Assembly (NCBI GenBank): GCA_021810625.1
Contig: JAJZIJ010000011.1
Span: 1-64,000, forward strand
Length of the DNA: 64,000 nt
Reading direction: 5' to 3'
Source of the DNA: Acidobacteriota bacterium
GTDB lineage: Bacteria > Acidobacteriota > Terriglobia > Terriglobales > Acidobacteriaceae
Positions 1-64,000 of the stretch are shown one piece after another. A program made the position numbers and the translations under genes. The notes beneath the pieces are model-generated. The model ran no database searches. It saw only the letters and a program-made list of their open reading frames with translations, and was not told the DNA's origin. Within the stretch, counting starts at the first letter, position 1. Each line of letters begins with the position of its first letter.

Positions 1-45
1 AGGACGTGCGGAACCTGCTTCAAATCAGCATGTTCCGCACGTCCT
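1..45. repeat. Inverted repeat at the edge of the CRISPR array
   Basis: A perfect 14-bp inverted repeat (AGGACGTGCGGAAC at 1-14, complement at 32-45) encloses a 17-nt centre in which TGC/GCA can pair three further bases after one mismatch. It directly abuts the first CRISPR repeat, and positions 1-15 do not resemble the repeat end, so this is the flank of the array and not a spacer. If the array is read leftward, as I infer, the hairpin lies just downstream and could terminate pre-crRNA; it could equally end a gene coming from the left. Any T-run would be outside the window. Confidence 0.7.
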
Positions 46-1201
46 AGTGTACTTGAGCGGTGATTCCCGGCCATCCCCAGCACTACAATCTGATCCGAAG
101 TAATCCCCCCAAGTGTACTTGAGCGGTGATTCCCGGCCATCCCCAGCTCAGAGGCAACGCGCCTCATAAGGTGATTAAGTGTACTTGAGCGGTGATTCCC
201 GGCCATCCCCAGCCGTACGGCTGATGGCGACCTCCAAGCGATCAGTGTACTTGAGCGGTGATTCCCGGCCATCCCCAGCCTGCTAAAGTTATGGCTATTA
301 CAATGTAGAAGTGTACTTGAGCGGTGATTCCCGGCCATCCCCAGCGTGCTCCGATGCCGCCCATACCGTTGGCGTAGTGTACTTGAGCGGTGATTCCCGG
401 CCATCCCCAGCAGGAGCCGATGACACCCAAACGTATCCAGCAGTGTACTTGAGCGGTGATTCCCGGCCATCCCCAGCGGAAAGCCCGAAGACACAAGCAG
501 CGCTAGAAGTGTACTTGAGCGGTGATTCCCGGCCATCCCCAGCAACCTACGCGGCCATGCTAACCATTCTTTGAGTGTACTTGAGCGGTGATTCCCGGCC
601 ATCCCCAGCTCAATGAAGGTTTTCACTCGCGGCCTTCGCAGTGTACTTGAGCGGTGATTCCCGGCCATCCCCAGCTCAATGAAGGTTTTCACTCGCGGCC
701 TTCGCAGTGTACTTGAGCGGTGATTCCCGGCCATCCCCAGCCTTAGAACAGATGTTGAATGTAGGACGCACAGTGTACTTGAGCGGTGATTCCCGGCCAT
801 CCCCAGCCCATTCCGGCTAGGTGAGTACCCGTCACAGAGTGTACTTGAGCGGTGATTCCCGGCCATCCCCAGCATATTATTCACCTTATGAGGCGGGTTG
901 CCTAGTGTACTTGAGCGGTGATTCCCGGCCATCCCCAGCCAACTAGAAGCGTCCCCACCGATAACACGAGTGTACTTGAGCGGTGATTCCCGGCCATCCC
1001 CAGCAACTATCACGGCTGTGGCGCAGCCGTCGCTAGTGTACTTGAGCGGTGATTCCCGGCCATCCCCAGCCGCGTCCGGTTCGCAGCGTGACGGTTCCAA
1101 GTGTACTTGAGCGGTGATTCCCGGCCATCCCCAGCTGAGTTGCTGGAATGCGTGCTTGGCTGCGAAGTGTACTTGAGCGGTGATTCCCGGCCATCCCCAG
1201 C
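46..1201 (-). CRISPR. CRISPR array, 18 repeats and 17 spacers, probably subtype II-C
   Basis: Eighteen identical 36-bp repeats, beginning AGTGTACTTGAG and ending CATCCCCAGC on the + strand, start at 46, 112, 178, 244, 310, 376, 442, 508, 574, 640, 706, 772, 838, 904, 969, 1035, 1100 and 1166. Spacers are 30 nt except two of 29 nt. A 36/30 geometry fits type II (or V) better than I-E or I-C. On the minus strand the repeat starts GCTGGGGAT and ends GTACACT, resembling GC-rich type II-C repeats as I remember them, so crRNA is probably read leftward. The TACACT end resembles a -10 box, as in neisserial II-C repeats that carry their own promoters. Both terminal repeats are intact. Spacers at 610-639 and 676-705 are identical. 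No cas gene or convincing tracrRNA anti-repeat lies in the window, so effector genes are expected left of position 1. Subtype and strand are inference; the array itself is certain. Confidence 0.97.
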
Positions 1202-1309
1202 TATCGTCGCTTTTACCATTTCCCGCTTTGGCCAAAAACTCTGATCGTACAATACGATCTGGCATAATCCAGATGGTTGGGTTCCACTGTCACTGAGAGA
1301 GAGGGACGC
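1202..1309. promoter_or_regulatory. CRISPR flank with two adjacent hairpins
   Basis: This 108-bp stretch separates the last repeat from the next gene. It contains a 7-bp perfect hairpin GATCGTA-CAA-TACGATC (1243-1259), overlapped by a 6-bp hairpin ATCTGG-CATAAT-CCAGAT (1257-1274). If the array is transcribed leftward this is the leader position. The palindromes could also be an operator for the gene starting at 1310, which has a GAGGGA ribosome binding site at about 1301-1306. I found no clear anti-repeat. Confidence 0.4.
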
Positions 1310-2056
1310 ATGACACGGCACTACTCCACGAGAGAATTTTTCCGGCAAATGCCGAATGCACTGCTGGCCCGCTACTTCCATGCGCGGGAACTATTCCACG
1401 ATCTGGATTTTGCAGCCATGCTGGAATCCAAGCCAGAGGAATTGTTCACGGCGTGGCTGGAGTTGCCGGACGGCCAGCGCAAGCCAATGGACGCGGAGTT
1501 CCGGGAGATATTCGCCCTGAGTTGCGAGAAGGGCTGGTGTGCGATTCGGGACGAGGCGGAATGGCACTTTCGGGACGCGCCGGAGTCATTCGCAGCGTTC
1601 ATCCAGCAGCTATCCGCACTGGCCAGTCATTCCGAGCGGGCGATAGTCACTTTTCTTGACCATAATCCATTCTGGAAAGGGGCGACGCTTTTCTATCGCG
1701 CCGACACGCTACCGTACTGGCGCAAGCGGAAGAACCTGCCGCACCAGCCAGCATCCGTGCATGAGGACGGTCGGCGCGAACTTGCCGATTCCATCCGCAA
1801 TTACTTTCATCATACCGAGGGGCGGGGCAACAATTGCGCGGTGGAGGCATTTCGTCGTGGCGGACTGGATTATTTCTTTGCCTATCCTGAGGACTATTCG
1901 CAACAAAGCATCGAGTGGGTAGACGGGCAGTTCGACCGCCGACCACATAACCCGGCTTTTGAAGTGATCTATGTGTACTCCCAAAGGGAAGGTTCGCTTG
2001 ATCTGAATTTTCGCGGCTCGAAAAATGTCGTTGAACCGCCGCAAGCGATGTCGTAG
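1310..2056 (+). CDS. Uncharacterised protein next to CRISPR array
   Basis: A 248-residue protein of unknown function. The ATG at 1310 follows GAGGGA at good spacing; an in-frame upstream start at 1277 lacks such a site. The protein is soluble in appearance, without signal peptide or membrane segment, and rich in aromatic and charged residues. Blocks such as PYWRKRKNLPHQPA, FHHTEGRGNNC and YFFAYPEDYSQQSIEW look like strongly conserved motifs. I recall related hypothetical proteins that continue well beyond this C-terminus, so this copy may be a shortened version ending at 2056; I cannot verify that here. It is followed 99 bp later, on the same strand, by the nuclease-NTPase-S1 gene, which suggests a two-gene unit. 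The position between a CRISPR array and a recombinase points to defence, but that is guilt by association only. Confidence 0.75.
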   Translation: MTRHYSTREFFRQMPNALLARYFHARELFHDLDFAAMLESKPEELFTAWLELPDGQRKPMDAEFREIFALSCEKGWCAIRDEAEWHFRDAPESFAAFIQQLSALASHSERAIVTFLDHNPFWKGATLFYRADTLPYWRKRKNLPHQPASVHEDGRRELADSIRNYFHHTEGRGNNCAVEAFRRGGLDYFFAYPEDYSQQSIEWVDGQFDRRPHNPAFEVIYVYSQREGSLDLNFRGSKNVVEPPQAMS

Positions 2057-2155
2057 GGAGCGTTAATGGCGGATATATGAATCACGCATTTGGCCGTTTT
2101 GGCCTTTGCGAGTTTCTCAAGTAGCATTAAACCGTCACCACACTGCGAGGTTTTG

Positions 2156-4879
2156 ATGATATTTATCCTTCCGAATCCAGAGGAGTTGACGAGCGAGAGC
2201 GACATCGAGCAGAAATTGGTGTACCCGCTTCTCACCGCAGAACATCCTTCAGGCCTTGGTCTAGATCAAGCGACTATCCTTACCAAGGCAAGTATTCGCC
2301 GCTTCCCAATTGGTAAAGGAAATGATCGAAAACTTTATTATCCAGATTATTTGGTGCTCATCGGCGGTTTCCCACTCATTGTGGTGGAAGTGAAGGCCCC
2401 AGGCGAAGGGACTGATGAGGCATTCCGCGAAGCTCGGCTATATTCCACTGAACTGAATGCGCTATATCCATCTGGACTGAATCCACTCACTAAAGTTTTA
2501 GTGACTGACGGGGTCAAGATAGTGGCAGGGCGGTGGGATCATGCCGTACCTTCGGTTGAGATGGATATCTCTGCTCTCTCGCCATCCAATCAGAAGATGG
2601 CCGAACTGAGCGATTTACTTGGAGTTGCACGTCTCCGGAAAGATTTTGCCAGGATTGGCGCGGATATTAACCCCAAAAAATATTGGAAACCAAGGCGTCT
2701 ACTTGGCGGGGAAGCTATTCAGCAAGGTGAGGTTGGACACAACACCTTTGGTTCTACTGTAGCGGCCGATTTTGCTCACATCTTCAATCCGGCTACCGAA
2801 GATGACAGAATCAAAATCGCTACCAAAGGGTACGTACCATCGAAGCGTCGTGAGCGTTATGTGTATCCAATTGATAGAGTCATTCGGGCTTCGCGACCAA
2901 AGTTCGAATCAGAGGCGACACTGGTTGAGGACACTTCTGCCCCCCGTGAAATCCTCAGGAAATTAAAAGATCAGAAGCCACTCGAACACCAAGTACTTCT
3001 GCTGATTGGAAGTCCCGGATCCGGCAAGTCCACTTTCGTTGATCATCTTCAATACGCGGCGCTTCCCAAGGATATTGCAGATTCGACGGTGTGGGTGCGC
3101 CTTAACATGAACAATGCGCCCTCCGTGCAAGCAGAAATCTACGACTGGCTCAGAATGGAGATAATCAACGGCTGTCGTATGGCGTACCACGATATCGATT
3201 TTGATGAACTGCCGAGGCTCAAGAATGTCTTCTCCGTGGAAGTTCGGCGTTGGGCGGTGGGGGTTGGAAGGCTCTATACCGCCGACCAAAAGATATACGA
3301 CATCAAGTTAGCGGAGTTCATTGAGACTTTGTTGAGAGACCGCCACAAGCAGGCTACGGCATATGCACGGCACTGTGCGACGGAGCGCGGTAAGCTGCTG
3401 ATGCTCGTACTCGACAACTGCGACAAGCGAAATCGCGATCAGCAATTGCTGATGTTTGAGGCCGCACAATGGATTCAGAAAGAATTCCGCGCGCTTGTAA
3501 TTCTTCCACTCCGTGAGGAGACGTACGATAATCACCGCGACGAACCACCTTTGGATACGGCACTGAAGGACTTAGTTTTCCGGATCGATCCTCCCCTATT
3601 CCATTCGGTTTTAGTCTCACGGGTACAGCTAGCGCTAAATGAATTGACGAGTTCATCCACAAAGATGAACAGTTATGAGCTTCCAAATGGCTTCCATGTG
3701 AAATATCCTGATTCGGATAAGGCGTACTACTTGTCCGCAATCATGAATGCGGTGTTCCACTATGATCGTCAAATTCGACGAATAATAGTGGGCTTATCTG
3801 CTAGTAATATACGACGTGCGCTCGAGATTTTTCTAGAATTTTGCAGGAGCGGTCACATTGCCGAGGATCAGATTTTCAGGATTCGCCAGTCCGAAGGTAA
3901 GCATGTGCTTCCTCTGTCGCTTGTTGTTAGAGTTTTGCTTCGAATGAATCGCCGCTACTACGATAGCGATCCGTCATATGTGAAAAATCTCTTCACTCTT
4001 TACCACCGCGACGTGCGCCCAAGTTATTTTGTAAGATTGATTATCCTGCGATGGCTCTCACTTCGATTCTCTCAACAGGGACCAAGTCAACTTAAAGGTT
4101 ACTTTCGTATAGCCGAACTCATTAAAGAAATGTCATTATTTGGAACGGAGGCGACTGTTGTACTTCGCGAAATGGAATATCTGGCGAAAGCGCAGTGCGT
4201 CATCACCGAGGACTTCCGCACGGATCGGCTGACACAAGACGATTTGGTGCGCCTCGGTCCCGCCGGTTTTGTACATTTAGAGCTACTTGAAAATGCTGAT
4301 TATCTCGCAGCCGTCGCAGAAGACACCTGGTTCGATGATGAAAATTCCGCAAAGCGCGTGGCGGAACGGATCAAGCAATTAGAGAAGCAGTTTGACATCG
4401 GCAATACAATTGCGAATGCTCGAGAGGTACTCACTGCCTTGGAGAGCGCTAGGAAGCGCGATTTATCCGCAGTGTTGTCAATTGTTGAAAACTCAACCTT
4501 TGAAAACCTGACAGATCTAAGCGCGATCAAGCGAGGGTTGGATGTGTATGAAATATCATTGACCGCCAGGCCATGGCAAACAGTGCCGCAAAAATACCAT
4601 ATAGATGTGGAGTTAGTTGGTACTGTCACAAACGTGCGAGAGTTTGGAGTCTTTGTAGAACTGGAACCAGGTGTGACGGGTCTGATCCCAGCTTCGCGTT
4701 TGCCTCCACACTTCGACAAAATGGAGGACTTCGATCCTGGTGAAAAGATCATCGTTAAGCCTATGAACATCGATCCAATTAGAGCCAGAATGGGTTTACG
4801 TTTCGTTCGCAGCGCTGAGAAGCATACGGATTTACCATTTGGCCCTGAACAGAAATCCGTGGGATCAGTCTCCATATGA
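2156..4879 (+). CDS. Nuclease-like / P-loop NTPase / S1 RNA-binding fusion protein
   Basis: A 907-residue multidomain protein. The ATG at 2156 follows GAGG at 5-nt spacing. Residues about 10-130 resemble the N-terminal nuclease domain of type I restriction HsdR subunits: E18, YPD with D64, then E78-V-K80 form a PD-(D/E)xK set. A P-loop NTPase follows, with Walker A GSPGSGKS at 285-292 and a Walker B-like LLMLVLDN ending near D420. A long helical region continues to about residue 800. The C-terminus (about 814-885) is an S1-type OB fold, with GTVTNVREFGVFVEL followed by GLIPASRL. No helicase motifs are visible, so it is not a normal HsdR. The layout suggests a STAND-like sensor whose nuclease is controlled by the NTPase, with the S1 domain contacting RNA; this is inference. 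Base composition is visibly more AT-rich than in the core genes. The last residues run into recombinase sequence, so the natural C-terminus may have been altered. Confidence 0.85.
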   Translation: MIFILPNPEELTSESDIEQKLVYPLLTAEHPSGLGLDQATILTKASIRRFPIGKGNDRKLYYPDYLVLIGGFPLIVVEVKAPGEGTDEAFREARLYSTELNALYPSGLNPLTKVLVTDGVKIVAGRWDHAVPSVEMDISALSPSNQKMAELSDLLGVARLRKDFARIGADINPKKYWKPRRLLGGEAIQQGEVGHNTFGSTVAADFAHIFNPATEDDRIKIATKGYVPSKRRERYVYPIDRVIRASRPKFESEATLVEDTSAPREILRKLKDQKPLEHQVLLLIGSPGSGKSTFVDHLQYAALPKDIADSTVWVRLNMNNAPSVQAEIYDWLRMEIINGCRMAYHDIDFDELPRLKNVFSVEVRRWAVGVGRLYTADQKIYDIKLAEFIETLLRDRHKQATAYARHCATERGKLLMLVLDNCDKRNRDQQLLMFEAAQWIQKEFRALVILPLREETYDNHRDEPPLDTALKDLVFRIDPPLFHSVLVSRVQLALNELTSSSTKMNSYELPNGFHVKYPDSDKAYYLSAIMNAVFHYDRQIRRIIVGLSASNIRRALEIFLEFCRSGHIAEDQIFRIRQSEGKHVLPLSLVVRVLLRMNRRYYDSDPSYVKNLFTLYHRDVRPSYFVRLIILRWLSLRFSQQGPSQLKGYFRIAELIKEMSLFGTEATVVLREMEYLAKAQCVITEDFRTDRLTQDDLVRLGPAGFVHLELLENADYLAAVAEDTWFDDENSAKRVAERIKQLEKQFDIGNTIANAREVLTALESARKRDLSAVLSIVENSTFENLTDLSAIKRGLDVYEISLTARPWQTVPQKYHIDVELVGTVTNVREFGVFVELEPGVTGLIPASRLPPHFDKMEDFDPGEKIIVKPMNIDPIRARMGLRFVRSAEKHTDLPFGPEQKSVGSVSI

Positions 4880-5534
4880 TCGCGCTCTGGTCGCATTCAC
4901 CCTGCTGACCGGGGCGCGGGACAGCGCCATTGCTTCCATGAAGCTGAAGCATGTTGACCTAATAGAAGGCTGTGTCCACCAGGATGCGCGGGAGGTGAAG
5001 ACGAAATTCAGCAAAACCTTCGACACATTCTTCTTCCCAGTGGGCGAAGAGGTTCGGCGGATTGTGACAGAGTGGGTGCAATTTCTGCGGGAAGAAAAGC
5101 TGTGGGGTAACGACGATCCGCTGTTTCCGGCAACGAGGATTGCGCTGGGAGACAGTCAACAGTTTGCAGCGACCGGACTGGAGCAAAAGCATTGGAGTAC
5201 TGCCGAACCGATCCGCAGAATTTTTCGTGAGGCGTTCGAGCGCGCGGGTTTTCCCTATTTTCATCCGCACAGCCTGCGGAAGACGCTGGCCCGGCTGGGC
5301 GAGCAAGTCTGCCAATCGCCAGAAGCGTTCAAGGCATGGAGCCAGAATCTTGGACATGAACAGGTACTCACAACTTTTATGAGTTATGGCAAGGTGTCCA
5401 TAGACCGGCAGGGAGAGATTATCCAGGGAATCGGTATGCCCAAGCCATCCAGTCAGCCCGCAGTGGAAGACTTTGCGGAAGCCGTGGCGAGAAAATTGCG
5501 GGACGTAGGGGTGAGCCTTCCAGCGAAGCAGTAA
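4839..5534 (+). pseudogene. Tyrosine recombinase catalytic domain, N-terminus missing
   Basis: Up to 231 residues can be read from a TTG at 4839, overlapping the preceding gene by 41 bp in another frame. The catalytic domain is complete: R27 in GARDSA, a lysine around 54-60, H144-x-x-R147 in HSLRKT, H173 in LGHEQV and Y183 in MSYGKV. The core-binding and SAM-like N-terminal region of a normal integrase (full length about 350-400 residues) is absent, and there is no ribosome binding site of its own. I interpret it as an island integrase decapitated by the recombination that placed the S1-domain gene upstream. It could still be expressed by read-through, but independent integration activity is unlikely. 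The tRNA-Val gene lies about 470 bp downstream and is a plausible original attachment site, although I see no duplicated tRNA end. Confidence 0.8.
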
Positions 5535-5867
5535 TGCGCTTGGATTATGCCGCCGATCCCCGGAAAGGCAGCACCTTGCCGCCACGTTGAGTCTGTTCGA
5601 GAAAATCCGCCCAGTCCTGCATCATTCTATTGCGAGGAATCCGCGTCAGTATCGGGGATATACAGACGAGACGGCAGGGGGAGCGTCGTTCCAACCGTGG
5701 TAGAAAACCGTGGTAGACGAGTTTTTCATAAAATACAATCTGCTGATTATGAAGCCGTTACACGCTGAGTTCGACTGACACTCTCACCACTCTCGCCAAA
5801 TTTTCGTTTTATGTTTAGTCCCGGTATTTGATGGTGCATACTTTTCCAGAGAGTGGAAGGAGGCGCT
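5535..5867. other. Intergenic sequence downstream of recombinase remnant
   Basis: No convincing gene is seen here. A short direct repeat, ACCGTGGTAGA occurring twice, lies at about 5694-5719, followed by AT-rich sequence. The short open frames have no ribosome binding sites or recognisable products. The stretch probably represents decayed island sequence between the recombinase and the tRNA. Confidence 0.5.
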
Positions 5868-5930
5868 ATGGGACAGGTTCTACACCGAAGCGCCACAACG
5901 ATAGAGCCTCCGCCTACTCCAATACGGTAA
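5868..5930 (+). pseudogene. Relic of an IS481-type transposase N-terminus
   Basis: The ATG at 5868 is preceded by a strong AAGGAGG ribosome binding site and opens a 20-residue peptide starting MGQVLHRSATTIE. This closely resembles the start of a widespread IS481-family transposase (MGQVLHGSATT, then a helix-turn-helix region) as I remember it. After about 13 codons the similarity breaks up and a stop follows at 5930, so only the 5' end and translation signal of the element survive. It fits repeated mobile-element traffic next to the tRNA. The short length limits certainty. Confidence 0.55.
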
Positions 5931-6005
5931 GTGTTGCTTCTTCCTGTTTATCCGGTGCGTGTGCGTCTTTTTCGAGGATCGAAAGAGTGTATGTGATTGA
6001 AAAAA

Positions 6006-6082
6006 TGGTAGGCACGAGGAGACTCGAACTCCTGACCTCTACCGTGTCAAGGTAGCGCTCTAACCAACTGAGCTACGCGCCT
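6006..6082 (-). tRNA. tRNA-Val (anticodon GAC)
   Basis: The minus strand gives a full cloverleaf of 77 nt: acceptor AGGCGCG/CGTGCCT with one G-T pair, D-arm GCTC/GAGC, anticodon stem CTACC/GGTAG with loop TTGACAC (anticodon GAC), T-loop TTCGAGT, discriminator A and an encoded CCA at 6008-6006. Six T residues follow immediately on the minus strand and probably terminate transcription. It marks the right edge of the defence island. Confidence 0.97.
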
Positions 6083-6182
6083 ATAGCGATGGATCGATTG
6101 TAATGGCTGGAGTGCAGGGGGAGCAAACCGACCATCGGAAAGCAACGCGGCCATCCATTGCAAGCACCGTGAAGACATCGAC

Positions 6183-6211
6183 TTGCATACCAAAGGGGGG
6201 TATGCTATAAA
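6183..6211 (+). promoter_or_regulatory. Sigma-70 promoter with palindrome between -35 and -10
   Basis: TTGCAT (6183-6188) and TATAAA (6206-6211) are separated by 17 bp, and TG at 6203-6204 makes an extended -10. The spacer holds a 7-bp inverted repeat GCATACC (6185-6191) / GGTATGC (6199-6205), a natural repressor site. Transcription would start near 6218, ahead of a small open frame at 6259 and the porin gene at 6617. Confidence 0.6.
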
Positions 6212-6258
6212 AGACAAGGGCTGCGGAGTTCCAGCGGCCAGAAACGGAGGGGGAAGCC

Positions 6259-6504
6259 ATGCGCTTGATATCAGGGACTCGGATTGCATCGCGGCGTATT
6301 TCCCATCCTCTAAGTATTGGGAGCCGCTCCTATCCGAAATTGGCGAACCGCAGCATTCCAGTTCCCGCCTGCCGTTGGGTCGCGACTGGCGATGCCCGTC
6401 TCCCACTTGTCTGCCTCTGGCGGGCCGTGGCGGACGATACGGAAGAATTCGCATCGAGCGAAGGCTCCACCGAAGCGCCAATAGAACTTTTCCGATGCGC
6501 CTAA
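6259..6504 (+). CDS. Possible small protein, 81 residues
   Basis: An ATG at 6259, behind GGAGGGGG and about 40 bp downstream of the strong promoter at 6183-6211, opens an 81-residue frame starting MRLISGTRIASRRIS. The product is basic at its start and acidic near its end, with no domain I recognise. Codon use is not decisive, and the frame may be part of a leader for the porin gene at 6617. Apart from this frame and the promoter, I see nothing else in 6083-6616. Confidence 0.3.
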   Translation: MRLISGTRIASRRISHPLSIGSRSYPKLANRSIPVPACRWVATGDARLPLVCLWRAVADDTEEFASSEGSTEAPIELFRCA

Positions 6505-6616
6505 TCTGCACGCGCCTGATTCTCACGTTCTGACTTGCACGCTCGGCATATGGGATTCCGTGTCGTGTTCATCTCTTTGCAACAAAGTTACTGTTTCCTA
6601 CGATAGAGAAATTTTT

Positions 6617-8230
6617 ATGTTTCCTTGCCTGCTCGGACTATTGGCCTTGCATCCCCTGTTGGGGGGGCCTGGATCGCTCGGCCAGAACGTTGCTTCCGAG
6701 CAGCATTCGTACTCGCCTGCCGTCGCGCAGCGATCCACACTGCCGTCTGCGCCGTGTCCACAAGCTTCGGACACGCAGATCGCCGCGAACGTTGCACCCG
6801 GCTACAACATGCCACGCAGTTACGGCTGGATGAGCGATGGCTGGATGAACGATAGCTGGTTCGACGACCCACAGGGCCGCGGCGCTGATGAAACCGAAGT
6901 GCCGTCCGAAGATGTAGCTCCTCATGCGGCGACATTCGCGCCGATCATCACATTTTTTCCGCATCCCGACAGCACGCGCTACTGGATCAGCGGGCAGGAA
7001 AACACCATCTATCAGATGCACCCGAATTTCCACTCGCCTTATCAGGGAACCAACAGCTTTACCGCGCCGTTCCAGTACAAGGCATCCGAGGTGGCCACGT
7101 TGATGCTGGCCTATCAGCTTCGTCCCGCGCTGCGATATGAAACCGACTTGATCTATGACGAGGAAAATGCCGGTGGCCGCGGACTCAGCCAGGCCCTTGG
7201 ACTGGGCGGATTCACCAATCTGGATGTGGTTCGCAATCCCAACCTGAGCGCCCTGCCCTATACCGCGCGCGCCGAGTGGCACCAGACAATTGGATTCACC
7301 AACGAAACGGTCTCGCAGGCGCGTGGGCCACTGGCGCTGGCCACGCAGGTTCCGGTTCGCAGGCTGGATATTCGCGTGGGGAAAATGACGCTGCCGGATA
7401 TTCTCGACATCAACTCCGTGTTGAGCGACAGTCATCTGCAATTTATGGATTGGAGCATCGACAACACCGGCGCATGGGATTACGCAGCCGACACGCGCGG
7501 CTACACCTACGCCGCAGCGCTGGAATATCAGGATCGAATCTGGGCCGCGCGTTATGCCATCGCGCTGATGCCGACTGTGGCCAACGGCATTACGCTTAGT
7601 TGGGATCTACAAAACACTCGTGGCCAGAATGCGGAGTTTGAGTTACGCAAGGGATTGATTCCCGGCCATGATGGCCGCATTCGCCTGCTGGCCTACGGCA
7701 ACAATGCACACATGGGGCTGTACCGAACTGCTGTCAATAACTATCTGGCTGGTCTGACGCCGACGCCGGAGATTACTTCGGTCGAACATTACGGCGCGCT
7801 GAAGTATGGCTTTGGCGTGAATGTCGAGCAGATTCTCACGCGGGATTTTGCGCTCGGTGGCCGTTTCGGATGGAACGAGGGCCAGCATGAATCCTATGCC
7901 TATACGGAGGTGGATCAGACCTTTGTGCTGGGCGGGCGCTATCTGGGAACGGCGTGGCATCGCCCGGCGGACAATATCGGCGTGGCCTTCAACACCAACG
8001 CCATCAAGAAGGATCATCAGAATTATCTGAAGCTGGGCGGGCTGGGATTTCTCCTCGGCGATGGTCGGCTGAACTATGCGCGCGAGGATATTGTGGAAGC
8101 CTACTACAACGTCCATACGTGGAAGGGACTCTACTACGCGCTGGGCAATACTTTCATCGAGCATCCAGGGTACAACCAGGATCGCGGCCCGGTCGATGTG
8201 CAGACCGTGCGTATGCATCTGGATTTTTGA
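6617..8230 (+). CDS. OprB-like outer membrane porin
   Basis: A 537-residue outer membrane protein. I chose the ATG at 6617 because it begins directly with a secretion signal (MFPCLLGLLALHPLLG), whereas the longer frame from 6560 would bury it. After a variable, Asp- and Ser-rich segment, the sequence shows alternating aromatic and hydrophobic strands and a C-terminal MHLDF, ending in an aromatic residue as beta-barrels do. RYWISGQENTIYQMHPNFHSP and LDIRVGKMTLPD match the carbohydrate-selective porin (OprB/alginate export-like) family as I remember it. The likely role is passive uptake of sugars or similar solutes. It is monocistronic, with cysK 236 bp downstream. The substrate cannot be read from the sequence. 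Confidence 0.75.
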   Translation: MFPCLLGLLALHPLLGGPGSLGQNVASEQHSYSPAVAQRSTLPSAPCPQASDTQIAANVAPGYNMPRSYGWMSDGWMNDSWFDDPQGRGADETEVPSEDVAPHAATFAPIITFFPHPDSTRYWISGQENTIYQMHPNFHSPYQGTNSFTAPFQYKASEVATLMLAYQLRPALRYETDLIYDEENAGGRGLSQALGLGGFTNLDVVRNPNLSALPYTARAEWHQTIGFTNETVSQARGPLALATQVPVRRLDIRVGKMTLPDILDINSVLSDSHLQFMDWSIDNTGAWDYAADTRGYTYAAALEYQDRIWAARYAIALMPTVANGITLSWDLQNTRGQNAEFELRKGLIPGHDGRIRLLAYGNNAHMGLYRTAVNNYLAGLTPTPEITSVEHYGALKYGFGVNVEQILTRDFALGGRFGWNEGQHESYAYTEVDQTFVLGGRYLGTAWHRPADNIGVAFNTNAIKKDHQNYLKLGGLGFLLGDGRLNYAREDIVEAYYNVHTWKGLYYALGNTFIEHPGYNQDRGPVDVQTVRMHLDF

Positions 8231-8466
8231 AGGACGACTCATCGTGTTGAGGGCGTCATCGTCAAGACGTGGAGTTATTCTGAGTCCTTCGATTTTGCTC
8301 AGGACAACCTCTTGAAAGATCACAGGAAATCATTGCCGCGCCCTTGTTGCGAAAACCCATTTTCTTCGGGAAAAATTCAACGGCCACCATGCTCCAGATG
8401 CGTTCTTCTCTTCCGAAAACCGAAAATCCGGTATGCTTCCGATATACAGTTTTCTGGGGGGATGGT

Positions 8467-9438
8467 ATGAAGATTGCGGCAAGCGTAACGGATTTGATTG
8501 GCGGGACTCCATTGGTTCGGTTGAACCGCGTGACGGAAGGATGCAAGGCCACGGTGGTGGCCAAGCTGGAAAGTTTCAACCCGATGAGCAGCGTGAAAGA
8601 TCGCATTGGGTTTGCCATGATTGAAGCAGCGGAGCGCGAGGGAAAAATCACGCCGGGAAAAACCGTGCTGATTGAGCCGACCAGTGGAAACACGGGCATC
8701 GGACTGGCGTTTGTGGCGGCAGTGAAGGGATATCGCCTGATCCTGACCATGCCGGAGACGATGAGCGCTGAGCGTCGCATTCTGCTGCTGGCCTTTGGGG
8801 CGGAGCTGGTGCTGACGCCGGGGCCGAATGGCGTGAAGGGGTCGATTCTCAAGGCGGAAGAACTCCTCCGCGAGACCCCCAACAGCTACATGTTGCAGCA
8901 GTTCGACAATCCCGCCAATCCAAAGATTCATCTGGGGACGACCGGGCCGGAGATTTGGAATGATACCGATGGCAAGGCCGACATTCTGGTGTCGGGCATT
9001 GGAACCGGCGGCACGCTGACCGGCGTGAGTGAGTACATCAAGGCCAGAAAGTCTACCTTTCGCGCCATTGCCGTGGAACCAGCGGACAGCGCCGTGCTCT
9101 CTGGCAACAAGCCGGGGCCACATAAAATTCAGGGTCTCGGCGCGGGCTTCGTGCCCAAGGTGCTCAAGACGGAACTGATCGACGAGATTATTGCCGTCAC
9201 CAACGACGATGCCATTGCGATGGCGCGTCGTCTGCCCAAGGAGGAAGGTCTGCTGGTGGGCATCTCTTCCGGTGCCGCCGTCCATGCCGCGCTTCAGGTG
9301 GCGCGTCGGCCAGAAAATGCGGGCAAGATGATTGTCGTGGTCATCCCCGATTTTGGTGAGCGCTATCTTTCCACGGTGCTGTTCGATGCCTTGCGTCAGG
9401 AAGCGCTGAACATGAAGACCTCGCCTGTGACGGTATGA
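8467..9438 (+). CDS. cysK: Cysteine synthase (O-acetylserine sulfhydrylase)
   Basis: A PLP enzyme that makes L-cysteine from O-acetylserine and sulfide. From the ATG at 8467 (after a GGGGGA site) the 323-residue protein has normal family length; the longer frame from 8344 adds 41 unrelated residues. Visible features are the PLP lysine K44 in SSVKDRIG, the substrate loop TSGNTG at 72-77, the phosphate-binding GTGGTLTG and ISSGAA near the C-terminus. The stop overlaps the cysE start by 4 bp (ATGA), so the two are translated in coupling and their products are expected to interact as the cysteine synthase complex. Confidence 0.95.
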
Positions 9439-10199
9439 ACCTGGTTGAATCCATTCGCGAGGACATACGATCCGTCTTCGAACGCGACCCTGCGGCCACG
9501 TCTCTCGCGATGGTGCTGCTCTGCTATCCGGGGCTGCACGCAGTGTGGGCGCATCGCCTGCACCACTGGCTCTGGGGCAAAAACTGGAAGCTGGGGGCGC
9601 GGGTGCTCTCGCAGATCACGCGCTTCTGGACGGGAATTGAAATCCATCCGGGAGCGCAGATCGGGCGGCGACTGTTTATCGATCATGGAATCGGCGTGGT
9701 CATCGGCGAGACCTCCATTATTGGCGATGATGTGACGCTCTACCAGGGCGTGACTCTCGGCGGTACGGGGAAGGACAAAGGCAAGCGGCATCCCACGCTG
9801 CGCGACGGCGTCTTTGTCGGCAACAATGCCAACATTCTGGGCAACATTACGATTGGAGAAAATTCCCGCGTGGGTGCCGGGTCGGTGGTGCTGCGCGACG
9901 TGCCTCCCGATTCAACCGTGGTGGGAGTTCCGGCGCACATCGTCTATCTTGGCGGCAAGCGGGTGTTGATTACCGATCCGCATGAAGTGAGCGACCCGCT
10001 CTCCGACGTCATTGTTGCGCTGGCCGAGGAAGTGAAGCGCCTGGAGGCGCGCCTGGAGCGGCTGGATGGAGAGTTGCAACAGGCCACGCGGCCAGAGGAG
10101 CCGGCCAATATCCTGGCAGCGGAGGAGGCAGAGCGCGCCCAGTATCGCAGCCAGCAATCCGCGCGATCCGACTATGTGAGCATGGGTGAGGGCATCTGA
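9435..10199 (+). CDS. cysE: Serine O-acetyltransferase
   Basis: Transfers acetyl from acetyl-CoA to L-serine, giving O-acetylserine for CysK. The 254-residue protein has an N-terminal helical part and a left-handed beta-helix of hexapeptide repeats (about residues 70-170), with FIDHG and GVTLGGTG characteristic of the active-site and CoA regions. After VGVPAHIV come about 80 extra residues, charged and probably coiled ([17 protein letters not shown]), longer than the short C-terminal tail that docks into CysK in enterobacteria. The ATG at 9435 overlaps the cysK stop. Cysteine feedback is typical of the family but not demonstrable here. Confidence 0.93.
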
Positions 10200-10230
10200 C
10201 GTAGATTCAGGATTGCCATAACCAATGCGG

Positions 10231-10336
10231 TGTCATCCCGAGCGGAGTCGAGGGATATGCGGTGGGACATTCCGGCTTGGCAGGGAAACAGCAGGTTTCT
10301 CGACTCACATCCTGCGGATGTTCGCTCGAAATGACA
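10231..10336. repeat. Palindromic intergenic element (TCATCCCGAGCG type)
   Basis: The left arm TGTCATCCCGAGCG..GAGTCGAG (10231-10252) pairs with the right arm (10299-10336) apart from an insertion in the right arm that carries CATCCTGCGGATG. It lies between convergent cysE and ilvA and has the same general design as the element at 17406-17503. Such elements are common in acidobacterial genomes in my recollection. It may serve as a terminator-like structure between the convergent genes. Confidence 0.6.
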
Positions 10337-10367
10337 GTATCTTTGTTGTCCGCTACGGAGTTGTCCG

Positions 10368-11588
10368 CTACGGGATGCGCTCGAATTTATATCCCGCTTC
10401 ATGCAACGCGGCGGAGATGGCTTGGATGTGCGCCGCGCCGCGAGCCTCCAGCGTAATGTCGATGACCGTATCTCCCAGATTCACGCCATAGTGGGCGCGA
10501 TTGTGCAGGGTTTCGACGATATTCGCCTGCTGATCCGCCAGGATTTTTGTGAGCGCAAGCAGCGCTCCGGGGCGGTCGGAGAGATGCACGCGGATGCGCA
10601 CGCGGCGGCCATCTTTGACCAATCCGCGCTCGATGATTCTTGCCAGCAGGCTCACATCAATGTTGCCGCCACAGACCAGAACCGCCGTCCGCTGCGTCGT
10701 TAGGGAGGTCTTTTTGTGCAGTAGCGCCGCCAGAGCCACGGCTCCGGCTCCCTCGGCTAAAGTTTTCTCTCGCTCCAGCAGAACCAGAATGGCGCTGGCA
10801 ATCTCTTCTTCATCAACCGTGACCATCTCATCGACGTAGCGCTGTACAAAGGGCAGGGTGAGATCGCCCGCCCGACGAACCGCGATGCCGTCGGCGATGG
10901 TGGCCTCTGCTGGCAGCGTAACGGGCTTGCCCGCCTTACATGCCTCCAACATGGAAGGCAGCCGCTCCGTCTGTACTCCAATAACGCGGATCGCCGGATT
11001 GCTCTCCTTGAGCGCGCCCGCCACGCCGCTAATCAAACCGCCGCCGCCGATGGGAACCACAACGGCCTCCAGGTTTGGAATCTGTTCGAGCAACTCCAGA
11101 CCAATCGTCCCCTGACCGTGGATTACGGCCAGATCATTGAAGGGATGGAGAAACGTCAGGCCCTGTTCTTTGCTGCGCCGCAAGGCTTCGTCGTATGCCT
11201 CGTCGTAATTGGCTCCATGCAGGATAACGTCGGCACCAAAGCCGCGCGTGGCGGACACTTTGACCAGAGGCGTCATCAGGGGCATGACAATTTGCGCCCG
11301 AATCCTGCGCTCCGTGGCATGATAGGCAACCGCCTGCGCATGATTGCCCGCGCTGGCGGCGACAATGCCCCGGCGCTTTTCTTCCTCGGTGAGAAGAAGG
11401 ATTTTATTGAGCGCGCCACGTTCCTTGAAGGCTCCCGTGCGTTGCAGGTTATCGAGTTTCAGGTATATCTGCTGCCCTGTGATTCCAGACAAATCTGCGG
11501 AATACTGGCAGGGCGTGGTGCAGATGAAGTCGCGAATGCGCTCGCGCGCAAGTTGAACTTGGCTCAGCATGGCAGTATCCTCCATCAT
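10368..11588 (-). CDS. ilvA: Threonine ammonia-lyase with ACT domain
   Basis: PLP-dependent deamination of threonine to 2-oxobutanoate, the entry step of isoleucine synthesis. The 406-residue protein has the PLP lysine K55 in TGAFKERGA, the glycine-rich phosphate loop PIGGGGLISG, and a single C-terminal ACT domain (about 330-406, starting RIRVHLSDRPGALL). This is the compact type, not the longer two-ACT biosynthetic enzyme. Three in-frame ATGs lie within seven codons (11588, 11585, 11570), each with a GGAGG upstream, so the exact start is open. It is transcribed away from the PHP gene and lies apart from the main ilv operon at 25-35 kb. Confidence 0.92.
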   Translation of the reverse strand: MMEDTAMLSQVQLARERIRDFICTTPCQYSADLSGITGQQIYLKLDNLQRTGAFKERGALNKILLLTEEEKRRGIVAASAGNHAQAVAYHATERRIRAQIVMPLMTPLVKVSATRGFGADVILHGANYDEAYDEALRRSKEQGLTFLHPFNDLAVIHGQGTIGLELLEQIPNLEAVVVPIGGGGLISGVAGALKESNPAIRVIGVQTERLPSMLEACKAGKPVTLPAEATIADGIAVRRAGDLTLPFVQRYVDEMVTVDEEEIASAILVLLEREKTLAEGAGAVALAALLHKKTSLTTQRTAVLVCGGNIDVSLLARIIERGLVKDGRRVRIRVHLSDRPGALLALTKILADQQANIVETLHNRAHYGVNLGDTVIDITLEARGAAHIQAISAALHEAGYKFERIP

Positions 11589-11795
11589 AGTCCTCCAAGG
11601 GGTACGAAAATCTCTCCTGCGGCGCGCTTACTTTTTTAGGAATCGACAGTCCAACAAAGACGGGAATGTTTACTCTAAAAATTGAAACTTGGGATTTTCC
11701 CCATTTTTGATCTGCTTTGATCGAAAATGGAGATACAATTACGTAACCACTGTTTTCGATTACGCTCCGGTAGATTCCTCTGAGGTTGTTTGCCT
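11589..11795. other. Divergent promoter region of ilvA and PHP gene
   Basis: An AT-richer 207-bp gap between divergent genes. GATCTGCTTTGATCGAAAATGGAGATACAATTA-type sequence at about 11708-11741 includes GATACAAT, a reasonable -10 for the rightward gene. No riboswitch, leader peptide or clear palindromic operator is seen. Confidence 0.35.
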
Positions 11796-12950
11796 ATGGC
11801 ACCGACAAAAATATCTTGTATTTGGAAGGACGCTGCGTGTGTTGAAAAATATCGCACCGCTGTTTCTCTCCATAGCCATACCAAACACTCCAAGGAGAGG
11901 ATGCACTTTGTTCCGGCATTTACGCAACGATGGCCCATGCTGCGACGCGCCCAGGAGCGGATGTGTCGCAAGGCCACGATTCCTGTTGACTTCTCGCGTG
12001 GCTATTGGACTCCACCCCTGACTTCCAAACAAGTCTTTGAGTCGGAGCGCAATCAGATCGAAAACACCCTTGGATTGTCGGGGCTGGTCTCGCTGACCGA
12101 TCATGACTCCATCGAAGCGCCGAGCCTGCTGCGATACGCGGAAGACTCGGCGGAAGTTCCTTTCTCCTTTGAGTGGAGCATCCCTTTCGGCGAAACGGTC
12201 TTTCATCTGGGCATCCATAATTTTCCGAGCAGTCGGGTGCTGGAGATTTTTGCTGATCTTGAGGCCTTTACGCAAAAAGCCTCAGATCGGACGATTACCG
12301 AACTGCTTGCAATGCTGCATGAAATTCCAGAGACATTGATTGTTTTCAATCACCCGCTTTGGAATATGTATGGGTTTGGGGTTGAGCAACATGCACAGCA
12401 TCTGGACGCGTTTCTGAAGAAAAATGTCGAATTTATTCATGCGTTTGAACTCAATGGAATGCGTCGGCGGGAAGAGAACAAAAAAGTTGTCCCGTTGGCG
12501 GATCGTTGGCAGCGACCTTTAATCTCTGGAGGGGATCGGCATGGATGCGAGCCGAATGCCAATGTGAATCTGAGCAATGCGCGGAGCTTTGCCGAGTTTG
12601 TGCATGAAATTCGATTCGAGCAACGCAGCCATGTTTTGTTTATGCAGCACTATACGGATCCGATGTGCGTGCGCGTTGTCCGCTCCGTGCTGGACACTAT
12701 CCGTTATTACCCGGAACACCCCGTCGGCTCCCGTTCCTGGGATGAGCGCGTGTTTCATCCCGATGGCACGGAGAACGGCTACCAGCCACTTTCCGCTCTT
12801 TGGGATGCTCCCCCGGCATACATGAAAAGCGCATTTTCCTTTTTCCGTCTGGCGGAGTATACGACGGTGCAATGGGCGTTGAAGCGCGTATATGCCGATC
12901 CGATTGAGGCATACGCGTTCCCGGAACATGCATCCGGAGCCATGCTTTGA
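11796..12950 (+). CDS. PHP-domain phosphoesterase-like protein
   Basis: A 384-residue protein with metal-binding motifs of the PHP superfamily: SLHSHTKHS near residue 25, LTDHDSIEAP near 105, FNHPLWN near 190 and SGGDRHG near 250. These residues bind a two- or three-metal centre in phosphoesterases of this group. It is cytoplasmic, without a signal peptide. The ATG at 11796 is preferred over a TTG two codons upstream. Its stop overlaps the TTG start of the following glycosyltransferase, so both are made together, which suggests a role in glycoconjugate or sugar-phosphate metabolism. The substrate is unknown. Confidence 0.75.
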   Translation: MAPTKISCIWKDAACVEKYRTAVSLHSHTKHSKERMHFVPAFTQRWPMLRRAQERMCRKATIPVDFSRGYWTPPLTSKQVFESERNQIENTLGLSGLVSLTDHDSIEAPSLLRYAEDSAEVPFSFEWSIPFGETVFHLGIHNFPSSRVLEIFADLEAFTQKASDRTITELLAMLHEIPETLIVFNHPLWNMYGFGVEQHAQHLDAFLKKNVEFIHAFELNGMRRREENKKVVPLADRWQRPLISGGDRHGCEPNANVNLSNARSFAEFVHEIRFEQRSHVLFMQHYTDPMCVRVVRSVLDTIRYYPEHPVGSRSWDERVFHPDGTENGYQPLSALWDAPPAYMKSAFSFFRLAEYTTVQWALKRVYADPIEAYAFPEHASGAML

Positions 12951-14104
12951 AGGCAGGAGTTGCGCGGGTCGCGTTTTTTCCTGATGCGTACCATGAGATC
13001 GACGGAGTGGCCGTGTATGCCCGGCACTTTGAAGCGTTTGCCAAACAAAATGATCTTCCTTTTTTACTCGTTCACGCTGGCGCGCAGGATCAGATTGTCC
13101 AGAACGGTTCAGTTACAAGAGTGGAGTTGCGGCGCGGTTCGCTGACCTTCCCTCTGGACAAGGCGCATGCCTTTGACCTGTTGTTCTTGCGGCATTATCG
13201 AAAAATTGCGGCGCTGCTCCAGGATTTCCATCCCGACGTGGTGCAAATCACCGGCCCAAGCGATGTAGGCATTCTGGGTGCGCTGCTCGCGCATCGGATG
13301 CATCTTCCCCTGGCGGCGTTCTGGCAAACCGATCTTCCTCGGTTCGCAGGGATGCGTGTCGCGCAGGCGCTTTCGTTTCTGCCCAAACCGATGGCAAGCG
13401 CTGTTGCGCGCGCTGCGGCGGGAGGCAGCTTTGCGATCACCACGCGCTTTTACAAAATCCCCAAGCTGGTGTTTGCGCCCACTCCGGAAATCATGGATAC
13501 CCTTGCGAAAGCGACGGGAAGACCGTGTCTGCGAATGGATCACGGTGTTGATATTGAAAAATTTTCTCCAGAATATCGGGATCAACAAGCGGGGCCATTT
13601 ACTATTGGATATGTTGGACGTTTGAGCGCGGAAAAAAACATTCGTTGGCTGGCGCGGCTGGAAGATCGTCTGCTGCAAGCAGGGCATCAGAATTTTCGGA
13701 TTGTTGTGGTGGGCCAGGGAGCAGAGGCGGCGTGGTTGCGTGACAATACGCAGCATATGGAACTCTGTGGCGTGCTTGCCGGCAGGGAATTGTCGCGAGC
13801 CTACGCCAACATGGACGTTTTGGCGTTTCCTTCGGAGACGGATACCTTTGGTCTCGTTGTTCTGGAAGCTCTTGCATCGGGAGTTCCTGCGGTCGTCACC
13901 GCAAGCGGGGGGCCGAAGTTTACGGTGCAGCAGGGAATCACGGGATACGTCGCGAATACCTTTGACGAATTTGCCGCGTCTGTTATGGAGATGATGACTC
14001 GGCCTGATATTTTGACCCCCATGCGGAAAGCCGCCCGCGAATATGCGCGGGCCAATTCCTGGGAACGTGTTTTTGAAAATGTATATAACGCTTATGATCA
14101 ATAG
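12947..14104 (+). CDS. Glycosyltransferase family 4
   Basis: A 385-residue GT-B fold glycosyltransferase. The N-terminal half has the acceptor-side motif FPDAYHEIDGVAVYARHFEAF in split form, typical of GT4 enzymes acting on lipids or polysaccharides. The C-terminal half carries GYVGRLSAEKNI and the ESDTFG-like PSETDTFGLVVLEALASG, with the EX7E motif that binds the nucleotide-sugar. The start is a TTG at 12947 overlapping the TGA of the PHP gene by 3 bp, giving tight translational coupling. Similarity to mannosyltransferases for membrane glycolipids is likely but not decided by the sequence. Confidence 0.88.
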   Translation: MKAGVARVAFFPDAYHEIDGVAVYARHFEAFAKQNDLPFLLVHAGAQDQIVQNGSVTRVELRRGSLTFPLDKAHAFDLLFLRHYRKIAALLQDFHPDVVQITGPSDVGILGALLAHRMHLPLAAFWQTDLPRFAGMRVAQALSFLPKPMASAVARAAAGGSFAITTRFYKIPKLVFAPTPEIMDTLAKATGRPCLRMDHGVDIEKFSPEYRDQQAGPFTIGYVGRLSAEKNIRWLARLEDRLLQAGHQNFRIVVVGQGAEAAWLRDNTQHMELCGVLAGRELSRAYANMDVLAFPSETDTFGLVVLEALASGVPAVVTASGGPKFTVQQGITGYVANTFDEFAASVMEMMTRPDILTPMRKAAREYARANSWERVFENVYNAYDQ

Positions 14105-14155
14105 GGCGCTGCATTTGCTTCTGCCGTCGAAAAAAATTTAATTTGTAAGGGTTGC

Positions 14156-14941
14156 ATGTCCATTCGCGGGTATCACGGATTGTATTTCGCCATAGTTTTT
14201 ATTGTGTGCATGGTTTTTCTGCCGAGTCGCGGAATGGCACAATTCCCTCCTGCCAAGGTTGGCCCTCTCCCGCCCCCGCCCCTGACGCTCGATCAGGTGG
14301 TGGACAATCTGATTAGGGAGAATGTGAAAAGGTTTACCGCGCTTCAGGGGTACCAGTGCAGACGCACATACAAGGTTGTCTATCATGGATTTTTGGGCGA
14401 CTTGCACGCAGAAATGGTGGTCGATCTGGATTATATTGCGCCAGACACCAAGAATTTCAAACTGGTATCGGAGAGCGGATCAAAGTTTTTGGTGGATCAC
14501 ATCCTAAAGAAAGTGATCAACGTGGAGGCGGAGTCGCAGCAAGCAAAAAACAGAAAAGCCCTGCTCCCCAATCGGAAAAATTACAACTTCACCCATCTCG
14601 AATACCAGCCTTCCAGTGATGGTTGTTCCTACGTGATCTCCGTCCAGCCCGTCGTTCCCAATAAGCTGTTATATCGCGGGCGGATATGGGTGAATGACCA
14701 GGATTTTGCGATTTGCCGTATCGAAGGCGCGCCATCCAAAACTCCTTCCTTTTGGATCACCAGCGGGGAACTGACGCACCGCTACGTGAAGATCGGAGAG
14801 TTCTGGTTCTCCAGTGAAGACAAGAGCGTTTCCACGATTCGCCTGGGGGGAACTGCAACTCTGACGATTCAATATGCGGATTATAAAATTCGCACTGCGC
14901 CTGCTCCCGCCAAGCCCGCCTCGCCTGTATTGCATAAATAA
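14156..14941 (+). CDS. Secreted LolA-like protein of unknown function
   Basis: A 261-residue exported protein with a signal peptide (hydrophobic about residues 8-22, cleavage near SRGMAQ). The ATG at 14156 follows AAGGG. The mature part is rich in beta strands (VVYHGFLGDLHAEMVVDLDY, IWVNDQDFAICRIEG), as in outer-membrane lipoprotein-sorting LolA/LolB-like folds, which carry lipid or measure envelope stress. It has no lipobox. It follows the GT4 gene by 51 bp on the same strand and could share its transcript. The family assignment rests on pattern similarity only. Confidence 0.6.
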   Translation: MSIRGYHGLYFAIVFIVCMVFLPSRGMAQFPPAKVGPLPPPPLTLDQVVDNLIRENVKRFTALQGYQCRRTYKVVYHGFLGDLHAEMVVDLDYIAPDTKNFKLVSESGSKFLVDHILKKVINVEAESQQAKNRKALLPNRKNYNFTHLEYQPSSDGCSYVISVQPVVPNKLLYRGRIWVNDQDFAICRIEGAPSKTPSFWITSGELTHRYVKIGEFWFSSEDKSVSTIRLGGTATLTIQYADYKIRTAPAPAKPASPVLHK

Positions 14942-14991
14942 GGTGTGACCACAGGTCTCCGTTTTTTTTATAGAGCCTTCTGAAATTCCTG

Positions 14992-14997
14992 TATAAT
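14992..14997 (+). promoter_or_regulatory. -10 box (TATAAT)
   Basis: A perfect TATAAT at 14992-14997 lies in AT-rich sequence 142 bp upstream of the collagen-like gene. No good -35 is seen at 16-18 bp, so the promoter may be weak or activator-dependent. A long 5' leader containing no recognisable RNA element would result. Confidence 0.35.
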
Positions 14998-15138
14998 TCG
15001 GGAAATATCCAATCGGTGATGCGCGTCACATGTGGGCCGTGGGAACATCCTGTATTCCCTGCGGTACCGCATCGCCCACCGGCGATATTTTGCGACCTTG
15101 CGGTTGCGGCTGTACGAGTTTTTTAGCTGGAGCCGAAC

Positions 15139-16671
15139 ATGACCTCTCACGTTTCTGAAGTTTCCTTGCCTTCTTTCGTTCTCGTTGCTGCGCGTCCACC
15201 GCTTTGGTTGCTCATGGCGGCAGCGCTCTTCTTCGTTGCCAGCGGCGTGGCGCGGGCGACGGAAGCGACCTTGGTCGGCGACACGTTTCTGAGTCCCTCG
15301 CGCCCGACCAGCAACTTTGGCGCGCTCTCGAATCTCTACGTGGGTAATGGGAATACGGCGCTGTTGCAGTTCAATCTTTCATCGCTGCCCGCAGGAACCA
15401 CGGCCAGCCAGATTGCCAGCGCGACGCTCCGAGTTTACGTCAATCGTGTGTATGCTCCCGGCACGATTACCTTACATCCGATCAGCAGCGCGTGGAATGA
15501 GATGAGCGCCACTGCGTCCGCTGCTCCCACGCTGGGCGCGGCCAGTGGAACCTTTGGTGCCACGCAGGGGTATGCTTTCTACGCTGTGGATGTGACGGCG
15601 CTGGTACAGGGCTGGGTGTCCACGCCATCCAGCAATGATGGCATCGCGCTTACCTCATCTGCCGGGTCGGTGGTGCTGGACTCCAAGGAAAATGATGCGA
15701 CCGGACATCCGGCGCAACTGGATATCACACTGGCTGGCCCGCAGGGGCCGCAGGGGTTGACTGGCCCAGTTGGCCCGCAAGGCCCGGTGGGAGCGACCGG
15801 ACTACAAGGCCCGATAGGGCCGACTGGCCCACAAGGCCCAATTGGCGTCACGGGAGCGACTGGGCCGCAAGGCCCGCCCGTTAGCTTTAAGGGAAACTAT
15901 GCAGCGGGAACAGCCTACGCTGTAGGGAATGCCGTGTTTTGCGCTTCCACCTGCTCAACGAATGGCTCCAGCTACATTGCCATAAAGGCCAATACGAACG
16001 TCGATCCCCCGACAGACGTATCGGGATCGGGAGGCAATTGGGCGTTGCTGGCGCAGGCGGGCGCAACTGGCCCACAAGGGATACAGGGGGTTCCGGGAAA
16101 CACTGGATCGACCGGGCCTGCGGGTGCCGCTGCGACTGTGAGTGTGGGTACGACGGTGACAGGCGCGGCGGGAAGCAGCGCCTCCGTCACCAATTCCGGC
16201 TCAACCAGCGCTGCGATATTGGACTTCACCATTCCCCAGGGCGCAAGTGGCAGCGGAGTGAATGCATACGATACGCATGTGGAGTTTGAAAATCCGGCGA
16301 CGGGCACAGTGGAGTACTCCTCGGCGGTTCCAAATAGCGCAGGTGCGGCCCCGCAGGTCTCCTATGGAGCTTTTGGCTCCTTCACAATTTTTCCTGTCAG
16401 TTGCACGATGAAGGCACTCAATGTGGGCGTGAAGAATGTAGGCGGCGGTGGCTCAGGAAGTATAGGTCCAGATACGACGACGATCACCGTGTATCACAAT
16501 GGACTGGCGACTTCCATGTCGTGTGGCGTGACGACAAATAACAGTACGAGTACATGCCGGGATACGACACATACCTTTGCTGTTACTGCGGGAGATCCAA
16601 TCAGTCTTAATCTGAGCGAAACCTCGAACGCGCCGTATGACCAAATCGATGTTGGGCTGGTTTGTGAGTGA
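15139..16671 (+). CDS. Collagen-like secreted surface protein with DNRLRE-type domain
   Basis: A 510-residue exported protein. After an N-terminal hydrophobic signal (about residues 20-42, ending VARA) comes a DNRLRE-type beta domain (about 45-195), starting with the family-like [14 protein letters not shown]. Two Gly-X-Y collagen stretches follow, of 16 triplets ([16 protein letters not shown] and onward) and about 7 triplets, separated by a carbohydrate-binding-like domain ([19 protein letters not shown], which resembles chitin-binding type 3). The C-terminal 130 residues form another beta-rich domain. Together these suggest a trimeric stalk projecting from the cell. It is followed 133 bp later by a tail-collar protein gene, so the two may build one surface structure. 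Confidence 0.8.
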
Positions 16672-16804
16672 GTCAGGGATCTATGGAGGGTGCGCAGCCC
16701 AGGGGGGCGCGTGACAGCAGATTGGCAATCTGTAATTTGCCGTCAGGGTTGGAACTGGCGGTGATCTCCCATAACGCAGTGCAACCGTAGAAAGGGAATG
16801 AACG

Positions 16805-17356
16805 ATGCCGGATGTATATCTTGGAACGATCCTGATGGTTGGATTCAACTTTGCCCCGCAAGGCTGGGCACTGTGTAATGGGCAGTTGCTGTCCATTGCA
16901 CAGAATACGGCTTTGTTTTCGCTGCTTGGCACCACCTATGGCGGCAATGGAACGACGAACTTTGCCCTGCCCGACCTGCAAGGTCGCGTGCCGATTCACA
17001 TGGGCAATGGAGCGGGTCTCAGTCCATACGTGATTGGGCAAAATGGCGGAGTGGAGGGTGTCACGCTGCTGGCCTCCCAGATGCCGCAGCACTTGCATAC
17101 GGTGGCGACACCCTGCTCTACAGCCAATGCAACGGCGACAAGCCCAGCAAGCGCTTATCCGGCAGTTACAGTGGTTGATGCAGGTCGAGGGGTGGCTCCA
17201 ACTCCATCCTACGCATCTGCGCCGACAGCCGGACAGGCGATGGCTCCAGTGAATACATCGCTCGTTGGTGGAAACCTGCCGCATCCGAACATACAGCCGT
17301 ATCTGACAGTGAACTTTATCATTGCGCTTCAGGGAATCTTCCCCACGCGCAGCTAA
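16805..17356 (+). CDS. Tail-collar domain (microcystin-dependent-protein-like) protein
   Basis: A 183-residue protein of the phage tail-collar family. It starts MPDVYLGTILMVGFNF, then the diagnostic APQGWALCNGQLL, TYGGNGTTNFALPDLQGR and SQMPQHLHTV blocks; these occur both in phage tail fibres and in chromosomal proteins annotated as microcystin-dependent. The ATG at 16805 follows AAAGGGA. There is no signal peptide and no other phage gene nearby, so a prophage is not indicated. It may be the tip of the preceding collagen-like stalk, but this is inferred from order only. Confidence 0.85.
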   Translation: MPDVYLGTILMVGFNFAPQGWALCNGQLLSIAQNTALFSLLGTTYGGNGTTNFALPDLQGRVPIHMGNGAGLSPYVIGQNGGVEGVTLLASQMPQHLHTVATPCSTANATATSPASAYPAVTVVDAGRGVAPTPSYASAPTAGQAMAPVNTSLVGGNLPHPNIQPYLTVNFIIALQGIFPTRS

Positions 17357-17405
17357 AACCGTGCGGAAGTCGTCGCGAAGAAGCAGTGCATGTACCGGAG
17401 AAAGA

Positions 17406-17503
17406 GTCATTCTGAGCGAAGCGAAGAATCCAGAGGGTGATGGCAGGGTCGATGCAGCGAGGATTCTCTGGATTCTTCGCTTCCGTTGGTCGCTCAGAAT
17501 GAC
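17406..17503. repeat. Palindromic intergenic element (TCATTCTGAGCG type)
   Basis: The arms GTCATTCTGAGCGA..AGCGAAGAATCCAGAG (17406-17435) and their complement (17466-17503) form an imperfect hairpin, with 8 extra bases in the right arm and a 30-nt centre. The design and arm ends match the element at 10231-10336. The right arm reaches to within 10 bp of the ATG of the next gene, so the hairpin could affect its translation. Confidence 0.65.
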
Positions 17504-17512
17504 GCGGAGTGG

Positions 17513-20113
17513 ATGGAAAAGGTAAGAACTTCAGCGCTGCAAGGGAGTATCGGTTTGCGTATGCTGGAAGGACAAAGCATCGGCGGGAGAAATCAGAGAA
17601 GCGCAGGGCCACGGCGGACGTTGTGGTTCTGCGCCGCTCTGCTCTGTCTGGCGGTGACGGCGCAAGTCCTCGTTCTTCCAGCGCAGGCGCAGGGGCCGAT
17701 ACTCTCTGTGCATCCGGGAAACACGGCGCAGACACTGGCGGGCAATGGCACGCTGGGTTACTCCGGCGACAACGCTGCGGCGACCAGCGCCACATTGGCC
17801 GCTCCTGCCGCCGTTGCTTACGACACTGCGGGCAATCTTTACATCGCTGATGCCGACAATCACGTCATCCGCAAAGTGGATACGACAGGCATCATCACCA
17901 CCATTGCGGGCAGCGGCATCGAAGGTTTTGCGGGCGATGGTGGACAGGCCACTGCCGCGCTGCTGGATACGCCGACGGGCGTGGCCGTTGATACCAGCGG
18001 CAATCTCTATATTGCCGACAGTCACAATCAGCGCATCCGCAGGGTGAACGCAGCGGGCGTCATCAGCACCGTCGCTGGCAACGGTACGGCGGCCTTTTCC
18101 GGTGATGGCGCAGCGGCTACTTCGGCCAGCATGTTTCTGCCAGAGGCGGTTGCGGTCGATGCTGGCGGAAATCTTTATATCGCCGACACGGACAACTATC
18201 GTATTCGCAAAGTGAGCGGCGGCATCATCACCACTGTGGCCGGGGATGGCGAGCAGATGTACTCCGGCGACGGCGCAGCCGCCACCGCTGCTGGGCTGGA
18301 TACGCCGACAGGCGTGGCCGTTGATACCAGCGGTAATCTTTATATCGCGGACAGCCACAATCAGCGCATTCGCATGGTGAACGCGGCAGGAATCATCAGC
18401 ACGATTGCGGGCAACGGCGCGCTGGGCTACTCCGGCGATAGCGGTAACGCCACACAATCCACGCTGGCGCTGCCCACGGGGGTTGCCGTCGATGCAGCGG
18501 GCAATGTGGTCATTGCCGACAGCGACAACAATGTCCTCCGCCAGGTGAGCAACGGCGTCATCAACACCATCGCAGGCAACGGCAATCAGGGGTATGGCGG
18601 GGATAACGGCGCGGCGCTCAACGCCACGCTCAACACGCCGCGCTCGGCCTCGTTCGATGCGCTTGGAAACGTAGGGATTGCCGACAGCCAGAACCAGCGC
18701 ATTCGCGCAATGGAACTGCCGCAATTGACCTTTGCCAGCCAGCCCGTCGGCTCGGTCAGCGCGCCGCAGAGCGTGACGCTCTCCAACATCGGCAGCGCCT
18801 CCCTGCAAGTACAAACGGTCAATCTGGCGGGCAACTTCGCTCTTGCCAGTGGCGGAACGTGCAGCGCAGCCCCGATCACTCTGGCTGCGGGTGCCAGTTG
18901 CACGGTGAATCTTGCGTTCGCTCCGGTGGCGACGGGCGCGGCCACGGGATCAATCCTCTTGAATGGCGCTGGCCTGACACCGCAGACCTTGCTGTTGCGG
19001 GGCAGCGGCGTTCAGGGCGTGGACGCATTGCATCTCAGCGGCCCGGCGACCACGATGTATGGAACGGGGACGCTGACGGCCACGCTCGCCAGCGGAACCC
19101 AGACGGCGACCGGGACGGTTACTTTTTTATCTGGCTCCACCGCGCTGAGTACGGTTGCGCTGAGCAACGATGCGGCGACGTTCAGCGCGGCCTCGCTCCC
19201 CGTGGGCACATACTCGATCACGGCCAGCTACAGCGGCGATGCCAATTATCCCGCTGCGACCAGCGCGCCGTTTTCTCTTGTCGTCACGCAGGCAGGCACG
19301 GCCACCACGTTGAGTATCAGCGGCATCATCGGTTCCACAACGACCCCACTCACATTTACGGCGCAGGTGGTTTCGACAACAAGTGGCGCGCCGACGGGCA
19401 CGGTGAGCTTCTTCAACGGCAGCGCGCTGTTGGGAACCTCCGCGCTGAGCGCCAATGGGCAGGCGGTCTTTACGCCAACGACGAGCAGTCTGAATGCAGG
19501 CGCGAACTCAATCACTGCGGTGTATTCCGGAGGCGCGAATTTCAGCGCCAGCACATCGGCACCTGTAGTGCAAACATGGACGGACTTTGCTTTGGGCATA
19601 GCCGCCAACAGTTCCGCGTTGCAGACTGTACCCCCCGGAGGCAAGGCGGTCTACATTCTCTCCGTGACTCCGGTCGGTGGAACAACGCTGCCGGACGCGA
19701 TTACGATGACGGCCACTGGGCTGCCATCGGGAGCAACCTATACCTTTGCGCCTGCGACGATTCCATCTGGCAGCGGAGCGACAACAACGGTGCTGACCAT
19801 CCAGACGCCCCCGCTGGTTGCCCGCAAGGGCGTGCCGCATGAGCCAGCAGGACATCATCCGGTGCCGATGGCGCTGGGTCTGCTTTTGCTGCCGCTGGCG
19901 GCAATCAAGCCCGCGCGCAAGCGAATGCAGCGGATGCCACGCATCTGGGCGCTGCTCTTGTTTGCGGTGCTGGGACTGGGCGCGGCTACCGGGTTGAGCG
20001 GATGCTCAGGCGGAGGATTTTTTAATGCGCATATCGTCAACTCCGCCATTACGGTGACAGCGACGAGTGGGACAGTCCAGCACTCGATCCACATAACCTT
20101 GACCGTCGAATAG
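17513..20113 (+). CDS. NHL-repeat / Ig-like surface protein with C-terminal membrane tail
   Basis: An 866-residue exported protein (start 17513 or possibly 17561). After a signal segment (about residues 38-58) come about six NHL-type propeller blades of 50-56 residues, each with a variant of GNLYIADSHNQRIR and TIAGNG. Next are a choice-of-anchor D-like domain (TFASQPVGSVSAPQSVTLSN) and two bacterial Ig-like domains (VTFLSGSTAL, VSFFNGSALLG). The C-terminal tail has a hydrophobic segment, a basic linker (KPARKRMQRMPR), a second hydrophobic segment, GCSGGG and a final Thr-rich strand. The same tail plan occurs in the protein at 21110-25057. The protein is likely displayed on the cell surface for binding; enzymatic motifs are absent. 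Confidence 0.8.
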   Translation: MEKVRTSALQGSIGLRMLEGQSIGGRNQRSAGPRRTLWFCAALLCLAVTAQVLVLPAQAQGPILSVHPGNTAQTLAGNGTLGYSGDNAAATSATLAAPAAVAYDTAGNLYIADADNHVIRKVDTTGIITTIAGSGIEGFAGDGGQATAALLDTPTGVAVDTSGNLYIADSHNQRIRRVNAAGVISTVAGNGTAAFSGDGAAATSASMFLPEAVAVDAGGNLYIADTDNYRIRKVSGGIITTVAGDGEQMYSGDGAAATAAGLDTPTGVAVDTSGNLYIADSHNQRIRMVNAAGIISTIAGNGALGYSGDSGNATQSTLALPTGVAVDAAGNVVIADSDNNVLRQVSNGVINTIAGNGNQGYGGDNGAALNATLNTPRSASFDALGNVGIADSQNQRIRAMELPQLTFASQPVGSVSAPQSVTLSNIGSASLQVQTVNLAGNFALASGGTCSAAPITLAAGASCTVNLAFAPVATGAATGSILLNGAGLTPQTLLLRGSGVQGVDALHLSGPATTMYGTGTLTATLASGTQTATGTVTFLSGSTALSTVALSNDAATFSAASLPVGTYSITASYSGDANYPAATSAPFSLVVTQAGTATTLSISGIIGSTTTPLTFTAQVVSTTSGAPTGTVSFFNGSALLGTSALSANGQAVFTPTTSSLNAGANSITAVYSGGANFSASTSAPVVQTWTDFALGIAANSSALQTVPPGGKAVYILSVTPVGGTTLPDAITMTATGLPSGATYTFAPATIPSGSGATTTVLTIQTPPLVARKGVPHEPAGHHPVPMALGLLLLPLAAIKPARKRMQRMPRIWALLLFAVLGLGAATGLSGCSGGGFFNAHIVNSAITVTATSGTVQHSIHITLTVE

Positions 20114-20163
20114 GCGACCGTCGGATAAGGGACTGTCGAATAAGCGCGCTGTAGGGCGGGCGG

Positions 20164-20721
20164 CTACGCTTCGGTTTCCGGGAACATTCCTGTCCAGAAT
20201 CCGTCGATGCTTCTTGTGTTTTTTTGCCTGCGATATTCCAGAAGCCCTTCTTCGCCGCCCTTGGAGTTTACCCACTGTTCCATCGTTGTCCGATCCCCTT
20301 CAAAGTGGAAGAGCGGCACGCTGAATCCGCAGGAGGTCTGCACGGTCTCGACGCTCAGAACGATGATTTGTCGCGCTCCGGGCAGGGATGGAAATTGAGG
20401 CAACAATTTCCCATACTCTGGCGTGCCCGTCAGGCAGGTTCTGCCTGTTCCATACAGGCGCAGGATCAGGGGGCTGTCTTCAAACGCGCAGAACATGAGC
20501 GTGAGTCGGGGCAGTTGCAGAAGATGGGCCGCGGTCTCATTGCCGCTTCCGGTCAGGTCAAGATAGGCGACCGTTCGCTCGTCGAGGATGCGCAGGGCAT
20601 CAAGTCCCTTGGGCGAGAGGTTCACGCGTCCCGTTGGCGCGGCGCTGGCGACAAAGAAAATCTTTTGCTTCAGGATGAATGCGCGATGTGCAGCTTCCAT
20701 GCGATCAAATTGCTTGGCCAT
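20164..20721 (-). CDS. Pyridoxamine 5'-phosphate oxidase-like flavin protein
   Basis: A 185-residue protein of the split-barrel FMN-binding family. The start at 20721 (MAKQFDRM) is preferred; the longer frame from 20757 has an unrelated leader. The block KIFFVASAAPTGRVNLSPKGLDALRILD is typical, in shortened form, of the PNPOx-like group that often lacks true PNP oxidase activity, and TGSGNETAAHLLQ is also characteristic. It may reduce small molecules using flavin or F420, or be a stress protein. It stands alone, convergent to the NHL-protein gene with a 50-bp gap. Confidence 0.8.
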   Translation of the reverse strand: MAKQFDRMEAAHRAFILKQKIFFVASAAPTGRVNLSPKGLDALRILDERTVAYLDLTGSGNETAAHLLQLPRLTLMFCAFEDSPLILRLYGTGRTCLTGTPEYGKLLPQFPSLPGARQIIVLSVETVQTSCGFSVPLFHFEGDRTTMEQWVNSKGGEEGLLEYRRQKNTRSIDGFWTGMFPETEA

Positions 20722-20970
20722 GTTGTATATCAGTTTACTCGCGGCGATGGAGCGCAAAGAGTCCCCGCCTGTAGTTTCGCTATAAAGTCTCCCATAAAAT
20801 ACGAAATTTTCATGGAAAATCCTGCGAATCTGTGGTACCTTGTTTCAAGGATACGGGCGTCATTTTCATATGCTGAATGTTACGCCCTCGCGTGACGAGG
20901 AACACGTTCCCCTCGCCCCTGTGGAGTTTCAGTCGGGGTTTAATTTAGGAGCTGCGCGTGGGGTATTTCT
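20722..20970. other. Divergent intergenic region
   Basis: No gene is seen between the flavin-protein gene and the structured element that precedes the beta-helix protein. The sequence is AT-richer around 20780-20880, compatible with promoters in both directions. The only open frames here lack ribosome binding sites. Confidence 0.4.
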
Positions 20971-21054
20971 GGGGTGCCCCAGGTCTCGATTTTGAGACCT
21001 GGGAATTACATGGCCCGCCCACTCAAGCCAAAAGAAGGCTTGAATGGGGCACCC
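20971..21054. repeat. Three-hairpin palindromic element in 5' leader
   Basis: The outer arms GGGTGCCCC (20972-20980) and GGGGCACCC (21046-21054) enclose two inner hairpins: CCAGGTCTC (979-987) / GAGACCTGG (994-1002), counted from 20000, and TCAAGCC (21023-21029) / GGCTTGA (21037-21043). DNA or RNA would fold into a three-way junction. It ends 55 bp before the start of the beta-helix protein and may control it or be a mobile palindromic element. Confidence 0.6.
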
Positions 21055-21109
21055 GCAGCGGGTTCGACCCCGGATGTTCAAAAATTTTGATTTCGGAAGG
21101 ACTTTTTCC

Positions 21110-24100
21110 ATGACAACGTCACCATTCGCGTCGCGCATTCTCGCGCTCTGCTCTGTCGCCCATAGACGAAGCTTTCCCACGCAAGCCAAAAGAATGTTCC
21201 GTTCCATGACATCCTTTCCAGCCGCGCTGCTGGCGGTCTTCATGCTGGCGGCGGTGAGCGCCCACGCCACCACCTATACGGTGACAAATACGAATAGCAG
21301 CGGGAGCGGTTCGCTCGCCGCAGCCGTTGGCAGTGCGGCAAGCGGCGACACGATTGATTTTGCCTCTGGGGTGACGGGCACCATCACGCTGACCAGCACG
21401 CTGACGCTCAGCCACAATGTGACCATTACCGGGCCGGGCGCGAGCGCGCTGACCATCTCCGGCAACAGCGCGGTACTCGTGTTCGCTATTAACTCCGGCG
21501 TTACGGCCAGCATCTCCGGGCTGACCATCGCCAACGGCTCCAACACCCTCAACTGTGGCCAAAGCGGCGGCGGCGGCGGCATTTTCAACCAAGGCACGTT
21601 GACGGTGAGCAACAGCACCTTCTATAAAAACACGGTCACCAACACCTGCGGCCAGGGCATCGGCGGCGGCATCTACAACTACAAAGGTACGCTGACGGTG
21701 AGCAACAGCACCTTCTCCAACAACACGGCCAACGGCACCAACGGCAACCAAAGCTTCGGCGGTGGCATTGGCAGCAATGGTGGCGTGGTGATGATCAGCG
21801 ACAGCACCTTCTCCAGCAACTCGTCCGCCAGCAACAGCTACGATGTTGGCGGCGGCATTCTCAACGGCGGTGGTAGCACGATGACGCTGAATAACAGCAC
21901 CATCACGGGCAGTTGGGCCTACAACGGCGGTGCTGGCATTATTGACTACGGGACTACGTTGAATGTGAACAACAGCACCATCACGGGCAATACGAGCTAC
22001 GATGGCAACGGCGGCGGCATTTACAACGCTGGCAGCGGTACGGTGACCCTCACCAACAGCATCGTGGCGGGCAACACGGATCCAGGTTATGATGGCGAGG
22101 ACTGCTACAACTGCGGCACGCAAAGCAGCAACAATCTCATCAGCACCTCGACTACTCCGATCACGACGACGGCACTGAAGCTCGGAACGCTGGCCAACAA
22201 CGGCGGCCCCACAGAGACCATGATGCCGCTGACGGGCAGTCCGGCCCTGAACGCGGGGTCGGGCAGCACGCTCTCCACCGATCAGCGCGGATTCCCCAGG
22301 CCCACGGGTAACGGCGTGGTCAGTGACCTTGGCTCCGTACAAGCCGGAGATTTGACCGTGACCACCACGGCAGACACCACGAACTCCGGGACAACTTGCG
22401 ACGGCACCGCCACCTGCTCCCTGCGCGATGCCATTACGCTGGCCAACAGCTATGGTTCCGGGGACATCTCCTTTGCCTCCAGCATTACGAGCACCCCCAG
22501 CACCATTACGCTGGGCAGCGCGCTGCCACCCATCACAGCCACGAATATCAACATCACCGGGCCGGGAGCAAATCTGCTGACCATATCCGGGAACAAGCAG
22601 TATGAGGTGTTCAACATCAACTCCGGCGTCACGGCGAGTATCTCCGGGCTGACCATCGCCAACGGCAACGCCTCCTCTGGCGGCGGCATCAACAACGCAG
22701 GCACATTGACGGTGAGCAACAGCGCCTTCTCCGGCAATTCGGCTGCTAGCGCCTACGGTGGCGGCATTAGCAACGGTGGCACAGTGACGGTGAGCAACAG
22801 CACCTTCTCTGGCAACACGGCTGGCATCGGCGGCGGCGGCATTAGCAACGGTAGCAGCGGCATAGTGACGGTGAGCAACAGCACCTTTTCCGGAAACACG
22901 GCTGGCGGCGGCGGCATTCTCAACGGCGGCGGCACAGTGACGGTGAGCAACAGCACCTTTTCCGGAAACATGGCTGGCACCGGCGGCGGTATTTACAACT
23001 ACAACGGCACGGTGACGCTGACCAACAGCATTGTGGCGGGCAACACGGAATCTACTTCAGGACAAACAGGCAACGACTGCTACGCCTGCGGCCCGCAGAG
23101 CGCCAGCAACCTCATCAGCACGTCGTCGTCCAGCCCCAGTCCGAATCTCGGCCCGCTGGCCTACAACGGAGCCAACCAGACGCTGCAAACTCTGCTGCCG
23201 CTGCCGGGGAGTCCGGCGATTGAAGCGGGCAATCCCGCGCTGCTGCCCACGGGCATGACGACGGACGAACGCGGCCTGCCGCGCACCGTGAACAGCAAGC
23301 TCGACCTGGGCGCAGTCGAGACGGATTACACTGCCGTGCAGTTCGTGCAGCAGCCGACGAACACGCTCGCCAACGCGACCATCACGCCCGCAGTCACGCT
23401 GAGTGTGATGGAAAGCGGCGCAGCAGCGCTCAACATTCCTGTCCCGCTGACGCTGACGGGCAACGGCACTCTGGCTGGAACGCTGACGGAGACCACGTTG
23501 GTGACGAAGCCGGGCACGGCAGCCGTGGCCACCTACGGCAATCTGAGCGTGAACACGGCGGGCACGGGCGACACGCTCGACGTGACTCTGCCGATTACCG
23601 CTACCGGAATCACGCCAGCGCTGACGCTGAAGGCCAGCAGCGGCTCGTTTGACATCACGGTGAAGACCACGACGATTACCTGGACAACGACACCACCCAC
23701 CAATGTGACCTACGGCGCAAAGCCGATCACGCTGGCGGCGACGGCCAGCAACGGGGCGACGGTGCTGTATCAGGTGATCTCCGGCCCGGCGACGATCACG
23801 GGGGGCAACACGCTCACCTTTACCGGCGCGGGCGCAGTGACAATTGAGGCATACACAAACGCCAGCGGCAGCTACGGCTCCGGCAGCCTGACAGCCAACA
23901 TCACCGTAGCGCAAGCCGCGCAGACGATCACCTTCCCGGCGATTGCGGCGAAGGTCTTTGGCAACGCACCCTTTGCGGTGTCGGCAACAGCAACGAGCAG
24001 CCTGCCGGTGACGATTGCGGTCACCAGCGGCCCGGCAACCATCAGCGGCAACACGGTGACGCTCACCGGAGCAGGCACGGTAACGCTCACGGCCACGCAG

Positions 24101-25057
24101 GCGGGCAACGCGAATTACAGCGCGGCCACTCCCGTGACGCAGAGATTTACGGTGAGCGCTGCGGTCTCGACGACCACGCTGACCGCCTCGGCCAGCGCGA
24201 TCATCGCAGGGCAACCCGTGACCTTTACCGCGACGGTGCAATCCGGCGCAACGCTGGTTCCCAGCGGCACGGTGAACTTCTACAACGGAACCACACTGCT
24301 TGGCGCGAAAACGGTGACCAATGGCGTGGCGACCTTCACCACCTCCACGCTGGCAGCGGGCGGCAATCCAGCGTTCACGGCCAGCTACGTGGGAACCGTG
24401 GACTACGCGGCCAGCACCTCTGCAACAGTGATGGTGACGGTCGCTACGCCCATCCCGCCCAGCTTTACGATGGCAGCGACCCCGAACACGCTGACCATTC
24501 CGACGGGAGGAATCGACGCCAGCACGCTGACGATTACGCCGACAGGCGGCTACACGGGCAAGCTAACGCTGAGTTGCTCCGGCCTGCCCGCCAATACGTA
24601 CTGCTACTTCCCAGGAAATTCGGGAGCGCAGACCATCGCGGTAACGCTGAACGGCAGCAATACGGCGCAGAGTATCGCGCTGAACATCGAGACCGGGGCG
24701 ATGACCGCGCCGCCAATGGCGCGGATGCAGGCAATGCCCAGCCCGTTTGGGCCACAACCAAGCCCACTGAGTCCGATTCTTCCGGCGCTGGCCTTCTGGT
24801 GGCCGGGGAGCATGGCGGGGCTGGCGGCCTTCGGGCGCAAGCGAAATCTCTCGAAGACGCAGCAGCGGATGTTGCAACTCTGCCTGCTGGTGTTGATGAC
24901 GGGAGCGCTGGCGGCAGGGATTTCCGGCTGCGCTGGCTTGACTTCGAGTGCGGCTGCGGTGCGCGTCACGCCAGCGGGAACTACAAAGGTGACCGTCACG
25001 GCGACCCCGGCATCGGGAACCGCCCAAACCACGACCATCACCGTCACCATTACGTAG
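21110..25057 (+). CDS. Beta-helix / CSLREA-type surface protein with Ig-like repeats
   Basis: A 1315-residue exported protein. The ATG at 21110 follows GGAAGGA. After a signal (about residues 28-48) there are two large right-handed beta-helix regions built from repeats such as VSNSTFSGNTA and NGGTVTVSNSTF, each closed by a choice-of-anchor Q-like segment with GSPAL/GSPAI and DERG or DQRG. TATCSLRDAITLANS near residue 430 is a CSLREA-type motif. Three or more Ig-like/MBG-like domains follow, and the C-terminus has the same tail as the NHL protein: hydrophobic, basic linker (GRKRNLSKTQQR), hydrophobic, ISGCAG, Thr-rich strand. It is a likely cell-surface adhesin or matrix protein. A strong terminator follows 18 bp after the stop. 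Confidence 0.85.
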   Translation: MTTSPFASRILALCSVAHRRSFPTQAKRMFRSMTSFPAALLAVFMLAAVSAHATTYTVTNTNSSGSGSLAAAVGSAASGDTIDFASGVTGTITLTSTLTLSHNVTITGPGASALTISGNSAVLVFAINSGVTASISGLTIANGSNTLNCGQSGGGGGIFNQGTLTVSNSTFYKNTVTNTCGQGIGGGIYNYKGTLTVSNSTFSNNTANGTNGNQSFGGGIGSNGGVVMISDSTFSSNSSASNSYDVGGGILNGGGSTMTLNNSTITGSWAYNGGAGIIDYGTTLNVNNSTITGNTSYDGNGGGIYNAGSGTVTLTNSIVAGNTDPGYDGEDCYNCGTQSSNNLISTSTTPITTTALKLGTLANNGGPTETMMPLTGSPALNAGSGSTLSTDQRGFPRPTGNGVVSDLGSVQAGDLTVTTTADTTNSGTTCDGTATCSLRDAITLANSYGSGDISFASSITSTPSTITLGSALPPITATNINITGPGANLLTISGNKQYEVFNINSGVTASISGLTIANGNASSGGGINNAGTLTVSNSAFSGNSAASAYGGGISNGGTVTVSNSTFSGNTAGIGGGGISNGSSGIVTVSNSTFSGNTAGGGGILNGGGTVTVSNSTFSGNMAGTGGGIYNYNGTVTLTNSIVAGNTESTSGQTGNDCYACGPQSASNLISTSSSSPSPNLGPLAYNGANQTLQTLLPLPGSPAIEAGNPALLPTGMTTDERGLPRTVNSKLDLGAVETDYTAVQFVQQPTNTLANATITPAVTLSVMESGAAALNIPVPLTLTGNGTLAGTLTETTLVTKPGTAAVATYGNLSVNTAGTGDTLDVTLPITATGITPALTLKASSGSFDITVKTTTITWTTTPPTNVTYGAKPITLAATASNGATVLYQVISGPATITGGNTLTFTGAGAVTIEAYTNASGSYGSGSLTANITVAQAAQTITFPAIAAKVFGNAPFAVSATATSSLPVTIAVTSGPATISGNTVTLTGAGTVTLTATQAGNANYSAATPVTQRFTVSAAVSTTTLTASASAIIAGQPVTFTATVQSGATLVPSGTVNFYNGTTLLGAKTVTNGVATFTTSTLAAGGNPAFTASYVGTVDYAASTSATVMVTVATPIPPSFTMAATPNTLTIPTGGIDASTLTITPTGGYTGKLTLSCSGLPANTYCYFPGNSGAQTIAVTLNGSNTAQSIALNIETGAMTAPPMARMQAMPSPFGPQPSPLSPILPALAFWWPGSMAGLAAFGRKRNLSKTQQRMLQLCLLVLMTGALAAGISGCAGLTSSAAAVRVTPAGTTKVTVTATPASGTAQTTTITVTIT

Positions 25058-25074
25058 AGGGAAAATACTATGGA

Positions 25075-25115
25075 CAAAACAATAGGGGGAGCCATCGGCT
25101 CCCCCTATTGTTTTG
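25075..25115. terminator. Bidirectional terminator
   Basis: A perfect 19-bp inverted repeat (CAAAACAATAGGGGGAGCC and complement) around an ATC loop. A GC-rich stem is flanked by A- and T-rich tracts on either side, so it can work on both strands. It separates the rightward beta-helix gene from the convergent end of the leftward leu-ilv operon. Confidence 0.92.
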
Positions 25116-25154
25116 ATGATGGCAGTGAAATGTCGTCGTAAACAGCGCCCCCGT

Positions 25155-26231
25155 TTAGGCTCCGACGGTTGTCGGTTCCTTGGTCTTGGCTGCGGGAGAT
25201 GTTTTGGCGACGCGATGCACCACGTTGTCCTTGACCGTGACCGGATCGAGGAACTGCATAGAAGCGCGCAGCGGCTCTCCGACGGTTTCAATCGGGTGTT
25301 TGGCTTCCTGCAGGCGCGTCTCCTCGAACCATTTGCGGCCCGTTGCATTCTCGTTGATCCAGTTTTTGGCGAAGGTGCCATCCTGAATATCGGTCAGCAG
25401 GCCTTTCATGGCGGCGCGGGTTTGATCGGTGACGATGCGCGGGCCAGCAATGTAGTCGCCATACTCGGCGGTCTCGGAGACGGAGTAGCGCATGTAGGCC
25501 AGACCGCCGCGATACATCAGATCGACGATCAATTTGAGTTCGTGCAGACACTCGTAGTAGGCAACCTCCGGCTGATAGCCGGCGTTGACCAGCGTCTCAA
25601 AGGCGGCCTTGACCAGCGCGCTGGTACCGCCGCAGAGCACGGCCTGCTCGCCAAAGAGATCGGTCTCGGTCTCTTCCTTGAAGGTGGTTTGCAAAACTCC
25701 GGCGCGGGTGCAGCCGATACCCTTGGCATAGGAGAGCGCAAGCGCGAAGGCGTTGCCGCTGGCATCCTGCTCAACGGCGAGCAGGCCGGGCGTGCCGCCG
25801 CCTTCAGTGAAGACCTCGCGGACGCGATGGCCGGGAGCCTTGGGCGCAACCATGCTGACATCGACGTCCTTGGGCGGCGCGATGGTGTTGAAGCGAATGT
25901 TGAAGCCATGCGCGAACATCAGCGTCTTGCCCTTGGAAAGATGCGGGGCGACGGATTCGGCGTAAATTTTTGCCGCCGTCTGGTCGGGCACCAGCATCAT
26001 GATGACATCAGCCCACTGCGTGGCCTCCGCATTCGTTTTGACGGGCAGACCTGCCTGCCGCGCGCGCGCGATGGATTTGCTGGTTGCCGGCAGACCGATG
26101 CAAACCTCGACGCCGGAATCCTTCAGGTTGAGCGCGTGGGCGTGGCCCTGCGATCCGTAGCCGATGATGGCTACCTTCTTCTTGCGGATCAAGTCAAGAT
26201 CCGCGTCTGCGTCATAGTATGTCTTTGCCAT
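25155..26231 (-). CDS. ilvC: Ketol-acid reductoisomerase
   Basis: NADPH- and Mg-dependent isomeroreduction of acetolactate or acetohydroxybutyrate in valine and isoleucine synthesis. The 358-residue protein is of the short class I type. Its Rossmann motif [17 protein letters not shown] is at about 24-40, followed by MLVPDQTA, and the metal-binding region [13 protein letters not shown] lies around 190-202. The last about 25 residues ([13 protein letters not shown]) are a low-complexity extension. It is the last gene of the operon, 28 bp after ilvH, and ends before the terminator at 25075-25115. Confidence 0.96.
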
Positions 26232-26259
26232 GTTGATGATCCTTCCGTAGTGTGTAAAT

Positions 26260-26856
26260 TTATGCGTGATCTTCTGTAGCCACTTTGCCGAGCGCCATGT
26301 GCTTCGGCTTGCCCGCCAGCGTGGATTCCGACGTTGCCGGAACCTCCCGGAGAGCGTCCAGAACGCGGCTGGTATGCTGGCCGCGCCGCATGGCCATGCG
26401 ACCAGTGCGGGCCATTTCTAAAATCTGGTAATCGCTTTCGACCAGCACCTGCACCAATCCTTCAATCTTACTCGCGCCGCCGGTAATTTCCAGCATCAGA
26501 GACTCCGGCGCCAGATCGACGATGCGCGCATGGAAGACTTTGGCCAGTTCAAACAGGTGTGCGCGCGTCTTGGGGCCAGCGGCAACTTTGACGATGGCCA
26601 GTTCGCGCACGACGGCGGAGTGACGACCGACATCGTCCACTTCCAGCACATTTTCCAGCTTGTAGAGCGAGGCCATGATGCGATGGGCGCGATCTACTGC
26701 GGCTTCGGCGACGATGGTCATGCGCGAGACGCCACTGCGTTCCGACTCGCCAACGGTCAGCGAGGTGATGTTGATGTTCAGACGCCGAAAGAGGGAGGCC
26801 ACGCGAGTCAAAACTCCGGGCTTGTTTTCTACCAGTGCGACAAAGGTGTGCAGCAT
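26260..26856 (-). CDS. ilvH: Acetolactate synthase regulatory subunit
   Basis: The small subunit that binds and activates IlvB and confers valine sensitivity. The 198-residue protein opens with an ACT domain ([26 protein letters not shown] in split form, [16 protein letters not shown]), followed by the C-terminal domain with LEITGG and GLVQVL. It has a 25-residue extension after the usual end near RMAMRRG. It lies 32 bp after ilvB and 28 bp before ilvC. Confidence 0.95.
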
Positions 26857-26888
26857 GGATGTGTCCTCTCTTGTTGTTGCTTGAAGCG

Positions 26889-28685
26889 TTAAACGTCGGA
26901 CGCGGTTTCCACCAGCGGATTGCGACGTTGATTGGTTTTAGGCGGATCGCTTTTCGGTCGGCGAATCATCTCATGCAGCGCGGCTCCGGCGGGTACCATC
27001 GGGTAGACGGAATCCTCCTGCTCCACGCGGAAGTCGATGAGGAATGCGCCATCATGTTTGCGCGCAGACTCAATGGCGGCCACGCCTTCAGGGCGTTTCC
27101 GCGCCGTGACCCCGGCGATGCTGTGCGCGTCGGCCAGTTTGACAAAGTCCGGGCTGAGCAGCGGCGTGCATTCGTAATTCTTGTCGTAGAAGCGCTCCTG
27201 CCACTGGCGCACCATGCCCAGATACCCGTTGTTGATGACGGCAATGTTGACCTTGATCTTTTCCTGCGCGATGGTGGCCAACTCTGGGCTGGTCATCTGG
27301 AATCCGCCGTCGCCGGCAATGACCCAGACTTCCTTGTCCGGGCAGGCAATCTTGGCTCCAATGGCCGCAGGCAGGGCGAAGCCCATCGTGCCCAGGCCGC
27401 CGGAGGTGATGAGTGTGCGCGGATGCTCATGCTTGTAATACTGCGCCTCCCACATTTGATGCTGGCCTACGTCGGTGGCGATGATGGCGTTGCCGCCCGT
27501 GGCGTGCCAGAGATCGTGCATGACATGCGCGGCGTAGAGATGACCATCGTCGGGAAGGTTCTGAATGTCGCGCACGGCGGCATCGCCCTTCATGGCGTCG
27601 ATGGATTGCAGCCATTCGCTGCTTTTGATTTTCGGTAGCGCTGGCAGCAAGACTTCCAACACTTCCTTCAGGTCGCCGATCAGCGCGACATCGACCGGAA
27701 CATTTTTTCCGATCTCTGAGGGGTCGATCTCGATGTGAATTTTTTTGGCTTGGAGCGCGTACGTCGCCAACGATCCGGTGACGCGATCATCAAAGCGCAT
27801 TCCGCAGGCAATCAGCAGGTCAGATTGCTGGATGGCCTGGTTGACCCAACTCTCGCCGTGCATCCCCATCATGCCCAGGTTCAGCGGATGCGAGGCAGGG
27901 AAGCCTCCGAGTCCGAGCAGCGTGCAAGCGACGGGAATCTGCATCCGTTCGGCGAGCGCGCGGACTTGCTCCATTGCATTCGATTGCAGAATGCCGTGTC
28001 CGGCCAGAATGACCGGGCGCTTGGCCGTGCGCAGCAGCTCGGCAGCATCGCGGATGGAGTTGGCATCAGCGCGCAGCATGGGATGCGGGCGATAGGCAGC
28101 GGGCGCGGCGGCGGCGAAATCGAAGATGGCGGAGGCCTGCTGCGCATTCTTGGTGATGTCAATGAGCACCGGGCCGGGACGACCGGATTTTGCGATGAGA
28201 AATGCCTCGCGAAGGGCGGGGGCAATGTCCTCAGCGCGATGAATCAGGTAGTTGTGTTTGGTGATGGGCAGCGTAATGCCCGTGATGTCCACTTCCTGAA
28301 ATGCGTCCGTGCCGAGCACCGCGCTGGAGACCTGTCCGGTGATGCAGACCATCGGAATGGAATCCATCATCGCGTTGGCAATGCCAGTGACCATGTTGGT
28401 TGCGCCGGGGCCGGAGGTGGACACAGCCACGCCGACGCGGCCTGAAGCGCGAGCGTAGCCATCGGCCATGTGGGCTGCTCCCTGTTCATGGCGCACCAGA
28501 ATGTGGCGGAGGGGAAATTTTCGCAGCGCATCGTAGGCGGGCAGAATTGCTCCGCCGGGATAGCCGAAGACATCGCGCACGCCCTCGCCGACCAATGTGG
28601 CCCATAGGGTTTCGGCGCCGGTCAGGCGCGTGGGATGGCTGTAAATCGCAAGGTCTGCATGATTCGCGTTGTCGGAGGTATTCAT
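26889..28685 (-). CDS. ilvB: Acetolactate synthase catalytic subunit
   Basis: ThDP-dependent condensation of two pyruvates, or of pyruvate with 2-oxobutanoate. The 598-residue protein has the usual three domains. The N-terminal PYR domain shows FGYPGGAILPAYDAL and the catalytic glutamate in RHEQGAAHMADGYARASG; an FAD-binding middle domain follows, and the C-terminal PP domain has GDGGFQMT..INNGYLGMVRQWQE, the ThDP-Mg motif. It is 15 bp after ilvD and upstream of its regulatory subunit ilvH. Confidence 0.97.
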   Translation of the reverse strand: MNTSDNANHADLAIYSHPTRLTGAETLWATLVGEGVRDVFGYPGGAILPAYDALRKFPLRHILVRHEQGAAHMADGYARASGRVGVAVSTSGPGATNMVTGIANAMMDSIPMVCITGQVSSAVLGTDAFQEVDITGITLPITKHNYLIHRAEDIAPALREAFLIAKSGRPGPVLIDITKNAQQASAIFDFAAAAPAAYRPHPMLRADANSIRDAAELLRTAKRPVILAGHGILQSNAMEQVRALAERMQIPVACTLLGLGGFPASHPLNLGMMGMHGESWVNQAIQQSDLLIACGMRFDDRVTGSLATYALQAKKIHIEIDPSEIGKNVPVDVALIGDLKEVLEVLLPALPKIKSSEWLQSIDAMKGDAAVRDIQNLPDDGHLYAAHVMHDLWHATGGNAIIATDVGQHQMWEAQYYKHEHPRTLITSGGLGTMGFALPAAIGAKIACPDKEVWVIAGDGGFQMTSPELATIAQEKIKVNIAVINNGYLGMVRQWQERFYDKNYECTPLLSPDFVKLADAHSIAGVTARKRPEGVAAIESARKHDGAFLIDFRVEQEDSVYPMVPAGAALHEMIRRPKSDPPKTNQRRNPLVETASDV

Positions 28686-28700
28686 GACAGGGGATCTCCG

Positions 28701-30413
28701 TCAGTTGGTGATGGCGCCGCGTGCCGCTGAGGACACACGGTCGGCATATTTACGAAAGACACCGCGCGTAAACTGCGGTGCAGGGGCTTGCCAGTTCTTC
28801 ATGCGGGCTGCAATTTCAGCATCGCTCAACTCGACGCGCAGCTCGCGCTTTGGAATATCAAAGACGATGATGTCGCCATCGCGCACAGCGGCAATCGGCC
28901 CGCCAAGCGCGGCTTCGGGAGAGACGTGTCCAGCCATCAGGCCGCGTGTTGCGCCGGAGAAGCGGCCATCGGTAAGCAGCGCGACGGTCTCGCTCAATTC
29001 CGGTATGCCCGCAATGGCTGCGGTGACGTGCAGCATCTCTCTCATGCCGGGGCCACCGCGTGGGCCTTCATAGCGAATCACCAATACATCATTGGGCAGA
29101 ATCTTTCCAGACTGCACGGCGGCAAAGCACGCTTCTTCGGTTTCAAAGACGCGGGCCGGGCCGCGATGCGTCAGACGCTCGTGCCCGGCAACTTTAATGA
29201 CGCAGCCTTCGGGGGTGAGATTGCCCTTGAGGATGACCAATCCTCCGGTCGCCTTCAGGGGTTTGTCGAGCGAGTGGATGACAACCTGACCGGGTTTTTC
29301 TTCTGCGAGCGCAGCCTCTTCGGCCAGCGTGCGGCCAGAGACATTCAGCGTGCTGCCATCAATTTTTTTGCCAGCAAGCAGACGCTGCGCCAGCAGTCGG
29401 CTGCCGCCAGCTTCCTGATAATCCGTGGCCACGTAGCGGCCACCGGGTTTCATGTCGCAGAGCAGAGGAGTTTGGCGGCTGATGCGATCGAAATCATCGA
29501 CAGAAAGTTCGATGCCTGCTTCATGGGCAATGGCGATCAGATGCAGCACGGCATTGGTTGATCCGCCGGAGGCGGCAACGCTGGCAATGGCGTTTTCAAG
29601 CGAGGCGCGGGTGATGATCTTTGAGGGGCGCAGATCGTTCTTTGCCATTTCGATGACAAGCGCGCCAGCAGCGCGTGAGGCCTTGCCTTTTTCTGGAGAA
29701 AGCGCGGGCACGCCGGTTAGTCCAATGGGCGAGATGCCAAGAAACTCGAAGGCCATCGCCATAGTGTTGGCCGTGAACTGTCCGCCGCAGGCTCCAGCGC
29801 CGGGACAGGCGTGGTCTTCCACGGCTTCCATCTCCTTGTCGTCGATTTTTCCGGCGGCATAGGAGCCTTGCGCTTCAAAGACATCTTGCACGGTAAGGTC
29901 TTTGCCGTGCAGATGGCCGGGCGCGATGGAGCCGCCGTAGAGCATCAGCGAAGGAATGTCGAGGCGCGCCAGCGCCATGACCGTGCCGGGCAGATTTTTA
30001 TCGCAGCCTGCGATGGCAATCAAGCCGTCGAAGAGATTGCCGCGCGCGACCAACTCGACTGAATCCGCAATCACTTCGCGGCTGATAAGCGAGGCTTTCA
30101 TTCCCTGGGTGCCCATCGTGATGCCGTCGGAGATGGTGATGGTGTTGAACTCCATCGGCGTGCCCCCCGCATCGCGGATGCCTTGCTTGACGGCCTCGGC
30201 GATGATGCGCAGATGGAAGTTGCACGGGCCAATCTCCGTCCAGGTGTTGGCAATGCCGATGATGGGCTTGGCCAGATCTTCGCGCGTAAAGCCAACGGCA
30301 TGGAGCATGGCTCGTGCCGCAGCGCGGCTGGAGCCTTCAGTGAGCGGAATGCTGTTGTGCTTCGGATTATGCGTGCCAGTACTCATCTTTATTTTCTTCT
30401 CCTGGTTGCTCAT
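28701..30413 (-). CDS. ilvD: Dihydroxy-acid dehydratase
   Basis: An Fe-S dehydratase converting 2,3-dihydroxy-3-methylvalerate or isovalerate to the 2-oxo acids. The 570-residue protein has the cluster-associated motifs GCDKNLPG and [16 protein letters not shown], plus [10 protein letters not shown] near the C-terminus. The start at 30413 overlaps the leuD stop by 4 bp (ATGA), which favours it over an internal ATG at 30386 (MSTGTHNPK). Confidence 0.96.
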
Positions 30414-31060
30414 GCGCGCGCTCCCATTGTGGCTGTTGCGCTGGCGGATTGCGGACGCGGCGCAACCCAGAATTCCTGATCGTGCTGCTTCTCAAACCTG
30501 TCAAGCGCAGCGGCGTGACGCAGCGTCAGGCCAATGTCATCCAAACCTTCAAGCAGGCAGTAGCGGCGGAACTCGTCGATTTGGAAGTGCTGCTCGAAGC
30601 CTTGATCGTCGCGCACGGTCTGATCTTCCAGCGAGACGGTGAGCTTGTATCCCGGCTGCTGGGCGCGTTGCATCAACGTGGCGACGTGCTCGTCCGAGAG
30701 CACGACCAGCACGATGCCGTTTTTGCCAGCGTTGGAGAAAAAGATATCCGCGAAGGCTGGCGCGATGACGCAGCGAAAGCCAAAGTCGGAGAGCGCCCAA
30801 GCCGCGTGTTCCCGCGAGGAGCCACAGCCGAAGTTGCGTCCGGCCAGCAGAATCTGCGCGCCTTCATATTGCGGTTGGTTCAGGACGAAGGTTGCGTCCG
30901 GGGAACCATCGGCCTTGCGCCGCCAGTCGAAGAAGAGAAATTCTCCGTAGCCGGTGCGCTCAATGCGCTTTAGGAACTGCTTCGGAATGATCTGATCCGT
31001 ATCGACATTAACACGGTCGAGCGGGGCTGCCAGCGACGTAAGTGTGCGAAAGGGTTGCAT
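30410..31060 (-). CDS. leuD: 3-isopropylmalate dehydratase small subunit
   Basis: The swivelling small subunit of isopropylmalate isomerase. The 216-residue protein has [18 protein letters not shown] near the start, [15 protein letters not shown] and [14 protein letters not shown], all diagnostic of LeuD. It starts 2 bp after leuC, so subunits are made stoichiometrically, and ends overlapping ilvD. Confidence 0.96.
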
Positions 31061-31062
31061 GG

Positions 31063-32502
31063 CTATTTGTGTGACTCCCGGTTGCGAAATTTCCAGTTGC
31101 GAACGTCGGTAAAATGTCCGGCGATGGCGGCGGCGGCGGCCATTGCTGGGCTGACAAGATGCGTGCGTCCGCCGCGACCCTGGCGGCCTTCAAAGTTGCG
31201 ATTGCTGGTGGAGGCGCAGCGCTCGCCCGGTTGCAGAATGTCCGGGTTCATGCCTAGGCACATGGAGCAGCCCGGCTCGCGCCATTCAAAACCCGCCTCG
31301 CGGAAAATGATATCCAGTCCTTCGCGCTCGGCCTCTTCTTTCACCAATTGCGATCCGGGAACCACCATCGCGTGGACGTGGGTGCTGACCTTGTACCCCG
31401 ACGCAACGCTGGCCGCCGCGCGCAGGTCTTCAATTCTTCCATTGGTGCAGGAGCCGATAAAGACGCGATCAACCGGAATCGCTTCGATCTGCGTGCCCGG
31501 TTTCAGATCCATATAGTTCAATGCCTGTTCACAGGCGCGACGATCGGTTTCCGTTGTCGAGGCAGCCGGATCGGGAATGCTGCCCGTAATCGGAAGCACC
31601 ATGCCTGGATTCGTCCCCCAAGAAACGTAGGGGGTCAATTCGCTGGCTGGAATGACCAGTTCACGATCAAACTTTGCGTCGGGGTCGGAGACAAGCTGGC
31701 TCCACGCGGAGACGGCCTGCTCCCACGCCTTGCCCTGGGGCGCGTTGGGGCGACCCTTCAGGTAGGCGAAGGTGGTGGCATCGGGCGCGATCATTCCGGC
31801 GCGCGCGCCCGCTTCGATGCTCATATTGCAGACGGTCATGCGGCCTTCCATCGACAGTGCGCGAATGGCGGAGCCAGCGTACTCGATCACATATCCGGTC
31901 GCGCCATCGGTGCCGATGCGTCCAATAATGCCGAGCGCAATATCCTTGGCGGTGACGGCAGGCGGCAGAGTGCCTTCGACTGAAATGCGGAAGGACTTGG
32001 CCCGCGATTGTTGCAGGCATTGCGTGGCCAGAGTGTGCTCAACTTCGCTGGTGCCGATGCCGAAGGCCAACGCGCCGAAGGCTCCGTGCGTGCTGGTATG
32101 GCTGTCGCCGCAGACGATGGTCATGCCCGGTTTGGTAAATCCCTGCTCCGGCCCGATGACGTGGACGATGCCCTGTTTGGGCGATTGCACGTCGTACATC
32201 TCAATGCCGAATTCCTTGCAGTTGTGGCGCAGCGTTTCAATCTGCTTGGCGGCGATGGCATCGACAATCACCAGCCGATCCTGAACATTGCTGGTGGGAA
32301 CGTTGTGATCCACGGTAGCCAGGCAGCGGTCGGGACGGCGAACCTTGCGGCCCGTCAGTCGCAGACCCTCGAATGCCTGCGGCGAAGTGACTTCGTGCAG
32401 CAGATGCAGGTCAACGTAGAGCAGCGCTGGCTCGCCCGCAGGCTCGGCCACCAGATGCGCGTCCCATATTTTCTCGAAGAGTGTTTTTGCTTTTGTGGCC
32501 AT
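31063..32502 (-). CDS. leuC: 3-isopropylmalate dehydratase large subunit
   Basis: The 4Fe-4S subunit of isopropylmalate isomerase in leucine synthesis. The 479-residue protein has [32 protein letters not shown], the cluster cysteines in [13 protein letters not shown] and [12 protein letters not shown], and [21 protein letters not shown] near its end. I start it at 32502 (MATKAK); an adjacent ATG at 32505 is equally placed. The much longer open frame reaching 32697 runs over the end of leuB and is not protein-like. Confidence 0.95.
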
Positions 32503-32569
32503 CATTTTCCATTTCTTCTGTTGTCTAAAAAACTTTGTTGTTACAAAAAACCACTCTGTTGCAAAAGAT

Positions 32570-33691
32570 TTATACCGCGTGCAGCGCCTGCTTGCGGTTG
32601 AAGATTTCATGCAGTGCGGCAAAGACCAGCTTGCCCATCTCCTGCGTGCTGACGATGTGCTGGCCCGATTGCTGTCCAGGCTGGCCGCTGCGGGCAATGT
32701 CCGTTGTGCGATGTCCCTGGCTGAGCACGTTGTTGACGGCGCTTTCCACGGCCAGCGCGTCCTGCTCCAACCCAGCGGAATGGCGCAGCAGCATGGCTGC
32801 GGTCAGAATGGCTCCCAGAGGATTGGCCTTGCCGGTGCCCGCGATATCAGGAGCCGATCCGTGGACTGGCTCATACAGATTGACCTTGCCGCCGACGGTG
32901 GCCGAAGGCAACATGCCCAGCGAGCCGGTAATGACGGCAGCTTCGTCCGTAAGAATGTCGCCGAAGAGATTTTCGGCCAGCACAACGTCGAAGTTGCGCG
33001 GAGTGTTCATCAGGTGCATGGCGCAGGCATCCACATATTGGTGCTCCAGCGTCACGTCGGGATACTCGGCGGCCACTTCAGTGACGGCGGCGCGCCAGAG
33101 CTGCGAGACCTCGAGCACATTAGCCTTGTCCACGGAGGTAACTTTTTTGCGACGCTTGCGGGCCTGCTCAAATGCAATGCGGGCCACGCGCAGTACCTCT
33201 TCGCGGGTGTAATACATGGTGTTCAAGGCCACGCCCGTGTCCTTGTTCCAGGAGCGCGGCGAACCAAAATAGAGGCCGCTGAGCAGTTCGCGGACGAAGA
33301 GAATGTTCGCGCCTTCGGTGACCTCTGGCCGCAGTGGGGAGTTGCCAGCCAGCGCCGGATACGCAATCGACGGACGCAGATTGGCGAATCCGCCGAGCGC
33401 CTGCCGCAATTGCAGCAGGCCAGCTTCTGGACGCTGACTTGGGGGCAGGGAATTGAACTCATTGCCGCCGACCGCGCCCAGCAGTACGGCATCGCCTGCC
33501 AGCGCCGCATCGAGCGTCGCCGCTGGTAGCGGGGAGCCATGCTGCCGAATTGCCACGCCGCCAATGGGCATGTCGGTATATGTAAATTGGTGGCCGTTCA
33601 ACTCCGCCACGGCGCGGAGAATGCTGACTGCCTCGCGTGTGACCTCTGGCCCGATGCCGTCGCCTGCGACTACTGTGATCTTCAATTGCAT
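32570..33691 (-). CDS. leuB: 3-isopropylmalate dehydrogenase
   Basis: NAD-dependent oxidative decarboxylation of 3-isopropylmalate. The 373-residue protein has [16 protein letters not shown] at the N-terminus, LLGAVGG, the substrate-binding arginines in [10 protein letters not shown] and [11 protein letters not shown], and the metal/NAD-binding [18 protein letters not shown]. It lies 65 bp after leuA and 67 bp before leuC, without an internal promoter that I can see. Confidence 0.96.
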
Positions 33692-33756
33692 AAAAAACCT
33701 CGTTGGGTTGCCAGGAAAAGTTTTGCGGCTACATTCTCCAGCCGCCAGGGAACGAC

Positions 33757-34935
33757 CTAGGGTTTCTGCGTTGGAACCGGGGCCGATGCCTCCGATAGCA
33801 GCGCAAGTAAATCCTGGTCATAGACCGACTTTTTTCTGTCGGCAAGATGAATAAACCTCTGGTACACGATCTCCAAATTCTCACTATCCAGGGGATGTCC
33901 TAATTCGCTCAAGCGATGGGCCAGCGCGTGTCGCCCTGAATGCTTGCCCAGAACCATGCGATTGTTGGGCACGCCGACGGCGGCGGGCGTGATGATCTCG
34001 TAGCACAGCGGGTTGGACAACATGCCGTGCTGGTGGATGCCCGCCTCATGCGCAAAGGCATTGCTGCCCACGATGGCTTTATTCGGAGACGGCCCATAGC
34101 TGATGATTTGGCTCAGCAATTGGCTGGTGGGAAAAAGCTGATCCAGTACCAATCCATGCGTATAGGGGAGTTTGTCGTTGCGCACATGCATGGCGGCGGC
34201 GATCTCTTCCAGCGCCGCGTTGCCTGCGCGTTCGCCGATGCCGTTGATGGTGCATTCCACCTGACGCGCTCCCGCTTCAATGGCGGCCAGCGTGTTGGCA
34301 ACTGCCAGGCCAAGATCATTATGGCAATGGCAGGAGAGCGTGACCTTCTCCATGCCGGGTACTCGTTGTCGCAGCAGACGAAACAACGCAGCATACTCCT
34401 GTGGAATGGTGTAGCCAACGGTGTCGGGAAGGTTGATGATCGTGGCTCCCGCCTCGACGGCCACGGAGACGATCTTGCAGAGGAAATCTGGGTCGGTGCG
34501 CGTGGAATCCTCCGGGGAAAACTCCACAGTGTGGACGTACTGGCAGGCCAGCCGAACCGAAGCGTCGGCCTGTTCGAGCGCCTGTTCGCGGGTGATCTTC
34601 AACTTATATTGCAGGTGAATGTCCGAGCTGGCGAGAAAGATGTGGATGCGAGATCTTCCGGCATCTTCCAAGGCTCGCGCCGCAGTTTCGATATCTTCCC
34701 GCTTGGCGCGCGCCAGACTGGCAATCTGCGGGCCGCGCACCTCGGTGGCAATCAACTGCACGGCATCAAAGTCGCCCTCGGAGGCGACGGCAAAGCCAGC
34801 CTCCAGCACATCAACGCCCAAAGTCTCCAGTTGCCGGGCCATGCGCAGCTTTTCCGCCGTGTGCATGCTGCAGCCCGGCGATTGCTCTCCATCGCGCAGC
34901 GTCGTATCAAAAAATTGGATGCGTTCCTGGCCCAT
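33757..34935 (-). CDS. leuA: 2-isopropylmalate synthase lacking the regulatory domain
   Basis: Claisen condensation of acetyl-CoA and 2-oxoisovalerate, the committed leucine step. The 392-residue protein has the complete TIM-barrel ([14 protein letters not shown] at 8-21, the metal ligands in [19 protein letters not shown]) and the linker subdomain ([20 protein letters not shown]). It stops at about residue 390, where typical enzymes of about 510-520 residues continue with the leucine-binding regulatory domain. The 65-bp gap to leuB leaves no room for the missing part. It is therefore expected to lack classical leucine feedback. A related homocitrate or citramalate synthase is possible but unlikely at the head of leuBCD. 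The ATG at 34935 follows AGGAAG. Confidence 0.93.
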
Positions 34936-35006
34936 TCAATCTTCCTGTATTGCTTTCTTCTTCAAGGATTACGTGCCGTGTCGGTGACGACTTCTTTTTA
35001 AATTTA

Positions 35007-35025
35007 CCATAAGGATGCCTTATGG
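35007..35025. promoter_or_regulatory. LysR-type operator between leuA and lysR
   Basis: CCATAAGG-ATG-CCTTATGG is a perfect 8-bp inverted repeat that contains ATAAG-N5-CTTAT, the T-N11-A pattern of LysR-family sites. It lies 72 bp upstream of leuA and 69 bp upstream of lysR. A second palindrome, TTAT-CAT-ATAA, is at 35051-35061, and a half-site GCCTTATGG overlaps the lysR start codon (35089-35097). This arrangement suits activation of the leu-ilv operon and autorepression. Confidence 0.75.
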
Positions 35026-35093
35026 GATGCCATTTTGTTATTAGAATAAGTTATCATATAAGGTGTATTTTCTGGTGGGAAAGGCAATGCCTT

Positions 35094-36017
35094 ATGGACA
35101 TGTTTCAACTGGAAACATTTCTTGCTGTGGCCGAGGAGCGCAGCTTCTCCCGCGCCGCAGTTCGACTGCATCGCACGCAGCCTGCGGTGAGCCAGGTGAT
35201 TCGCAAGCTGGAAGAGGAACTTGGCGAGGTGGTCTTCGACCGCGCCTCGCGGGATGCGACCCTGACTTCCGCCGGGGAGGTGCTGCGCGACTATGCGCAG
35301 AAGCTGCTAAATCTGCGCGGCGAGGCCACAGGCGCGCTGGCCGAGTTGCGCTCGCTGCATCGGGGCAAATTGAATCTGGCCGCCAACGAGTACACCTGCC
35401 TATATCTGTTGCCCGTGGTGGATGCCTTCTGCCGGCTTTCGCCGCAGATCAAGGTGACAGTGCAGCGCTCGCTGGCCAGCCGCATGGCCGATGAGGTGTT
35501 GTCGCACGCGGTGGAGTGTGGGATTGTCTCGTATCGTCCCGACGATCCGCAGGTGCGATCCATCGTGGTGTATCGCGATGAACTGGTGTTCACCATGCAT
35601 CCAAAGCATCCGCTGGCCAAAGCGCAGGAGATTTCCATTCACCAGCTTGGCGCGGAGAATTTTGTGGCGCATCATATCTCGTCTCCGCTGCGGCAGAAGG
35701 TGTTGCAGGCCTTTCGTCGTCACCGCACGCCGTTGAACATGGGCGTGGAGCTGCCCAGTCTGGAGGCGGTCAAACGCTTTGTGGCGATGGGCAATGGCGT
35801 GGCGCTGTTGCCGGGTTTGTCGGTGGAGCGCGAACTCCAAAGCGGCGAGCTGGTGCAGGTTCGCGTGCCAGAGTTGCAATTTGAACGGCGATTGCGGCTG
35901 GTGCATCGCAGGCACGCCAATCTCTCCCACGCGGCGCTGGCGTTTTTGAAGGTGGTGGAGTCGATGGCCACGCAGCATGGAGACCCCTTTTATTTTCAAC
36001 CGGAACGCGGCGCTTAA
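35094..36017 (+). CDS. LysR-family regulator of the leu-ilv operon
   Basis: A 307-residue transcription regulator. The winged helix-turn-helix covers residues about 1-60 (METFLAVAEERSFSRAA-type sequence, RTQPAVSQVIRKLEEELG), followed by the periplasmic-binding-protein-like co-inducer domain. I start it at 35094; the frame from 35022 would place the operator inside the gene. It is divergent from leuA and shares a 158-bp promoter region containing a clear LysR-type palindrome, so it probably senses an intermediate or product of branched-chain synthesis. The ligand is not readable from the sequence. Its last 90 bp have a decayed copy at 36709-36798. Confidence 0.9.
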   Translation: MDMFQLETFLAVAEERSFSRAAVRLHRTQPAVSQVIRKLEEELGEVVFDRASRDATLTSAGEVLRDYAQKLLNLRGEATGALAELRSLHRGKLNLAANEYTCLYLLPVVDAFCRLSPQIKVTVQRSLASRMADEVLSHAVECGIVSYRPDDPQVRSIVVYRDELVFTMHPKHPLAKAQEISIHQLGAENFVAHHISSPLRQKVLQAFRRHRTPLNMGVELPSLEAVKRFVAMGNGVALLPGLSVERELQSGELVQVRVPELQFERRLRLVHRRHANLSHAALAFLKVVESMATQHGDPFYFQPERGA

Positions 36018-36191
36018 CGCTTCCACGCAAGAGCGAAATCCTTGCGATGGCAGGAGGAAACGTTGGCGCAAGCGCCAGTTTTCTGGAGCTTCGCTGCAAC
36101 TTCCATTGTGGGGAATCCGTCTAGGTCTCTGGGTGCCGAAGGTGCGCTGGAAACAGCAGAACCCAGCCCCACAAAGGAGATTGCAACCGCC

Positions 36192-36695
36192 ATGAACCGA
36201 TCTGTTTGCAGCACAACCATTCGCACAATTCCCTGGGGCAAGCTGTCCCTTGCCCTTGCCTTGTTCCTGCTACTTTCCCCCGGATTGCGCGCGCAAAATG
36301 CGCCTCTGCCCTCCGCACAAAATGTTCCCACGAATGACGCGCCGATGATGGGTGCGCCGATGCACCCCCACCACATGAATCCACATAAACAGTTGGAGCG
36401 CCTGACGAAGATGCTCAATTTAAGTCCTGATCAGCAGAAGCAGATTTTACCGATCCTGCGGGAGCGGGATTGGCAGATGCAGAAGATGATGCACAAGCAG
36501 AAAGAATTCAAATGGAAAATGGAAGCGGTGTTAACCGACGCCCAGAAACAGCAGTTTGATGCGATGTTGGCCGCACGCCGCAAGCGTATGCGGGAACACT
36601 GGCAGCAGATGCAGCAGCAGGAGGGCGCGTCTCCAGCGAATGGAGCACAGCCGAGTTCCCCTGCCAGTAATGGAAGCCAGCCTCCCGCGCAGTAA
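36192..36695 (+). CDS. Spy/CpxP-like periplasmic protein, copy 1
   Basis: A 167-residue exported protein with a signal peptide (hydrophobic about 17-34, cleavage near LRAQ). The mature part is His/Met-rich near its start (PMMGAPMHPHHMNPH), then mostly helical and charged, with an LTxxQ-type motif in LNLSPDQQKQILPIL and VLTDAQKQQFDAML, as in Spy/CpxP envelope chaperones and metal-responsive relatives. It ends in a Ser/Pro/Gln tail. The ATG at 36192 follows AAAGGAGATTG. A homologous gene at 36950 shares LSP-x-x-Q, DAQKxQFDAMLA and the SPANG tail. Confidence 0.75.
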   Translation: MNRSVCSTTIRTIPWGKLSLALALFLLLSPGLRAQNAPLPSAQNVPTNDAPMMGAPMHPHHMNPHKQLERLTKMLNLSPDQQKQILPILRERDWQMQKMMHKQKEFKWKMEAVLTDAQKQQFDAMLAARRKRMREHWQQMQQQEGASPANGAQPSSPASNGSQPPAQ

Positions 36696-36708
36696 TCGTG
36701 TAGTAACC

Positions 36709-36798
36709 GTGCAGATGGGCGTGCCGAAGATGCGGTTGGAACGGCGATCACGGCTGGCGCATCGTCGGCACGCTATCTTTTTTCATGCAGCGCTGGCG
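36709..36798 (+). pseudogene. Decayed copy of the lysR 3' end
   Basis: This 90-bp stretch aligns without gaps to 35853-35942, in the last part of lysR; ACGGCGAT, CGGCTGG, GCATCG and GCGCTGGCG are shared, among others. In frame it reads VPKMRLERRSRLAHRRHA against VPELQFERRLRLVHRRHA in LysR. It lies between the two Spy-like genes in the same relative place that the real lysR end holds before copy 1. It is the footprint of a tandem duplication and is not expected to be functional. Confidence 0.85.
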
Positions 36799-36949
36799 GC
36801 GGGATCGGAAGCTCCGGCAAGGACAACAAAGCGGCGATACAGGAGAGAAACCCTTGCCGCCCTTGCAACGTCTTACACATTGTAGGACTGCTTGAGGATG
36901 ATCTGTTGGCAGAGCATCCAGCTACACGAAGAAGGAGATTGTAATCGTT

Positions 36950-37456
36950 ATGACCCGACTCATTCGCAATGTTCCTGCGGCAGGTTTGCTGTTTATGTTG
37001 GCGCTGCTGCTATCTTTCTCGGTTGCCATGCGCGCGCAAAATGCGTCCATGACGAGCGCGCCCATGTCGGCGCCGTCGCGCTCCCACCCCATGAATCCGA
37101 GGGAGCAGCTTCGGCATTTGACCAGGACGCTGAACCTAAGCCCCACAGAACAGCAGGAGATTCTGCCCATATTGCAGGATCAGGATCACCAACTGCAATC
37201 ACTCCGCAAAGACCACTCGTTTACGCGGCAGGTTCGTCGTCAACAGCGGCACAGCATCAACGTAACCGCGCAGCAAAAGATCAAGGCCGTGTTGAACGAT
37301 GCTCAGAAAAAGCAGTTTGACGCGATGTTGGCCAGGCGTCGCGAACGGATGCAGGCGCATCGGCAGCAGCGGATGCAGCAAAACGGCGCGTCTCCAGCGA
37401 ACGGAGTACAGCCGAGTCCCCCAGCTAGTAACGGAAGTCAGTCTCCCACGCAGTAA
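36950..37456 (+). CDS. Spy/CpxP-like periplasmic protein, copy 2
   Basis: A 168-residue exported paralogue of the protein at 36192. It has a signal peptide (hydrophobic about 8-25, cleavage near MRAQ), LNLSPTEQQEILPIL and VLNDAQKKQFDAMLARRRERM, and the same SPANGVQPSPPASNG tail. The region between the two LTxxQ-like blocks is more diverged (HSFTRQVRRQQRHS) and less Met/His-rich than in copy 1, so the pair may differ in ligand. The ATG at 36950 follows GAAGGAGATTG, almost the same leader as copy 1. Confidence 0.75.
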   Translation: MTRLIRNVPAAGLLFMLALLLSFSVAMRAQNASMTSAPMSAPSRSHPMNPREQLRHLTRTLNLSPTEQQEILPILQDQDHQLQSLRKDHSFTRQVRRQQRHSINVTAQQKIKAVLNDAQKKQFDAMLARRRERMQAHRQQRMQQNGASPANGVQPSPPASNGSQSPTQ

Positions 37457-37717
37457 TCGTGTAGGCGGAGCAAGGCTGCAAGATTCCCAGTCTGGCTCCG
37501 CCTTTGCCGGGGGTATTGCCAGATTTCTCAAAATCCGTTGCCTCGTGACCTCTTCCGAGGCAAACATTCGTCACAACTTTTTCCTGCCCTCCCGTAGGGG
37601 CGATTCGACAGGTACAATTAGGGCAGCTAAGGATTCAGAGCCAGGCACGTATTTTTACGTTCAGCTTGTTCGCGGAGTGTGCGCGTCGAGTTTGGCGGAT
37701 GAAGGGTTTATTTGCGA

Positions 37718-38314
37718 ATGAAGAAGTTGGTTTTTTTCCTCGGGTTGCTCCCTCTGCTGGCCGTGACCGGTTTTGCGCAGGAGAGCAGACAAGATGTCAG
37801 TATGAGTTTTGTTGGTACGTTTCAGCCCGTTGTCACGGGCAATGACGTGACGCAGTCGTCTACCGTCGGTATCGGGGATTTGATTGAGTACCGCTTCATG
37901 CTGAATCCGAACAATGCGCTTGAAGCCAACTACCAATACAGCCAGTTCACGCAGAAATATGTCACCAGCTTTGCGAATGCGCGCATTCACAGTCGCTATC
38001 AAGAGGCTTCGTTTGAATATGTGCGGAGTCTTTCCTACAAAAGATTCAATCCCTTTATCGCCGCTGGAGTGGGCCTGTTTTTCTTCAACGTGATTGATGA
38101 CACGCACACGACCACGTTGCTGGCCAACAAGGGTACCGCCATTGAGGAACTGTTTGGCGGCGGTATCGCGTATGAGCTGAGTCCAAGCTGGGATCTGCGT
38201 GTGGAGTATCGCGGAAGCATTATCAAGGATTTTTACTATGGCATGAAAATCTACGACACGGATCGCTATTATGTGATCAATCAACCGGCGATTGGTTTTG
38301 CCTATCACTTCTAG
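37718..38314 (+). CDS. Outer membrane beta-barrel protein, copy 1
   Basis: A 198-residue OmpA/OmpW-like small barrel. After a signal peptide (MKKLVFFLGLLPLLAVTGFAQ in two parts, cleavage after FAQ) come about eight amphipathic strands, with FNPFIAAGVGLFFF and GGGIAYELSPSWDLRVEYRG, ending in GFAYHF with the terminal Phe needed for barrel assembly. The ATG at 37718 begins the signal exactly. A close paralogue starts 76 bp after its stop. The role is unknown; the gene may be an envelope-stability or small-solute pore protein. Confidence 0.8.
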   Translation: MKKLVFFLGLLPLLAVTGFAQESRQDVSMSFVGTFQPVVTGNDVTQSSTVGIGDLIEYRFMLNPNNALEANYQYSQFTQKYVTSFANARIHSRYQEASFEYVRSLSYKRFNPFIAAGVGLFFFNVIDDTHTTTLLANKGTAIEELFGGGIAYELSPSWDLRVEYRGSIIKDFYYGMKIYDTDRYYVINQPAIGFAYHF

Positions 38315-38389
38315 CTGGATTCAAACTGTGCGCGCGGCGAATTTTGAATTGTCGGCGCGCAGATTCCCGGAGCAGGGGTTCACTACCGA

Positions 38390-39001
38390 ATGAAGAAGTT
38401 GTTTTTTCTACTCTGTTTGTTGCCCATGCTGGCCACGTTCGGGCGGGCGCAGGAGATGCGTCAGGACGTGAGTCTCAGCCTGATGGACACCATCCAGCCC
38501 TATGTCGAGGGGGGAGGGACGAATGATGTTCGCGCCAAGGCCACGATGGGGCCGGGCATCTTGCTTAGCTATCGCTTCCAGATGACTCCCAATGGCGCTG
38601 CCGAAGCCAATTACTCCTACATGCGCTATACCGCAAAATTCAACGAAGGCAACACTACGAACAGTGCTCGCGTGCTCACCTCCGTGCAGGAGGCGACGAT
38701 TGCCTATGTGCGCACCATTCCATTCAAAAAATTTAACCCATTCGTTGAGTTTGGCGGCGGGGTCTTGTTCTTTTTCCCGCTGGGCAGCATCAAGACAACC
38801 ACGTATGACGCGCAACAGGTAAATACGCTGGTTGCCTTGGCTGGCGGCGGCATCGCGTACGAGATAAGCCCAAGCTGGGATCTGCGGATGGAATATCGCG
38901 GCTATGTTTCAAAGCCGCAGAACTTTGGCATAAACATCTACAATACGGGCCGCTGGTATATCGTTTCGCAGCCATCCATCGGGTTCGCCTACCACTTTTA
39001 A
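38390..39001 (+). CDS. Outer membrane beta-barrel protein, copy 2
   Basis: A 203-residue paralogue of the preceding protein, with signal MKKLFFLLCLLPMLATFGRAQ in corresponding place, FKKFNPFVEFGGGVLFFF, GGGIAYEISPSWDLRMEYRG and GFAYHF at the end. The two share start, strand order and terminus but differ in the surface loops, which suggests duplication followed by divergence in exposed parts. It ends 25 bp before the convergent ispF gene. Confidence 0.8.
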   Translation: MKKLFFLLCLLPMLATFGRAQEMRQDVSLSLMDTIQPYVEGGGTNDVRAKATMGPGILLSYRFQMTPNGAAEANYSYMRYTAKFNEGNTTNSARVLTSVQEATIAYVRTIPFKKFNPFVEFGGGVLFFFPLGSIKTTTYDAQQVNTLVALAGGGIAYEISPSWDLRMEYRGYVSKPQNFGINIYNTGRWYIVSQPSIGFAYHF

Positions 39002-39026
39002 TCTGCCCACCAAAAAGAAGCCAATC

Positions 39027-39641
39027 TCAGGTGATGTCCTCGGTATTGAAGGTCGGTTTGCGCGCAGGCAGCACGGCTGGTTCTTCCAGCAATTTGCGGA
39101 CGACATCCTCAACGCTTCGGGGAGAATCCTCGGACGAATCCGCAGATGCAGCCATGTGTCGGGTCTGTCCGTCGGCATCTAGCTTCTCCAACAGCACGAC
39201 GGCGTGGGCAATGGCGACGTGATCCTGATCCAGCCCTTCGGGGGTCTTGGCCTTGATGCCGACATCGCGTGGCTCCAGATGCAGCAGAGTGGCCACGTTC
39301 TCGCGCAGCTTCTCCGCGATGGGGCCGATCTTGGGCGCGGCCAGCACCAGAGTCGTATCGACATTGGCGATGGTGTATCCGGCGTGGCGAACCTCTTCCA
39401 GCGCCGTCTCCAGAAAGATGGATGAATCAGCGTTTTTCCAGCGCGCATCGCCCGGTGGAAAGAAGCTGCCAATATCGCCGGCAGCCACGGCGCCAAGCAG
39501 CGCGTCGGTAATGGCGTGCAGCAGCACATCACCGTCGGAGTGACCGGAGAGGCCCTCGGGGTGGTCGAGCGTCAGTCCACCGATTTTCAGGGGAACTCCA
39601 GATTTGAAGGCGTGGGAATCCCAGCCGTAACCAATTCTCAT
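39027..39641 (-). CDS. ispF: 2-C-methyl-D-erythritol 2,4-cyclodiphosphate synthase
   Basis: Forms the cyclic diphosphate in the MEP pathway to isoprenoids. The metal ligands D8 and H10 (GWDSHAF) and H42 (HSDGDVLLHA) are present, as are DIGSFFPPGD and KAKTPEGLD, written here without intervening residues. The enzyme normally ends near residue 160, but this protein has 204 residues; the extra 45 are polar (MAASADSSEDSPRSVEDVV) and may be disordered or a docking tail. It follows ispD by 26 bp. Confidence 0.95.
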   Translation of the reverse strand: MRIGYGWDSHAFKSGVPLKIGGLTLDHPEGLSGHSDGDVLLHAITDALLGAVAAGDIGSFFPPGDARWKNADSSIFLETALEEVRHAGYTIANVDTTLVLAAPKIGPIAEKLRENVATLLHLEPRDVGIKAKTPEGLDQDHVAIAHAVVLLEKLDADGQTRHMAASADSSEDSPRSVEDVVRKLLEEPAVLPARKPTFNTEDIT

Positions 39642-39667
39642 CGCGCGCTTTCTTCTCTCTGTTGATA

Positions 39668-40408
39668 TTACCGATTGCCCTGTTGCAGGTAAAACTCTGC
39701 CAGTTCCAGGTCTCCGGGCTGGGTGATCTTGAAGTTGCGCGGCGAACCCAGGACGACGGCGACGGGAACTCCGGCGCGCTCGGCCAGTGATGCTTCGTCC
39801 GTGCCCAAAAATCCGTCTGCTTCCGCCTCGCGGAAGATGCGGCGTAGCAGGTTGCAGCGAAATCCCTGCGGGGTCTGCGCCAGCACGATGCGCTCGCGGG
39901 GGATGGTGGTGCCGATGATGGCTCCCTCGGCGGTGCGCTCCACCTGCTTGATGGTGTCGATGGCGGGTACGCCGACGATGGCCGCGCCATGCTTGATGAC
40001 GGCCTCAATGGTGCGCTCGATGGTGACCGGGTCGATGAGCGGGCGCACGGCATCATGCACCAGCACAATATCGTCGTCGCTGGCGTGCAGGGAGCGCAGC
40101 GCGGCGCTCACAGATTCCTGTCGCGTGTCGCCGCCGACGACAACGGTGGCGCGACCATCAAGGCCGTGCTCGTGAACCTGCGCCTGAACCCGTTCGATCT
40201 CATGGGCGCGCGCGGCAACGTGGATGCGCCGCACGGCGGCAACGGCGGCAAAGGCGCGCAGCGTGTGGATGAGGATGGGAATGCCGCGCAGTTCGAGGAA
40301 CTGCTTGGGCGCGGGCGCGGAACTGGACGTGGCGCCCGGCGTGGCAGGGGGGGGCACGTTCATGCGCGTGCCCAATCCCGCTGCCGGTACGATGACGTAG
40401 ACCTGCAT
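39668..40408 (-). CDS. ispD: 2-C-methyl-D-erythritol 4-phosphate cytidylyltransferase
   Basis: Transfers CMP to MEP in the isoprenoid pathway. The 246-residue protein has the nucleotide-binding PAAGLGTRM, an unusually long Pro/Ala/Ser-rich loop (PPPATPGATSSSAPAP) before KQFLELRG, and VHDAVRPLIDP, ITQPGDLELAE at the end. It is the first gene of ispDF; a TATACT -10-like box lies on the minus strand near 40434-40439. Confidence 0.95.
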   Translation of the reverse strand: MQVYVIVPAAGLGTRMNVPPPATPGATSSSAPAPKQFLELRGIPILIHTLRAFAAVAAVRRIHVAARAHEIERVQAQVHEHGLDGRATVVVGGDTRQESVSAALRSLHASDDDIVLVHDAVRPLIDPVTIERTIEAVIKHGAAIVGVPAIDTIKQVERTAEGAIIGTTIPRERIVLAQTPQGFRCNLLRRIFREAEADGFLGTDEASLAERAGVPVAVVLGSPRNFKITQPGDLELAEFYLQQGNR

Positions 40409-40555
40409 AGATGCCTATCTTCTGTACGTTGACAGAGTATACGACCCCAGCCCCGGCGTGCCATCTTCGTCAGGGGTTTTCAATGGAATGTGGGTGCGCC
40501 CGTCCCTGGGGTCGCAACCTGCGATGGGAGGGGGATCGAGTTTCCGCGCAGCTTC

Positions 40556-42079
40556 TCAAAGCGCCGCATAGATCGCGATTAACAACATGGCCGCGCCGGC
40601 AAGCAAGCTGGGGCGATCCGTTAGAGCGAAGACCACCGGATCCTCTTCCATCTGGCCGCGTGAGGCTCGCAGCCAGATGCGGCTGAGCCACCAGATCAAG
40701 ACGGGCGTCATCAGCCACAGACGATGAGGGTGCGGGTAGAGCCGACCCACCTCCGGATTGTTGATGTAGAGGGCGAAGATGACAATCGACGCATAGGCGC
40801 TGGCGGTGCCGAAGCTACGCAATTGCTCCAAATCCTGCACCCGGTAGCCGCGCCCATTGATGGGGACGGCATCGCGCAGGCGCAGATGCTCCAGCTCGCT
40901 GAAACGCTTGACCAAGGCAAGACTGAAGAAGAAAAAGATGGAAAATCCTGCCAGCCAGGGGGAAACGGTTACGCGAACGGCGGTGGCTCCTGCAAGAATG
41001 CGCAGAGTGTACAGCGCAGACAGAAGAATCACGTCTGCCAGCACCTTGCGCTTGAAGTACAGCGAATAGGAGAGTGTGGCGACACAGTACAGCGCCAGCC
41101 ATGCGAGAAAAGCGGCTGGCAATAGCCGAAGGGCCATCCATCCGGCCAGGCCGAGGAGAACAACCGCCATTCCCGCTCCGGTCACGGCGGAAAGATCGCC
41201 CGCTGCAAAGGGACGGCGGCTTTTGCGCGGATGCTGGCGGTCGGCTTCCATATCCAGCAGGTCGTTGACAATGTACGTGCCCGATGCCGTGCAGCAAAAA
41301 CAGAGAAACGCCAGCGTTGCCAGCCGCGCCGTTTGCCAATGGAGATTGTGCGCCAACAGCAGGGGGAGAAAAAGAAGCGCGTTCTTTGCCCATTGATGTA
41401 CGCGGAGCGCACGCAGGATGGCAGTTCCGAAAGAGAGGCGGTCTCGAAAGATTCGTATCGGCTGGGTCTCCCCGTTCCGGGCATGGCGCATTCGGGCACG
41501 TTGCGCGCGCAGGCGGCGGGGCAGACCCCAACCAGGGTTCGCCAGCATTGGCGTGGCCGCATGGGTCAAAATCGGCAAATCTACCGCGCTGTTGCCGATG
41601 TAATCAAAGCCGTTTGCGCCAAAGCGTTGTTGCAAGGCGTGAAGCTTGCGCGTGCCAGTCAGATTGGTGGTTCCATCGCTGGCCAGCACCTCCTGGAAAA
41701 TGCCCAGGTGATTGGCCACGTTTTCCGCCAATTGCCGATCTGCGCCCGTGGCCAGAACAATCGCGCGTCCGGCGGCGGATTCTTCCCGCAGAAATGCAAT
41801 CAACTCGGAGTTGTAAGGAAGATGTGCAGTATGGAGTGGCGCTCGCGCGGCCAGGTTGCGTTTGAATGCCGCCTTGCCATGCAACAGCCAGAGCGGAGCC
41901 TGGGCCAGCAGCCACGGAGCCTGGTGCATCATCGCGCAAAAAGAATCCACCATCGCATCGGTTTTTACCAGCGTTCCATCCAGATCAACGCAGAGGACGG
42001 GAGCTCTTTCCCTGCGCTGTTCGGCAGCGGCAACGGTATCGACAGGTATACTGACGGGTTGGTGGCTTATTCCATCCAT
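40556..42079 (-). CDS. HAD hydrolase / UbiA prenyltransferase fusion
   Basis: A 507-residue two-domain protein. Residues about 25-220 form a HAD-type phosphatase (VDLDGTLVKTD, motif I, and DYIGNSAVDLPIL as the motif IV region). Residues about 235-507 are a UbiA-family membrane enzyme with 7-9 hydrophobic segments and the two aspartate-rich motifs NDLLDMEADRQHP and LADVILLSALYTLRILAG. The family resembles decaprenyl-phosphate phosphoribosyltransferases and related enzymes that fuse a HAD domain, where the phosphatase would act on the product. It lies next to ispDF, which supply the prenyl chain. The ATG at 42079 is chosen because the frame from 42382 is not protein-like. Confidence 0.85.
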   Translation of the reverse strand: MDGISHQPVSIPVDTVAAAEQRRERAPVLCVDLDGTLVKTDAMVDSFCAMMHQAPWLLAQAPLWLLHGKAAFKRNLAARAPLHTAHLPYNSELIAFLREESAAGRAIVLATGADRQLAENVANHLGIFQEVLASDGTTNLTGTRKLHALQQRFGANGFDYIGNSAVDLPILTHAATPMLANPGWGLPRRLRAQRARMRHARNGETQPIRIFRDRLSFGTAILRALRVHQWAKNALLFLPLLLAHNLHWQTARLATLAFLCFCCTASGTYIVNDLLDMEADRQHPRKSRRPFAAGDLSAVTGAGMAVVLLGLAGWMALRLLPAAFLAWLALYCVATLSYSLYFKRKVLADVILLSALYTLRILAGATAVRVTVSPWLAGFSIFFFFSLALVKRFSELEHLRLRDAVPINGRGYRVQDLEQLRSFGTASAYASIVIFALYINNPEVGRLYPHPHRLWLMTPVLIWWLSRIWLRASRGQMEEDPVVFALTDRPSLLAGAAMLLIAIYAAL

Positions 42080-42424
42080 GCGGGTTGCTTTTACTCCCGG
42101 CAATCTGCCAACCGAGGAATGTCTTATGCTACAACACTCGGCGGCTCGTTTTGGGAACACTGCAAGAATCGCCTGCCGCGAATGCCGATCTGGGATGAGA
42201 CGGAAAACACGAGAGTTTCTATACTGACAGCAGGAAGTCTCTTCCGGGAATGATTGCGCGGAGGAGACACGGGGGGCTGGCAACCCGGAAACTTTTTTCT
42301 TGCTGGCTGCGTCTTGTACGTAGGGTGCTGTGCGCTGCGTCATGCACAGTACGCATGGAAAACGCGCCATCGCAACCTTCACCTGGACATCTTCTTCTGG
42401 AAAAGGACATCCTGGAAAATCACT
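42080..42424. other. Divergent intergenic region between UbiA-type gene and efflux operon
   Basis: No gene is supported here. Open frames run through on both strands because both neighbouring genes have long stop-free extensions, but neither extension has recognisable protein sequence. TTCTATACTGAC at about 42214-42225 offers a -10-like TATACT for rightward transcription of the efflux operon. No regulator gene or clear operator is visible. Confidence 0.4.
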
Positions 42425-43702
42425 ATGCCGACCGCTGAAACCCCTTCATCCGCGCCCCATCTGGGAATGAATCCTCCCGGCAGCGGTTCCCCTTGGGAAT
42501 CCGCTCCGAAGAAGCACGCTTGGGCGCGCGCGCTGGTGCTGCTGCTGATTGTTGCCGCTGTTGCGGGAGCAATCTGGCGCATTGCCACCGCCCGTTCCGA
42601 GAAAGACAGGAAGGTCGCCGCGCGCGCCGCCATGATGGCGGCGTACATGCAGGTTCCCGTGCAGGTTGCTGTGGTGAAACAAAAAGATGTGCCCGTGTAT
42701 CTGGATGGCCTTGGTTCCGTGACCGCCTATTACACGGTGACAATCAACTCGCGTGTGACCGGCCAGATTCTCCAGGTCAATTTCAAAGAAGGTCAGGATG
42801 TTCACAAGGGCGACCTGTTGATTGTGATTGATCCGGCTCCGTATAAAGCTGCTCTGGATCAGGCGAAAGGGCAGTTGGTGCGCGATCAGGCGCAACTGGA
42901 CGATTATAAAATTGAGTTAAGTCGCTATAAATCGCTGTATCAGCAGGGCGTGTATTCCAAGGAGCAACTGGATGCCGAGCAGGCGCTCTACGGCCAGTAT
43001 CTTGGCACCGTCGAGCTTGACCAGGCCACCATTGACACGGCGCAGGTCAATCTCAACTACTGCTACATTCGTTCTCCCATTGATGGGCGTGTGGGGCTGC
43101 GGCTGGTCGATCCCGGCAACATCGTGCAATCCACGGCGACGACCGGCATGTTGATTATTACGCAGATGCATCCCATCGCCGTGGATTTCACGCTGCCGGA
43201 GGATGATCTTCCCAAGGTTCTGCCCAAGATGCGTAGTCCGCAGGGGCTGATGGTCGATGCGTATGATCGCTCCTCCTTTGGACATCTGGCTACGGGCAGG
43301 CTGCTCACCGTGGACAATGAAATTGATCCGACGACAGGCACGGCCAAGTTCAAGGCCATTTTCCCCAACAAACATGAGAATCTCTTTCCAGATCAGTTCG
43401 TTAATGTTCGCCTCATCATTGACCAGTTGCCGCGCGCGATTGTGATGCCGGCAGCCGCGTTGCAACATGGGCCGGATGGAGATTTTGTTTTTGCCGTTCA
43501 GCCGGACAACATCGTCAAGATACAACCAGTTCATGTTTTGCTGACGGAAAGCTCCACGCTGGTGGTGGACAAGGGCGTGGTGCCGGGAGACAAAGTGGTG
43601 ATCGACGGCGCGGAAAAGCTGCGCGCGGGCAGCAAGGTGGTGGCGCACATCGTCACCGATGGTGTGGCCTACAAGAAGAAAGCGCAAGGAACAATGCTGT
43701 GA
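42425..43702 (+). CDS. mdtA: RND efflux periplasmic adaptor (MdtA-like)
   Basis: The membrane-fusion subunit of a tripartite exporter, linking the inner-membrane pump to the outer-membrane channel. The 425-residue protein has an N-terminal anchor ([18 protein letters not shown], about 35-52), the lipoyl half motifs [21 protein letters not shown] in split form, a coiled-coil hairpin (about 135-190) and the beta-barrel with [15 protein letters not shown] and [12 protein letters not shown]. The ATG at 42425 follows TGGA; a longer frame is discarded. The stop overlaps the GTG start of the first pump gene. Confidence 0.9.
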
Positions 43703-46700
43703 GTCCCTCGCGGATTTTCATTGAGCGACCCGTTGCTACGTCCCTGATGATGGCGGCCATTCTGCTGGCGGGCATCATCGCCTACACGCAACTGCCGGTC
43801 TCGGCGCTGCCGGAGGTCGAGTATCCGACCATTCAAGTCACCACGTTTTATCCGGGAGCCAGCCCGGAGGTGATGGCCAGTTCCGTCACCGCGTCGCTGG
43901 AGGGACAGTTCGGCCAGATGCCGGGCCTGAACCAGATGACCTCGATCAGCTCCTTTACTGCATCGGTCATCACGCTGCAATTCGATCTGAATGAGAACAT
44001 CGACGTGGCCGAGCAGGAGGTGCAGGCCGCCATCAACGCTGCTGGCACCTATCTGCCTGTCGATCTGCCGAACCCGCCGATCTACAGCAAGGTGAATCCA
44101 GCGGATTTTCCCATCCTGACACTGGCGCTCACCTCCAACACCATGCCGCTGAGCAGCGTGGAAGACCTGGCCGACACGACGCTGGCGCAGAAAATCTCGC
44201 AGCTTTCCGGCGTGGGGATGGTCTCGATTGTTGGTGGAGAAAAACCTGCGGTGCGCGTACAGGCCAATCCAATGGCGCTGGCCTCTTACGGCCTGAGCCT
44301 GGAGGATGTTCGCGCGGCGCTGGCCGCCACCAACGTCAATCAGGCCAAGGGAAATCTGAATGGTCGCCGTCAATCCTTCACTATCAATGACAATGACCAA
44401 CTGACCACGGCGCAGCAGTACGAGCCGGTTGTGATTGCCTACCGCAACGGCTCACCGGTTCGGCTTTCGGACGTCTCTACCATCATCAACGGGACGGAGA
44501 ACGCAGAAGAGTCGGCGTGGATGAACAATGTTCCCGCCGTGATTTTGAATGTGCAGCGCCAACCCGGAGCCAACATCATTACCGTGGTGGATCGCATCCG
44601 CAAGGTGCTGCCGCAGTTGCAGGCCAGCCTGCCTACATCCGTCAAACTGGTGGTGCTTACGGATCGCACCAGCACCATCCGCGCCTCGGTGAAGGACGTG
44701 CAATTCGAGCTGATGCTGACCATCGCGCTGGTGGTGATGGTCATCTTTCTTTTTCTGCGCAATCTGGCCGCGACCGTGATTCCCAGCATTGCCGTGCCGC
44801 TCTCCATTGTTGGCACCTTCTGCGTGATGTATCTGCTGGGCTACACGCTGGATAATCTTTCGCTGATGGCGCTGACCATCTCCACGGGTTTTGTGGTCGA
44901 TGATGCCATCGTGATGATCGAAAACATCACGCGCTTTCTGGAGGAAGGCGACTCGCCAATGCAGGCGGCCTTCAAGGGCGCGGCGCAGATCGGCTTCACC
45001 ATCGTCTCGCTGACGGTTTCGCTGATCGCCGTGCTGATTCCGCTGCTCTTCATGGGCGATGTGGTGGGCCGGCTCTTCCGCGAATTTGCCGTCACGCTGG
45101 CGGTAACGATCCTCGTCTCTGCCTTCATTTCGCTCACGTTGACGCCGATGATGTGCTCGCGACTGTTGCGCCACAAGTCGGAGAAGGAGCAGAGCCGCTT
45201 TTACCACGCGACGGAACGCTTCTACACATGGGTGATTGCCAAGTACGGCATCACGCTGCAATGGGTGCTGCGCTATCGCACCGCCACGCTGCTGGTCACG
45301 CTGGCCACGCTGGTGTTAACACTGGTGATGTACGTCTACATTCCCAAAGGATTTTTCCCAGTGCAGGATACAGGTGGGCTTCTCGGTATTTCTGAAGCGC
45401 CGCAGACCATCTCCTTTGGCGCAATGGCGGAGCGGCAGCAGCAGTTGGCGCGCATCGTGCTGCAAGACCCGGACGTGGACAGTCTGGCCTCGTTTATTGG
45501 CGTCGATGGCACCAACATGGAGCTGAACAGCGGACGCTTGCAGATCAACTTGAAGCCACGCGACGAACGAAAATCCACGGCGCTGGAGATTATCCGCCGC
45601 CTGCAACCCAAGGTCGATCAGGTGCAGGGCATCCAGCTCTTTTTGCAGCCGCTCCAGGATTTGACCGTCGAAGACCGCGTTAGTCGCACACAGTATCAGT
45701 ACACGCTGGAGGATGCCAGCCGGAAGGAGCTAATGAATTGGGCGCCGCGCATGGTGAGCAAGCTGCAAGCGCTGCCGCAGTTGCGCGACGTGGCCACCGA
45801 CCAGCAGAATGACGGCCTGGAGGCCATGCTGGTGATCGACCGCGATACCGCTTCGCGACTGGGCGTGGATCCGCAGGACATCGACAACACGCTCTATGAT
45901 GCCTTTGGGCAGCGGCTGGTCTCAACGATCTTTACGCAGCTCAACCAGTATCATGTGGTGCTGGAAGTTTCGCCGCAATATCAAAAAAATCCGGCGGATT
46001 TTAATAATCTGTACGTTAAATCGGCCACCGGGCAGCAGGTGCCGCTGAGCGCTCTTACCCACTACGAGCAGCGCCGCACGGCGTTGGCGATCAATCATCA
46101 GGGCCAATTTCCTGTCGTAACGCTGTCGTTTAATCTGGCTCCCGGCGTTTCGCTTGGACAGGCCGTGGACGCGATCAACAAAGTCAAACAAGAGTTGCAC
46201 ATGCCAGCGTCGATTAACGGAGATTTCCAGGGAACCGCCGCCGCGTTTCTTGCCTCGCTGGCCAATGAGCCATTGCTGATTCTGGCTGCCATCGTCACCG
46301 TCTACATCGTTCTCGGCGTGCTGTATGAAAGCTATATCCACCCCCTCACGATTCTCTCCACGCTGCCTTCGGCGGGCGTGGGAGCGTTGCTGGCCTTGCA
46401 GTTGTTTCACATGGATCTTGATATCGTTGGGTTGATCGGCATCATCCTGCTCATTGGCATCGTGAAGAAAAATGCCATTATGATGATCGACTTTGCGTTG
46501 GAGGCTGAGCGCAATCAGGGCAAGTCGCCGGAGGAATCCATCTATCAAGCCTGCCTGCTGCGCTTTCGTCCCATTATGATGACCACGATGGCCGCGCTGC
46601 TGGGCGGCCTGCCGCTGGCGCTGGGCACCGGCACGGGTTCGGAGCTGCGCCGTCCGCTGGGCGTCACCATCGTTGGCGGCCTCATCTTCTCGCAGATTCT

Positions 46701-46824
46701 CACGCTCTACACCACTCCGGTGGTGTATCTGTTCTTCGATGGTCTGGCGCAACGCTTCAAAAAACGCCAGCCAGAGTATCCTGGCAACGCGCAACCAGTC
46801 CCCAACTCTGTTTTGGCGGATTAA
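43699..46824 (+). CDS. mdtB: RND efflux pump permease (MdtB-like)
   Basis: A 1041-residue proton-driven resistance-nodulation-division pump of the inner membrane, with about 12 transmembrane segments and two large periplasmic loops. The start is GTG at 43699, overlapping mdtA by 4 bp. It begins [13 protein letters not shown], and has the proton-relay region [14 protein letters not shown] in TM4 and [18 protein letters not shown] in TM10-11. It pairs with the next gene; in MdtBC the pump is a heterotrimer of both proteins. Confidence 0.92.
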
Positions 46825-46828
46825 CTGT

Positions 46829-49800
46829 ATGCATCTCTCCGCTCCATTTATCCGCAGGCCCGTTGGCACCTCGCTGCTGACCCTGGCGCTGATGCTCTCC
46901 GGCGTCATCGCCTATTACCTGCTGCCTGTTGCTCCCATGCCAGAGGTGGAGTTTCCAACGATTGGCGTTAGCGCGTCGCTGCCCGGTGCCAGCCCGGAGG
47001 TGATGGCCTCCGCCGTGGCGACACCGCTGGAACGCGAGTTTGGACGCATCGCGGGCGTGACCCAGATGACCTCCGTCAGCACGACGGGAGGCTCTGCCAT
47101 CACGCTGCAATTTGACCTGAGCCGCGACATCAATGCCGCCGCGCGCGATGTGCAGGCCGCCATCAATGCGGCGCGTGGACAACTGCCCAGCAATCTTCCT
47201 GAAAATCCGACCTATCGAAAATACAATCCTGCTGACGTGCCGATCTACGTGATCGCGATGACCTCCGACGTGCTGACCAAGCCGCGCATCTACGATTACG
47301 CCAACTCGATTCTGGCGCAGAAGCTCGCGCAGATCGACGGCGTGGGCCAGGTGTACATCGGCGGCAGCGCCAGTCCGGCGGTACGGGTGGCGATCAACCC
47401 TACCGTGCTTAGTTCCTATGGCATCGGATTGGAAGCCGTGCGCGCATCGCTTGGAACCGTCAACGTGAATATGCCCAAGGGCGCGTTGCAAAACGAGCGC
47501 GACCGGATGCAGATTGCGGACACCGACCAGCTCTTTGCAGCCCGCGACTACAGGCCGCTGATTATCACGTACAAAAACGGCCACGCTGTGCGATTGCAGG
47601 ATGTTGGCCAGGTTACGGACTCTCTCGTAAACATCTATACCTCCGGACTGGCCAACGGAAAACCAGCCATCCTGGTGGTTATCTTCAAGGCTCCTGGAGC
47701 CAACATCATTCGCACTGTTGATGCCGTCAAGAAGGCCATGCCGCAACTGGCCGCCTCGGTACCGCCCAGTATTCGGCTCAACCCGGTTCTTGATCGCACG
47801 CTCACCATTCGCGCTGCCATCAACGATGTGGAATGGACGCTGGTGATCTCCGTTTTTCTCGTGGTGCTGGTGGTCTTCTTTTTTCTGCGCGATCCAATGG
47901 CCACGCTGATTCCCAGCATTGCCGTGCCGCTTTCCCTGCTGGGCACCTTTGGCCTGATGTATCTGCTTGGCTATACGCTGGACAATCTCTCGCTGATGGC
48001 GCTCACCATCTCCACGGGCTTTGTGGTGGATGATGCCATTGTCGTGATCGAGAACATCTCGCGCTATCGCGAACAGGGCATGGGCGCGTTTGATTCCGCC
48101 ATGCGCGGCTCGCGCGAGATTGGCTTCACCGTTGTCTCAATGAGCCTTTCATTGATCGCCGTTTTCATTCCCATTTTGCTGATGGGCGGCATCGTGGGTC
48201 GGCTCTTTCGTGAATTTGCTGTCACGCTCAGCCTGGCCATCAGTGTCTCGCTGGTCGTCTCGCTGACCACCACCCCGATGATGAGCGCCTATCTTCTGCG
48301 CGACCAACATCACCAGCATGGCCGCCTCTATTATGCCTGCGAATGGCTCTTTGATCGCTCGCTGGATGTCTATCGCAGAGCGCTGCATTGGGTGCTTGCG
48401 CATCAGACGTTCATGTTTGCGGTTACGCTGCTCACCTTCGCGGTGAATATCTATCTCTTTATCATCATCCCCAAAGGATTTTTCCCGCAGCAGGATACGG
48501 GGCGCATCATGGGCGCGATTCGCGCCGATCAGGATATTTCTTTCGATGCCATGCGCATCAAGCAGCGGCAATTCAGCAACCTTGTGATGCAGGATCCAGC
48601 CGTCCACAGTGTCATTAGCTTTATCGGGGGCAACGGCAACACCATGAACACCGGGCGCGTGTTCATCTCGCTCAAGCCGATAGGTGTCCGCCATTCCAGC
48701 GTGGATCAGATCATCAACCGACTGCGCGGCAAGCTCGCCCACGTTCCCGGCGCGACTTTATTTATGCAGGCGGCGCAGGATGTCGGTGTTGGCGGACGCA
48801 TTGCCGATGCACAGTACCAATACACGCTGGAAGATCAGGATTTGCACGAATTGCTGGAGTGGGCACCGCGTCTGCAAGCGAGACTTGCCCAACTCCCGGA
48901 GCTGCGCGACGTCTCCACCGATCAGCAAAATCGTGGATTGGAAACGCAACTGGTGATCGATCGCGACACGGCTTCGCGGCTGGGAATTACGCCGCAGGTG
49001 ATTGACAACACGCTCTATGATGCCTTCGGCCAGCGCCAGGTCTCCACCATCTACACGCAAATGAATCAATACAACGTGGTGCTGGGCGTGGCTCCGGAGT
49101 ATCAGCGCGATCCAGACGCGCTGCACAATATCTACGTGAAATCCTCGACTGGAACCGAGGTGCCGCTGAGCGCCATCTCCCACTTTGAGTCGCGCCGCAC
49201 ATATTTGCAGGTGAATCATCAGGGCCAGTTTCCGGCCATCACGCTCACGTTCAATCTGGCTCCCAACGTGGCGCTCGGCCAGGCCGTCGATGCCATCAAC
49301 CGCGCCGAGGATGAGATGCGCATGCCCTCCAGCATTCACGCCGGATTCCAAGGCGTGGCGCAGGCATTCCAGACCTCGCTGGCCAGCGAGCCGTACCTGA
49401 TCCTCGCCGCGCTGCTGGCCGTCTACGTGGTGCTGGGCATTCTTTACGAGAGCTACATCCACCCCATTACGATTCTCACCACGCTGCCATCGGCTGGCAT
49501 TGGAGCTATTCTGGCGCTGCTGCTCTTTCACATCGAATTCAGCGTGATTGCGCTTATTGGCATCATTTTGCTGATTGGCATTGTGAAGAAGAACGCGATT
49601 TTAATGATCGACTTTGCCCTGGATGCCGAGCGCACCAAAGGCATGTCGCCGGACGAGGCCATCTATCAAGCCTGCCTGTTGCGTTTTCGCCCCATTATGA
49701 TGACCACGATGGCTGCGCTCTTTGGCGGATTGCCGCTGGCGCTGGGCCACGGCACTGGCTCCGAGCTGCGCCGACCGTTGGGTATCGCCATTGTTGGCGG

Positions 49801-49945
49801 CCTGATTGTCTCGCAGGCGCTCACGCTTTTTACCACGCCGGTGGTGTATCTGTTCTGGGATAAATTACAGATGCGCATCGCGCGCCTGCGTGGTAAAAAT
49901 ACGGGGGCAAACTCCCCCCATGCGGCAGATATAATTCGCTCATAG
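46829..49945 (+). CDS. mdtC: RND efflux pump permease (MdtC-like)
   Basis: A 1038-residue second RND permease, homologous to its upstream neighbour throughout (both have [24 protein letters not shown] and [11 protein letters not shown]). The ATG at 46829 is 4 bp after the mdtB stop. The presence of two different permeases behind one adaptor is characteristic of MdtABC-type exporters of bile salts, novobiocin and similar drugs in enterobacteria; the substrate here is unknown. The outer-membrane partner is probably the TolC-like gene at 53206, 3.3 kb away. Confidence 0.92.
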   Translation: MHLSAPFIRRPVGTSLLTLALMLSGVIAYYLLPVAPMPEVEFPTIGVSASLPGASPEVMASAVATPLEREFGRIAGVTQMTSVSTTGGSAITLQFDLSRDINAAARDVQAAINAARGQLPSNLPENPTYRKYNPADVPIYVIAMTSDVLTKPRIYDYANSILAQKLAQIDGVGQVYIGGSASPAVRVAINPTVLSSYGIGLEAVRASLGTVNVNMPKGALQNERDRMQIADTDQLFAARDYRPLIITYKNGHAVRLQDVGQVTDSLVNIYTSGLANGKPAILVVIFKAPGANIIRTVDAVKKAMPQLAASVPPSIRLNPVLDRTLTIRAAINDVEWTLVISVFLVVLVVFFFLRDPMATLIPSIAVPLSLLGTFGLMYLLGYTLDNLSLMALTISTGFVVDDAIVVIENISRYREQGMGAFDSAMRGSREIGFTVVSMSLSLIAVFIPILLMGGIVGRLFREFAVTLSLAISVSLVVSLTTTPMMSAYLLRDQHHQHGRLYYACEWLFDRSLDVYRRALHWVLAHQTFMFAVTLLTFAVNIYLFIIIPKGFFPQQDTGRIMGAIRADQDISFDAMRIKQRQFSNLVMQDPAVHSVISFIGGNGNTMNTGRVFISLKPIGVRHSSVDQIINRLRGKLAHVPGATLFMQAAQDVGVGGRIADAQYQYTLEDQDLHELLEWAPRLQARLAQLPELRDVSTDQQNRGLETQLVIDRDTASRLGITPQVIDNTLYDAFGQRQVSTIYTQMNQYNVVLGVAPEYQRDPDALHNIYVKSSTGTEVPLSAISHFESRRTYLQVNHQGQFPAITLTFNLAPNVALGQAVDAINRAEDEMRMPSSIHAGFQGVAQAFQTSLASEPYLILAALLAVYVVLGILYESYIHPITILTTLPSAGIGAILALLLFHIEFSVIALIGIILLIGIVKKNAILMIDFALDAERTKGMSPDEAIYQACLLRFRPIMMTTMAALFGGLPLALGHGTGSELRRPLGIAIVGGLIVSQALTLFTTPVVYLFWDKLQMRIARLRGKNTGANSPHAADIIRS

Positions 49946-49961
49946 TCGGAGCAAGCGTTAT

Positions 49962-50903
49962 ATGGTCAAGTTAAGCGCAACAGTTGAAAAGCGGTCGAAG
50001 CGCGTCGCCTCTGCAATTTATCTTGCCGAGGATATACCACAGCAGCGGCCTGACGCTCTACATTCACAATCCCGTCGTCGTATAGTGTTCGGCTGGTACG
50101 GAGGAAAGTTTTCTCATCTGGATTGGCTGATGCCACTACTCCCAGAGTGTCATCATTACTGCGAGCCGTTTGCAGGTTCCGGGGCTGTACTGCTCAATCG
50201 GGGATCATCTCCGGTGGAGACCTACAATGACATCGATGGCGAGGTTGTAAATTTTTTCCGCGTACTGCGCGATCAACACGAAGAACTCATTCGAGGTATT
50301 GCGCTAACGCCTTTTTCCCGCGAAGAATACCATCGCGCAATATCGGGGTCTGTTCTGGGCATTACGGATGTTGAACGCGCGCGGCGCTTCTACATCAAGG
50401 CGCGCCAGACCCGGACTGGGCTTGCTCAAACTGCCTCTTTGGGCCGTTGGGCGAACTGCAAGGATACGAGTCGTGCCGGAATGTCGGGCGTCGTATCCCG
50501 ATGGCTGGGAGGCGTGGAAGCCTTGGACGATATCGCGCAACGCTTGCTGCGCGTTCAGATTGAAAATCGACCCGCACTTGATGTAATTCGTCTCTATGAC
50601 AGTCCAAAAACCCTATTCTATTGCGATCCTCCCTATCTACACGCCACCCGTGGTGATTCTAAAGCCTACGGCTTTGAGATGGACGAAACGCAGTACGGAG
50701 AGTTCGCCAAAGTGGTGAATCAATGTAGCGGGAAAGTAGCGGTGTCAGGCTACGACCACCCTTTGATGGAAGAACTATTTCCCTCCTCTCATTGGCAGAA
50801 GACTGTGGGCAGGGACAAAACCATCCACTCCACCAAAGACACGCGTCAAGAAGTGTTGTGGACAAATTACAATCCCAACGAAAAACAAGGACTTTTTGAA
50901 TGA
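49962..50903 (+). CDS. DNA adenine methyltransferase (D12 class)
   Basis: A 313-residue N6-adenine methylase of the Dam/D12 group. Motif I EPFAGSGAV is at 68-76, preceded by the FGWYGGKF motif near 43-50, and the catalytic DPPY at 222-225. Its stop overlaps the ATG of a likely restriction endonuclease (4 bp), so it is the protective half of a type II system. It starts 16 bp after the efflux operon, has an AT-richer look than its neighbours and lies beside a tRNA gene, consistent with transfer. The recognition sequence cannot be told. Confidence 0.93.
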   Translation: MVKLSATVEKRSKRVASAIYLAEDIPQQRPDALHSQSRRRIVFGWYGGKFSHLDWLMPLLPECHHYCEPFAGSGAVLLNRGSSPVETYNDIDGEVVNFFRVLRDQHEELIRGIALTPFSREEYHRAISGSVLGITDVERARRFYIKARQTRTGLAQTASLGRWANCKDTSRAGMSGVVSRWLGGVEALDDIAQRLLRVQIENRPALDVIRLYDSPKTLFYCDPPYLHATRGDSKAYGFEMDETQYGEFAKVVNQCSGKVAVSGYDHPLMEELFPSSHWQKTVGRDKTIHSTKDTRQEVLWTNYNPNEKQGLFE

Positions 50904-52021
50904 CGCCTGATGAAATTTTGCTGGACAGCTATCATCGCGCGTTGAGTACGCTGGACGCTACAGTCATAGCGGATGCTGATATTCGGGAGCGAGTTGACTA
51001 CGTTTGCCGATGCATGAGCAACCGCGCTGGTGTTCGCTTGCTCATGGCGTGCCTGTTGGGGAAACTGCATGATCCCAAGGTGGATGTTCGTATGCCCTAT
51101 ACCGAGATTGAGGGCGAAGGTAAATTTTCTGGGCGCACGTATGATGAGCGGTACTTGACGAAATTTATCAATGAATATCGTCTGCCGCTCAATACAACGA
51201 CTGCATTTTTAACTCCAACACTTCGCAACATCAATCATTCTCTTACTGTGGACAGAGAGCTTGTAGGAAGACCACGCGATCTCTACCGAAAAACAATTCA
51301 CCTGTTGGAAGATGTGGCGGAAAATCGTATCGCTGCAGACGTGCTGCTTGTAGAAACAGTGCGTGTTTTGCTGCAAATGCGCAACGAAAAACAGGCGCGA
51401 ATGACATCGCTCATGAACGCACTGGAACACACAGGGGACGCTCTACCCTTGTCCTCGGAAGCCATTGTGACGCTTGTCAGCCAACATCTTGCCTGCAAAA
51501 ATGCGAGCCGACTTCCTGTTCTAATCGTGGCGGCAGCCTACGAAGCGGCAGAACCATTCTTGGCCGAAAAGGTATTGAATCTGAATCCGCATAACGCAGC
51601 CGACCTGCAAACAGGATCGCTGGGCGATGTAGAAATTCATCTCGTAGGAGACGATGCAATTGTGACCGCTTACGAGATGAAGAAAAAGCGCATTACCCAA
51701 GAAGATGTTGATGCCGCCGTCGTCAAAATTGCCAAGGCATCCAAACGTATCCACAACTACCTGTTTGTTACCACGGATGCAATTGATCCGGTGGTAATGC
51801 AATACGCGGCATCGTTCTATGAGAAAACGGATGGCACGGAGATTGCGATCTTGGATTGCATCGGCTTTCTTCGGCATTTTCTCCATCTATTTCACAGAAT
51901 TCGTTCCGAGTATTTGGGAGCATATCAAGCGTTGGTACTGCGTGAGCCGGACTCCGCAGTAAGCCAGACCCTAAAGGAAGCATTTCTTGCCTTGCGGCAA
52001 GTGGCCGAGAGCGGCGAGTAG
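50900..52021 (+). CDS. Type II restriction endonuclease, probably SacI-like family
   Basis: A 373-residue protein coupled by a 4-bp overlap to the adenine methylase. Blocks NRAGVRLLMACLLGKLHDP, FSGRTYDERYLTKFI, LPLNTTTAFLTPTLRN, GDVEIHLVGDD..YEMKKKR and CIGFLRHFLHLFHRIRSEY match, as I remember them, the family annotated as SacI-type restriction endonucleases. A PD-(D/E)xK-like centre can be drawn from D243 and E259-M-K261. Type and partner are secure; the family name is moderate, and SacI-like specificity should not be assumed because such families include several specificities. Confidence 0.75.
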   Translation: MTPDEILLDSYHRALSTLDATVIADADIRERVDYVCRCMSNRAGVRLLMACLLGKLHDPKVDVRMPYTEIEGEGKFSGRTYDERYLTKFINEYRLPLNTTTAFLTPTLRNINHSLTVDRELVGRPRDLYRKTIHLLEDVAENRIAADVLLVETVRVLLQMRNEKQARMTSLMNALEHTGDALPLSSEAIVTLVSQHLACKNASRLPVLIVAAAYEAAEPFLAEKVLNLNPHNAADLQTGSLGDVEIHLVGDDAIVTAYEMKKKRITQEDVDAAVVKIAKASKRIHNYLFVTTDAIDPVVMQYAASFYEKTDGTEIAILDCIGFLRHFLHLFHRIRSEYLGAYQALVLREPDSAVSQTLKEAFLALRQVAESGE

Positions 52022-52117
52022 ATGATGGTGTTGGATATGGGTAAAAAGGACAAGGAAAGAGACCCGGATTTTGCTGTCACTGTGGGTTGCCATAGGCTCT
52101 AAGTCTTTTAGAATCTA

Positions 52118-52194
<77 letters not shown>

Positions 52195-52389
52195 TAGCTT
52201 TGCGCCACTTGCCGATACAGTGCCTCGCAGCCAGTCTGACGCATACAGACCATTGCGAATCAAGAAACTGTCGCCGTTTCTATGAACTGATTGTAGCAAA
52301 TAATTTCAGCGCATGTTCTCGTTCGGCACTTTCCAGAAAAGAAAAATTTCCCAGCAAACTACGGCATGGCCGATGGAAATGTCGGCGAA

Positions 52390-52398
52390 TGGTATACT
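52390..52398 (+). promoter_or_regulatory. Extended -10 promoter of infC
   Basis: TGGTATACT (52390-52398) is an extended -10 motif; the -35 region is weak, as is usual with such promoters. Transcription would begin near 52405, giving a leader of about 39 nt before the infC ribosome binding site GGAGG at 52433-52437. Confidence 0.55.
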
Positions 52399-52443
52399 CT
52401 GTTTCGGGCGGGGGCGCATACCCGCTGACTCTGGAGGCGACCC

Positions 52444-53073
52444 ATCGATAAGCGTTCTGCGAAATCATTCATCCGCATCAACGACCGGATTCGCGCGCGC
52501 GAAATCCGCGTGATTGACGAAAACGGCGAGCAGCTTGGCATTCTTCCACCCTTTGAGGCACTCAAGATCGCCCGTGAACGCGGACTGGATCTGGTGGAGA
52601 TATCCCCCAATGCCGTTCCGCCCGTGTGCCGCATTCAGGACTATGGAAAATTCCTGTACGAGCGGGACAAGAGCGAACGGGCCGCGCGTAAAAAACAAAA
52701 AGTTATCACCATCAAAGAGGTCAAGCTCTCCGTCACAGTAGATGAGCACGACTACCAGACCAAAAAAAATCAGGCCATACGCTTTTTGCATGAAGGGGAC
52801 AAGGTCAAGGCGTCGCTGCGTTTTCGTGGCCGCCAGATGGCTCATCGCGAGCTGGGCTACCAGATCGTTAATCGCCTGATTCAGGACATTGGCGAAGCGG
52901 GTGTGGTGGAGTTTATGCCGCGTATGGAAGGCACTACGCTGCACGCGATTCTGGCTCCTTCCAGGAAGGTCGAAGCCCCGAAAAAGCCTGCCACGCCCAA
53001 GTCTGTTGCGTCTGTGGCCGCCGGCACGGAGGCTCCCGCTCAGGTGGAAATGGCAGAGTCCCCAGTCGAATGA
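52444..53073 (+). CDS. infC: Translation initiation factor IF-3, AUC start codon
   Basis: Binds the 30S subunit and checks start-codon pairing. From the ATC at 52444 the protein has 209 residues and the full N-terminal domain: DKRSAKSFIRINDRIRARE, then VIDENGEQLG, the linker with KKQKVITIKEVKL, and the C-terminal domain FRGRQMAHRELG. The previous in-frame stop is at 52426, and no ATG, GTG or TTG lies between it and a GTG at 52510 that would remove 22 conserved residues. GGAGG sits 6 nt before the ATC. Non-AUG starts (AUU, AUC) in infC allow IF-3 to repress its own synthesis. An Ala/Pro-rich tail of about 35 residues follows. No rpmI or rplT gene follows, unlike the usual order. Confidence 0.93.
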   Translation: MDKRSAKSFIRINDRIRAREIRVIDENGEQLGILPPFEALKIARERGLDLVEISPNAVPPVCRIQDYGKFLYERDKSERAARKKQKVITIKEVKLSVTVDEHDYQTKKNQAIRFLHEGDKVKASLRFRGRQMAHRELGYQIVNRLIQDIGEAGVVEFMPRMEGTTLHAILAPSRKVEAPKKPATPKSVASVAAGTEAPAQVEMAESPVE

Positions 53074-53205
53074 ATGTGCCGACATCCATGCGCATTTGGA
53101 GAATCCAGACCAAGCCACCACAGCCAACGGAAATTCCTGACAACCGCTTTTTCGTCATCAGGAGTACCGCCGGCCAGATGAACCATCTAAACTGGTAGCA
53201 GCGGC

Positions 53206-54708
53206 ATGGAAACATCTCTTCATGTATGGAAGTGGAAGGCGGCATCTGTGGGCAGCGTTCTGCTGCTGGCGGCGCTGGCCTGCGTGCAGGCGCGGGGACA
53301 AAGCATCTCCGGCCTGAGTACGGGCGTTAGCGTTGGCCTAAATGCGGGCCAGGGGTTTGATCTTGCGGTCAACGCCTACGCAGGCAGCGTGACTACGGCC
53401 CATGCCACGACGGAAGCGATTCCGCTCTCGCTGGACGATGCCGTCCAGCGTGGATTGGCGCACAATTTGGCTGTGGTGCTGGCCGAGCAAAACGAGCGCA
53501 TCGCCAGCGGTCAGCAGTTGCAGCAACTGAATAATTTACTGCCGAATATCTCCGCCGTGGTCGTGCGGCGGCGCAATCAGATCAACCTGGCAGCGCTGGG
53601 CTTTCGACCCGGATTGCTGGCGCAGTTTCCGCCGGGAATCTTCCCCGCCGGGGTAACCTTTGGCCCAATCGTCACGGTGAATGTGGTCACGGCGCAGGCG
53701 AACCTGCAACAGCCGCTCTTTGACCTGAGCGCCATTGAGGAATTTCGCGCGGCAAAAGGAAATCGCATTGCCGCATACTACAGCACGCAGTCGGCGCGTG
53801 GGCAGGTGATTCAAAACGTCGCCACAGCGTATCTGCAAGTGCTGGACGACATGGCCAATCTCGATAACGCGCGCGCGCTGCTGGCCACCGACGATCTATT
53901 GCAACGGCAAGCCGGGGACGCAGTACAAGCCGGGACGGCGACACACTTGGATTTCCTGCGTGCCCAGGTGCAAATGCAGCAGCAGGAGCAGGCGGAAATC
54001 GCTGCGGAGAATGCGCTGGCCAAGGCAAAGATCGCATTGAATCGACAGATTGGGCTGGCTGCCGAGCAACCCATCCAGTTGACTGATGTCACCCCCTATG
54101 CCGACCTGGACACGATGACGCTCGCGCAGGCGCGGCAGATGGCCTACGCGAATCGCCAGGATTACCAGGGAGCGCAGGCGCAGGCGCGGGCCGCGAATTT
54201 CCAGCGGAAAGCGGCGCGGTTCGAGCGGGTGCCGACACTGAGCTTTGGGGGGAATTATGGTGTTACAGGCACGGTGGGAGGCATCTATCACGGAACTTTT
54301 ATCGCCTCTGGAGAGTTGAGTGTGCCCATCTTTCGCGAGGCCAGCTTGCGCGGAGATCATGATGTGGCCGAGGCCGAGCGCAGCCGAGCGCTGAACCAGC
54401 TTGCGGATTTGCGCGTTCATATTGACGCGCAACTGCGCGACAGCCTGCTGGATGTGGCCGCCGCGAAGCAACTGGTGGAGGTGGCGCACAGCAATGTTGA
54501 TCTGGCCCGTCAGTCGCTCAGCGACGCAACGGATCGCTTCACGAATGGCGTGGAGGACAATCTGGCCGTAGTACAGGCGCAGGCCGTGTTGGCGGCGGCG
54601 CAGGCGCAATGGGTGAACAGCCTGTACCAATTCAATCAGTCCAAGCTGGGTCTGGCGCGGAATCTTGGAATTTTGCAGCAGCAGTATCGCACGTATCTCG
54701 GAAAATAA
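53206..54708 (+). CDS. TolC-family outer membrane efflux channel
   Basis: A 500-residue outer-membrane factor with a signal peptide (hydrophobic about 12-28, cleavage near ARGQ). It shows the duplicated TolC pattern of long helices with ALNRQIGL-like and GVEDNLAVVQAQ segments, preceded by LSLDDAVQRGLAHNLAVVLAEQN. It is the probable channel for the MdtABC-like pump, although infC, a tRNA and an R-M pair lie between. The ATG at 53206 directly opens the signal; it probably has its own promoter. Confidence 0.88.
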   Translation: METSLHVWKWKAASVGSVLLLAALACVQARGQSISGLSTGVSVGLNAGQGFDLAVNAYAGSVTTAHATTEAIPLSLDDAVQRGLAHNLAVVLAEQNERIASGQQLQQLNNLLPNISAVVVRRRNQINLAALGFRPGLLAQFPPGIFPAGVTFGPIVTVNVVTAQANLQQPLFDLSAIEEFRAAKGNRIAAYYSTQSARGQVIQNVATAYLQVLDDMANLDNARALLATDDLLQRQAGDAVQAGTATHLDFLRAQVQMQQQEQAEIAAENALAKAKIALNRQIGLAAEQPIQLTDVTPYADLDTMTLAQARQMAYANRQDYQGAQAQARAANFQRKAARFERVPTLSFGGNYGVTGTVGGIYHGTFIASGELSVPIFREASLRGDHDVAEAERSRALNQLADLRVHIDAQLRDSLLDVAAAKQLVEVAHSNVDLARQSLSDATDRFTNGVEDNLAVVQAQAVLAAAQAQWVNSLYQFNQSKLGLARNLGILQQQYRTYLGK

Positions 54709-54788
54709 GTTGGCTTGAAGATGGAGAGGTGATGGAGATTCCAAGGGATCCCCTGCACAAGTTCCTATTTCGAGGCAACCTGCCCTCA

Positions 54789-54843
54789 GGGGCTGAAGCC
54801 CGTGTTGATCTGATTTCATTTACGGCGCGGCTGAAGCCGCGCC
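54789..54843. repeat. Pair of TGAA-loop hairpins
   Basis: Two hairpins with the same TGAA loop: GGGC-TGAA-GCCC (54790-54801) and GGCGCGGC-TGAA-GCCGCGCC (54824-54843). They lie between convergent genes and lack T-runs, so a terminator role is uncertain. Similar GGGGCTGAAGCCC-like elements are scattered in acidobacterial genomes as far as I recall. Confidence 0.55.
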
Positions 54844-54874
54844 CCTTCAAAATGCCTACCCGTGCAGCGTTTCC

Positions 54875-56161
54875 TTAGGCGGCAGCCGCCGTCGGCTTCC
54901 ATCCTCGAAACACAATTGTGATCGTAATCAACTGCAAGGCGGCGGTGAGCGCCACGCAGGTCGTCCAGCCGCCGAAGCGCCACAAATAGCCGGGGAGAAT
55001 ACCCGCAACCGTGCCGCCAACGTAGTAGCAGGAGAGATAAAGCCCTGCTGCCGAGACACGGCCACCCAGCGGAGCCGCCTGCCGCAGATAGCTGATGGCT
55101 GCGGCATGAGAGATAAAGACGCCGCTCGAACATAATCCCAGACCTACGATCACCCAGAGCAGGGATGGTGCCAGCGTCAGGAGCACGCCAAGCAGCGAGA
55201 GCAACACGGCTCCAATCAGGCCGCTGCGCAGGTCAATCCGCGTGAGCACGAGACCCGCCACGGGCGTCGCAATAAGGCCAGCCAGATACACGGCGAAGAG
55301 CAGGCTGAGTTGTGCCGTGGAAAGTCCAAACGGCGGAGCGGCCAGATGAAACGTGACATAGGTGAAGATGGCCACCAGAGAAAACAGCACGTTGAAGCCC
55401 ACGGCAAAGGTGGACAACAAACGCGGGCTGCGAAGATTCCGCAGCATCTGGGAAAATTGGCCGGAGCTGGGCAGGCTGGCGCTGGGCACATGCGCGGCGG
55501 CAAAATGCGAGTGGGGACGCCCATGCGGCAGCCAACGCGCAACCAGCAAGCCACCCAGCAGATTGATCGCTCCCAGAACGAGAAACGCGGCCTGCCAGTT
55601 GTACCGTTCGGTGATGAGGCCCGCAATCAGGCGACCCAAAAATCCGCCCAGAACGGTGCCGCTGACGTAGAACGCCATGACCTGCGCAACGGTCTGCGCC
55701 GACCACTCTTCTGTAATGTAGGCGATGGTGGTGGCAAAGATGCCCGGCATCAAAATGCCCTGCAAAAATCGCCAGAAGACCAGCGCGTGCAGGCTGGAAG
55801 AGGTGGCGGCCAGCCATGTGGGAACGATCAGCGCCAGAATGGAGGCGACGATGATGCGCTTGCGGTTGAGTCGCTCGGCGTATGCGCTCACAATGGGCGC
55901 GGACAGGGCCACTCCCAGGGTGGAGGCGCTGACGGTCAGTCCGACGGCGGATTTGGAGGCATGAAAGATGTGAACAAACAGAGGCAGCAGGGGTTGCGTG
56001 GCGTAGAGATCGGCAAAGGCGCAGGCGCCGCAGAGCATGACGGCCAGCACGCTGGAGGCAGGGCCGATGCCCGCTTCATCCATTTCAGTTGCTAACAGGG
56101 AAGCCGCGCGTTCTGCGCGGGAAATATCGGGAATCGGCGCAGCCTCGCTCATGCTTTTCAC
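54875..56161 (-). CDS. MFS transporter (arabinose-efflux-like)
   Basis: A 428-residue major facilitator with 12 hydrophobic segments. It starts after a 35-residue cytoplasmic leader (start 56161 or 56152). ADLYATQPLLPLFVHIF, SAYAERLNRKRIIVAS (the loop 2-3 motif), and GGFLGRLIAGL are typical of the YnfM/AraJ-like drug/proton antiporter group. It is on the same strand as glyA, 54 bp downstream of it, and could be partly co-transcribed. The substrate is not readable. Confidence 0.88.
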   Translation of the reverse strand: MKSMSEAAPIPDISRAERAASLLATEMDEAGIGPASSVLAVMLCGACAFADLYATQPLLPLFVHIFHASKSAVGLTVSASTLGVALSAPIVSAYAERLNRKRIIVASILALIVPTWLAATSSSLHALVFWRFLQGILMPGIFATTIAYITEEWSAQTVAQVMAFYVSGTVLGGFLGRLIAGLITERYNWQAAFLVLGAINLLGGLLVARWLPHGRPHSHFAAAHVPSASLPSSGQFSQMLRNLRSPRLLSTFAVGFNVLFSLVAIFTYVTFHLAAPPFGLSTAQLSLLFAVYLAGLIATPVAGLVLTRIDLRSGLIGAVLLSLLGVLLTLAPSLLWVIVGLGLCSSGVFISHAAAISYLRQAAPLGGRVSAAGLYLSCYYVGGTVAGILPGYLWRFGGWTTCVALTAALQLITITIVFRGWKPTAAAA

Positions 56162-56215
56162 CAGAATACACGAGGCGCAGCATGTTCCTGGCGGGGAAGT
56201 ATTTTCAAGAAAAAC

Positions 56216-57499
56216 TTACCGCGTTGCGCCCACTGGCTCCCGCAGCCAGCCGTAGAGAGGGAACTGCTCGGCCATCTCCAGCACATCGGCGCGGGCGTGC
56301 GCCAGCCACGCCGGATTACTGCGATGCTCCAGTGCCTGCGTGATCCAGCGGCCAATAATGCGCATCTCCGGCTCGCGCATTCCGCGCGTGGTCAGCGCAG
56401 GCGTGCCAATGCGGATGCCGCTCGGCTTGAGCGGAGGATTGGTATCGAAGGGAATCGCGTTTTTGTTGACGGTGATGCCTGCCTCGCCCAGCGCGTGCTC
56501 CGCTTCGCTGCCCAACATGCCTTTGGCAAAGACATCGACCAGCATCAGATGCGTGTCCGTGCCGCCGGAGATCACGCGGAAGCCTTCAGCCTTGAGCGTC
56601 TCGGCCAATGCCTGGGCGTTGGCAACCACCTGCGCGGCATAGGCGTGGAACTCCGGCTGCAATGCCTCCTTAAAGGCCACAGCTTTGGCTGCCATGATGT
56701 GTACCAGCGGGCCGCCCTGCTGACCGGGGAAAACGCATCGGTCAACGGCAGCGGCAAACTCCTGCTGGCAGAGGATGAGGCCGGAGCGCGGGCCGCGCAG
56801 TGTTTTGTGCGTTGTTGTGGTCACAATATGCGCGTGCGGCACTGGCGAAGGATGCACGCCGCCCGCCACCAGGCCGGAGATGTGCGCCATGTCCACCACC
56901 AGATACGCGCCCACCTTGTCGGCAATCTCGCGCATCCGAGGGAAGTCCAGGATTCGCGCATAGGCGCTGCCGCCGCCGATAATCATGCGCGGCTTTTCCC
57001 GCGTGGCGATTGCTTCCAGCTCGTCGTAGTCGATGGTTTCGGTGTCTTTGCGCACACCGTAGCTGGCCACGCGATAGAGTTTGCCAGAGAAGTTCAGCTT
57101 GTGGCCGTGCGTCAGATGGCCGCCGTGGGCCAGGTCAAGACCGAGAATCGTATCGCCGGGTGTCAGGATCGAGGCATAGGCCGCAGCGTTGGCCTGCGAG
57201 CCGGAATGTGGCTGCACGTTCACATGGTCGGAGCCAAAGAGCTGCTTGGCGCGGTCGCGGGCAAGGTTCTCCACGACGTCGCTAAATTCGCAGCCGCCGT
57301 AGTAGCGCTTGCCGGGGTAGCCCTCGGCATACTTGTTGGTGAAGACGGAGCCGGCAGCTTCCAGCACCGCTTCACTGACGAAGTTTTCCGAGGCGATCAT
57401 CTCCAGCCCATCGTGCTGGCGATGCGCCTCCTGTTGGACGGCATCGTAGATTTCAGGGTCGGCCTGCGACAGCGGCAGGCGCATGCGATCAGAGGACAT
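56216..57499 (-). CDS. glyA: Serine hydroxymethyltransferase
   Basis: PLP enzyme interconverting serine and glycine with tetrahydrofolate. The 427-residue protein has the family length, with [18 protein letters not shown] at the start, the PLP lysine in [15 protein letters not shown] and FPGQQGGPL. It is the source of the one-carbon units and also uses the serine that cysE consumes. No glycine riboswitch is visible in the 79-bp gap upstream. Confidence 0.96.
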
Positions 57500-57578
57500 A
57501 CGGAGATTTTAGCGCATCCGCGCAACAGATGCGTGGCACAAAATTTTCTCAGCGGATATGCGCCGAACTTCCCTCTCT

Positions 57579-59015
57579 TTATCCCTCGTGATAACCAAAG
57601 AATCGGCGACGCTTAATGATTTCGGCAATCTCCGGAGGAACCATATCCTCCCAGGACGTGTCGGCGTTTTTAATTTTTTGCAGAATATCGCGCGAAAAAA
57701 TGTGCAGCAGGCTTTCATTGAAATTGTCGAGATGCTTGATTCTTCCACGTTCTACAACGTACTGATACAGGCTACGAAGATTCTCCGGGATTTCCACGTT
57801 GTCCACGGTGTTGAGTGTCCCCGTGGTGAAGTCCTTGGATGGATAGACATAAATCCGCATATCCTTTTTGAACAGCTTGCCGAAGGCTTCGAGAATCCCT
57901 CCCTCCAGTTCCGTGTAGTATTTTTCCTGAAATAAATCCTGTAGGCTTGGCAGCCCCATTGTTAAGGCGATAGGTTCAGAGGTGTATCGCGTCAGATAGG
58001 CTTCCAGGCGATAGTACTCAAAATAGTTTGAGATGAGAACGGTCTTGTTGGCGGCGGCTAACACGTCTGCGCGGGCCAGGAAATCACTTAGGTCGATCTT
58101 GCCGTCCACCAGCAAGTTTCGCATCGTAATCTCCATTAACTCCACAACTTGATCCGCTTTCACCCCTGGCTCTGCAATGAAGCGCTCGCGAGCGCACCGA
58201 ACCATGTCGATGTTGACCTTGGTGACGGGGCGAAAGCTTCCTCGCTCGACCAAAATTGGGCGCTTATGCAGGACTTCCGAGGGTTGCAGCACCTCCCCGG
58301 ACGGCCCAAACATTGCGGCCCCGGAAAGGCCGAGCTGCACCAGCTTCAGGCTCATAACGCGATTGTCAACATGGCGGAAGCCCACCCCGGAGAACTCAAT
58401 CATGTCGACCTCAAGGCGCGCAGTGGTGAGATTGTCAAGGAGAGATTCGAGGATCAGATGTGGTTTTCGATCCAGAAAAAACGCGCCATACAGAAGATTG
58501 ACGCCCACAATGCCCAACGCCTGCTGCTGATGCGCATTCTCGCGATCCAGCATCCGAACATGAATAATAATCTGGCTTTCGTCGTCCTTTGGATAGAGTT
58601 GATATTTAATCCCCATCCAGCCGTGGCACTCGTTGGTGCCTTCGTAATTGCGCGCAGCCACTGTATCGGCGAAGGCAAAAAAAGCTGTGTCCTCGCCTCG
58701 CGATACACTCAATCGTTTCAGATTGAGCGCGTATTCGTAGTCGAGCATGCTCTGCAATCGTTCGCGGGAAACATAACGCTTGCAGTGCCCGTATATGGCG
58801 TCGCTGACGGTCATATCGTAGGCGGAGATGGACTTGGAAATCGTTCCCGCCGCTGCGCCAACTTTGAAGAACCAGCGCGCCACTTCCTGCCCGGCACCAA
58901 TCTCTGCGAACGTGCCATACCGGGCGGCATCCAGGTTGATCTTGAGAGCTTTTTGATCAATGCTCAACTTCAGCCGCTCATCATCTTCCACCAGCAGTTC
59001 AAACTCTCTATTCAT
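57579..59015 (-). CDS. Conserved protein of unknown function, 478 residues
   Basis: I do not recognise this protein with confidence. I choose the start at 59015 (MNREFELLVEDDE) because AGGA lies 8 nt upstream; an ATG three codons earlier has none. It has no signal peptide or membrane segment, is balanced in charge, and reads as a single large globular protein with apparent conserved blocks such as YEGTNECHGWMGIKYQL, EFSGVGFRHVDNRVMSLKLVQ, RPILVERGSFRPVTKVN and ALTMGLPSLQDLFQEKYY. I associate such sequences with a family scattered in Bacteroidetes and Acidobacteria that carries doubtful annotations. It lies between glyA and a DUF2071 gene, divergent from the latter, and gives no functional hint. 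Confidence 0.85.
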   Translation of the reverse strand: MNREFELLVEDDERLKLSIDQKALKINLDAARYGTFAEIGAGQEVARWFFKVGAAAGTISKSISAYDMTVSDAIYGHCKRYVSRERLQSMLDYEYALNLKRLSVSRGEDTAFFAFADTVAARNYEGTNECHGWMGIKYQLYPKDDESQIIIHVRMLDRENAHQQQALGIVGVNLLYGAFFLDRKPHLILESLLDNLTTARLEVDMIEFSGVGFRHVDNRVMSLKLVQLGLSGAAMFGPSGEVLQPSEVLHKRPILVERGSFRPVTKVNIDMVRCARERFIAEPGVKADQVVELMEITMRNLLVDGKIDLSDFLARADVLAAANKTVLISNYFEYYRLEAYLTRYTSEPIALTMGLPSLQDLFQEKYYTELEGGILEAFGKLFKKDMRIYVYPSKDFTTGTLNTVDNVEIPENLRSLYQYVVERGRIKHLDNFNESLLHIFSRDILQKIKNADTSWEDMVPPEIAEIIKRRRFFGYHEG

Positions 59016-59218
59016 ATCAATCATCCTATAGTAAGCGTTGCGTTGTTTTTGGATATGGCGGCGCGATCTTTGTCTGTCTGTCGCGCCCACGGCACGATCT
59101 GTTTATTTTATTTTCTATCAAAATGATTTTGCGGTGTGACGATCTGCAATGCTCTTGTTGCGTGGCAACCCCGGAATCGTCGTAGGATGTCGTAGGATAC
59201 AGTGGGAATGAATTTGTT

Positions 59219-59989
59219 ATGGGAGACGCGCTTTCCATTGTCGATCATCGGCCCTGGGCGCTGCCCGTGCATCCTTGGGTGATGCGGCAGCGCTGGCATA
59301 GTCTGCTGTTTGCGCACTGGCCGATCCCGGCGGCGGAGATTGCCTATCGGCTGCCCGATGGCCTTGTCGCCGATTGCTTTGGCGGCGATGCCTGGATCGG
59401 CGTGGTGCCCTTCACCATCGACCGTATCCGCTTTCGCGGTCTGGGTACGGTTCCCGGAGCCAGCCGCTTTGCAGAACTCAATCTGCGCACCTACGTCCGC
59501 GACCGCCGCACGGGAACTCCTGGAATTTACTTTTTCTCGCTCGATGCGGCCAATCCGTTGGCCGTGGTGGCTGCGCGGACATGGTTCCACCTGCCTTACT
59601 ACTGGGCGCGCATGAACGCCACAACGAACGACAGCGGTACGGTCGAGTATTGCAGCGCGCGCCGCATGGCGAAAGAGCCAGTTCGTTTCCGCGCGCGCTA
59701 CCGCGGCCTGGGGCCGACGCAGCGGAGAAAACGCAGCGCCATTGGCTCCATCGAACATTTTCTTACCGAGCGTTACTGCATCTTCACAACGGATCGACGC
59801 GGCCAATTATTGCAGGGAAACCTCCATCATCCACCCTGGCCGCTCGAAGAGGCTGAGGCCGAGATTGAGATGAACGAGCTGCCCCAGGCCCACGGCCTAC
59901 GTCTGCCGCAGACCCCGCCTGTCCTCTACTTTGCCCGCGACCTGGCCATCTACACCTGGCGTCCGCAACCGATCATGGCGTTGGCGTAG
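59219..59989 (+). CDS. DUF2071 / YqjF-family protein
   Basis: A 256-residue cytoplasmic protein of the YqjF group. It begins with VHPWVMRQRWHSLLFAHWPIP, then LPDGLVADCFGGDAWIGVVPF, FRGLGTVPGASRFAELNLRTYV and a final LYFARDLAIYTWRP, in shortened form; all are typical of DUF2071. The fold is predicted to be acetoacetate-decarboxylase-like, but the activity is unknown. The ATG at 59219 follows a GTGGGA-like site. The gene ends shortly before a strong bidirectional terminator. Confidence 0.85.
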   Translation: MGDALSIVDHRPWALPVHPWVMRQRWHSLLFAHWPIPAAEIAYRLPDGLVADCFGGDAWIGVVPFTIDRIRFRGLGTVPGASRFAELNLRTYVRDRRTGTPGIYFFSLDAANPLAVVAARTWFHLPYYWARMNATTNDSGTVEYCSARRMAKEPVRFRARYRGLGPTQRRKRSAIGSIEHFLTERYCIFTTDRRGQLLQGNLHHPPWPLEEAEAEIEMNELPQAHGLRLPQTPPVLYFARDLAIYTWRPQPIMALA

Positions 59990-60085
59990 AAGAATGTGTG
60001 GCGCGGAGGACACACGCGCAAAGCTACACGCAGCAGGCATGTGGGCGGCTTGAATCTCCGCTTTGCTGGGGAAGGTTTTTCATCC

Positions 60086-60127
60086 CAAACAAAGATGCCC
60101 GACCAAATGGCCGGGCATCTTTGTTTG
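60086..60127. terminator. Bidirectional terminator
   Basis: A perfect 16-bp inverted repeat (CAAACAAAGATGCCCG at 60086-60101 and complement at 60112-60127) around a 10-nt loop, with A- and T-rich ends. It separates the DUF2071 gene from the convergent histone-like gene and can stop transcription on both strands. Confidence 0.9.
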
Positions 60128-60139
60128 CCTGTGGATGTC

Positions 60140-60718
60140 TTACTTTTTGGTGGCTTTTTTGACTGCTTTCTTCGCAGCCTTCTTTGCAGGAGCCTTCTTT
60201 ACAGACTTCTTGGCAACCGCTTTCTTTGCCGATGTCTTCTTGACTACTGCCTTCTTCGTTGCCTTTTTAACCGCCAATGTATTCCCCTTTTTAGTTGATT
60301 TCATACTGCTCTTTTTAGCCATTTTTTTGATGGCCTTTTTCGCAGCCTTCTTTTTGGCTGGAACTTTTTTCGCCGACTTTCTGGCAGATGTTTTCTTTAC
60401 AGGTTTGGCGGCTTTTTTCGCCGCTTTTTTTGCAACGGGCTTCGATGCCTTTTTCGCATGTTTTGTTGCCGACTTTGGCGATGCAGGCTTCGCTGGCTTT
60501 GTTGCAGGAACGGAGGTCACGGGAGGCATCATCGCAGCCACGAGCGGCGCCATGTCGTCCTCCAAATCATGATCGTCATCGTCGGAAGTGATGGAAATCG
60601 TTACTTCCTCCTCGTCATCTTCCTCGAAGTCATGGTTGACATCATCGTGCAGTTCGCCATGTTCCATATCAAACTCATCGTCTTCCCGGGCCATTCGTTT
60701 GAACATATCCTCGCTCAT
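60140..60718 (-). CDS. Histone H1-like protein with acidic N-terminus
   Basis: A 192-residue protein of two opposite halves. Residues 1-65 are acidic (DDEFDMEHGELHDD, FEEDDEEEVTI, SDDDDHDLEDD); from about 80 onward the sequence is a chain of Lys/Ala repeats (KKAAKKAAKPVKKTSARKSA and similar), as in histone H1-like nucleoid proteins (Hc1/AlgP type). The basic half should bind DNA without sequence preference, while the acidic half could modulate binding or fold back on it. The ATG at 60718 is chosen over one four codons upstream. Repeats of AAGAA-like codons make the region prone to length change. Confidence 0.85.
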   Translation of the reverse strand: MSEDMFKRMAREDDEFDMEHGELHDDVNHDFEEDDEEEVTISITSDDDDHDLEDDMAPLVAAMMPPVTSVPATKPAKPASPKSATKHAKKASKPVAKKAAKKAAKPVKKTSARKSAKKVPAKKKAAKKAIKKMAKKSSMKSTKKGNTLAVKKATKKAVVKKTSAKKAVAKKSVKKAPAKKAAKKAVKKATKK

Positions 60719-60835
60719 GATTCCTCCCAATCCTTTTCTGCTTGCATGTCTTGCGCTCTACGCCGCGCCGTATTGCAGTACCAGCAACAGAATGCTACGA
60801 GTTGAAGAGAAACACAAGCGCGAAGCTGAAAAAAT

Positions 60836-62707
60836 TTAATTACTGTTGCTGCTGGAAGCGGGGACAGGTCTCTTGCGGCGCGAAGGAACGGAGTGCGCCG
60901 ACCCCGGTTTTTTTCGGTGGGTGGATCGCGTCGAAGCGCTGCCAGAGCGGCGATGGGCGCGGTTGGGGTGGGAGTGTTGCCTGGTGTATCTTCGGCGATG
61001 CGAGATGGGCGCAGGCTGCGACACGTACAGCATTCGACCGGGCAGAAGATGATTTTCGCGCAGGTGGTTCCAGCGGCGTACTTCGGCTGCGGTCACGCCA
61101 AAACGATCCGCGACCGTGACCACAGTGTCGCCGCGGCGGGTTCGATACCGCATACGGGCGATGGTGGGCATCGGCGCAGGCGGTAGAGGAATCACCAGTG
61201 CCGTGCCGGGGGCAAGCGCCGCATGCAACGGCAGATGGTTCACGCTGGCGATCTGCGCGGCCTGGACATGAAAGTGCAGCGCGACCGCCTCCAGACTCTC
61301 GCCGGAGGCCACGGTGGTATAGCGCCAGGAGTCGCGATGATTTGCTGGAATCAGAGCCACGCGCTGCTCAAACATATCTTTTGTTCCCACGGGCAAATAT
61401 AAATCGAACGGCTGGCCGACCGGGGTGCGCATGTGCAACAGGCTGGGGTTCAGGCTCTCCAATTCCTCCACTGTGGAACCCACCAGATCGGCGACCAGAC
61501 GGAGGTCGATGCTGCTATCCACGGTGACGGTATCCACCACCAGCGGAAGATCCGGTGTCATGTCGCTCAAGCCATATTGCGCTGGATTTTTGGCCATGAT
61601 GGTTGCGGCCAGAATAATGGGGACGTAGTTTTTTGTCTCCTGCGGCAACACATTGCGTCGGTACATTTCCCAGAAATCGGCATAGCCGGTGCGCTGCACG
61701 GCGCGCTGCACGTTGCCCGCGCCCCAGTCATAGGCGGCCATAGCCAGATACCAGTCTCCAAACTGGTCATGCAGCATCTTGATATATCGGGCGTAGGCAC
61801 GCGTGGATTGGATGGGGTCAAAACGCTCATCCACCCACATATTGCGTACCAGGCCGTAATTGCCATGCGGCATGAACTGCCACATGCCGCCCGCGCCGGA
61901 GCGTCGGTTGACGGCGCGTGGCTGAAACCCGGATTCGGCGACGGCCTGGTAGATCAAATCCTGCGGCACGCCTTCTTCCGCCAGCACTTTGGAGATCATC
62001 TGGCGGTAGTGTCCGGCCCGCTCCAGCGCGTGCTTGATGGTGTTGTGGCCCTTGGTCGTGTTGGAAAAATAATTGATATAGCTGGTAACGTAGTCGTTGA
62101 CCACCAGCGGCAAATCGGATTGCGTCCTCTTCAACTCCGCCTGCGCGCGGGCCTCCAGGTTGGGATCGACGGAGAAGGTGACATCATTGGCTACATCGAC
62201 GGGCGCGGCCTCCTGTTGGCCGAAGCCGTTGCCCTGTTGCAGCGCGTCCATCTCCAGCGCGTTCACCTGATCCACCAGTTTTTCAAAGGCATCTCGCAAA
62301 CGCGTATCGGTTTGTAAATCGCGCCCGCTGGTCAGGTAAATGTCCACGGCGCGATCAAACTCCGCGCGCGCTGCTGGAAACTGGCCTGCCTGATAATGCT
62401 GCACTCCATTCGCGTATGCCCGCTGGGAGGCATCGATCCATGTCTGATCCTGCTGCTCCGTGTCTGTGAGTGTGGGGGCTGGCGTGGCAACGATCTTCTC
62501 CGGTGGCGTGGCAAAGGAGGGCTGGTTTGTCTCCAGTGCTGGCGCGGTCGCCTGGGGGGTGCTGTCCGCTGTCGCGCCGTTCCGCCGCGAAGCGCATCCC
62601 GTACACGCCAGCAGCGCGGCCAGCGCGGTGACACCAAAAATGCCGAGACCAGTCTCGAAGATGTCCATATCGGAAATATCAAGGAAAGAAACGGGAAAAA
62701 ACCTCAT
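60836..62707 (-). CDS. MltD-like membrane-bound lytic murein transglycosylase
   Basis: Cleaves peptidoglycan glycan strands with anhydro-product formation. The up to 623-residue protein has a lipoprotein signal (hydrophobic to LLACTGC, lipobox Cys38). The SLT catalytic domain (about 225-370) carries the catalytic glutamate in [18 protein letters not shown] and AYNWG-like AYDWGAGNV. Two LysM peptidoglycan-binding modules follow (about 455-500 and 515-560), then a 60-residue Arg/Ser/His-rich tail. The start is uncertain (62707 or 62668) because neither has a clear ribosome binding site. It is divergent from lepA. Confidence 0.92.
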
Positions 62708-62892
62708 GCGTAAAGATCAGATGGAATCCTCTTTATTGTATGGCCTGCATCCGCGCATGGAGGATGAAAATACCTTTCACCGCAGATGGTAGACTTACGC
62801 TTGGAGCATCTTCCAACCGCCGTACCCGGCTTTGCTGCCGGATGGATGCGCGCGCGGAGACTCTCTCAGCCCGCTTGCATCGACAGACCTGC

Positions 62893-64000
62893 ATGGATCG
62901 CCTGCATATACGCAATTTCGCAATCATCGCCCACATCGATCACGGAAAATCGACGCTTTCTGATCGTTTGCTGGAACTGACCGGCTCGCTGACCGCGCGC
63001 GAAATGCACGCGCAGGTGCTCGACGCAATGGATCTGGAACGCGAGCGCGGCATCACCATCAAGGCCCATGCCGTTCGCATGGTCTATCCCGCGAAAAACG
63101 GGGAGATATATCAACTCAACCTGATCGACACGCCGGGGCACGTCGATTTTTCTTACGAAGTCTCGCGCTCCCTGGCCTCCTGCGAAGGAGCGTTGCTGGT
63201 GGTCGATGCCTCGCAGGGCGTGGAGGCGCAGACCCTGGCGAATGCGTATCTGGCGATTAACAACGGGCTGGATATGATTCCCATCATCAACAAAATCGAT
63301 CTGCCCAGCGCCGACATCGAGCGCACCAAGGAGATGATCGAGCAGACCGTTGGGTTGGATACCAAGGATGCCATTCCGGTCAGCGCCAAGACGGGGCAGG
63401 GGATTCCTGACATTCTGGAGGCTATCGTTCACCGATTGCCTCCGCCTTCAGGGGAAATCTCAGAGCCGCTGCAGGCGCTCATTTTTGATTCCTGGTTTGA
63501 TGCCTATCGCGGCGTCATCGTGCTGGCGCGTGTCATCAACGGACGCATGTACAAAGGGCAGAATATCCGTCTGATGTCGAACAACACTGCTTTTGAGATC
63601 GAATCGCTCGGCGTGCTGACGCCCAAGCCCGTGGAGATCGCCGAATTAACGGCGGGCGAGGTTGGATTCTTCGCTGCCAACATCAAGAACGTGGCCGACA
63701 CCAAAATCGGCGACACCATCACCGATGCGGTTCTTCCGTGCGCCGCCGCGCTGCCGGGTTTTGAAGAGATCAAGCCGATGGTCTTTGCCGGCCTCTATAC
63801 CGTCGATGCGCATGCGCATACCTTGCTGCGGGATGCTCTGGAAAAACTGCGCCTCAACGATTCGTCGTTTTTCTTTGAGCCGGAGAGTTCCATTGCCTTG
63901 GGCTTCGGTTTCCGCTGCGGGTTTCTCGGCCTGCTGCACATGGAGATTATTCAGGAGCGGCTGGAACGCGAGTTCAATCTGGATTTAATTACGACCGCGC
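62893..64000 (+). CDS. lepA: Elongation factor 4 (LepA), 5' part
   Basis: A ribosome-associated GTPase thought to back-translocate or assist biogenesis. From the ATG at 62893, 369 codons are in the window and the gene runs off the right edge. The G1 motif AHIDHGKST is at 13-21, with ERERGITIK (G2 region), [12 protein letters not shown] (G3), NKIDLPSAD (G4) and VSAKTG (G5), then domain II and the start of the EF-G-like domain III ([16 protein letters not shown]). The family total is about 600 residues. Confidence 0.97.

Follow-up and report, generated by a model that had tools for sequence, protein, structure and literature searches.

The left part of the window (the whole stretch of 64,000 nucleotides that was analysed) carries a CRISPR array, a truncated gene, a gene encoding a 907-aa protein, the remnant of a recombinase and a tRNA gene. 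These features, with the domains of the 907-aa protein, are as follows:

46 to 1201, forward strand: CRISPR array with 18 exact 35-bp repeats, the repeat being also present, with one change, in a type II array of another genome (G009)
1310 to 2056, forward strand: gene cut short at the C-terminal end, with 248 of ~390-420 aa left, from a family found beside Cas9 in G009; no partner of the next gene (homologue comparison)
2156 to 4879, forward strand: whole gene for the HsdR_N nuclease, ORC/STAND-like NTPase and S1 protein (ORF, Pfam, AlphaFold2, ~30 full-length homologues)
2156 to 2665, forward strand: PD-(D/E)xK nuclease domain, residues 1-170, with E14, E18, D64 and E78-x-K80 (Pfam HSDR_N, fold match, invariant residues)
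2666 to 2935, forward strand: linker, residues 171-260, with a conserved NxF motif (N196, F198) (homologue alignment, model)
2936 to 3955, forward strand: AAA+ NTPase of the ORC/Cdc6/STAND type with its lid, residues 261-600; Walker A at 285-292 (nt 3008-3031), D420 and R453 (alignment, profile and fold searches)
3956 to 4555, forward strand: helical/winged-helix region, residues 601-800 (AlphaFold2 model; alignments to ORC2/Cdc6 reach residue 719)
4562 to 4813, forward strand: S1 (OB-fold) domain, residues 803-886 (Pfam S1, E 8e-9; Z 13.7 to ribosomal S1; family signatures)
4839 to 5534, forward strand: tyrosine recombinase remnant, catalytic part only, whose ORF starts before the nuclease gene ends (ORF and Pfam)
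6006 to 6082, reverse strand: tRNA-Val(GAC), which bounds the variable island (synteny with the sister genome G001 stops at 5969)

With the ATG at 2156 as start codon, the open reading frame encoded 907 aa; a TTG at 2090 would extend it to 929 aa (ORF analysis). The initial annotation had read the protein as a nuclease, a P-loop NTPase and an S1 domain in this order, which was borne out by Pfam, the AlphaFold2 model, fold comparison and the homologues. The full-length AlphaFold2 model reached a pLDDT of 86.5 and a pTM of 0.81, and the nuclease part modelled with values of 84 and 0.76, respectively. The last ~20 residues (887-907) were unconserved, with a pLDDT below 50, and the tail of the protein ran into the truncated integrase.

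At the N-terminus, Pfam HSDR_N matched residues 61-122 with 29.1 bits (cut-off 25.1) and was detected in all 28 family members at E<=0.01. Structure prediction placed a nuclease fold there, as had been proposed, with residues 1-170 grouping with the PD-(D/E)xK nucleases of HsdR and type IIG enzymes: the nuclease part matched HsdR (3h1t; Z 11.7, 139 aligned residues, 4.6 A) and DrdV (7lvv; Z 10.8, 127 aligned residues, 2.9 A), and BpuSI was also among its fold matches. The NTPase possessed the Walker A motif G285-S-P-G-S-G-K291-S292 and the Walker B aspartate D420, exactly where they had been called. Models of the AAA, nSTAND and NACHT families (nSTAND3, nSTAND5 and NACHT among them) matched the P-loop region below the Pfam cut-off, while its best fold matches were ORC/Cdc6 proteins (Z 12-13), which scored higher than CED-4 (Z 10.4) and plant NRC. 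Residues 206-722 also matched RdrA (8hr8; Z 10.7, 319 aligned residues, 6.2 A), with ORC/Cdc6 proteins scoring equally or higher. At the C-terminus, Pfam S1 was above cut-off on residues 821-879 (E 8e-9), the model superposed on ribosomal S1 over 83 aligned residues at 1.7 A (Z 13.7), and the S1 signatures YGxFV and GL(I/V)HxS were kept across the family.

Relatives were collected from species genomes and viral contigs, scanned once each, and from plasmids. This yielded ~30 full-length homologues with 31-57% identity and an identical domain order, found in Pseudomonadota, Bacteroidota, Bacillota, Thermodesulfobacteriota and the source phylum, Acidobacteriota. The residues E14, E18, D64, E78, K80, G285, G288, G290, K291, D420 and R453 were invariant in 28/28 aligned full-length homologues, so that all the catalytic residues named beforehand (E18, D64, E78, K80, K291, D420) held. 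Pairwise dN/dS among prophage copies ranged from 0.02 to 0.08 in every domain, S1 included, wherever synonymous change was unsaturated, and the S1 domain had the highest dN. Full-length copies occurred in 3 of the 297 genomes of the source phylum, its own genome counted; the gene is accessory and not a housekeeping gene. In the tree of the family, phyla were mixed, and prophage, plasmid and chromosomal copies were interspersed.

The C-terminal part varied outside the full-length set. A sister clade lacked the S1 domain (L006, L026, L065/L066), and a more distant group combined an HSDR_N/HSDR_N_2-like nuclease with an AAA_16/AAA_22 NTPase. One member of that group, on a Rhodobacteraceae plasmid with type I restriction genes nearby (L027, 7122-9995; HSDR_N_2-like nuclease and NTPase), ended in two cold-shock domains, which represent a swap of the C-terminal OB-fold. 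The S1-less clade and the cold-shock relative display the modularity typical of sensor-effector proteins. Split genes were also observed. The Phenylobacterium homologue (L038, 9980-12425) was divided into two overlapping ORFs, one for the nuclease part and one for the NTPase part, by natural fission or a frameshift. In two E. coli genomes (L090, 8001-10652; FCI55), the homologue was annotated as two ORFs, a restriction endonuclease and an S1 protein, through a frameshift or a stop, either real or a sequencing error.

Prophages were the main setting of the homologues. At eight viral-contig loci (L049-L053, L055-L057), the gene was flanked by the gpA-like nickase and portal genes of P2-like prophages; two of these loci (L050/L051) were nearly identical, L057 started at the gene and thus displayed the portal side only, and L052 ended before the portal. 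In E. coli, a homologue (WP_001678413.1; L076, 15001-17652) 82% identical to the L049 gene was present in 109 of 5,426 complete genomes, at a single place in each and never on a plasmid. These copies look like one lineage and are therefore not independent. In all four E. coli loci opened among the 109, the gene lay between the replication endonuclease and the portal of a P2-like prophage remnant, which had lost most structural genes yet retained the nuclease-NTPase-S1 gene and a KAP NTPase. One such remnant (L076, 5722-22532) kept int, cI, gpA, the nuclease-NTPase-S1 gene, the KAP NTPase and the portal, with a truncated terminase. The KAP-family P-loop NTPase (614 aa; L076, 17751-19595) lay directly downstream of the homologue and matched the PADLOC candidate PDC-S49. 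The E. coli remnant looks like a domesticated defence locus. The gpA-portal interval of P2-like prophages is described as a hotspot of anti-phage genes (old, tin and others) by Rousset et al. (2022; PMC9122126), who also place non-defence genes (partition, toxin) there, and the same interval was reported as an anti-phage hotspot by Vassallo et al. (2022; PMC9519451).

At five other loci (L058-L061 and L068), the gene came right after that of a CI-type repressor and was read in the same direction. Phage lambda keeps rexAB just downstream of cI, and by analogy such a rex-like place would give expression in the lysogen. Three homologues were plasmid-borne, one of them adjoining a replication initiation gene. 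Neighbour listing found no recurring partner or neighbour cluster beside the homologues, and the annotated surroundings of the E. coli and plasmid copies contained neither hsdM nor hsdS. A dedicated defence-island setting was considered for the chromosomal members and rejected, as few of their 91 neighbours, and none of ten picked neighbours, matched defence models. No homologue was found in 50,697 records of isolated phages with three queries, and BFVD contained no full-length viral match.

The copy in the window was not within a prophage. Its GC content (48% compared to 58%) and GC3 (50% compared to 71-74%) mark it, from composition, as foreign and horizontally acquired, and it was absent from the same-genus genome G001. 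This genome was collinear with the window from 5969 rightwards and unrelated across the 500 bases compared on the left; housekeeping genes lay beyond the decayed variable region. No second copy of the tRNA-Val end, as the other border of the island, was found in the own assembly. The description of the locus as a defence island thus needs to be narrowed: the defence setting stands, shown far more strongly by the homologues at the P2 gpA-gpQ site and after cI, whereas the surroundings here are a small, decayed stretch of variable sequence next to tRNA-Val. The gene does lie between the CRISPR array and a recombinase; the latter is truncated, and the 1310-2056 gene also stands on the array side.

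Taken together, the domain order, the folds, the invariant catalytic residues, the purifying selection, the mobility and the residence at known defence sites form the basis of our proposal. The gene likely encodes a horizontally acquired, single-gene anti-phage (superinfection-exclusion) protein, in which sensing by the S1/helical part would gate an NTP-driven nuclease, and which is carried mainly by prophages and also by plasmids and chromosomal islands. Defence, to which the location of the copies points, is the best reading and a fairly probable one. The layout, with an N-terminal effector nuclease, a switch NTPase and a swappable nucleic-acid-binding end, fits an NTP-gated sensor-effector protein, and the S1 domain makes RNA-sensing plausible. 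In the resting state, the HsdR-type nuclease at the N-terminus would be kept silent by the ORC/STAND-like NTPase. Once a phage infects the cell, a phage-associated nucleic acid would be bound by the C-terminal sensor, made up of the S1 OB-fold and the helical region; the likeliest trigger is RNA or a single-stranded nucleic acid arising as the phage transcribes or replicates its genome. Binding or exchange of nucleotide would then lead to assembly and bring together the nuclease domains, which would cut DNA (of the phage, or of both phage and host) and abort the infection. The S1 as sensor, the activation by assembly and DNA as the target are suggested by family knowledge and by position. As counterweights, the AAA+ fold is equally close to DNA-replication initiators, and the sensor role of S1 is suggested by its position, one clade having no S1. 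A bolder version, which we regard as possible but less probable than not, would make the protein a distinct immune switch: an S1/OB-fold RNA sensor would gate an ORC-like AAA+ ring that licenses the HsdR-type nuclease, phage transcription or RNA would trigger DNA destruction, and relatives that swap S1 for cold-shock domains would respond to an altered cue.

The family was also compared with known systems. With HsdR, after which RefSeq names homologues, it shares the N-terminal HSDR_N PD-(D/E)xK domain. However, HsdR has an SF2 helicase motor and works with HsdM and HsdS, whereas the 907-aa protein has AAA+ and S1 domains instead. No helicase family scored above the Pfam cut-off, and the model contained a single ORC/Cdc6-type AAA+ fold; the initial annotation was thus right to see no helicase motifs and to set the protein apart from HsdR, with neither an SF2 helicase/translocase motor nor associated hsdM/hsdS. 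The layout resembles that of AVAST (Avs) and other bacterial STAND/NLR-like defence proteins, which also combine, in one protein, an N-terminal nuclease, a central P-loop NTPase, here putatively of the STAND/ORC class, and a C-terminal putative sensor, and reside in phage or satellite hotspots. Unlike in Avs, the C-terminus is an S1 OB-fold and not repeats, the length is about 890 aa and the NTPase is nearest to ORC/Cdc6 by fold; the Avs models of PADLOC had no match at E<=0.01 in the 28 members. PMC9122126 describes STAND proteins whose nuclease effectors are of the Mrr_cat or BpuSI_N type. CoCoNuT/McrBC systems likewise bring together an NTPase, a PD-(D/E)xK nuclease and OB-fold/cold-shock RNA-binding modules with a predicted RNA link (PMC11090510), but CoCoNuTs are multi-gene (McrB GTPase, coiled coils, McrC), whereas here one gene encodes an HsdR_N nuclease and an ORC/STAND-like NTPase.

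The McrB models of PADLOC had no match among the family members. RADAR RdrA, an AAA+ defence ATPase, aligned in part by fold, with a score below that of ORC/Cdc6; it acts together with RdrB, a deaminase, and carries neither a nuclease nor an S1 domain in its own chain. The old/tin and other systems of the gpA-gpQ hotspot share the prophage site and belong to different protein families, OLD being an ABC-type ATPase with a TOPRIM nuclease. This placement applied to L049-L053, L055-L057 and the opened E. coli loci, not to the copy in the window.

The claim that no named system has this domain order agreed with PADLOC-DB (2023) and the papers searched, neither of which gave a convincing match, the supplementary tables of PMC9122126 and PMC13092281 lying outside that coverage. 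The protein appears as a new example of the nuclease-NTPase defence theme, outside HsdR and Avs by membership features, with an open chance that an RNA-gated mechanism is also new. It represents an unnamed, widely spread family at two independent kinds of prophage site used for superinfection exclusion, and is probably a novel bacterial immune protein open to direct testing. As ordinary E. coli genomes hold an intact copy, laboratory strains can serve immediately to test defence and the role of S1. RNA would join the cues read by single-chain NTPase-nuclease immune proteins if S1 does act as the sensor of the trigger.

The main rival is direct restriction without cell death, in which the AAA+/winged region would bind invading DNA and the S1 domain a nascent transcript or R-loop, the nuclease would cut the foreign molecule and the cell would survive. 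The HsdR-type nuclease favours it, as do the best NTPase folds, which are those of DNA-binding ORC/Cdc6 proteins with the winged part aligned. Yet the protein has no translocase or helicase motor, and no conserved methyltransferase or specificity partner adjoins the gene, which leaves the discrimination of self from foreign DNA unexplained; we regard this reading as possible but doubtful. An accessory factor for prophage or plasmid maintenance or replication, with an ORC-like ATPase and a nuclease aiding the element and no role in defence, would agree with replication initiators being the best NTPase fold matches, with the plasmid copy beside a replication initiation gene and with the partition genes that PMC9122126 also places in the P2 hotspot. 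It is nevertheless unlikely, because the gene is found in unrelated elements whose replication modules are unrelated too (P2 rolling circle, lambdoid-like, plasmids, chromosomal islands), and E. coli prophage remnants shorn of most structural genes have kept it.

The 1310-2056 gene had been proposed as a partner and RNA guidance as a mechanism. Joint action with the 1310-2056 product as a two-gene system, or guidance of the enzyme by RNA from the neighbouring CRISPR array, is suggested by adjacency on the same strand, seen in the window only, and is very improbable. No partner recurred beside the homologues, the 1310-2056 gene is truncated, and its homologues (in G009, G092 and G099) occurred without the nuclease-NTPase protein. 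In G009, which lacks the nuclease-NTPase-S1 protein, a repeat identical to that of the window array but for one change in 35 was accompanied by Cas9 and a 422-aa full-length homologue of the 1310-2056 gene. Since G009 joins these three elements, the array and the 1310-2056 gene are what is left of a type II CRISPR locus that has decayed, and the nuclease-NTPase-S1 gene reached the site independently. The window array is apparently an orphan type II array: neither Cas1 nor Cas9 was found in the own assembly. With the array at the very edge of the contig, there is a small chance that the cas genes are missing from the assembly and not from the genome.

Within the array, the neighbouring spacers at ~610-640 and 676-706 were identical, and those at 152-178 and 877-903 were near-exact reverse complements. 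A near-perfect 19-bp inverted repeat, possibly an assembly artefact, lay just before it at the contig start (1-45). The family of the 1310-2056 gene (~390-420 aa), with members at L086 (7740-9008), L087 (8334-9503) and L088 (8111-9277), matched no Pfam family and had no match on plasmids. Its genes were followed by a 266-aa ORF in G009 and a 483-aa ORF in G099, with which they might form a two-gene system of their own.
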